Origin: an archaeon
GTDB lineage: Archaea; Nanobdellota; Nanobdellia; Pacearchaeales; GW2011-AR1
Assembly: GCA_018693315.1 (NCBI GenBank)
Contig: JABHLR010000001.1
Span: forward strand, 1-36,453
Length of the DNA: 36,453 bases
Direction of reading: 5' to 3'
The notes beneath the pieces were generated by a model. That model ran no database searches. It saw only the letters and a program-made list of their open reading frames with translations, and was not told the origin of the DNA. The stretch's first letter is position 1. Each line of letters begins with the position of its first letter. Shown here piece after piece: positions 1-36,453 of this stretch. A program made the position numbers and the translations under genes.

Positions 1-3000
1 AGTAAGAGTTGGTAATTATTATGGCGGAGGTAATTATTATCTTAACGGAACAATCGACGACGTCCTAATTTTCAATCGTTCATTGTCTGCAGATGAAATT
101 CTTGGGTTATACAATGCTTCGAGGGTTTCGCATACTGAAACTTTGGCGGATGGGGCGCATGAGTTTAGGGGGTGGACTCAGGATTTGGCTGGGAATGTTG
201 ATGCTAGTGGGTTGCAGAGTTTTAATGTTGATGCGGCGGGGCCTACGGTTTCGTTTGGGACGGGGGTTTTGGCGAATGGGAGTCAGACTGCTAATAATTG
301 GATTTTTATGAATGTGAGTTCGATTGATGTTTTGAGTAATGTTTCGACGGTTATTAATTATGATAATAGTTTGGTGAGTTGGTGGAGGATGGATGATGTT
401 AATGGGTCGTGTTATGATGATGAGACGGAGATATTAACAGATGATGGTTGGAAGTTGTTTGGTGATTTGGATAGAGACGAGAGGGTTATGACTTTGAACC
501 AGGAGACTGGTGAAAGTGAGTGGCAGATGCCTATGGATTGGCAGGAGTTTGATAATTCTAAGTTGGGTGGAGAGATGTATAATGTTTTGCTTGAGGATGG
601 AAGTGAGTTGGTTGTGAGTGAGAAGCATAGGGTTTATGTTAGTGATAGTATTTCAGAAAAAGAAATCAAAGGTGCTGAAAATATAGCACCAATGGTAACA
701 CAAATCTCCACAGATTGTAATTATTTGAATTTGAGAAACTATATAAATGTTTCTGTTAATAGTAGTATTGCCGAGAGTGCTCCTGTAGCATCAATGGTAA
801 TGCGCCCGTCTCAAAAACGGGGTCTCCACAGACTTTCGGGTTCGATTCCCGGCGGGAGCGTCTCGGCATTTAATTTCTCTTTGGAAAGGGTGACTGAAAC
901 TTATTTGAGGTTTGAGGGAGGGGATGTGATTTATTTCTTAAATGGAGATAGTGAGGTTGTTAGGGTTGAGAGTATCGAGAAGGTTGATTATGATGGGAAG
1001 ATTTATGATGTTGATGTGGGGAATGATGTTGTGTTGGTTCGGCGACTTGGGAGTTCTGAGTTATGGAGTGGGAATAGTGATCCTGTTGATTATATGGGTT
1101 TGAATAATGGGAGTGCGGTTGATGGTGCTGCGCAGACTGATGCTGGGAAATTTGGGAAGGGGTTTTCGTTTGATGGGGATGGGGATTATTTGGATGTGAG
1201 TGCGGATTCGAGTTTGAATTTCTCTCAGAATTATACTATTTCATTATGGGTGAAGGCGATTGATGATTGGGATGATATGTCTTCTGATTATGCTATATGG
1301 GATGCGGGTATGCATACTGCTTCAGCGGATCATTATTCATTATTAAAAGTTGATGCGGATGGGTCTAATAATTTACAATATATCACAACGTCAGATGGAA
1401 GTAAATCTGTGTATAGTGCAAAAACAGCGTGGAATGCTGAGCAATGGTATCATGTAGTAATTGTCCATAATTCTTCTAATTATATTTTGTGGTATATTGA
1501 TGGTTCTTTAGATGATGAGGATAGTTTTTATGCTTTGAATCAGGCTAATTATAACGGTTTCCATTTCGGAGTTAGGGATACAACAGGTAGTGGTGCTGTT
1601 TATTTCAATGGAACTCTTGACGACGTAATGATATTTAATCGTTCACTCTCAGCTGAAGAGATACTTGGACTTTATGCAAATCAAACATCTCGTTATTTGC
1701 CGATTAATTATACTGGGCTTGGTGAGGGGTATCATACGTTTAAGGGGTATGCTCAGGATATGGCGGGGAATGTGGATGCTAGCTTGGAGGTTCGGACTGT
1801 GCTTTCGGATTTGGCTTATCCTTTGGTTGATTATGATTCTTCGACTCCTGCTGATGTGAGCTATACTAATGGAACTAGTTTGTATGTGAATGTGTCTGTT
1901 ATTGAATCGAACTTTGCGAATATTACTTTTACACTACATAATTCTTCTGGTGAGGTTAATGTTACGACTTATACTAGTTTGGTTCAGGAGATTAATTGGA
2001 CGCTTGGAGCTGATGGGAATTATACTTACAATGTGACTGTTGTTGATTTGGCTGCTAAGGTTAATTCGACAGCGACGAGAACTTTGGTTAAGGATACGGT
2101 TGCGCCTGCTTTGGTTTTGAATACTGAAGGGATGCCTGATAATAATTCTGTTGGGGCTTCGAGTGCTTTGTTTAATTGGACTGTTTCGGACAATATTGAT
2201 GGTTCGATAGCTTGTTATCCTACGACGAGCGTTGATGGTGATTTGACGGGAGTGAATGTGGCTAATGCTACTACGAATTGGTCGACTGAGACTTTGAGTG
2301 GTGGGACTCATTTGATGAGGGTTAGGTGTGAAGATGATGCTGGGAATTCTAATACTACTTTGGCTTCGATAACTTATCTTGTTGCTGTGATTAACTTTTC
2401 GGCGCCTGTTAATAATTTGACTTATAGGATTGGGGATGAAGTTACTTTGTTTGTTGAGGAATTGGATGGGACGGACTTTTTGACTAATGTTACTATTCCT
2501 ATTGTTAGAGCTGGTTCGATTTTTGAGACTGCTAATTCTGTGGAGGTTGCTAGTAATAATTGGAGCGTGAGTTATACTTTGCCGTCGATATCGCCTACTT
2601 ATTTGACAGCTAGAGGTCAGGCATTTAATCAGAGTGTTGGTGCTAGTCAGAATGTTACGCAGAATGTTGGGTTGATTCTTTTGAGGGCTGCTGGGAATAC
2701 TTCTGTTCCAACGATGACGAAGATGTGTCCTAATCGGACTTATGTGATTAATGCTACGGACGCTTTGATTGAGGTTGTTAGTGATTTGGATACTTTGGTT
2801 TATAGTACGACTTTGAATGTGACTTCTCCATCTGGAATTAATTATACTTTGAGCGCTGATGTTTCGACGCAGGATACGGACAGTTATGTTAACTCTGAGA
2901 ATTATACTTTGGTTGTGAATGAGACTGGGGTTTGGACTATTAATTCGACTGTTGAGGACTTTGAGAATCAGAGTATTAGTTCTGCTTATAATTTGACTTC

Positions 3001-4321
3001 GGCTACTTCGTTTAATACTTATAGTATCAATTCGTCGACGGTGACTAATATGTCGGTGCAGGATAGGTGTGATGGTGCGGAGATTGATCAGAATACTAAT
3101 ATGGATGTTGTGGTTGTTGATGGGGCTTTGCTTGATTTGAATGTTTCGATTGATGAGCCTTTGGTTAATGCTACTGAGATGAATATTTTCTTTAGGGAGT
3201 TGAACTTGACTGGGAATGTTAGTGACGCTGTTAACTTTACTTTGAGGACGAATGAGACTGATGCGCCGACCAATGAGAGGAGGATTTTGACTTTTGATTT
3301 GAATTCGAGTTTGAACTTTACTAATTATACTATTACTTATGATTATTCGGATGTTGCGCATAGTGTTGCGAATGAGAGTGCTTTGAAAATGTGGAAGTGT
3401 GCGAATGCTTCGAATTGTACTTTGGTTGAATTGAACTCTACTGTTAATGAAACTGCTGATACTATCTCTGCTACTGCGACTAACTTTTCGAGGTTTATGA
3501 TTACTGAACCTGCTTCTAGTAATGAGACTGCCACGGAGACTGTGACTGTGACTGTTTCAGGAGGGGGTAGTACTGTTACGGAGACTGTTTATAGGAGTTT
3601 GCAGTTGCTTGTTCCTGGGACTGTTGAGTTGAGTTTGGCTGATGAGGTTGTTGTACCGATACAAGTATTGAATCCAGAGGATGTTGCTATGAGTGGGATT
3701 GCTTTGAATGCTTCGCCTAATACTGAGGACTTGAGCGCTGAGTGGGAGAAGAATGAGATTGAGAGCTTGGGTGCTGGAGAGAATGAGACTATTTTGTTGT
3801 ATCTTGAGTCGCATTCTAAGCCGGGCGAGTATGATGTTGATATTACTGCTACTGTTACGTCGCCGATGGTTCAGGAAACTGCGAAGCTTTATGTTAGACT
3901 TGTCGAGGCTATTGGGAAGGAGACTTTGGTTGAGAGGATTGTTTTGGCGACTGATATGTTTAGGGAAAATCCTGAGTGTTTGGAGTTGAACGATTTGTTG
4001 GAGGATGCGGAGTTGAAGCTTGAGGCTGGGGATATTGAGGGGAGTAAGGATAGAGTTCAGTTGGCTATTGCTAAATGTAAGGATTTGATTGCTGGGAAAG
4101 AGTCGCCGTTGATTTATACTCGATATAGGGAATGGTTGGTTCCGGTTTCTATTGCTTCTATTTTATTGGCGATTGCATTTGCGGTTGTGATATTATTAAG
4201 GAAGCCGAAGTTTAATTTTTATAAGAATAAGGAGAAAAAGTCGAGTAGAGGATGGTTTGGATTTGGGAAAAAGAAGAGCAAGAAGGTTGGCGGGAAAAAG
4301 AAGAAGGGTGTTTTTAGTTAG
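1..4321 (+). CDS. Large LamG-domain surface protein, 5' end outside the window, C-terminal TM helix and basic tail; contains a Hint/mini-intein insertion
   Basis: Frame stays open from base 2 (…NGTIDDVLIFNRSLSADEILGLY…), so the annotated start at 83 (TTG) is probably not real. LamG-like segments (SLVSWWRMDDVNGS…DGDGDYLDVS…GTLDDVMIFNRSLSAEEILGLY) and C-terminal TM segment WLVPVSIASILLAIAFAVVILL followed by a K-rich tail. Confidence 0.85.
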   Translation, partial: VRVGNYYGGGNYYLNGTIDDVLIFNRSLSADEILGLYNASRVSHTETLADGAHEFRGWTQDLAGNVDASGLQSFNVDAAGPTVSFGTGVLANGSQTANNWIFMNVSSIDVLSNVSTVINYDNSLVSWWRMDDVNGSCYDDETEILTDDGWKLFGDLDRDERVMTLNQETGESEWQMPMDWQEFDNSKLGGEMYNVLLEDGSELVVSEKHRVYVSDSISEKEIKGAENIAPMVTQISTDCNYLNLRNYINVSVNSSIAESAPVASMVMRPSQKRGLHRLSGSIPGGSVSAFNFSLERVTETYLRFEGGDVIYFLNGDSEVVRVESIEKVDYDGKIYDVDVGNDVVLVRRLGSSELWSGNSDPVDYMGLNNGSAVDGAAQTDAGKFGKGFSFDGDGDYLDVSADSSLNFSQNYTISLWVKAIDDWDDMSSDYAIWDAGMHTASADHYSLLKVDADGSNNLQYITTSDGSKSVYSAKTAWNAEQWYHVVIVHNSSNYILWYIDGSLDDEDSFYALNQANYNGFHFGVRDTTGSGAVYFNGTLDDVMIFNRSLSAEEILGLYANQTSRYLPINYTGLGEGYHTFKGYAQDMAGNVDASLEVRTVLSDLAYPLVDYDSSTPADVSYTNGTSLYVNVSVIESNFANITFTLHNSSGEVNVTTYTSLVQEINWTLGADGNYTYNVTVVDLAAKVNSTATRTLVKDTVAPALVLNTEGMPDNNSVGASSALFNWTVSDNIDGSIACYPTTSVDGDLTGVNVANATTNWSTETLSGGTHLMRVRCEDDAGNSNTTLASITYLVAVINFSAPVNNLTYRIGDEVTLFVEELDGTDFLTNVTIPIVRAGSIFETANSVEVASNNWSVSYTLPSISPTYLTARGQAFNQSVGASQNVTQNVGLILLRAAGNTSVPTMTKMCPNRTYVINATDALIEVVSDLDTLVYSTTLNVTSPSGINYTLSADVSTQDTDSYVNSENYTLVVNETGVWTINSTVEDFENQSISSAYNLTSATSFNTYSINSSTVTNMSVQDRCDGAEIDQNTNMDVVVVDGALLDLNVSIDEPLVNATEMNIFFRELNLTGNVSDAVNFTLRTNETDAPTNERRILTFDLNSSLNFTNYTITYDYSDVAHSVANESALKMWKCANASNCTLVELNSTVNETADTISATATNFSRFMITEPASSNETATETVTVTVSGGGSTVTETVYRSLQLLVPGTVELSLADEVVVPIQVLNPEDVAMSGIALNASPNTEDLSAEWEKNEIESLGAGENETILLYLESHSKPGEYDVDITATVTSPMVQETAKLYVRLVEAIGKETLVERIVLATDMFRENPECLELNDLLEDAELKLEAGDIEGSKDRVQLAIAKCKDLIAGKESPLIYTRYREWLVPVSIASILLAIAFAVVILLRKPKFNFYKNKEKKSSRGWFGFGKKKSKKVGGKKKKGVFS
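671..716 (+). repeat. Degenerate partial copy of the tRNA-like sequence (D-arm and variable-arm blocks, no anticodon arm)
   Basis: TAGCACCAATGGTAA (684-698) vs TAGCATCAATGGTAA (786-800); TCTCCACAGATT (705-716) vs TCTCCACAGACT (823-834); same order. Spacing differs by 16 nt. Confidence 0.6.
769..868 (+). repeat. Perfect 8-bp inverted repeat flanking the embedded tRNA (TGCCGAGA 769-776 / TCTCGGCA 861-868)
   Basis: Direct reading. With T778-G860 wobble and the acceptor stem it makes a 16-bp helix with one bulged G777. Confidence 0.85.
779..860 (+). tRNA. tRNA or tRNA-like gene with long variable arm, anticodon CAA (Leu by anticodon), embedded in the intein-coding region
   Basis: Acceptor GCTCCTG/CGGGAGC (one T-G wobble), D arm GCAT-CAATGGTA-ATGC, anticodon arm CCCGT-CTCAAAA-ACGGG, variable arm GTCT-CCAC-AGAC, T arm TCGGG-TTCGATT-CCCGG, residue 73 = G. 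Confidence 0.75.
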
Positions 4322-4662
4322 TTGCGGATTAGAGCTTTGGTTTCTTTTATTAGGTTGTTGAATATTTTTTTGTTTACCTCTCCGCTGTTGTATTCGATGG
4401 TTTGGATTTTTGATGCTAGTGCGAAGATGTCGAGTTTGATTTGATGATTGATTTTTTTAGATTTTATTTTTTTTGCCAGTTCTTCGTAGGTCAGGGATTG
4501 TTTGATTTTATATTTTTCTTTGAGATAGACGTGGAATATTTTGTTGAGTTCTTCTATTGATGTTGAAGATAGTTTTTCTCTTTTTAGTTTTGAGAGTTCT
4601 CTTAACGCTCCTTCTTGAAGTTTAGTTTTTATCTTATCTTTTCTTTTTTTGAATGACCACAT
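4318..4662 (-). CDS. Hypothetical protein, 114 aa, charged/helical
   Basis: Clean ORF between the surface protein and the MoxR operon; no recognised family. Confidence 0.6.
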   Translation of the reverse strand: MWSFKKRKDKIKTKLQEGALRELSKLKREKLSSTSIEELNKIFHVYLKEKYKIKQSLTYEELAKKIKSKKINHQIKLDIFALASKIQTIEYNSGEVNKKIFNNLIKETKALIRN

Positions 4663-4742
4663 ACTGAAGTTAGGGTTCGGGATTTTATAAGTTTATTGTG
4701 AGGCTGAAAAAAGTTTATATAGTCTTTTTTGTTTGGGATGTT

Positions 4743-5804
4743 ATGAAGAAGGTGAAGGTTTCTAAGAAATCTGTGAAGCATAAGTCTGTGGTTCATCATA
4801 AGAAGGTTAAGCATAAAGAAGTTCATAAGGAAAGTCATAGTAGGAGAAGCGTTTATTATGATGATTTGCAAAAGGTTAAGGCTGAGGTTGCGAAGATGGT
4901 GCTTGGGCATGGGGAGGTTACTGAGAGTATTCTGAGGGCGTTGCTTGCGAATGGGCATGTTTTGATTGAGGGTGTTCCTGGTGTTGCAAAGACGTTGTTA
5001 ATTAGGACGTTGGCGGAGGTTTCTGGTGTTGCGTCGTCGAGGATTCAGTTTACTGTTGATTTGCTGCCGGCTGATATAAGTGGTATTACAACTTATACTC
5101 CTGGGAAAGGATTTGAGACGATTAAGGGTCCGATATTTTCTAACTTTGTTATTGCTGATGAGATTAATCGGGCGCCGCCTAAGACTCAGTCGGCTTTGTT
5201 GGAGGCTATGCAGGAGAAGCAGGTTACGATTGGGAAGCAGACGTTTCAGCTTGAGCCGCCGTTCTTTGTTATGGCTAATCATAATCCGATTGAGAGTTCT
5301 GGGACTTATAAGTTGCCAGAGGCGCAGGTTGATAGGTTTTTGTTTAAGTTGAAGATGGGGTATCCGAGTAATGAGGATGAGGAGGGGATTATTGATCAGA
5401 ATATTACGACGCATAAATTTGAGGATTTTAAGGTTGCGCAGATTTTGAGCGCTGAGAAAATAATGAAGATGCAGGAGTTGGTGAAGGAGATTCCTATGAG
5501 TGCGCAGATTAGGAAGTATATTGTTAGGATTGTTGAGGCGACGAGGAATCCGAAGGATGTTGGAATTAGGCATGGGAAGTATATTGAGTGGGGAGGTTCT
5601 CCGAGGGCGTCGATTGCTTTGGGGATTGGTGCTAGGGCTGATGCGTTTTTGAAAGGGCAGGGAAATGTTTCGCCGCAGAACGTTAAGAATGTTGCTCATG
5701 ATGTTTTGAGACATAGGATTTTGTTGAATTATGCTGGGCAGGCTGAGAATATTAATTCTGATAAGATTATAGATGAGATTCTTGATAAGGTGAAGGTACC
5801 TTAG
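4743..5804 (+). CDS. MoxR-family AAA+ ATPase
   Basis: GVPGVAKTLLIRTLAEV Walker A, NFVIADEINRAPPKTQSALLEAMQEKQVTIG; ATG at 4743 preferred, after TATA-like aaaaaagtttatatag. Confidence 0.95.
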   Translation: MKKVKVSKKSVKHKSVVHHKKVKHKEVHKESHSRRSVYYDDLQKVKAEVAKMVLGHGEVTESILRALLANGHVLIEGVPGVAKTLLIRTLAEVSGVASSRIQFTVDLLPADISGITTYTPGKGFETIKGPIFSNFVIADEINRAPPKTQSALLEAMQEKQVTIGKQTFQLEPPFFVMANHNPIESSGTYKLPEAQVDRFLFKLKMGYPSNEDEEGIIDQNITTHKFEDFKVAQILSAEKIMKMQELVKEIPMSAQIRKYIVRIVEATRNPKDVGIRHGKYIEWGGSPRASIALGIGARADAFLKGQGNVSPQNVKNVAHDVLRHRILLNYAGQAENINSDKIIDEILDKVKVP

Positions 5805-5812
5805 GAGTTCTT

Positions 5813-6700
5813 ATGGCAAAATTAAAGATTGATCTTAATTTTTCTTTGAAGAGATTGGATTTGGTTACGAAGGGTTTGGTGACGACGAAGTTTCTTGGGA
5901 ATTATGCGAGTGCGTTTAAGGGGCAGGGTTTGGAGTTTGCTGATTATAGGAATTATGCTCAGGGGACTGATGATGCTTCGAGGATAGATTGGAAGGCGAG
6001 TCAGAGAGTTAATAATTTGCTTGTGAAGGAATTTGTTGAGGAACGGAATATGGAGATTTTGTTTTTGGTTGATGTGTCTGAGAAGATGTTGGCTGGTTCG
6101 ACGAAGCAGTTGAAGGCAGAGTATGTTGCGGAGATGGTTGCGGCTTTGAGTTATAGTATGCTTAGTGCTGGCGACGCTGTTGGGCTTGTTTTGTTTTCTG
6201 ATAAGATTGTGAAGTTTGTGCATCCGCAGTCTGGGATGAAGCAGGTTTATACTATAACGGAGAGTTTGGCTAATACAAATAATTATGGGAGTTTTTCGGA
6301 TATTGATTTGGCTGTTGATCATGCGTTTAGGAATATTGAGAAAGGGACGTTGGTCATTTTGATTTCTGATTTTATTTATCCTATTAAATCTGAGAAGAAT
6401 TTTAGGTTGGCTTCGAGTAAGTTTGATTTGATTTCTGTTATGGTTCGGGATCCTATTGACATGAATTTGCCTGAGGGTTCTGGAGAGGTTGTTGCGCAGG
6501 ATCCTGTTTCTGGAGAGGTTTTATTGATTAATCCTGCGAAGATGAGGAAAGAATATGGAAGTATGGCGGCTTCCGACGTTACGAAGATAAGGAATTTGAT
6601 GAAGAAGTCTGGTGGGGATTTGCTTTTTGTTGAAACGTCGAAGCCATTTGTCAAGCCTGTTATAGAATTTTTTAAGAAGAGGGAAGCAGAATGGAGATAG
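5813..6700 (+). CDS. DUF58 family protein
   Basis: GLEFADYRNYAQGTDDASRIDWKASQRVNNLLVKEFVEERNMEILFLVDVSEKM; next to MoxR. Confidence 0.92.
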   Translation: MAKLKIDLNFSLKRLDLVTKGLVTTKFLGNYASAFKGQGLEFADYRNYAQGTDDASRIDWKASQRVNNLLVKEFVEERNMEILFLVDVSEKMLAGSTKQLKAEYVAEMVAALSYSMLSAGDAVGLVLFSDKIVKFVHPQSGMKQVYTITESLANTNNYGSFSDIDLAVDHAFRNIEKGTLVILISDFIYPIKSEKNFRLASSKFDLISVMVRDPIDMNLPEGSGEVVAQDPVSGEVLLINPAKMRKEYGSMAASDVTKIRNLMKKSGGDLLFVETSKPFVKPVIEFFKKREAEWR

Positions 6701-7632
6701 TCTTTCAGAATTCGTTTTACCTTTGGGCGTTGGTGGTTATACCGTTGGTGATAGTTATTCATTTTGTTTCGCTTCGGTATTCGAAGAATAGATCTGTGAA
6801 GTTTGCGAATTTTATTGCGTTGGCGAGGGTTTCTGAGAAAGTTGGTTTGAGTTCTAATTTTGGTGTTTTGTTTTTGAGGGTTTTTGTTTTGATTTTTGTT
6901 GTTTTTGCAATTGCTGGGACGAGTGTTTGGTATGAGGGAACGAGTGTGACTTCTGATTATGTGGTTGCGATTGATGCGAGTGCGAGTATGTTGGCTGAGG
7001 ATTTGTCTCCGACGCGGCTTGATGTTGCGAAAGAAACTGCTGTTAATTTTGTTGATAAGTTGAATCCGCTTTATTCTTCCGTCGCTGTTGTGAGTTTTTC
7101 GGGGACGCCGTTTGTTCATCAGATGTTGACTAAGAATCATGGGATTGTGGTTGATGCCATTAATGAAATTGGTGTTCGAAGATTGGGGGGTACTGATATT
7201 GGGAATTCTGTTATTACGGGTTCTAATATTTTGTTTGCTTCTGCTGAGCCTAAGGTTGTTGTGATAATTACTGACGGTAGGGATAATGTTGGCTTGAGTG
7301 TTGAGGATGCGATTTTCTATGCTAATGATAATAATGTTTTGGTTTATACTATTGGGATTGGGACAGAGGAGGGTTTTACTGAGGGTAATGGTTCTATTGT
7401 TGGACCTTTGGGGATTGATGAGGGTGAGTTGCAGAAGTTGGCAACTGAGACCGGAGGGGAGTATTTCAATGTTAGGTCGGCTGATGATTTGGAGGGAGTT
7501 TATGGGAATATTTTGAATGCTGAGAGGAGGAGGGTTTCGCTTGACTTGACTTTCTTTTTGTTGATTGGGGGATTATTGTTGTTGGTTATTGAGTGGGTCC
7601 TTGTAAATACTAGGTTTCGTATTATACCTTAG
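6691..7632 (+). CDS. VWA-domain (BatA-like) membrane protein
   Basis: YVVAIDASASMLAEDLSPTRLDVAKE MIDAS-type motif, flanking TM segments; overlaps DUF58 stop. Confidence 0.9.
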   Translation: MEIVFQNSFYLWALVVIPLVIVIHFVSLRYSKNRSVKFANFIALARVSEKVGLSSNFGVLFLRVFVLIFVVFAIAGTSVWYEGTSVTSDYVVAIDASASMLAEDLSPTRLDVAKETAVNFVDKLNPLYSSVAVVSFSGTPFVHQMLTKNHGIVVDAINEIGVRRLGGTDIGNSVITGSNILFASAEPKVVVIITDGRDNVGLSVEDAIFYANDNNVLVYTIGIGTEEGFTEGNGSIVGPLGIDEGELQKLATETGGEYFNVRSADDLEGVYGNILNAERRRVSLDLTFFLLIGGLLLLVIEWVLVNTRFRIIP

Positions 7633-7633
7633 A

Positions 7634-8104
7634 GTGATTAAAATGTTATTTAGGACTCATATTGTTTTTTCGTTGGCTGTTTGGTTTGTGTTGAATTATT
7701 TCTTGGTTATGCCTATATATGTGTTGTTTTTTGTTCTGTTGGCGACGGTGTTTGTTGATGTTGACATTAAGAATAGTCGGTTTGGGAATCATTGGTTTTT
7801 CCGGCCGTTGCAGTTTATGACGAGGCATCGGGGGGTTTTGCATAGTTTGGTTGCTGGAATTTTGTTGTCTCTTGTAATTGGGGCTGTGAGCTTATGGGCT
7901 GGATTTGGGTTTTTTGTGGGGTATGTTTCGCATTTGTTTTTAGATTGTTTAACTAGGGGCGGGGTTAGATTGCTTTGGCCCTTTCCGTGGAAGATTAAGG
8001 GATTTGTGAGGAGTGGTGGAATTTTTGAACAGGTGGTTTTTGTTTTATTACTTTTGGGTGATATTTTTGTCGTCGGTAAAGTGGTTCTGGGTTATCTGTT
8101 TTAG
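7634..8104 (+). CDS. Membrane-bound metal-dependent hydrolase (YdjM/DUF457-like)
   Basis: HIVFSLAVWF…FVDVDIKNSRFG…RHRGVLHSLVAG…HLFLDCLTRGGVRLLWPF. Confidence 0.75.
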   Translation: MIKMLFRTHIVFSLAVWFVLNYFLVMPIYVLFFVLLATVFVDVDIKNSRFGNHWFFRPLQFMTRHRGVLHSLVAGILLSLVIGAVSLWAGFGFFVGYVSHLFLDCLTRGGVRLLWPFPWKIKGFVRSGGIFEQVVFVLLLLGDIFVVGKVVLGYLF

Positions 8105-8136
8105 ATGATATAAATCCTTATAAAGGAAAGTGGATT

Positions 8137-9228
8137 TTGTTTGTGATGGTTACAAAGAAGGACGTTGATGAGGTGAAAGAGGCTATTTCTGGGGATGAAG
8201 AGATTGAGGAAGTTGAAGAGATTGAAGAGATTGGGGAAATTGAAGCTGTGAAGCCGGCTAAAGTTAAGAAAGAAGATAAGCCTGCTAAGTTGATTGATAT
8301 CCCTGGGGTCGGTCCTGGGGCTGTTGCGAAGCTGGAGGCTGCTGGGATTTATGAGTTGATGGGGTTGGCTGTTTTGACGCCTTCTGGTTTGAGTGAGCTT
8401 GCTGGAATGAGTGAGACTGTTGCGAGGAAGGCGATTCAGGCTGCGCGGAAGATGATGGATATGGGTTTTGTTGACGGGCTTGCGCACGAGGAGAAGAGGA
8501 AGGAGTTGTTTCATATTACTACTGGTTCGAAGAATATTGATAATTTGCTTGGGGGGAAGGGGTTGCAAACTAAGGCGATCACTGAGGCTTTCGGGGCGTT
8601 TGGATCTGGGAAGACTCAGTTGGCATTGTCTTTAGCTATTGGCGTTCAGTTGCCTATTGAGAGCGGTGGTGCGAATGGTAAGTGTGTTTATATCGACACA
8701 GAGGGGACGTTTCGGCCTGAGAGGGTTAGACAATTCGCTGAGGGGATTGGCGCGAATCCTGATAAAGTTTTGAAAAATATTTTGGTTGCTCGGGCTTTTA
8801 ATAGTGACCATCAGATGTTGTTGTTGGATCGTGTTGCTGAGATGATCAAGGATGGTGAGCCGATTCGTTTGATGATTATTGATTCTTTGACTGCACATTT
8901 TAGGGCTGAGTATTCTGGGCGGGGGCAGTTGGCTGATAGGCAGCAGAGGTTGAATAGATATTTGCATAATTTGATGAAAGTTGCAGAGCAGAATAATCTG
9001 GCTGTTTATGTTACGAATCAGGTTATGAGTGATCCGGCTCAGATGTTTGGAGATCCGACGAAGGCGATTGGTGGGAATATTGTTGGGCATGCATGTACTT
9101 ATCGAATGTATTTGAGGAGAGGGAAGAAAGATTCTAGGATTTGTAAATTGATTGATAGTCCTGATTTGCCAGATGACGCTACAGCGTTTATGATTGAGAC
9201 TGATGGTTTGAAGGACATAGACATTTAG
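8137..9228 (+). CDS. radA: DNA repair and recombination protein RadA
   Basis: HhH DIPGVGPGAVAKLEAAGIYELMGLAV, GAFGSGKTQLALSLAIGVQLP, YIDTEGTFRPERVRQFAEG, VTNQVMSDPAQMFGDPTKAIGGNIVGHACTYRMYLRRG. Confidence 0.97.
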   Translation: MFVMVTKKDVDEVKEAISGDEEIEEVEEIEEIGEIEAVKPAKVKKEDKPAKLIDIPGVGPGAVAKLEAAGIYELMGLAVLTPSGLSELAGMSETVARKAIQAARKMMDMGFVDGLAHEEKRKELFHITTGSKNIDNLLGGKGLQTKAITEAFGAFGSGKTQLALSLAIGVQLPIESGGANGKCVYIDTEGTFRPERVRQFAEGIGANPDKVLKNILVARAFNSDHQMLLLDRVAEMIKDGEPIRLMIIDSLTAHFRAEYSGRGQLADRQQRLNRYLHNLMKVAEQNNLAVYVTNQVMSDPAQMFGDPTKAIGGNIVGHACTYRMYLRRGKKDSRICKLIDSPDLPDDATAFMIETDGLKDIDI

Positions 9229-9287
9229 ATTTGATTCTTGTTCTGGAGTGTATAAGTTTTTATAAATAAGAGTTTTCTTTATGTGTT

Positions 9288-10037
9288 ATGGGAAAACCAT
9301 TACCTGATCATGTTAAGCCTGCTAGGAAGCACATAAAGAGATGGGATGGAGCTTTGAAGCCAATTGCTATGAGGCATTCTGTTGGAGACAAGGAGGTTTC
9401 TAGATATGTTCATGATCATGGGACTAGAATTGATTACGAAAATCCTGATACTAGTTTTTCGTTGAGCATCCAGTCTCATGGTAAGTGTGAAAATCCTGGG
9501 CAGGTTGTTTATGCGAGACAGGTTGCCCCATACTGGGGACAAGCAGAGAATGGTTTGAATATTGAAGCTTGTTCGGATGTTGCTAGGTTTGTTGCCGGTG
9601 CGGCTCGTACGATTGGACTTAAGGGGGATTTTAAAACTTCTTCTTATGTGGGGATTGGTGTAGCGGCCCCTGCTGTTGCCATTTCTGGAAGATTCAGTGA
9701 TGATATTTTTAATGACGTTGCTAAGCTTGTTGTAATGACTGATGATATGATTGATTTTAGATTTAGAGAGGTTGATCAAACGATGGTAAGGCCGTTTCAT
9801 TATGCTTTGGTTCCTATTGTTGGAGGAGATGCTAGGGGTGCTAGTTATTTTAAAGAAGTGGAATCTGTGGAGGATTTATCTGGTGCTAGTCATGTTTTGA
9901 CTTTTGGAAGAAAGCCGGAAGGAATAAGGCTTGGAGAGGGGCATCGAATGCTGTATGGAGATAGGGATCTCGCCAAACTTGCTGATGCTAATAGTGGGAA
10001 AATTATGACTCCAGATGAGTTTGCTAGGCGTGGATAA
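9288..10037 (+). CDS. Hypothetical protein, 249 aa
   Basis: Clean ORF after TATA-like tataagtttttataaataag; no recognised family. Confidence 0.65.
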   Translation: MGKPLPDHVKPARKHIKRWDGALKPIAMRHSVGDKEVSRYVHDHGTRIDYENPDTSFSLSIQSHGKCENPGQVVYARQVAPYWGQAENGLNIEACSDVARFVAGAARTIGLKGDFKTSSYVGIGVAAPAVAISGRFSDDIFNDVAKLVVMTDDMIDFRFREVDQTMVRPFHYALVPIVGGDARGASYFKEVESVEDLSGASHVLTFGRKPEGIRLGEGHRMLYGDRDLAKLADANSGKIMTPDEFARRG

Positions 10038-10067
10038 TTTTATTAAGGTTTTGAATCTTTTTTAATT

Positions 10068-10670
10068 ATGGAGTCGAATAAGAAGTCCTCGGATTTTAAT
10101 TTTTTGGAAGCGGCGATGGTGAAGCAGACTGAGTTGTTTAAGGATTGTATTAATATTGTTGTGGGGAAGGGTAATGAGAATGCGGATGTTTTATTTGTTG
10201 GGGAGGCTCCAGGTCGGAATGAGGATGAGCAGGGGATTCCTTTTTGTGGGGCTGCTGGGAAGAATCTTGATAAGTTGTTGGATAGTGTTGGATTGAGTTT
10301 GGAGGATATTTATGTTGCGAATATTTTGAAGTGTCGGCCGCCTGAAAATCGGGATCCGTTGCCAGATGAGATTAAGGCGCATACTCCGTGGCTGTTGAAG
10401 CAGATTAAGGATATGAAGCCGAAGGTTGTGTGTTCTCTTGGGAATTATGCTACGAAGTTTTTTTTGGCTGGAGGGGATGTTGATGGGATGAAGAAGCAGC
10501 CAGGGATTAGTCAGATTCATGGGGAGGCGCGGGAGATTGAGCTTGATGGAGTGAAGTTTAATTTGATTCCGTTGTTTCATCCCGCCGCGATAATTTACAA
10601 TCGGACGAAGTTGACGCCGTTGTGGGAGGCTGATATGCAGAAGATTAAGAAAATTATTAGCGACGCTTGA
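10068..10670 (+). CDS. Family 4-like uracil-DNA glycosylase
   Basis: ADVLFVGEAPGRNEDEQGIPFCGAAGKNLDKLL, YVANILKCRPPENRDPLPDEI, LIPLFHPAAIIYN. Confidence 0.93.
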   Translation: MESNKKSSDFNFLEAAMVKQTELFKDCINIVVGKGNENADVLFVGEAPGRNEDEQGIPFCGAAGKNLDKLLDSVGLSLEDIYVANILKCRPPENRDPLPDEIKAHTPWLLKQIKDMKPKVVCSLGNYATKFFLAGGDVDGMKKQPGISQIHGEAREIELDGVKFNLIPLFHPAAIIYNRTKLTPLWEADMQKIKKIISDA

Positions 10671-10806
10671 GTCCGGCTCTTCTTGATGGAGCGTCTTTGA
10701 TTTTTGAGAATTTGTAGTGAGCTGATTTTGTTTCGACTTTGCATTTAGGACATTCTGATTTCATTGTGTAAGATTCGCATTTAGGACATTTGTTCAGGTC
10801 GCTCAT
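10657..10806 (-). CDS. nop10: H/ACA RNP component Nop10 (missing from the ORF track because it is short)
   Basis: Translation MSDLNKCPKCESYTMKSECPKCKVETKSAHYKFSKIKDAPSRRAGLKRR; Cys pairs and position directly after aIF2alpha. Confidence 0.88.
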   Translation of the reverse strand: MSDLNKCPKCESYTMKSECPKCKVETKSAHYKFSKIKDAPSRRAGLKRR

Positions 10807-11507
10807 TTTGCCTCGGATGCGTAGAATTCACAGTTGTTTTCTTTTGCTCTTTTTTCTAACTCTTCGATGATTTCAGCCATTCTTTTTTTGCCTTGCTTGA
10901 AATCTTCGACTGTTAATTTTAGCTTGAAGTTTCCTGCGGAGATGTAGCTTACTGAAATATTTTGGTCGTCGAAGTTGAACATGGATTTTATTTTTTTAAC
11001 TCCGTCATCATCTAGACATTTGATTTTGATATTTTGTTTTAGTTCTTCGTTCTTCCTTTTCTTTTGTGAAACTGCTTTGATTGCGTTTTGTTTTTCTTTT
11101 GGAATATATTTTGAAATCAGTGATTCGTCATTTTTTACTGCTGTGATAAATCCTGCTAGGTCATCAAAGTCTTTTAGGATTTTTTCTTTTACTTCTTTCT
11201 CTTCTTCTCCGAGGATTTGTCTGAATGCTACGTTGACTGCTTGGGATTGTTTGAATGATTGCATTACTTCTTTTTTCTCTTTTGAGTTGACTCTTCGTAG
11301 GGATAGGTGAATGTGGTTGCCCTCGATTTTTAGGATTTTGCAGACGATTTGTTTGTTTGGGACTACGTATTGTCGCATTAGTTTGATTCGTCCTGGAGCG
11401 ATTTCTGAAGAAATAATTGTTCCCTCGTTGCCGTCGGGTAGTTCTACGAATGTGATAGTGTTGGTCACTTTTTTCACTTTGCAGAGTACTAGGTCGCCTT
11501 CTTCCAT
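10803..11507 (-). CDS. Translation initiation factor aIF2 alpha subunit
   Basis: MEEGDLVLCKVKKVTNTITFVELPDGNEGTIISSEIAPGRIK S1-type domain; internal start at 11507 preferred over the 11597 track start. Confidence 0.93.
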   Translation of the reverse strand: MEEGDLVLCKVKKVTNTITFVELPDGNEGTIISSEIAPGRIKLMRQYVVPNKQIVCKILKIEGNHIHLSLRRVNSKEKKEVMQSFKQSQAVNVAFRQILGEEEKEVKEKILKDFDDLAGFITAVKNDESLISKYIPKEKQNAIKAVSQKKRKNEELKQNIKIKCLDDDGVKKIKSMFNFDDQNISVSYISAGNFKLKLTVEDFKQGKKRMAEIIEELEKRAKENNCEFYASEAK

Positions 11508-11515
11508 GATTGTGA

Positions 11516-11686
11516 TTACAAGACTTCTTCGACACGTGATCGGATTTTTGCTTTTCCGCCAGCTGGGATTGCTAGTACGGCGTTGCAAGCTAGGCATCTA
11601 ACTTTTGTCGATGCTTTTCCGAAAATAGTCTGAGAGGCTTTGCATTTAGAGCAATTTACTCTTATGAATTTTCCTTTTCTTTCCAT
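11516..11686 (-). CDS. rps27e: Ribosomal protein S27e (short, missing from the ORF track)
   Basis: MERKGKFIRVNCSKCKASQTIFGKASTKVRCLACNAVLAIPAGGKAKIRSRVEEVL. Confidence 0.92.
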   Translation of the reverse strand: MERKGKFIRVNCSKCKASQTIFGKASTKVRCLACNAVLAIPAGGKAKIRSRVEEVL

Positions 11687-11766
11687 AGAAATAAGTGCTG
11701 ATTTTGGTTTTTAAGCGTATTGGTGGGCTGAAGAATATTTATATATGTGTTTGGCTTGTTTAACTT

Positions 11767-12891
11767 ATGGATAAAAGAGGTATGTCTGCCGTTGTGGCAA
11801 CTGTGTTGATTGTTTTGATTACTGTTACTGCGATTGCTGTTATTTGGATTATGGTTATTCCTGTCGTTAGAGATTCTTTTGTTTTTTCGGAATTGGATGG
11901 GAGGGTTACTATTTTGTATTCTGGGGGGTATACAATTTATGATGCCGATAAGGAGATTGCTTTGGTTCAGATAAAAAGGGATAGTGGGGAGGGGGAGATG
12001 AAGTATGTCAATGTTATTTTTGATTTTGAAGATGGTAGTGTTGGTAGTTTGGTTCTTGCGCCAGGACCTGGAAGGACGGAGGTTTATACTTTTGGACTAA
12101 AGGAATATGGCGAGCCGCTGAGAGTCCGTGCGGCTCCTGTTTTTGTTTTGGGTACACGGGAAAAAGAGGGTATGTCAACATCTGGTGCTAAAATGAAAGA
12201 GGGTGATTCTGGGACACAAGACAATGTTTATTATATAGGGAGGGGTGAGTTGTATGGGCCTAAGAGTGAGTTAGCTAGTTGGTGGTGTTTTAATGGAGAT
12301 GCTCAGGATTGCTTTGGAGATACTCATGGGGAGGAGAATAAGACTATTAATGTGGATTATGATGATGTTGATAGGGGGAAGGTCGGATATTTTGAGGGGT
12401 TAGGTGTTGGTGGGCATATCAAACTTCCAGCGAGCAATACACTTTTGGATAATGAGACGTGGACTATGAGCGCCTGGTTTAATCCTTCTAGTGTAGATTC
12501 TATAGATACTAATAACAGAATACTTACTTTTCACAGGAAGGCTGGTGTCGGAACTGCTGCGTCTCTCTTGGTTGGAAATGATGATGAGGTTTTATTTAGA
12601 TATTATAATGCGGACGGCTCTTCTTTTAGCAGATCTTTTGGAGAGGTTGTTATTGGTAATTGGCACCATATTGCTATTTCTTTTGACGGAGAGTCTTATC
12701 GTATTCTTTGGGATGGGAATTATGAGGGACTTGAGGATACGTTTTTGGGGTTCGGTTCGCATGAGGCGTTTATTGGTGCTTATGAAAGTGGTTCGGCGAA
12801 TTTTCATGGAATGATAGATGATGTTATGATTTATGATAGGGCGCTTTCAAAAGAAGAGCTTGAGGGGATATATGATAGTCAGAAAAAATAG
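11767..12891 (+). CDS. Archaeal type IV pilin-like N-terminus fused to a C-terminal LamG domain
   Basis: MDKRGMSAVVATVLIVLITVTAIAVIWIMVIPVV followed by SELASWWCFNGDAQD…GYFEGLGVGGHIKLPAS…MIDDVMIYDRALSKEELEGIY. Confidence 0.85.
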   Translation: MDKRGMSAVVATVLIVLITVTAIAVIWIMVIPVVRDSFVFSELDGRVTILYSGGYTIYDADKEIALVQIKRDSGEGEMKYVNVIFDFEDGSVGSLVLAPGPGRTEVYTFGLKEYGEPLRVRAAPVFVLGTREKEGMSTSGAKMKEGDSGTQDNVYYIGRGELYGPKSELASWWCFNGDAQDCFGDTHGEENKTINVDYDDVDRGKVGYFEGLGVGGHIKLPASNTLLDNETWTMSAWFNPSSVDSIDTNNRILTFHRKAGVGTAASLLVGNDDEVLFRYYNADGSSFSRSFGEVVIGNWHHIAISFDGESYRILWDGNYEGLEDTFLGFGSHEAFIGAYESGSANFHGMIDDVMIYDRALSKEELEGIYDSQKK

Positions 12892-12894
12892 GTT

Positions 12895-14244
12895 CTAGAG
12901 TTTTACGATTTCGATTTCGAGTTCTTTTTTTAGGGTTTCAATAAATGACTCTTCTTTGCTTTTTTCTACTAGGCATCCTGCTGCGAAATGATGTCCTCCA
13001 ACTTCTGCGATTGATTCCGGATTATTTGTTTTGAATTTTATTACTGTTTTTTCTAGGACCTCTTTTAGGTTTCGTCCTTCTTGTCCGACGATTCGTGCTG
13101 AGACCTTTATTTTATCTTCGTTATATGCCATGCCGATTAGGATTGTTCCTTCGGTGTATGTTGGGGATGATGATAGCATTGAGCAGATTGTTCCGACGAT
13201 TGCATCTTTGATTTGATCTTTTGCGTTGAGGATTACGAAGCCTTTGCCTTTTATTTTGTCCATTTTTTCTGCGACTCTTAATCCTGATACGAGTTCTTGT
13301 TTGTATTCTGTGTAGATATCTAATGCTTGTGTTTTTGCTTTTTCGTTTTCGAGGCAGTATGAGATTGCGATGTCGCTGTAGCCTAATCTTGAGCATGCGT
13401 TGACTAGAGTTGAGATTTCCCTGACGTCTTCTTTTGTGTTGAAGAATTTTAGGATATAGAGGTTTCCTAGGATGTCGGATTCTTTGTTGTGTTGTGCCCT
13501 TCTTATCATGACGGCTGTTATTAGTTTTGACATTTCTTCTTCGGATAGGTCGAGTAGGGATTTGTCGAAGTTGATTCCGGTTTCTCTAAGAATTTCCATT
13601 GCGCCAGGGCCGTTGCCTGTGACTCCGGGGATGTATGGTGAGGTTGACCATTCGAGTGCACGTCTCAGTGGTCTTGTTGCTGGGTAGATTACCAAGCCTT
13701 TTTTTATTTTGAGATCATTGGCGTCTTCGACTATTTTTTGGTTTACTTTTGAGAGGTTTGACTCATGCCTGTCGCCAATCATTCCGATGATTGCTAGAGA
13801 TGCAAGGTCTTGGTTGTCGTGTGATATTGCTTTTGAAAAGAAGTAGCATATTCCGGCGCCTGTTGCTTCGTTGTCTTCTGGGGAATCTGTTAGGTGTGGG
13901 TTTATGATTTTGATTTTGTCGTTAAGTTTTGATTTGTCTATCTCGTGGTGATCTAGGATGAATATTGGTTCTGCGAGGTCTTGAAAGTAATCGACGCTTC
14001 CTGATGCGAGATCGGAGAACAGGATGACTTCTTTTGGTTGTCGTTTTAATTCCTCTTTGATTGTTCCCTCTTCTAATCCTTTGACGATTCTGATTGAGAA
14101 TTTTTTGTCGAGGCGCTTGAATGTTTTTGCTAGAATTGCTGCGGATGTTATTCCATCTGTGTCGTGATGGCTTATGATTCTGATTGGACGATCCTTTGAG
14201 AATTCTAAAAACTCTTGCGCGAACTGTTCTACCTCTTTTAACAT
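12895..14244 (-). CDS. RecJ-like DHH phosphoesterase (archaeal single-strand exonuclease family)
   Basis: IISHHDTDGITSAAILAKTF, ILFSDLASG, FILDHHEID, GICYFFSKAI, IGDRHESN, GGHHFAAGC. Confidence 0.93.
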   Translation of the reverse strand: MLKEVEQFAQEFLEFSKDRPIRIISHHDTDGITSAAILAKTFKRLDKKFSIRIVKGLEEGTIKEELKRQPKEVILFSDLASGSVDYFQDLAEPIFILDHHEIDKSKLNDKIKIINPHLTDSPEDNEATGAGICYFFSKAISHDNQDLASLAIIGMIGDRHESNLSKVNQKIVEDANDLKIKKGLVIYPATRPLRRALEWSTSPYIPGVTGNGPGAMEILRETGINFDKSLLDLSEEEMSKLITAVMIRRAQHNKESDILGNLYILKFFNTKEDVREISTLVNACSRLGYSDIAISYCLENEKAKTQALDIYTEYKQELVSGLRVAEKMDKIKGKGFVILNAKDQIKDAIVGTICSMLSSSPTYTEGTILIGMAYNEDKIKVSARIVGQEGRNLKEVLEKTVIKFKTNNPESIAEVGGHHFAAGCLVEKSKEESFIETLKKELEIEIVKL

Positions 14245-14302
14245 TGTGTAAATAATTTTTATATACTTAAAAGTATTTGTGTTCTGTGATTACTTCTTTT
14301 CC

Positions 14303-14434
14303 TTTAGCTCAGGGGCATATGCCCCTCGGCTGTGTACCCCATTAGTTTGGCGAACTTCGTTCACGATACAATGCAAATGAAAATTTCTTAACGGCTCCGT
14401 CCTCTCCCGCTGGACCGGACAGCCTGAGCCTAAA
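14303..14434. repeat. Structured inverted-repeat element of about 132 nt between S15 and the RecJ-like gene
   Basis: Outer arms TTTAGCTCAGG (14303-14313) and CCTGAGCCTAAA (14423-14434) pair with one bulge; internal palindrome GGGGCATATGCCCC (14312-14325) overlaps the end of the left arm. Hairpin GGAAAC-TGA-GTTTCC follows at 14457-14471. Confidence 0.6.
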
Positions 14435-14488
14435 ATTTTTATTTGCTTAGAATTTAGGAAACTGAGTTTCCCTGGATGTATCAAGATT

Positions 14489-14851
14489 TTATTTCTTCTT
14501 TTTTCGGTCTCTTAATGGAATTCCAAAATATTTTTTGGTGATGTTGAGCCTTGATTGTGCGTGTTGTAACTTGTGTTTTGCGTGTCGGTCTGTGATGTTG
14601 TTCTTTAGGTGTTCTTTCATTTTTTCGACTTTCTTTTCTGCGTTTTCTAAGTCTTCGTTTCTTTCGATTCCTAGTTCTTTCATGTATGCCTTTAGTTTTT
14701 TGCCGAAGACTTTTGTTGTTGGGATTCCGTATTGGTCTCGTAGAATGAATCCGATTTGTGATGGGGAATGTTTCTCTGAGAGTTCTGCGATTATCTTTTT
14801 CAGTTCAGGTTCTTTCATTTTTACCCATGTAGGTTTTTGTAATTGTTCCAT
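14489..14851 (-). CDS. rps15: Ribosomal protein S15
   Basis: KPTWVKMKEPELKKIIAELSEKHSPSQIGFILRDQYGIPTTKVFGKKL…HAKHKLQHAQSRLNITKKYF. Confidence 0.93.
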   Translation of the reverse strand: MEQLQKPTWVKMKEPELKKIIAELSEKHSPSQIGFILRDQYGIPTTKVFGKKLKAYMKELGIERNEDLENAEKKVEKMKEHLKNNITDRHAKHKLQHAQSRLNITKKYFGIPLRDRKKKK

Positions 14852-14910
14852 GTTAATTGGTGTAAATTTGGGTTTTTAAGATTAACTGTGGGCTTATCTA
14901 TCTGTGAGAA

Positions 14911-15003
14911 TAGCCCCACGAGTGCTCACAATTTGCATTTCGAAAATATTTAGAATTTAGTTTTTCTCAAAGCGAATTGTTCGTCAAACCTCAGGTTCGA
15001 ATA
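14911..15003. repeat. 12-bp copy of tRNA-Gln 3' end (14911-14922) followed by a hairpin-containing insert
   Basis: TAGCCCCACGAG at 14911-14922 and 15004-15015; insert contains ACAATTTGC…GCGAATTGT with inner GAAAA…TTTTTC. Confidence 0.65.
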
Positions 15004-15076
15004 TAGCCCCACGAGGATTCGAACCTCGGTTTCTGGGATCAAAACCCAGCGTCCTTGACCACTAGACTATGGGACT
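15004..15076 (-). tRNA. tRNA-Gln (anticodon TTG)
   Basis: AGTCCCA/TGGGGCT acceptor, anticodon arm CTGGG-TTTTGAT-CCCAG, T arm CGAGG-TTCGAAT-CCTCG. Confidence 0.95.
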
Positions 15077-15158
15077 ACTAGATTATGAGAATTTGTGAAT
15101 TTTTAAGTGTTTGTGAGGGTTAGGTTTATAAGTGGATGTTGTGATGAGATTCTCCTTA

Positions 15159-15424
15159 TGGTTGAAAAATATATTAAGCGGTGTAGGGAGTATGCAAAAT
15201 TTGCTGAGGCTGAATCTAAACTTCGTGAGGACATTGAAGGAAATAGGGTCTTGTCGAATGTTGTTAGGTTGGCGGCGAGGGGAGATGAGGAGACTGATCG
15301 GGTGAAACATTATTTGGCTTATCATTTATTTCATTATGGTGGGACCGTTGAAGAGTTTTTAGAGGATCATCCTGTTGATAATTTGCATCAGATTATTATG
15401 GATGATTTGGAGTTGTTTGATTAG
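15159..15424 (+). CDS. Hypothetical protein, about 88 aa
   Basis: Start at ATG 15159 (MVEKYIKRCREYAKFAEAE…) preferred; no recognised family. Confidence 0.6.
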
Positions 15425-16014
15425 TGTTTGTATCGTCCGCGTTTTTCTACTATGGTTAGTCTTTCGATGACGGTTTTATCTTTGTAGGTTTTTAGGAAGT
15501 TTTTGAAGAGGGCTTCGTGGTTTTGGAAGTGTTTTGCTTCGAGGGCTTGTTTGATTAGGTGGAGGTCGACTGCTTTGTCTTCGATTTTTGTTGAGATGAA
15601 TCCGAGGCCGAAGTCTATGATGTATAGTTTGTCTTTGGATAGGATTGTGTTGGATGTTGTGAGGTCGCCGTGGATTATGTTATTTTTGTGGAGGAGGGCC
15701 GTTTGTTCTCCCAGCTGTTGCATGACTTTGAATTGTTTTTTTTCAGGGTAGGAGTTTAGGGTTTCGGATAGGCGGTCGCCTTCTATGAATTGCATGTGAA
15801 TCATTCTGCTTGATCCTGGGTCTGCTAGAATTTTTGGGACGTTGATGTTTAGAGCTAGGGCTTTGGATATTAGTTTTGCTTCGGACTTTGTTCGGCGTCT
15901 TCTGATTTGGTTGTCTAGTTGTGGATGCCTATATCCTTTTGGAATTCTGTCTTTGACTATCTTGTCTCTTATGTGGAAGATTTTTGCTTCGGCGCCTTGG
16001 GATATCAGTTTCAT
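15421..16014 (-). CDS. bud32: KEOPS kinase Bud32
   Basis: GAEAKIFHIRDKIVKDRIPKGYRHPQLD, IIHGDLTTSNTIL, LYIIDFGLGFIS. Confidence 0.93.
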   Translation of the reverse strand: MKLISQGAEAKIFHIRDKIVKDRIPKGYRHPQLDNQIRRRRTKSEAKLISKALALNINVPKILADPGSSRMIHMQFIEGDRLSETLNSYPEKKQFKVMQQLGEQTALLHKNNIIHGDLTTSNTILSKDKLYIIDFGLGFISTKIEDKAVDLHLIKQALEAKHFQNHEALFKNFLKTYKDKTVIERLTIVEKRGRYKH

Positions 16015-16015
16015 T

Positions 16016-17377
16016 TTACAGCTTAACCTTTCCTTTAAACTTTCGAGCCATCTTTTGCATCATCTTTTGGTCGATTTTTCCGTCGGCGAGGCCGGATTGC
16101 ATGCCCATCATTTCTTTGAGCATTTTGTATTGCTTTAGGAGTTCTCTTATTTCTGAAGTTGTTGTGCCGGAGCCTTTTGAGATTCTTTGGATTCGTGAAG
16201 TTTGTTTTTCTAGGATGATTGGGTTTTCTATTTCTTCTTCGGTCATGGAGTTGATTGCGTTTTTCCAGTGAGTCATTTTAGCTTCTTGTTTTGCGAGGAC
16301 GTCCTTTGGGACTTTAGCTGCTGACATTCCTGGGACCATTCCGATTAGTTTGTCCATGGAGCCCATTTTGTTCATTTGTTCTAGTTGGGAATATAAATCT
16401 AGGAGTGTGAATTTTCCTTCTTTCATTCGGTCTTCGATTCGCTTAGCTTGTTTTTCGTCTGTTGCTGATTTGACGTGTTCTAATAGAGCTGATAGGTCGC
16501 CCATTCCTAGTAATCTTTGGATGAATGATTCTGGGTCGAATGTTTCGATTTCGTGGATTTGTTCTCCGACACCGATGAAGAATACTGGGGCGTTTGTTTC
16601 TGCGCAGGCTGTTAGAGCTCCGCCGGCTTTTGATGTACCATCCATCCTTGTAATTATTACTCCTTCGATTGATAGAGCTTTTTGGAACTCGTCAGCTTGG
16701 GTCTTTGCGGCTTGTCCGATATCTGCGGGCATTACTAGGATTCTGAAATCAGGTTTTAGGGTTTTGTTTAGCTTTTCGATTTGCTTGATTAGTTCTTTGT
16801 TAAGTCCGTCTCGTCCTGCTGTGTCGATTAGGATTAGGTCGTATTTTTCTAGGGCTTTCTTGTGTTTCTTGATAATTTTAATTGGGTCTTTTTCTTTTTT
16901 ATCTATGAATGCTGGAAGGTTTGCTTTTTCTGCCATTTGCTCTAGCTGATCCATTGCTGCTGGTCTGTCAACATCTAATCCTAGTAGTGCGACTTTTCTT
17001 CCACGCTTAGCATAGTAGAATCCGAGCTTTGCGATTGTTGTTGTTTTACCTGCACCGTAAAGACCCATGAACATGATGCTTGCGTTTTTTGGGAGTTTTA
17101 ATTCTTCTTTTTTACCGCCGAGGATTAGTAGGATTTCATCGTGGATTAGTGTGACTAGTTGTTCTTTTTTGTCGATGCCTTTTATTGTTTCGTCGTAGGC
17201 TAGTTTTTTTATTTTTTGAGATAGAGCGAATACTAGTTCTATGTTGACATCTGCTTCGATTAGGGATTTTTGGATATCTTTTATTACTGCGTCTACGAGT
17301 TTCTTATCTAGGAAGATTGCGTTTGATATCTTCTTTATTCCGCCTTTTAGAGCAGAGCCTATCTTGTCTAGTACCAT
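16016..17377 (-). CDS. srp54: Signal recognition particle protein SRP54
   Basis: MFMGLYGAGKTTTIAKLGFYYAKRGRKVALLGLDVDRPAAMDQL, ILIDTAGRD, ITRMDGTSKAGGAL, GMGDLSALLEHV, Met-rich M domain. Confidence 0.97.
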   Translation of the reverse strand: MVLDKIGSALKGGIKKISNAIFLDKKLVDAVIKDIQKSLIEADVNIELVFALSQKIKKLAYDETIKGIDKKEQLVTLIHDEILLILGGKKEELKLPKNASIMFMGLYGAGKTTTIAKLGFYYAKRGRKVALLGLDVDRPAAMDQLEQMAEKANLPAFIDKKEKDPIKIIKKHKKALEKYDLILIDTAGRDGLNKELIKQIEKLNKTLKPDFRILVMPADIGQAAKTQADEFQKALSIEGVIITRMDGTSKAGGALTACAETNAPVFFIGVGEQIHEIETFDPESFIQRLLGMGDLSALLEHVKSATDEKQAKRIEDRMKEGKFTLLDLYSQLEQMNKMGSMDKLIGMVPGMSAAKVPKDVLAKQEAKMTHWKNAINSMTEEEIENPIILEKQTSRIQRISKGSGTTTSEIRELLKQYKMLKEMMGMQSGLADGKIDQKMMQKMARKFKGKVKL

Positions 17378-17462
17378 GTTTTTAGAAGAAGGTGTTGAGT
17401 TAATAAGTTTTGGGTTTTGGGGATGATTGATATATATGTTATAGTATAATATTGTTTAAATA

Positions 17463-18494
17463 GTGGTGGATGTTTTTGTTTTCATGGGTGGAGATGTAAT
17501 TGCTACTGTTACGATTGGCGGAGAAGGCGGCAGCAGTATGAGTATAGGGGATGAGAGTGATAGGGATTTAAAGAGGGAAATTAGTCCTAAGCTTAGGGTG
17601 CAGCAGGAGTTTGGACAATGTGTTACTCCGGGATATTTTTTGACTGATATTGTGACTAGTGATGGTCCGAGTGTTGTGATGTCGGATGGTACAGTGATGA
17701 GACGAGATAGCGACTTTCCGGGGCATTTTAGTGATGGAGTTGCGAAGGTTTTTGCGGAACAATCTGATGGAATTTATTTTCCCGGAAAGAAGGGGGAGCT
17801 GGGGCATTATAGGTTTTCGTTTGGAGATTTTATTGGAGCTGTTCGTAGGATTTGTTTGAGACAGGGGGGAGATTTGGAAGAGATGGCTATGGATGACGAG
17901 ATTTCTTTGAAGAATTTTAAGGGGATAATTTCTGAGTCTGAATTTATTGATGGAGACGTTAATCCTTTTGCGGCTAGGGATTTGTTTGGAGGAGGTAGTG
18001 TCGGAGGGGTTGTTGGGGACTTAAAGAGGGAGGCAGTTGGAAGGAGTGAGGAGCAGAATATGCATGATGCGAAGCTTCGGGTAGGGCTTAGCGGTTTTGG
18101 TTATAATCATTTTGGCGTTAGTGATAGGGCGCTTATTTCGAAGGAGTGGGTTTATGGATTAGATAAAGAATCTGTAGAACTGGGGGAGATAATGTCTTAT
18201 GTTGCAAGAGTTGATGCTAAATGGAGAGGGGACAGGGTTAATGCTAGTATAGATGCAGAGTGGGTTAAAAAGGACAAAAGTGATATTTATTTGAAGATGG
18301 TAAGTCCAAGGAACACCTTTAAATCTAATGAGAGGCTTGAGGAGCCAGTGATGGGTGTTGTTGAAATGTCTGATATTTATTTTGATGTTGCTAATAAATT
18401 TTATGGGGCGATTGGTTTGGCAAAAAAATTGGCGGAAGGCAGAGTTAAGGAGAAAAAGGAGAGGGTTATAATGGAATTGGGGCTAGAGGTCTAA
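17463..18494 (+). CDS. Hypothetical protein, up to 343 aa
   Basis: Long open frame on + strand between divergent SRP54 and convergent ftsY; no recognised family. Confidence 0.6.
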   Translation: MVDVFVFMGGDVIATVTIGGEGGSSMSIGDESDRDLKREISPKLRVQQEFGQCVTPGYFLTDIVTSDGPSVVMSDGTVMRRDSDFPGHFSDGVAKVFAEQSDGIYFPGKKGELGHYRFSFGDFIGAVRRICLRQGGDLEEMAMDDEISLKNFKGIISESEFIDGDVNPFAARDLFGGGSVGGVVGDLKREAVGRSEEQNMHDAKLRVGLSGFGYNHFGVSDRALISKEWVYGLDKESVELGEIMSYVARVDAKWRGDRVNASIDAEWVKKDKSDIYLKMVSPRNTFKSNERLEEPVMGVVEMSDIYFDVANKFYGAIGLAKKLAEGRVKEKKERVIMELGLEV

Positions 18495-18628
18495 TTTTTC
18501 AATCATTTTCTTTTTGTCGAAAATTTCTAAGTCTTTGTATTCTTGACCTGTGCCTAAAAATAGGATTGGTTTTTTTGTGATGTGTGAAACTGAGATTGCG
18601 GTTCCGCTCTCTTTCATCAACGTCGGCT
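18483..18628 (-). pseudogene. Duplicated, diverged 3' fragment of ftsY
   Basis: GTAISVSHITKKPILFLGTGQEYKDLEIFDKKK vs FtsY C-terminus GTAISVSSITKKPILFLGTGQEYKDLELFNKED. Homology runs back to KADVDE with a 1-nt frameshift, then stops at the hairpin insert. Confidence 0.85.
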
Positions 18629-18636
18629 TTGCTTTC

Positions 18637-18737
18637 TTTTTTATTTTAATTGAACAATCCTGCGTTAGAGAAATACTCGCGTACGCCTGTACGCCACGCA
18701 TTCCTCTGCCTTGACTTGTTCTAATTAAAATAAAAAA
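18637..18737. repeat. Inverted-repeat element between the ftsY fragment and intact ftsY
   Basis: Arms TTTTTTATTTTAATTGAACAA (18637-18657) and TTGTTCTAATTAAAATAAAAAA (18716-18737), one bulge; inner hairpin GCGTAC-GCCT-GTACGC (18679-18694) enclosed by TGCGT/ACGCA. Confidence 0.75.
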
Positions 18738-18742
18738 TATTT

Positions 18743-19840
18743 TTATTCTTCGAAGATTTTTTTGATTAGGTCTTCTTTATTGAATAGTTCTAAGTCTTTG
18801 TATTCTTGGCCGGTTCCGAGGAAGAGAATTGGTTTTTTTGTGATACTGGAAACTGATATTGCGGTTCCCCCTTTTTCGTCGACGTCGGCTTTGGACAAGA
18901 TTATTCCCGTTATGCTTATCGTGTCGTTGAAGGCTTTGGCTTGTTCGGTTGCGTCGTTGCCTGTTATTGATTCGCCTAGGAAAATTTTCATGTCGGGTTT
19001 ATTTACTCGGACTATTTTTTCTATTTCTTTCATTAGGGAATCTTTGTTTTGCATTCGTCCTGCTGTGTCGATTAAGACGACGTCGATTTTGTTTTTCTTT
19101 GCGTATAAGATTGCGTCGAAGCCGACTGCTGCTGGATCTGAGCCGTAGTCTTTTTTGATTATTGGGACTTTTAGTCTGTTTGCGTGAACTTCTAATTGTT
19201 GAATTGCTGCCGCTCGGAATGTGTCGGCGGCTGCGAGACAAACTGAGAGTTTATTTTTTTGTAAGTAATTTGCGACTTTTGCGATTGTTGTTGTTTTTCC
19301 TGAGCCGTTGATTCCTGCGAATAATATTACGAATGGTTTTTTTACTTCTAGGGATTCTTTGATTTCGCCTAGGAAGCTTGGGGGATTTATTAGGATTGAT
19401 TCGATTGAGTCTTTTAGTTCTGTCGCGAGGTCTACGTCTTTTAGGGATTTGTTGACTAGTTTTTCTTCTAGTGAGTCTTTGATTGATTCGACTGCTCCGT
19501 ATGCTACGTTGTTTTGTAATAGAATCATTTCGAGTTCTTCGAAGAGTTCGTTGAATTTTTCTTCTGTTAGTTTTTTTTGGAATTTTGAGAAGAAGCCTTT
19601 TTTTTTTACTGGAGCTTCAATTGTTTCTTCGAGAGATTGTTCTAGTTCATCTTTTGGTTCTTCTTTGATTTCTTCTTTTATAGATTTCTTCTTTGCTTTT
19701 TTAACTTCTTTCTCTAGCTTTTTTTCTATTTCTTTTTTTGGTGCTTTTACTTTTACTTTTTTTACAGGTTTCTCTATTCCAGGTTCTTCTTCGTTTTTTG
19801 TTACCCATTTTTTGAGCTTTGCCTTTAGTGAGCCGAACAT
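18743..19840 (-). CDS. ftsY: Signal recognition particle receptor FtsY
   Basis: FAGINGSGKTTTIAKVANYLQKNKLSVCLAAADTFRAAAIQQLEVHANRL, VLIDTAGRMQNKDSLMKEIEKI, acidic/basic N-terminal region. Confidence 0.96.
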   Translation of the reverse strand: MFGSLKAKLKKWVTKNEEEPGIEKPVKKVKVKAPKKEIEKKLEKEVKKAKKKSIKEEIKEEPKDELEQSLEETIEAPVKKKGFFSKFQKKLTEEKFNELFEELEMILLQNNVAYGAVESIKDSLEEKLVNKSLKDVDLATELKDSIESILINPPSFLGEIKESLEVKKPFVILFAGINGSGKTTTIAKVANYLQKNKLSVCLAAADTFRAAAIQQLEVHANRLKVPIIKKDYGSDPAAVGFDAILYAKKNKIDVVLIDTAGRMQNKDSLMKEIEKIVRVNKPDMKIFLGESITGNDATEQAKAFNDTISITGIILSKADVDEKGGTAISVSSITKKPILFLGTGQEYKDLELFNKEDLIKKIFEE

Positions 19841-19923
19841 GTTCTTTCGAGGGATTTTGGGATTAAGAACGTTTTGGTTTGGAGTATAATAATTGTTTTA
19901 AAGGGAAGAGGGGTCGTATTGTT

Positions 19924-20481
19924 ATGTTGACGTTTAGTGATATTTATGAGGCGATGAGGAAGGAGAAGTATTCGGAGAATTTGCAGATGTTGCCGAAGAA
20001 ATTTTTGGTTGAGGCGAGTGAGTATTTTTCAGAGAAGAAGGCTTTTTTGGCGAAGGAATCTGATATGTTTTCGGATATTGCGATTAAGAATAAGAAGAAA
20101 TTGGATAATGCGGTTTCGAGTTTTAGGGATTTGCTTAGGATTCGGAAGAAGAAGATTTTGAATTTGGCGTTTGTTGCGTCGCAGGTTGGGATTTCTAAGA
20201 AGGATTTTGAGAATTTGATGGCGTTTGAGAAGGATTTGTTTGAGGAGTTGGTAAAGTCACTTGAGAGGGCTGAGAAGAATCAGAATGCGGATATGTCAGG
20301 ATCAGTTAAGGATGAGAGGCGGCATAGACTTGTTAGATTTTTGGAGGATGTGCCAGAGTTTTTGGGAGTTGATGGAAATGATGTTGGTCCGTTTAAGAGC
20401 GGAGAGGTTGCGAATTTAGAGAGTGAGATTGTTGAGATACTTTCTAAGGATAAGAAGGTTGAGTTGATTGATGAGGATTAA
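19924..20481 (+). CDS. GINS complex subunit (Gins51-like)
   Basis: FLGVDGNDVGPFKSGEVANLESEIVEILSKDKKVELI matches the GINS B-domain style; ATG at 19924 preferred. Confidence 0.75.
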   Translation: MLTFSDIYEAMRKEKYSENLQMLPKKFLVEASEYFSEKKAFLAKESDMFSDIAIKNKKKLDNAVSSFRDLLRIRKKKILNLAFVASQVGISKKDFENLMAFEKDLFEELVKSLERAEKNQNADMSGSVKDERRHRLVRFLEDVPEFLGVDGNDVGPFKSGEVANLESEIVEILSKDKKVELIDED

Positions 20482-20733
20482 TTATTTGTAAATTCTGTTT
20501 TGTATAAAAAGAATTTCCCAAAGCATGCCTCCGATTATAGACATTATTGCTGAGAAATATAGTTTGAGTGTTATATAGGTTATTCCCAAGATAATCATTC
20601 CAGCGGATGATATGAATGTTGTTTGTGCTGATATTGAAGATTTTTTGTTCTTGAATCCATGTACGATTTGTGGAACTAGTGCATAGCTGAATGCCAAGAC
20701 ACATATTGTTATTATGACGTCTTGCCATACCAT
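20482..20733 (-). CDS. Small PQ-loop / SemiSWEET-like membrane protein
   Basis: VLAFSYALVPQIVHGFKNKKSSISAQTTFISSAGMIILGITYITL. Confidence 0.75.
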   Translation of the reverse strand: MVWQDVIITICVLAFSYALVPQIVHGFKNKKSSISAQTTFISSAGMIILGITYITLKLYFSAIMSIIGGMLWEILFIQNRIYK

Positions 20734-20846
20734 AAGCCTGCGAAGGGAGTCTTTTACTTAAACTTTACTCTAAAATTTTTCTAATTATTTTTTAAGAAAA
20801 ATTCGAGTAAAGTTCTCGCCCTCGACCGTCGAGTGTTTGACAATAA
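20734..20846. repeat. 18-bp copy of tRNA-Thr 3' end plus hairpin insert and decayed tRNA remnant
   Basis: AAGCCTGCGAAGGGAGTC at 20734-20751 and 20847-20864; hairpin AACTTTACTC…GAGTAAAGTT with inner AATTTTTCT…AGAAAAATT; then CCCTCGACCGTC, similar to the tRNA T arm/variable region CCCTCGACCCTC. Confidence 0.8.
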
Positions 20847-20847
20847 A

Positions 20848-20919
20848 AGCCTGCGAAGGGAGTCAAACCCTCGACCCTCTGTTTACAAGACAGATGCTCT
20901 ATCACTGAGCTACGCAGGC
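20848..20919 (-). tRNA. tRNA-Thr (anticodon TGT)
   Basis: GCCTGCG/CGCAGGC acceptor, anticodon arm TCTGT-CTTGTAA-ACAGA, T arm GAGGG-TTTGACT-CCCTT, residue 73 = T. Confidence 0.95.
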
Positions 20920-21013
20920 ACATAAATCAATTGGATAAGTGGTTTTTAAGTTTTGTGTGGTTGGATTTAATTGTAAACTAAAGACTTAAAAAGTAAAATT
21001 TCGAGTGATTAAC

Positions 21014-21223
21014 ATGCCAAGTAAAAATAAACCAAAGCGGCTTGATAGGAATAGATCCTGGAGAGTTGCGAGAAGGAAGCGAGAGAAGAAGGCTAGAGCT
21101 GAGGGTACTTCTAGAAATAGACAGCCGAGGCCGAAGACGAAGAAAGTTGCTGTAGAGAAGAAGGTAATTAAGGTTGAGAAGGCAGTTGAAAAGAAAGTAG
21201 TTAAGAAAATTAACAAAGAGTAG
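21014..21223 (+). CDS. Small, very basic Lys/Arg-rich protein
   Basis: MPSKNKPKRLDRNRSWRVARRKREKKARAEGTSRNRQPRPKTKK…; ATG 21014. Confidence 0.6.
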   Translation: MPSKNKPKRLDRNRSWRVARRKREKKARAEGTSRNRQPRPKTKKVAVEKKVIKVEKAVEKKVVKKINKE

Positions 21224-21272
21224 TTTTTGTTCTAAAGATTTTGTTTTGTGAATGTTGAATTAAAAAATAATT

Positions 21273-21965
21273 TTATTCGTTGTCTGATAGGCCTAATACC
21301 CCTGATACTTCTTCTTGGAGACTTTTTGAGAACTCTTCGATTGTCGCTAAGACTGCCTGTGCCATTTCTTCTGGCGGTTGTTCTTGGTCGCATGAAACAT
21401 GTTTTAGGATTCCTCGGTCTTCATAGAATTTGATTAATGGGGCTGTTTTTTCTTCATATGTTTTTAATCTGTTTTGGATTACTTCTGGTTCATCGTCCGG
21501 TCTTCTGATTATTTCACCTTGACACTTGTCACAAATTCCTTCTTCCTTTGGCCTCATGTCTCTCAAGTTGAAGATTTCCCCGCAATCTTTGCATGTTATT
21601 CTTGAAGATAATCTTTGGATTATTACTTCGTTTGGAACGTCTATATTTATTGCAGCATCTATGTCTGTGATTTTTGCTAACATTTCGGCTTGTGGAATTG
21701 TTCTTGGAAAGCCGTCTAAGATAAATCCGGCTTGACAGTCTTCCTCTTCGATTCTTTCCTTTAACATTTCTACAACTACTTCGTCGGGAACTAATTCGCC
21801 TCGTTCCATGTATCCCTTTGCTGTGTCCCCGATTTCTGTTCCGTTTTTGATGTTGTCTCTAAATAAATCTCCTGTAGAAATGTGCGGGATGTTACGCCTT
21901 GGTGAAACCTTTGATGCGCAAGTTCCTTTTCCTGACCCTGGTGCTCCTAAAAATATTTTTTTCAT
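21273..21965 (-). CDS. adk: Adenylate kinase
   Basis: MKKIFLGAPGSGKGTCASKVSPR…HISTGDLFRDNIKNGTEIGDTAKGYMERGELVPDEVV, FILDGFPRTIPQAEML, zinc-binding lid CKDCG…CDKCQGE. Confidence 0.97.
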   Translation of the reverse strand: MKKIFLGAPGSGKGTCASKVSPRRNIPHISTGDLFRDNIKNGTEIGDTAKGYMERGELVPDEVVVEMLKERIEEEDCQAGFILDGFPRTIPQAEMLAKITDIDAAINIDVPNEVIIQRLSSRITCKDCGEIFNLRDMRPKEEGICDKCQGEIIRRPDDEPEVIQNRLKTYEEKTAPLIKFYEDRGILKHVSCDQEQPPEEMAQAVLATIEEFSKSLQEEVSGVLGLSDNE

Positions 21966-21967
21966 GG

Positions 21968-22636
21968 TTAATTGGATTCTTGAACAGCTTCTTCCTTTTT
22001 AACCTTTGCGTCAGTTTTTTCAGTTTCTTCTTCTTGAATTTCTTCTTCTGCTAAATCGTCAGTAATCTCTTCTTTTTTAGTTTGTTCCATTGAAGCTTTT
22101 TCTAAATCGATTTTCTCAAGCTCTTTTGTTTCGAATATTCTGATGTCGCTGAAAGATAATGGGTATACTTTCTTTAGCTTTGGTAGCATTGTTTTTTGGA
22201 TTGTTCCGTCGAGGATTTCGTTATAAATTTCTAAATATTCTTTTTCTTTCATGTAATCTAGTAAAAATTCTCGTGCTACGTTTCGCAAGTTTCTTCGTAC
22301 TGCTCTGGAAACTTTTTTTCTTGTAATTAATAATGGTTTTACTGTAACTCGGACGTCGGAGCATCGTGCTTGGAATGAATCTTCTACGTAGTCAGTTCTT
22401 TTTCTCATCATTCTTCGAATGTAAGAAGTTGTAAGTTGTAGATCTTTTGGGATTGCGATTAGCTTTCCTTCCATGTTGAAAATTCTTAGTGTGATTGTTA
22501 ATCCTTTACCCCTTAATTTTCTTGTTAGATCTAGTTTGATTGTTTTGTTGTGTAGATTTTCTGGTGTTCCGAGAACTCGTGTTGTTTCTCCTAAGATTGG
22601 AATCTGCACGTCGATGTATTTTTTTCTTTCTGCCAT
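21968..22636 (-). CDS. rps3ae: Ribosomal protein S3Ae
   Basis: KKYIDVQIPILGETTRVLGTPENLHNKTIKLDLTRKLRGKGLTITLRI…RRMMRKRTDYVEDSF. Confidence 0.9.
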   Translation of the reverse strand: MAERKKYIDVQIPILGETTRVLGTPENLHNKTIKLDLTRKLRGKGLTITLRIFNMEGKLIAIPKDLQLTTSYIRRMMRKRTDYVEDSFQARCSDVRVTVKPLLITRKKVSRAVRRNLRNVAREFLLDYMKEKEYLEIYNEILDGTIQKTMLPKLKKVYPLSFSDIRIFETKELEKIDLEKASMEQTKKEEITDDLAEEEIQEEETEKTDAKVKKEEAVQESN

Positions 22637-22637
22637 T

Positions 22638-22940
22638 TTATTCGATTACTAGTTTTGATGTTCGCTTACCTTTCTTTTGGTCTTTGCCTTTCTTGCAGAC
22701 TGAGCAAGTGTAAACGACCGCTGTTTTTTTAGTTGTCTTTCTTTTTCCTTTTGCCTGGTTCTTCATACGAGAGAAACGTCCTTGGTTTCCGATTCCTCGG
22801 TTTAATCCTCGCAATTTTGCTCTTTGTTTTGCTCCTCTCTTTAGAGTTGAAGCCTTACCGCTACTTTGGGTTTTTACCTTTTGTTCTGTCTTCTTCTTAC
22901 AGAATGGACAGTATCGGTTTATCTTCTTTGGCATTTTCAT
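22638..22940 (-). CDS. rpl44e: Ribosomal protein L44e
   Basis: MPKKINRYCPFCKKKTEQKV…GNQGRFSRMKNQAKGKRKTTKKTAVVYTCSVCKK. Confidence 0.9.
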   Translation of the reverse strand: MKMPKKINRYCPFCKKKTEQKVKTQSSGKASTLKRGAKQRAKLRGLNRGIGNQGRFSRMKNQAKGKRKTTKKTAVVYTCSVCKKGKDQKKGKRTSKLVIE

Positions 22941-23019
22941 ATAATCTTGTGATTATTTTTGTTTTTAAGTGTTATGGTCTCGCAGTTAAAATTATAAATG
23001 TTGATATGATGTCTTATAT

Positions 23020-23295
23020 ATGAGAATTAGATTTAAGCGAGGGAGGCAGAGGAAGTTTTTGGATTTGGTTGTTGAGAAGTTGAGTTCTCCGTCGGTGCGT
23101 GGGATTTTGCAGTTTGGTTTGGAGATTCCTTATTCGACTCTGAAGAATTATTATAATGAGTCGAGGTTGTTGCCGGAGGAGTTGTTTGATGATCTTTGTG
23201 AGTTGGCGAGGATAGATAAGAAGGATTTGGATTTTGAGGTTGTTGATGATAATTGGGGCCGAGTTAAGGGCGGTAGGAAAAGTAAGAGAAAATGA
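23020..23295 (+). CDS. Small putative DNA-binding/HTH-like protein
   Basis: MRIRFKRGRQRKFLDLVVEKLSSPSVRGILQFGLEIPYSTLKNYYNESRLLPEELFDDLCELARI; basic tail GGRKSKRK. Confidence 0.6.
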   Translation: MRIRFKRGRQRKFLDLVVEKLSSPSVRGILQFGLEIPYSTLKNYYNESRLLPEELFDDLCELARIDKKDLDFEVVDDNWGRVKGGRKSKRK

Positions 23296-23346
23296 CCCTG
23301 CCGGCGCGCTTCGCAAGTACCCTTCGGGTTAATCGAACTAAGTTCT
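23291..23346. repeat. 12-bp copy of tRNA-Val 3' end interrupted by two small hairpins
   Basis: AATGACCCTGCC at 23291-23302 and 23347-23358; insert GGCGCGCTTCGCAAGTACCCTTCGGGTT; then AATCGAACTAAGTTCT resembling tRNA AATCGAACTTGGGTCT. Confidence 0.75.
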
Positions 23347-23348
23347 AA

Positions 23349-23419
23349 TGACCCTGCCAAGAATCGAACTTGGGTCTATACCAAGTCAAGGTATCGTTCT
23401 ACCATTAGACTACAGGGTC
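23349..23419 (-). tRNA. tRNA-Val (anticodon GAC)
   Basis: GACCCTG/CAGGGTC acceptor, anticodon arm ATACC-TTGACTT-GGTAT, T arm CCAAG-TTCGATT-CTTGG. Confidence 0.95.
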
Positions 23420-23465
23420 ATAAGATAGGGTTGTATTTGTGATTTTTAAAGGTTATTTAGGGGTT

Positions 23466-23497
23466 CTTAGTAAGTTAGTTACTTAGTAAGTTAGTTA
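23466..23497. repeat. Tandem repeat, 2 x 16 bp (CTTAGTAAGTTAGTTA)
   Basis: Direct reading; just upstream of a TATA-like sequence agttttataagtg. Confidence 0.85.
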
Positions 23498-23593
23498 GGA
23501 AGTTTTATAAGTGAAGCTTTCATTGTTTTTTGAATGAAGAGAGAAACTTTGGAAAAGTATCAGTCTTCATTCGTGCACAGGGAGTATGCAGAA

Positions 23594-23718
23594 TGAAGAA
23601 GTATTTACTTTTAGTTGAGGATGAAGAATTGTGGGCGAAGTTTAAGGCGAGTATACAAAAGGATATTAATAGTGAGATTATGGAATTAATTAAGGAGAAA
23701 GTGAAGAATGAAAAATAA
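23594..23718 (+). CDS. Small protein, about 41 aa
   Basis: ATG 23594 gives MKKYLLLVEDEELWAKFKASIQKDINSEIMELIKEKVKNEK; overlaps the next gene's start. Confidence 0.5.
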
Positions 23719-25546
23719 GGGGCAGGTGACGATTTTTATAATATTGGCGGTGGTTATAGTTGGAGGAGTGATTGCTTATTTTGCTTTGAGGGATGGATTC
23801 GGAACTAGTATTCCCGAGGACATGAGGCCGGTTTATGACTATTATCTTTCGTGCTTGGAGGAGACAACGGCGCAGGGTATTGCTTTGATGGGGGAGCAAG
23901 GTGGCTATATTGAGGCGCCTGAATTTGAGGCAGGATCTGCTTACATTCCGTTTTCTTCACAGTTAGATTTTTTTGGACAAGGGGTTCCGTATTGGATGTA
24001 TGTTTCTGGTAATAATGTTTTGAAAGAGAGTGTCCCGACTAAAAATGAAATGGAGAGACAGTTGGCTAGTTATGTTAGTGAGCGATTAGTTGATTGTGAT
24101 TTTGGTGATTTTGAATTGAGTGGTTATGACGTTTATATTGAAGAAGGAGATGCTACTGCCGAAATTAATGAGTTGAGTGTTGACGTCGCTGTTGGGAATA
24201 GGATGACGATTTATAAGGATGATAATTCTGTTTTGGTTAACGATCACGATCTTTCTGTTAGTAGTAAGTTGGGGAAGTTTTATGACATGGCGGTTAGTGT
24301 TTATGACAGTGAGAAGTCGGATATGTTTTTGGAAAAATATGCCTTGGATGTTATGAGATTATATGCTCCTGTTGATGGTGTTGAGTTGAGTTGTGCTCCG
24401 AAGTTCTTTATTGATTCTGAGATTAGGGAAAACTTGACGAGAGGCCTTGAGATTAATATGAATTCGATTAAGCTTAAGGGGGATTATTATAATTTAGCGT
24501 CGGCGGATAGTGAATATTTTGTGAGGGATGTTGGGTTTGATGTTGATGAAAGTGTGAATGTTATGTACAATCCTGCTTGGCCAACTAGGATTGAGATTTA
24601 TGGGGATAGAGTTGCTAAGCCGGTTGGGACTCAAGCTGGTTTGTCTGCTCTTGGTTTTTGTTATGTGCCTTATCATTTGGTTTATGATATTAGTTTTCCT
24701 GTGATGATCCAGTTTTTTGATAATGAAGAATTGTTTCAGTTTCCTGTTAGTGTTATTGTAGATAATAGTCAGCCTCGGGAAGCTTTGCCTGCTACGTTTG
24801 GTGATGTGGATTTGGATGATGAGGTTTGTAAGTATGAGAATGCAGAAGTCAGTGTTAATACTTATGATAGTGAGTTGAATCCTGTTGAGGCTAGGTTGCA
24901 GTTTAAGTGTCTTGGTTCGATTTGTGAGATTGGAGGTACTGAGTTCGATGGGGATTCTGCTGTTTTCAGCGGCTCTGCCCCACAGTGTGTCAATGGATTT
25001 ATCGTTGCTAGTGCTGAGGGTTATGCTCAGGCGAAGTACCAGATTTCTACTAATAGCGAGAGTTCTGCAAATATTGTTTTGAAAAAGAAATATGATGTTA
25101 AGTTAGACTTGGGTGAGATTGGCGGGACTGCTGTTGTGAGTTTTACTGGAGAGGATCATTCCACTACGGTTATGTATCCGGAGGCAGATAGCGTTACGTT
25201 GGTTGAGGGGGAATATAATGTTAGTGTTTATGTTTATCAGAATTCGACCTTGACTTTTGTTGGTTCGAGTGAGAAGATGTGTGTTGATGTTCCGGTTAGT
25301 GGAGTTGGTGGTTTGCTTGGTGTCGAAGAGGAGAAGTGTTATGATGTTAATGTGCCTGGCTTTGATGTTGATATGGCTGTTATCGGTGGTGGGAAGTCTA
25401 GTGAGTATATTGCTGAGAGTGCGTTGGCTGATTCTGAAAAATTAAATTTGAATGTGCCGTTGTTCGACGTGCCTAGTTCTCTTGATGAGTTGCAGAGTAA
25501 CTATGTTTTGGTCGAAGACTCGATGGTGCTTGTGGAGTTTGTATGA
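23708..25546 (+). CDS. Exported/pilin-like N-terminus protein, 612 aa, surface-associated
   Basis: MKNKGQVTIFIILAVVIVGGVIAYFAL signal/TM segment; extracellular-style Cys and Thr/Ser-rich body; overlaps the downstream giant ORF. Confidence 0.85.
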   Translation: MKNKGQVTIFIILAVVIVGGVIAYFALRDGFGTSIPEDMRPVYDYYLSCLEETTAQGIALMGEQGGYIEAPEFEAGSAYIPFSSQLDFFGQGVPYWMYVSGNNVLKESVPTKNEMERQLASYVSERLVDCDFGDFELSGYDVYIEEGDATAEINELSVDVAVGNRMTIYKDDNSVLVNDHDLSVSSKLGKFYDMAVSVYDSEKSDMFLEKYALDVMRLYAPVDGVELSCAPKFFIDSEIRENLTRGLEINMNSIKLKGDYYNLASADSEYFVRDVGFDVDESVNVMYNPAWPTRIEIYGDRVAKPVGTQAGLSALGFCYVPYHLVYDISFPVMIQFFDNEELFQFPVSVIVDNSQPREALPATFGDVDLDDEVCKYENAEVSVNTYDSELNPVEARLQFKCLGSICEIGGTEFDGDSAVFSGSAPQCVNGFIVASAEGYAQAKYQISTNSESSANIVLKKKYDVKLDLGEIGGTAVVSFTGEDHSTTVMYPEADSVTLVEGEYNVSVYVYQNSTLTFVGSSEKMCVDVPVSGVGGLLGVEEEKCYDVNVPGFDVDMAVIGGGKSSEYIAESALADSEKLNLNVPLFDVPSSLDELQSNYVLVEDSMVLVEFV

Positions 25547-28500
25547 ATTTAAAATTTATGAGTTGTTTTATGATAATGTTGGTTGTGTTTGGAAGTTTCG
25601 CTCCTTTCGCTACGGCGGCGTTTGGTAATGCGGCTGCGAGTGGTGGGTTTTATTCGGGAGGGACGAGTTCTTCTGTGAATACTTGGCAGAGTAGTCGTCC
25701 GACGTTTGATGGATTCTATGCTGGATCGATGGATACTTACTGGCCGATTTTGTCTAATCTTAAGGAGGATCAGTGTGATTCGGTTACTAGTGATTTTATT
25801 ATAGCGATTCCTCCGATGGGGTGTTCCCCTACTGTTGTTAGGAGTGATTTACTTGCTGAGCAGAATGTTCCGGTATTTTGTCAGTTGTCAGCGATTCGTG
25901 TAAATCCTTTGATTGATGTGTCGACAATAAAGAGTATTTCATTTAAGGGAGATTATCCTGAAGAGGTTGCTGGAATTAGTTTTCATCCTGCCAAGGCTGC
26001 TGTTAGGAGCTATAAGACTTTGATTGGGAGTCCGATTGAGGAGAATATTGGTTATGTTGTGATTGTTTTGAAGAGGCAGCCGGATGAGAGGAATTTGGAG
26101 GAGTATGTTAGTGGGATGCTAACAGCGAGTGTTAGGTATGATGCGGAGGGTTCGTTTGGTGTCGGGGCTGCTGAGTATTATCTTGAGCCCGTTGGTGATG
26201 ATGAATGGAATAGAAGTTCTGCTGCGAAGTCTTCTTTTTGGGCGGGGAAGGGTTATGTTAGGGCGAAAAGTATTGATGATGATGGGGCTACTCTGGAAGT
26301 TTTGACTGATAAGGATAGTGTTTATCGGACTGTTACCCTGAAGGAGGGTGAGACTAGTAATAGAATTTATTATCCGGGTCAGTATTGTACGGCGGCTATG
26401 AAGTTGAAGTTGAACAAGATTGATAATAGCGAGGATATGGCGAGGATTGATATTGACGGTGATAATTATTGGGTTAGAAAGGGAAGTCGGTTACTTGGGG
26501 GGAAGTGTACTGTTAGAGATTTGAATGTGTTTCCTGGAAGTGCGGGGGAGATTGAGATTGCTTGTTCTGGGGAGAAGACGTTTAAGTTGGAGTTGGCGAA
26601 TCGAGAGGTTGTTTTGAATAATGGGACAAATGTTAGTGTTATGATTGGGGGGAGTATTAAGGGTAAAGATAAGAAGGATTATTATTTGGGGTATTATGGG
26701 AGCAATAAGAACTTGAATACTACCAGTGGAGAGTTTGTAGTTTTGTTTAATGATAAGTTGAATGAGGACGATGTTAGCGAGATTACTCGTGTTTTTGAGG
26801 GTTCTGATTTAAAGAGTGAAGAGGAGGTTGCTAGTGCACTTTTAGATAAAAAGATTTTTCGTAAGGATTATAGTAAGGTGATTATTCTTGGGAAGGGGGT
26901 GTATGATTCGAAGTCTGGAATCACATTTGATTCAATAAAAGGCAAGGATTCTTCGAGTAGGTATGATGCAGAAACAGGTGTTCCTAAGTATTTGAAACTT
27001 GGTCGTGATACGACTATGAGCTTGATTGATGATTTTGGTTCGGAGAAAAAAGAGAATGGTGAGGCGTGGGGAGAGAATGCTTTGTATGAGCAGATTAAGT
27101 TGGCTAGAGAAGCTGGTGATTCGGGCATGCAAGAGGAATTGATCCAGGTGTTTTTGCGGAAGTATCCTAAGAGTGCCAGTGTTGATCATATGAGGGATTT
27201 GAAGTTGGGGATTGATCGTTATGACCTTGGGACTTCGTCTAAGAATATTTTTATAAATAATTATAATTATAATATTCGTGTTAGTGGTTTTGTGACTGGA
27301 GGTGGTTATGAAGACACTGTTGATGTTCATGTTAATGGGAGAAGTTCTAAGAGCTTGAAGAGGAGTGAGATTTATGATGGAAGCTTGAATGAAATAGATG
27401 ATTCTAAAAATAAAACTACTACTGTTCCTCGTTTGACGGTTGTGGATATTGACGGGAGGAGCGCGAAGTTTAGTTATAGTTGGAGAGATGCGGATAAAGA
27501 TCGTGTGAGAAGTACTAGTTTTACTGTTAGCGTTGGTGATTCTAAGAATGTTGGAGGGACAGAGTTTAAAGTTAGTGATACGAATGTCAAAGAGGTTGCT
27601 TATGTTAGTTTGATCCCTGAAGTTAGGAATACGAAGACCGAGGCGAATTTTACTTTCAAGATTGGTATAGAGAAGAGGTTGTTTGAGATTAGTCCCGAGG
27701 CAGCGAAGAGAAAGGTGAAGAATTTGAATAAGAGTATTGCTGAGTGGGAGGATAGGATTGAGAAATTGGGAGGCTTGATTAAAGGATTGAAAGCTGCGTG
27801 TTTTGCGACCAGTACGGTTTTGACATTGAAGACGATGTTTAGTGGTTTTGTTAATGGGGAGGCTTTGGCGAGGGAGAGGGTTATGAGTGCGTTTAGGGAG
27901 AAGTGTCGGGCCGAGGGGGCGAAGTCGTCTGTTGAGTTGCAGAAGTGTTATAGTAGTGATAAATATAAGGATCAGATTGCGGCGGCGATTGCAAATTATG
28001 GAAGTAGTGTTAGCGCGGTTAATAAGGATGTGAAATGTGCTGAGAATGCTACGACTGTTGGTGGTGGATTTTTGGAGACGAAGGTTGTTAACACCGAGGC
28101 GTATGTTAATAGGTTGTCTACATGTGCTACGTTGAGTAATGATTGGAGTTATACGATTGGGGATATAGTTGTTACAAAAGCACATTTGACAGATGCTAGT
28201 GATTATCAGGCTGTTCTTTTGAAAGAGGAGGCTTGTAAGAAGCCGGGTGTTGCTTGTGATATGGCGACGGCTGAAATGAGGAAGGCGTTGAGTGATAATC
28301 TTGAGAGGATTAATGTCGATAGGTTTGTTGAGGATAATAATGAAGTTACTGGAGTTAAGGTTCCTGCTGCTGTTAGTTCGAATAAGGATGCTATTGTTCA
28401 GAAGGCGATTAGCGCGAAGGGCTCGAAGATGGTTCATGACGAGAAGAATTATTTGGTTCAGGTTTATGACCCGGAAGATGCGACTAAGAGATATTATATG

Positions 28501-31500
28501 GAGCTTACGAAGGATAAGAAAGTGATGGGCATTTATGATTTGAATGGAGAGGTTGTGGACGATAGTGATAGTTATCTTGAGAGAAGGGTTCTTGAGAAGT
28601 ATAGTTTTTATATTCCTGCCAGCGATGATGCTTCTTGTACGAATAAGATTGCGAGTCCGTTTGTTAGATATCATGAGGAGAACAATAAGCAAGGTTTCGC
28701 TGCGGTTGTGCCGTTCGATTTGAATAATGGTTGGTATGCTTATGTTGACAAGGGTGATTATACTGAGAGTGGAGTTGCTAACGCGTTTTGGATTTGTAGT
28801 GTTGGTGGTGATGGCACGATTGATAATGGTCCTAGTGGCGGAAAAGACAAGTGTGTTAGGATGAGTAGCAGTATTGGTTCGAATGTTTTGTTTACTCCTT
28901 GTCCGAAGAAGAGTAGTAGTGAGATTAAGAGAATGTATTCAAAGGCTGAGGCTGCGATTCGTGAGGCGAATAGGAATGGCCAGGGGATTACTGTTGATGG
29001 GAAGTTTGTTAGTAAGACTTCGCCGATTGGTCCGGCTTCGTCTGGAATTGAGTGTTCTGATTTTATGAGTGTTGAAGATTGTAATTTGATGTTTAATGTT
29101 TGTGATCCTGTGATTTGTCCGACGAGCAGATGTGATTTAGGAGGGGCGTTTCCTGTTGCGGATGTTATTCAGTCTGGGATTATTGGTTCGATTGCTTTGT
29201 GTCTGCCTAATTTTGGAAATCCTGCCGATGGTGGCGTTGCTGTTCCGATTTGTTTGTCGGGAGTTCATGCTGGCTTGGATTCTTATGTTTCGATTTTGAA
29301 GAGTCATCGGGATTGTCTTGTTAGGAATATTGAGACTGGGGAGTACACTGGAATTTGTGACGAGATTACTGCGGTTTACATGTGTGAGTTTTTCTGGGGG
29401 CAGATTTCTCCTATACTTGATCATTTGGCTGTGAAGTTTGTTGAGGCAATGTATACTGGGTTTCAGACTAGAGGTGGTGCTGAGTATTTGACAATTCAGA
29501 AGTCTTTTGATAATGTCGATAAGTCTGTTGATTATTTTACTTCGAATTATGCGGCTGGTGCGTTTAGGGCATTTGACATGAGGAGCGTTGAGGAAGTTGG
29601 TGGCACGGTTTGTAAGGGCTTTGTTGGTAGTAGTGTTCCGACTTCGGCTGATGCGCTTGACAGTCTCTTAGAGCCTGAGAGTCCGCCGCAGTTCTATGCT
29701 TACTTTAGTGAGAGTTTGTTCAGCGAGGCTACTGTTCCGTCGTCGAGTCACTATAAGGTTTATTATCATATTTATGCTGGCAATGATCGTGGTGCTCAGT
29801 ATAGGGTTTATTTGAAGAATCCTCCTGAGTCTAGTTATTATTCTACTCGGCAGATTTTGTTGGTTGATAGTGGGTATGCTGCGAAAGGTATTGCTGCTGA
29901 TGAGGCTGCTGATTTCACGGCGCCTTCTGGGTATAAGGAGTTGTGTGTGAGTATTAATGGTCAGGATGAGTGTGGGTTTGGGAGCGTGACGAGTGACTTT
30001 GGTTTGAATTATGCTTCGCAGGCCTTTGTTGCGGATCAGGCAGATGATAGGGCGATTCAGACTACTGAGGATTGCGTGACTACTTCGACTAGCATGTGGG
30101 GAATGGTTAATCCGAATTTGCAGGCTGGTGCTGAGAAGTCGATTAGTTTTCCTGGAGGTCCTCAGAATGATATTGCTGATACTGGTCTTGTGAGAATTTG
30201 TGCTAGTTCTAATCCTGAGCAGGGGATTGTTTCTGGGAATGATATTTATTGTAAGCCGAGTAAGAATGCTGAGGTTGGTGAGAATAAGACGATTGTGAAT
30301 CCAAGTTGTGGGGCTGGGAATTCTTGTAAAGATATTGAGGGCGATGCCAGTGTTGATGTTGGGATTTGTCATGGTGGGGATAATAAGAAGATGGTTAGTA
30401 CTGGGCGATGGGCTGATGTTGGATATTGTGATACACCGACGGTGAGGTGTTGGCTTGATAGTACTAGCGTTAAGGAGAATTTGGATTTATATGCGGCCGT
30501 TAATGGGATTGATAGCGTTGAGGATTTAGCTAGGAACGCTGAGGATTTGAAGGCGCTTGCGGAGCAGTATAAGGATGTTATGGAGAAGTTGAGGGTTCAG
30601 AAGGATAAGATTGAGAAATTGAAGGGTGATGATTTGAAGTTGTATGATGATTTGGAATTGAGCCCGGCCGCTAAGGATATTATTTTAGCTTTGGATCAGA
30701 TTGCGGGTGTTGGTAACAATAATGGTCAGGGTAGCAATGCGAATAAGGCTGAGGCTTTGTTTTTGAAGGTTAGTGTTTATCGGGCTGTTGTTGAGGCTCT
30801 GAGGTCCGCAAACCCTCACGTGAGGGCTGTTGGGAAGAGGCCACCGGTTGTTGTGTCGAGTGAGAGTGAGAGTTCTGGGGGGAATCTTGGTGATGTGGAG
30901 TTGGATTATGCTGATGAGCTGAAGGAGCGTTTCCCGGATAGGGGGATGGATATTGATATGTGGATTGCAGATGGTGGGAATGTTTATGATCTTGGTGAGT
31001 TTTTGGAGGCTGGAATACTTGATGATGTTTTGGCGGGTGATTCTGATTTTTCTAATGACCCGGCTGTGACTGTGAGTGAGCCTGAGGTTGAGGATGGGGT
31101 AGAAAGGGTTATTGATAGTGAAATTGAGGTTGGATTTGTTTTGAATGGTGATGAGATTAGGAATAATGGGGGACCTACAGGGATGAAGCTTGTTAATAAG
31201 GATGGTACTTTTTATAATATTGTTGAAACCAGTAGTGGGGAAAAGCTTGGAACTATTATTAATGGTGTTATTAGCGTTGGTGATAGGAGTAATGCTGATG
31301 ATTATTCGGTTGAAGTTGAAGCTAGTCTGCTTATTGGATGGAGATTTGATGATGATTCTGGGAAATTTGAGTTTGGTGAGGTTATTTCCAGTGAAGTTAG
31401 TAGTGCTGGCGAGGTGAGCGTTTCGAGTAATGAGGACGAGAGTATGAATGCTTTATTAGATGAAAAGAATATTCGCTTGCAGTTTTATGATGTTCCTTTG

Positions 31501-32622
31501 GGGGATGTTCTTGACGGTTTTGCAGGGGATTATCCTTTTTTGAGAGTTGATGAGTTTGCCTTTGATGGGACTGATTTAGGTGAGAAGAAGATTACTCTTG
31601 TAGAATCTGAGGAAGTTAGTCTTAGGGAAGCATTGGATAAGATTAGCGAGGTTAAGTATTATGTTGGTAATGGGATTGTTTTTGTTACTGCGGCTGATGG
31701 TGAGAGTATTGGTTCTATGGGTGCTAGTGTTTCGAGTAGCGAGGCTGGTGAAGAGGCTGTTGTTGCGGCTGGTGAAGAGGTTGTTGATGACGTGGAGGCT
31801 GTGTTGTTTAGGTCAGATTTGATGATAATACCAGAAGAGGTTAGGGTGGATTATTCTGATTATTTGCCAGAGGGGGCTTATTATTTCACTGGCAGTGATG
31901 GGAATATTTATGATCATGATGGGAATTTGTTAGGTGATTATAATTATTATGATATTTCTTTTGATGATGATGTTACTGAGCCTGTTGTTGCGGCTCCTGA
32001 AGAGGTTGCTGAGGTAGCGAGGCTTTCCGCCAAGAAATCGATTTCAGATTTTGATAGTTATTTGATTTCAGGTGATTGGTTGTATCGTGTTTCCAATGGG
32101 GAGATGATTAAAACCAAATTTTATATGGATGATGGTGGAAATTCAATTATGTTAGATGTTCCAGGTTTGTGGAATGAAAAGATTGGGGCAATTTCTTGGG
32201 GTCCCTATGAGGTCAGCGATAGGCATTTTGTGGCTAGAGGGGAAGTAAAAAGCGCTATTTCTTATAGTGAAGATGGTCAGGATATCTATATTGCGGAAGG
32301 AATTAGGGTTATGTATAGCGAATATTTTGATGTGGGTATTCTTTTAAGTAAGGGATTTTCTAATACAGGATATATAATTTCAAATGATTATTTTTACAGT
32401 TTTAGCGATATGCCTATAGGAAAAACTGAATTTTATATGGATGGTAAGGATACGATTATGATGGACATTCCTGGCTTTTTGAAATTTGATAAGACTGCTG
32501 GTTCGATTTATGAAGGCAAGATACATACTGGGACCTGGGGGAGGTTGCCAAGCTCGGTACATGGGGCGGAGGTTATTTATGATGATGATTCTGAGATAGG
32601 TTTTGTTTTAATAGGCAATTAG
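25543..32622 (+). CDS. Giant secreted/surface protein, 2359 aa, with a secretin-STN-like domain near the C-terminus
   Basis: Signal peptide MNLKFMSCFMIMLVVFGSFAPFATA; many Cys pairs; STN-like segment IRLQFYDVPLGDVLDGFAGDYPFLRVDEFAF…KKITLVESEEVSLREALDKISEVKYYVGNGIVFVTA; repeated C-terminal modules. Confidence 0.88.
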   Translation: MNLKFMSCFMIMLVVFGSFAPFATAAFGNAAASGGFYSGGTSSSVNTWQSSRPTFDGFYAGSMDTYWPILSNLKEDQCDSVTSDFIIAIPPMGCSPTVVRSDLLAEQNVPVFCQLSAIRVNPLIDVSTIKSISFKGDYPEEVAGISFHPAKAAVRSYKTLIGSPIEENIGYVVIVLKRQPDERNLEEYVSGMLTASVRYDAEGSFGVGAAEYYLEPVGDDEWNRSSAAKSSFWAGKGYVRAKSIDDDGATLEVLTDKDSVYRTVTLKEGETSNRIYYPGQYCTAAMKLKLNKIDNSEDMARIDIDGDNYWVRKGSRLLGGKCTVRDLNVFPGSAGEIEIACSGEKTFKLELANREVVLNNGTNVSVMIGGSIKGKDKKDYYLGYYGSNKNLNTTSGEFVVLFNDKLNEDDVSEITRVFEGSDLKSEEEVASALLDKKIFRKDYSKVIILGKGVYDSKSGITFDSIKGKDSSSRYDAETGVPKYLKLGRDTTMSLIDDFGSEKKENGEAWGENALYEQIKLAREAGDSGMQEELIQVFLRKYPKSASVDHMRDLKLGIDRYDLGTSSKNIFINNYNYNIRVSGFVTGGGYEDTVDVHVNGRSSKSLKRSEIYDGSLNEIDDSKNKTTTVPRLTVVDIDGRSAKFSYSWRDADKDRVRSTSFTVSVGDSKNVGGTEFKVSDTNVKEVAYVSLIPEVRNTKTEANFTFKIGIEKRLFEISPEAAKRKVKNLNKSIAEWEDRIEKLGGLIKGLKAACFATSTVLTLKTMFSGFVNGEALARERVMSAFREKCRAEGAKSSVELQKCYSSDKYKDQIAAAIANYGSSVSAVNKDVKCAENATTVGGGFLETKVVNTEAYVNRLSTCATLSNDWSYTIGDIVVTKAHLTDASDYQAVLLKEEACKKPGVACDMATAEMRKALSDNLERINVDRFVEDNNEVTGVKVPAAVSSNKDAIVQKAISAKGSKMVHDEKNYLVQVYDPEDATKRYYMELTKDKKVMGIYDLNGEVVDDSDSYLERRVLEKYSFYIPASDDASCTNKIASPFVRYHEENNKQGFAAVVPFDLNNGWYAYVDKGDYTESGVANAFWICSVGGDGTIDNGPSGGKDKCVRMSSSIGSNVLFTPCPKKSSSEIKRMYSKAEAAIREANRNGQGITVDGKFVSKTSPIGPASSGIECSDFMSVEDCNLMFNVCDPVICPTSRCDLGGAFPVADVIQSGIIGSIALCLPNFGNPADGGVAVPICLSGVHAGLDSYVSILKSHRDCLVRNIETGEYTGICDEITAVYMCEFFWGQISPILDHLAVKFVEAMYTGFQTRGGAEYLTIQKSFDNVDKSVDYFTSNYAAGAFRAFDMRSVEEVGGTVCKGFVGSSVPTSADALDSLLEPESPPQFYAYFSESLFSEATVPSSSHYKVYYHIYAGNDRGAQYRVYLKNPPESSYYSTRQILLVDSGYAAKGIAADEAADFTAPSGYKELCVSINGQDECGFGSVTSDFGLNYASQAFVADQADDRAIQTTEDCVTTSTSMWGMVNPNLQAGAEKSISFPGGPQNDIADTGLVRICASSNPEQGIVSGNDIYCKPSKNAEVGENKTIVNPSCGAGNSCKDIEGDASVDVGICHGGDNKKMVSTGRWADVGYCDTPTVRCWLDSTSVKENLDLYAAVNGIDSVEDLARNAEDLKALAEQYKDVMEKLRVQKDKIEKLKGDDLKLYDDLELSPAAKDIILALDQIAGVGNNNGQGSNANKAEALFLKVSVYRAVVEALRSANPHVRAVGKRPPVVVSSESESSGGNLGDVELDYADELKERFPDRGMDIDMWIADGGNVYDLGEFLEAGILDDVLAGDSDFSNDPAVTVSEPEVEDGVERVIDSEIEVGFVLNGDEIRNNGGPTGMKLVNKDGTFYNIVETSSGEKLGTIINGVISVGDRSNADDYSVEVEASLLIGWRFDDDSGKFEFGEVISSEVSSAGEVSVSSNEDESMNALLDEKNIRLQFYDVPLGDVLDGFAGDYPFLRVDEFAFDGTDLGEKKITLVESEEVSLREALDKISEVKYYVGNGIVFVTAADGESIGSMGASVSSSEAGEEAVVAAGEEVVDDVEAVLFRSDLMIIPEEVRVDYSDYLPEGAYYFTGSDGNIYDHDGNLLGDYNYYDISFDDDVTEPVVAAPEEVAEVARLSAKKSISDFDSYLISGDWLYRVSNGEMIKTKFYMDDGGNSIMLDVPGLWNEKIGAISWGPYEVSDRHFVARGEVKSAISYSEDGQDIYIAEGIRVMYSEYFDVGILLSKGFSNTGYIISNDYFYSFSDMPIGKTEFYMDGKDTIMMDIPGFLKFDKTAGSIYEGKIHTGTWGRLPSSVHGAEVIYDDDSEIGFVLIGN
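30813..30826. repeat. Perfect 14-bp palindrome CCCTCACGTGAGGG inside the giant CDS
   Basis: Direct reading; preceded by TCCGCAAA as in the 35.2-kb hairpin. Confidence 0.7.
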
Positions 32623-32680
32623 CTTTTTATTAGAAACAAGTAACTTTTTATACCAAATAATTCATTCAATATTATCCACT

Positions 32681-32763
32681 GAGGGAATGCCGGAGCGGTC
32701 AAACGGGCCAGGTTTAGGACCTGGTAGCTTATGCTTACGGGGGTTCGAATCCTCCTTCCCTCA
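32681..32763 (+). tRNA. tRNA-Leu (anticodon TAG), long variable arm
   Basis: GAGGGAA/TTCCCTC acceptor, anticodon arm CCAGG-TTTAGGA-CCTGG, variable arm, T arm GGGGG-TTCGAAT-CCTCC, A73. Confidence 0.95.
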
Positions 32764-32792
32764 TTTTTTTAGCGACTTATTAAAATATAGAA

Positions 32793-33728
32793 CTATTCTG
32801 CTTGTTTCTTTTTCTTTTTCTCGTTTTCTTTGATCTTGAGTTTGTCTTCGAGGTCTAGTCTTTCTAGGAGTTCTTTGTACCTGTTTCGGATTGTTACTTC
32901 TGTGATTCCTGCGACGTCGGCTACTTCTCGTTGGGTTTTCTTCTCATCGTTGATTAGAGCGGCTACATAGAGGGCTGCTGCCGCGATTCCTGCTGGTCCT
33001 CGGCCTGATGTTAGTTCTGATATCTCGGCTTTTTGTAAGATTTTTAGAGCTTCGTTTTGAGCTTGTGGTGAGAGATGTAGAGTTGAGGAAAATCTTGATA
33101 TATAATCTTTAGGCGAGGATGGGGTTACTTTTAGCCCGATTTTTCTGATGATGAATCTGTATGTTCGTCCGATTTCTTTTCGTTCGACTTCGGATGCGTT
33201 TGAGATTTCGTCTAGAGTTCTTGGGATATTATAGGATCTGCATGCTGCGTAGATGCAGGCTGCGATTACTGATTCCATTGAACGGCCTCTGACTAGTCCT
33301 CGCTGTAGTACGAAGTTGTAGATTCGTGCGGACTCGTCTCTTACTACTGAAGGTAAATCTAGGAATGATGCGACTCTTCGTAGTTCTGACATTGCTAGTC
33401 TTAGGTTTCTTTCGATTGAAGTTGATACTCTTTCTTGCCATTTTTTTAGACGTAGGTATTTTCGAGTTTGCTGTGTTGAATCTAACTTGTAGATGTCTGA
33501 TATTTCACCGACGTTTGTTGTCAGTCCTTTGTCGAATTTTTGTAGAGATATTGGTGCTCCGCCACGTGATTTTTTCTCAGATTTGTCGAATGATCGTAGT
33601 TCGTGAGAGGTGTCGACCATGTTTTCTTCGACGAGTAAGCCACATGCTCCGCATATTACTTCTCCCCTTGTTTCATCGTATATTAGTTTAGAACTGCTAC
33701 ACTCTGGACATTTTTTAGCATCGACCAT
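32793..33728 (-). CDS. tfb: Transcription initiation factor TFB (TFIIB homologue)
   Basis: CPECSSSKLIYDETRGEVICGACGLLVEENMVD zinc ribbon; two cyclin-like repeats (SVIAACIYAACRSYNIPRTLDEI; GIAAAALYVAALINDEKKTQREVADVAGITEVTIRNRYKEL). Confidence 0.97.
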   Translation of the reverse strand: MVDAKKCPECSSSKLIYDETRGEVICGACGLLVEENMVDTSHELRSFDKSEKKSRGGAPISLQKFDKGLTTNVGEISDIYKLDSTQQTRKYLRLKKWQERVSTSIERNLRLAMSELRRVASFLDLPSVVRDESARIYNFVLQRGLVRGRSMESVIAACIYAACRSYNIPRTLDEISNASEVERKEIGRTYRFIIRKIGLKVTPSSPKDYISRFSSTLHLSPQAQNEALKILQKAEISELTSGRGPAGIAAAALYVAALINDEKKTQREVADVAGITEVTIRNRYKELLERLDLEDKLKIKENEKKKKKQAE

Positions 33729-33802
33729 AGTAAGGTTTATAAAAGGTTTGGGTTTAAAAGCGTTTCGGTCTATGTGGCTTTGCGGGAATTAGTTTTTAGA
33801 AT

Positions 33803-34168
33803 TTAATCTAGAGGTAAAAGCGTGGCCTGGACATTTCCTTCTTGTGAGGGCCTGTTTGTTATTCTTGCCTTTCCGAGTTCTGTTTCGATGATTGCACCCT
33901 TAACTAGAATGTTCTGTCTTGCGAGAAAGGTATTTGATGGTGTTTCTAGAACGTTTTTGATTGCAGATTTCTTTGATTTTCCCTTTGCCATTACGTTTGC
34001 TATGTTGTTTGAGAAGGAAACTAGTTTTTTTGTCTTGCCTCGGCCTGCAATTAGCTTTGTTTTTGTGTCTCCGATTTTTACAACTCTGGTTTGGCTTTGC
34101 CTGCCTGTTAGTTTTTTCTTTTTTGGCTTCTTGTATCGTCCGCCAGATATTTTTCTTCCTGCTTTCAT
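33803..34168 (-). CDS. rps8e: Ribosomal protein S8e
   Basis: GRKISGGRYKKPKKKKLTGRQSQTRVVKIGDTKTKLIAGRGKTKKL…NPSN/TPSNTFLARQNILVKGAIIETELGKARITNRPSQEGNVQATLL. Confidence 0.93.
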   Translation of the reverse strand: MKAGRKISGGRYKKPKKKKLTGRQSQTRVVKIGDTKTKLIAGRGKTKKLVSFSNNIANVMAKGKSKKSAIKNVLETPSNTFLARQNILVKGAIIETELGKARITNRPSQEGNVQATLLPLD

Positions 34169-34247
34169 GGACTAAAAAGAAAAATTTGGTTTAAATACAT
34201 TTGGGTTTGGTTGTTTTGTTTAAAATTGTTAATTGTCGTTGGTAAAA

Positions 34248-34309
34248 TCTTGTGGTATAACTGATTTTTTGGTTGCTCATAATATTTATAAAGTGGTTAT
34301 ACCACAAGA
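34248..34309. promoter_or_regulatory. Perfect 14-bp inverted repeat flanking a TATA-like box upstream of the last CDS
   Basis: TCTTGTGGTATAAC (34248-34261) / GTTATACCACAAGA (34296-34309); spacer includes aatatttataaagtg. Confidence 0.75.
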
Positions 34310-34327
34310 ATATAGGCGTAAATATCT

Positions 34328-36453
34328 ATGAGTTATAAAAGAGTTGTGAAAAAAAAGGGAAAGAGCTACGGGCCGTATATCTATGAGAGTTATCGGGATG
34401 AAAATGGTAAGGTTAAGAAAAGATATCTTGGAAAATTAGAAGAGAAGAAAGTTTCTAGGGTGTTTGTTTTTTTGATTGGTTTTGTTGGGTTGTTGTTTTT
34501 GCTTTCGGCTGGTTATACCACAGATTATTTTTTGAATGAGGGTGAGATTTCTGCGAAGGTTGTTGATGGTTTTACTGGATTTGTAGTTGAGGGTGGAGAT
34601 TCTGGTGACGATGGAGATTCTGGTAGTAGTGAGAGTGTAGCTTCTGATGATGGTGGCAAAAAAGAAAAAAAGGGTGACAAGAAAGATAGTGGAGATAAAA
34701 AAGAAAAAGAAAAAGAAAAGAAGGTAAAAAAGGAGAGTACTGATAGTGGGGATTCTTCTGCGGATGATTCGCCAGGAATTAGTGCTGGTATTATTGGTTC
34801 TGTTGTTGATGTCGAAGAGGAAGTTTCTGTTGATGTCGAAGTTGAGGAAGAAGTTGAGGAAGAAGTTGAAGATGATGTCGAAGAAGAAGTTGAAGAGGAA
34901 TCTGAAGAAGTTGAAGAAGAGGTCCTTGAGGTTAATGAAACGATTGTTGAGGAGTCTAATGAGACCGAGGTTGTTGAAGTGAATGAGACTGTTAATGATA
35001 CAGAAGTCCCTGAGGTTAATGAAACTGTAGAGGTCGAAGTTAATGATACTGTTGTTGATGTCAATGAAACAATTTTGAACGAGACTCTTGCGAATGTGAC
35101 TTTTGTGAATGAGACTATTCTTAATGAAACGGTTGTTAATGTTACTGAGTTTAATGTTAGTGTTGTGAATGTTTCGGATGTTGTGACTCTCCAATATAAG
35201 GCAGTGATTCATCGTCCGGTTAAGTGGTTGAAGAAAGTTACGCTTCCGCAAGTACCCTCTGAGGAGGGCAATGTTTCTAGGGGTGGTTTGAGCGTTGAGA
35301 TTCCTTTGGGTGCTGAGAATATTTCTGTTTTGACTGATGAGGAAGTTGGCGAGGCTGAGGCGGAGATTGATGATTATGATGAAGTTGTTGGTGAAGCTGA
35401 TAGAGTTGAGATTGCTTCTGGTTTGATGACTGGGAATGTTGCCTTGGAAATTTCTGGTGGTGAGGGTTGGTTGATTAAATTTTGGAATTGGTTGACTGGG
35501 TTTACGATTTCTGGGAATGTTGTTTTTGAGGATGAGCTTGAGGCTGGCGGAAATATTGTTGATGGTGAGAATTCTACGGTTGTTGATTTGAGTGCGTATA
35601 TTAGCGCTGCACACGCCGGTGTACCCTCTGAGGAGGGCAAGGTTGCGGTTGGGTATTATACTGAGGCTCCAGTTGCTAATGAAACGAATTTGTCGAATGG
35701 GAAGAGGGTTGTTGTGAGTGCTGAGGATGAATTGAATTATACTGAGATTTTGGCGTACACGATGTTGGATAATTTGAGTGTTGGTGTGAATGATACGAGG
35801 TTGCAAGTTTATTGGTATGCTTCTGAGGAGGACGCTATTGCTTTGGGTTATTTGAATGCTAGTAATGTTAGTGAGGATGTTGTTGTAGATGTTGTGGTTA
35901 ATGAAAGTGTTGTTTCGAATGGAACTGTTGAGGTTGTTGAAAATGTTAGTGTTGTTGAGAATATTACGGAAGTTGTGAACGAGACTGTTGTAGAGAATGA
36001 GAGTGTTGTTGAGAATGTTACTGTTGAAGTTAATGAAAGTGTTGAAGAAATTAATGATACTGTTGAGGAGATTAATGAGACTGTTGAAGATGAAGGTAAT
36101 TTGACTTTGTTGATTAGCGGGAATGTTGTTGGTTTGGGGAATGGTTCTGGTGAGGTTTTAGCGAATGTTAGTAATGAGAGTATTGTTAATGAGACTGTTG
36201 TTGAGAACGAGACAGTTATAGAGAATGAGACCGAGGTTGTTGATGAGAGCGTTGATTTGAATTCTAGTTTGGATGCTGAGGTTGCGAGGTTGTTGAACTT
36301 GTCTGAAACTCCTGATTTGGAGAATTTGAGTTTGGTTAAGATTGCGGTTGAGTATGTTGCGTATGATTTGGACGAAGATGGTTTTGCTGATTATGTTGAG
36401 TGGGTTGTTCCGCATTTATCTGTTCAGACTTACGAGGTTGTGATTAATGAGAA
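34328..36453 (+). CDS. Large N-glycosylation-sequon-rich surface protein, 3' end outside the window (absent from the ORF track)
   Basis: ATG 34328: MSYKRVVKKKGKSYGPYIYESYRDENGKVKKRYLGKLEEKKVSRVFVFLIGFVGLLFLLSAGYTT…; open to the end of the window; many N-x-S/T motifs (VNETVNDTEVPEVNET…). Confidence 0.88.
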   Translation, partial: MSYKRVVKKKGKSYGPYIYESYRDENGKVKKRYLGKLEEKKVSRVFVFLIGFVGLLFLLSAGYTTDYFLNEGEISAKVVDGFTGFVVEGGDSGDDGDSGSSESVASDDGGKKEKKGDKKDSGDKKEKEKEKKVKKESTDSGDSSADDSPGISAGIIGSVVDVEEEVSVDVEVEEEVEEEVEDDVEEEVEEESEEVEEEVLEVNETIVEESNETEVVEVNETVNDTEVPEVNETVEVEVNDTVVDVNETILNETLANVTFVNETILNETVVNVTEFNVSVVNVSDVVTLQYKAVIHRPVKWLKKVTLPQVPSEEGNVSRGGLSVEIPLGAENISVLTDEEVGEAEAEIDDYDEVVGEADRVEIASGLMTGNVALEISGGEGWLIKFWNWLTGFTISGNVVFEDELEAGGNIVDGENSTVVDLSAYISAAHAGVPSEEGKVAVGYYTEAPVANETNLSNGKRVVVSAEDELNYTEILAYTMLDNLSVGVNDTRLQVYWYASEEDAIALGYLNASNVSEDVVVDVVVNESVVSNGTVEVVENVSVVENITEVVNETVVENESVVENVTVEVNESVEEINDTVEEINETVEDEGNLTLLISGNVVGLGNGSGEVLANVSNESIVNETVVENETVIENETEVVDESVDLNSSLDAEVARLLNLSETPDLENLSLVKIAVEYVAYDLDEDGFADYVEWVVPHLSVQTYEVVINE
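35252..35271 (+). repeat. 20-bp in-frame hairpin repeat, copy 1
   Basis: GTACCCTCTGAGGAGGGCAA, hairpin CCCTC-TGAG-GAGGG; encodes VPSEEG. Confidence 0.85.
35621..35640 (+). repeat. 20-bp in-frame hairpin repeat, copy 2
   Basis: Identical GTACCCTCTGAGGAGGGCAA; preceded by hairpin ACAC-GCCG-GTGT; encodes VPSEEG. Confidence 0.85.

Follow-up and report, generated by a model that had tools for sequence, protein, structure and literature searches.

Why a complete tRNA gene should lie in frame within an intein, in the position of a homing endonuclease, is the question raised by this locus. The window analyzed here is one whole contig of 36453 bp within a 674-kb, 8-contig genome (87% complete). An open reading frame on its plus strand (positions 2 to 4321, 1439 aa, truncated 5' at the contig boundary) encodes a surface protein with LamG and Ig-like domains (Pfam Laminin_G_3, E 4e-24) and, from inspection of the sequence, a likely C-terminal membrane anchor. 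Within it, a mini-intein runs from Cys1 to the terminal Asn at 410-1075 (plus strand), followed by the +1 Ser at 1076-1078. Its Hint-N half (410-646) and Hint-C half (869-1075) matched profiles built including this sequence with 150.5 and 122.4 bits, respectively, the latter over 869-1078. The tRNA lies between these halves and the protein frame stays open through it, both as described in an earlier sequence-only reading of this DNA. The intein carries Cys1, the block B His, the terminal Asn and a +1 nucleophile; its penultimate residue is Gly, where His is usual, and its match to Pfam Intein_splicing (E 1.6e-4) was below the family cut-off. When the intein is taken out, the flanks LVSWWRMDDVNGS/SDPVDYMGLNNGSAV form a normal LamG stretch by inspection. 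AlphaFold2 modeled the Hint halves with pLDDT of ~90-97 and residues 88-152, mostly encoded by the RNA unit described below, as disordered (pLDDT <50), and the best Foldseek matches to this model were bacterial intein-like and intein structures. Domain searches of the host protein and the intein slot gave no match to a homing endonuclease; the central slot of 222 nt is occupied by the RNA unit.

The cloverleaf proposed from the letters was confirmed. ARAGORN called a tRNA with anticodon CAA at 778-862, and Rfam RF00005 scored 49.3 bits at 779-860 (E 9e-8; gathering score 29). RNA of 765-875 folded at -48.2 kcal/mol (z -4.8) into a cloverleaf with an extended acceptor. The gene (779-860, plus strand) encodes a class II tRNA with a serine-type body, the anticodon CAA at 812-814, G73 at 860, and an acceptor of 7 bp with a T stem of 5 bp, i.e., a 7/5 branch. 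Its leader (769-778) pairs through 769-776 with the trailer TCTCGGCA (861-868), after which a T-rich tract follows, and this helix covaries. Across 16 units, 27 of the 33 pairs of the cloverleaf and the leader/trailer helix showed double changes; double-change cells numbered 95 compared to 29 in shuffles, covariation was 0.53 compared to 0.21, and pairing fell from 90% to 43-44% when partners were slid by one column. Judged from these alignments, the RNA structure of the unit tRNA with its leader/trailer helix is under selection. The case that had been named as counting against the proposal, protein kept while stems decay, was found reversed, with the stems kept across unrelated host proteins. 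A misassembly is also unlikely, because other assemblies contain this unit too, in ~20 copies.

The leucine assignment suggested by the anticodon did not hold. In place of the A73 and leucine-type body of tRNA-Leu, the window tRNA has G73, and its body scored best with serine (Ser 32.0 versus Leu -4.5). The bodies of all 18 unit tRNAs were nearer to serine than to leucine tRNAs by best score, in a comparison with 34 serine sequences and just two for leucine. The serine assignment of the unit tRNAs consists of G73, the long variable arm and similarity to serine tRNAs, and the window tRNA shows all three; its acceptor, GCT..AGC, is unlike the GAG/GTG of the genome's own Leu. Nor is it the only CAA isoacceptor, as had been considered: a canonical tRNA-Leu(CAA) with A73 lies elsewhere in the genome (G000:C5:82472), so the window tRNA is dispensable for decoding. 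In long ORFs of the window, UUG is the commonest Leu codon (44%). The acceptor and T arm (779-788, 836-860) are near-identical to the genome's tRNA-Glu (C3:131-203). A tRNA-Glu chimera was rejected because other units have different acceptors, and this likeness was taken as convergence. A lineage without RNase P was likewise not supported, as RNase P RNA was detected with 80.8 bits, slightly below the gathering score. Elsewhere in the genome (G000:C6:132255-132329, L027), a tRNA with anticodon TCA and class I length has GC-rich flanks unlike those of the other tRNA genes, and is possibly contamination or a foreign insert.

The tRNA alone had been regarded as the cargo of the intein; instead, the cargo is a larger divergent unit that also comprises a predicted antisense RNA and includes 655-720. 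The complete unit (655-883, ~220 bp, with approximate outer limits from copy alignment and profile searches) fills the slot. It is arranged, left to right, as an A-rich stretch, a hairpin, copies of first the D arm and then the variable arm of the tRNA, a spacer, TATATAAA, a second spacer, the leader, the tRNA, the trailer and a T-rich stretch. The predicted antisense RNA, ACAAUCUGUGGAGAUUUGUGUUACCAUUGGUGCUAUAUUUUCAGCACCUUUGAUUU, reads on the minus strand (655-718) from a 5' end at ~718 to a 3' T-tract at ~670-655, and its predicted length across units is 50-65 nt. The R1 model, built including this copy, scored 64.8 bits at 660-758 on the minus strand. The terminator-like hairpin GGTGCTG/TAGCACC (671-690, minus strand) directly precedes the T-rich tract of 670-655. 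A hairpin with a T-tract is present at the antisense end in most copies; an unbiased shuffle control gave p<0.05 in 12 of 18, the permutation test of the hairpin being biased to own pairs by construction. The D-arm copy (684-702, minus strand) would let the antisense RNA pair with ~786-804, and the variable-arm copy (705-715, minus strand) with ~823-833.

Next, the match between each module and its tRNA was compared across the copies. The best match of the module was its own tRNA in 18 of 18 copies (sum 878, permuted 522, sd 29), the variable arm alone matched likewise (368, permuted 207, sd 14), and predicted antisense RNA:tRNA duplexes summed to -890 kcal/mol for own pairs compared to -534 for permuted ones (sd 30); 0 of 20000 permutations were as good in each case, counts that are not probabilities, since the kinship of the copies makes shuffles and permutations overstate independence. 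In the predicted pairing, the D arm and, nearly always, the variable arm are covered and the anticodon arm is looped out, and the anticodon and T arms had no match in the module in these 18 copies. Of two units found later, the L218 module again matched its own tRNA best (42 versus 34), and the L221 module did so marginally (32 versus 30). The latter favoured part of the anticodon arm over the variable arm, indicating that the unit layout is not uniform. Gene conversion between tRNA and module could explain part of the own-tRNA matching. As a sequence prediction, the unit thus contains what an RNA antitoxin would be, a putative antisense RNA adjacent to and specific for its RNA partner.

Both RNAs appear to share one promoter. 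The shared TATA element (739-757, with TATATAAA at 740-747) reads on the minus strand as a BRE plus TTTATATA, and the conserved minus-strand promoter block is AACAGAAAAATTTATATAGTT. An invariant A lies 25-26 nt off the TATA centre on the antisense side. The distance from the TATA centre is 25-26 nt to the leader helix and 27-29 nt to the variable-arm copy in most copies, so that either predicted RNA start is ~25-29 nt away from the TATA centre. A matrix derived from the promoters of the genome's canonical tRNA genes scored the window 10.2 in the antisense direction versus 4.9 in the tRNA direction, and the antisense direction was preferred in 16 of 18 copies; canonical tRNA genes, as the control, scored 13.5 forward and 4.0 reverse. 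The tRNA-direction promoter was weak in most copies. One TATA has been found to drive two starts, 49 bp apart, in Pyrococcus furiosus in vitro (PMC6640164).

When 181 genomes of this family were searched at the DNA level, relatives at 72-86% identity were returned, the weaker ones being ordinary tRNA-Ser genes. One peptide is common to the frames of the true unit relatives, and its profile found ~18 units, spread over about a dozen genomes that all belong to this family; a later profile search added L218 and L221, giving ~20 in total. L194 was dropped as an ordinary tRNA-Ser, and matches to the promoter part only were left uncounted as generic promoters. No full-length unit was found beyond the GTDB family in 378 genomes of the class, and a viral origin found no backing in IMG/VR, where Hint-C, a DNA pattern and the unit peptide matched weakly or not at all. 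The unit tRNAs have a serine-type body, G73 and a long variable arm, and in every copy a non-serine anticodon, those of related units including AAT, GAT, CAT, GTC, GAA and TAA. A35 is present in 16 of 18 anticodons, which would therefore read the hydrophobic codons of Leu, Ile, Met and Phe. Three of 18 copies (L187 at 8336, L190 and L195) missed the Rfam tRNA gathering score, and decayed copies occur.

Hint domains carrying a tRNA, the search for which had been suggested, do occur in related genomes. Six of the ~20 units are within inteins, in frame and at three Hint positions: in the N-Hint part (L188, L192), in the C-Hint part (L187, L189, L218) and in the central slot of the window. Units also occur in other proteins and at intergenic sites. 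The L200 unit is at the end of a DinD-like ORF (recognized by eye), those of L191 and of L187 at 3260 are in frame in long surface-type proteins, and the remainder are in short ORFs or intergenic DNA. The number of copies led us to reject the idea of one host tRNA captured once by the intein. The T arm/T loop of the unit tRNA is broken by ~50 nt in L187 (~8490-8550) and by ~20 nt in L218 (~1675-1700), possibly by archaeal tRNA introns or secondary insertions. In L189 (3697-4341, minus-strand coordinates), the unit is flanked by two copies of a Hint-C segment, as if Hint-C had been duplicated upon arrival of the unit.

Modules also occur on their own. Lone antisense modules without a tRNA were found in L208, L215 and L216, and arrays of antisense modules lie ahead of a complete unit in L190, L191, L198 and L218. 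The arrays hold 2-3 modules of ~100 bp, each with its own TATA and hairpin and without its own tRNA; one class of arrayed modules starts GGGTTCGAACAGA and looks like a T-arm plus D-arm copy. Some orphan modules match unit tRNAs well, such as L198_1 with the window tRNA (-47.3), and others have no clear target among the known unit tRNAs and are not separable from canonical tRNAs in this respect. No full-length unit tRNA without a module was found, in a search whose main tool, a whole-unit profile, collected most units and could thus miss module-less tRNAs.

The inteins related to that of the window carry another type of cargo. In essentially all of the ~two dozen related intein loci examined, with records including Pacearchaeota, Nanoarchaeota, Altiarchaeales and Methanophagales, the central slot holds an antisense toxin-antitoxin pair. 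These comprise PIN_2 toxins with RHH-like partners, ParE-like toxins and DUF433/DUF5615, the toxins being named by Pfam where tested and the antitoxins mostly by position and size. Such genes were noted in L084, L085, L086, L087, L088, L089, L090, L091, L093, L094, L096, L098, L099, L103 and L112. The sense frame of these inteins is open through the antisense genes. Upon synonymous-codon resampling of the antisense genes, many were expected to contain stops (e.g., 6.6 and 7.3 expected, 0 seen), and for some an open frame was unsurprising; the sense frame is broken in L092/L100 and L113. Archaeal inteins with complete antisense toxin-antitoxin modules, sometimes two per slot, form a widespread family. 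A pair and a tRNA unit apparently share one intein in L187 and L188, and likely in L189, L192 and L218. No antisense type II toxin-antitoxin ORF was found in the intein slot of the window, and among the examined loci no tRNA was found in the slot of sister inteins without the unit. The sequence-only reading had proposed that the intein is a protein-level harbour for an RNA gene. The presence of six units in inteins agrees with a harbour; the toxin-antitoxin genes of the sister inteins favour addiction over safe storage of a useful RNA gene.

The anatomy of the unit is well supported, and its function we infer from sequence. We give about an even chance to the reading that the window feature is one copy of a selfish two-RNA addiction unit of Pacearchaeota-family archaea, set in frame in the slot of a mini-intein. 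The antisense RNA would come from the strong promoter direction, and the tRNA from the weak one or from host-gene transcripts that run through it. By pairing with the D and variable arms, the antisense RNA would hold the tRNA unfolded or uncharged; the variable arm is a part that seryl-tRNA synthetase needs. SerRS ignores the anticodon and relies on G73 together with the long variable arm (PMC7609411), so anticodons could diversify while the antisense RNA covers the arm that matters. If the unit were lost, the stable tRNA would outlive the short antisense RNA, and the freed tRNA, charged with serine, would cause serine to be inserted where UUG calls for leucine. Both the unit and its carrier intein would thereby become addictive, as the sister inteins may be through their type II toxin-antitoxin genes. 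The unit-encoded peptide would be spliced out, leaving little cost to the host protein. More tentatively, and at somewhat less than an even chance, we propose an RNA-only module in which the toxin would be a mis-decoding serine-charged tRNA and the antitoxin an antisense RNA from the same TATA, which inteins would carry in place of homing endonucleases or antisense type II toxin-antitoxin genes; the orphan arrays would then confer immunity against other units.

Several other explanations must be weighed against this addiction reading. The multi-copy and scattered occurrence of the unit, in frame in unrelated ORFs and with decayed copies, would also fit a mobile tRNA-derived repeat, similar to SINEs or Rickettsia palindromic elements and without toxin-antitoxin function. 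The module would then be a structural by-product of repeat copying, and gene conversion would maintain its likeness to the tRNA. However, the module omits the anticodon arm in nearly all copies, and such consistent sparing of the same arms would be unexpected from gene conversion. The module also has its own BRE/TATA, start A and hairpin/T-tract, occurs solo and in arrays, and the leader/trailer helix covaries as RNA. We regard such a repeat as unlikely. Alternatively, the tRNA may be a decoy or antidote against tRNA-cutting toxins of the PIN/VapC type or a tRNA-targeting defence, with the antisense RNA setting its level. This would account for the diverse anticodon arms retained as perfect helices, and PIN toxins are indeed borne by the same kind of inteins, seemingly together with the tRNA unit in the five loci noted above. 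The intein of the window itself, however, has no toxin gene, and no link was found between the anticodon of a unit and the type of the adjoining toxin; we consider a decoy role improbable.

The position of the tRNA on the sense strand of a long mRNA, in a genome that likely has RNase P RNA (the 80.8-bit match given above), allows a further possibility, namely a cis-regulatory tRNA mimic at which RNase P/Z cleave the host mRNA and shut off the intein-bearing protein. Since several units are outside long genes, and the antisense module and the anticodon diversity would be left unexplained, this reading appears quite improbable. An ordinary working tRNA-Leu(CAA) that had entered the intein by chance would have the correct cloverleaf and anticodon, as observed, but neither G73 nor a serine-like body; it would also stand beside a canonical tRNA-Leu(CAA) in the genome and among related units with six other anticodons, and we hold this to be very improbable.

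If the addiction reading is true, a tRNA itself joins the known toxins, inteins can persist through addiction instead of homing, and a natural modular pair exists of a tRNA and a matching antisense RNA, in which the anticodon arm is free to vary. Whether or not the toxin reading is right, we found in open PMC papers neither a repeated in-frame tRNA/antisense unit nor inteins with an open frame across antisense toxin-antitoxin genes. The in-frame tRNA/antisense unit, in a slot where related inteins have toxin-antitoxin genes, suggests an RNA-only addiction module not described before.

Among known systems, inteins with homing endonucleases likewise carry a cargo in the central slot of a Hint domain, where the window has an RNA unit and the sister inteins an antisense toxin-antitoxin pair. 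Rickettsia palindromic elements are small in-frame repeats within protein genes and resemble the unit in this regard; we know of none that contains a tRNA gene with its own promoter and a paired antisense RNA, and this tRNA/antisense content distinguishes the unit. In type I toxin-antitoxin systems, an antisense RNA neutralizes another RNA through base pairing. The predicted antitoxin of the unit is likewise antisense, although its target would be a tRNA, compared to a toxin mRNA in type I systems. CreTA and other RNA-RNA toxin-antitoxin pairs are also close; in CreTA, CreT is a short tRNA-sequestering RNA and CreA, flanked by CRISPR-repeat remnants, is a crRNA-like guide that directs a CRISPR effector (PMC8501985). 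Such pairs and the unit would have in common a small RNA toxin tied to tRNA biology, an adjoining small RNA antitoxin and addiction, and both occur in archaea. In contrast, CreT is not a tRNA, whereas the putative toxin of the unit is one, and the putative antitoxin has complementarity to that very tRNA. Inspection of the alignment showed no CRISPR-like constant handles in the unit, which is bounded by a promoter and a hairpin that varies. Allo-tRNAs (Mukai et al. 2017; review PMC7609411) are class II and combine serine identity elements with varied anticodons that are not those of serine, and a link to transposons or toxin-antitoxin systems has already been suggested for some (PMC7609411). 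The unit tRNAs similarly are class II and serine-type with diverse non-serine anticodons. However, allo-tRNAs are bacterial with an 8/4 or 9/3 structure, whereas the unit tRNAs are archaeal, have a 7/5 structure and are accompanied by an antisense module.
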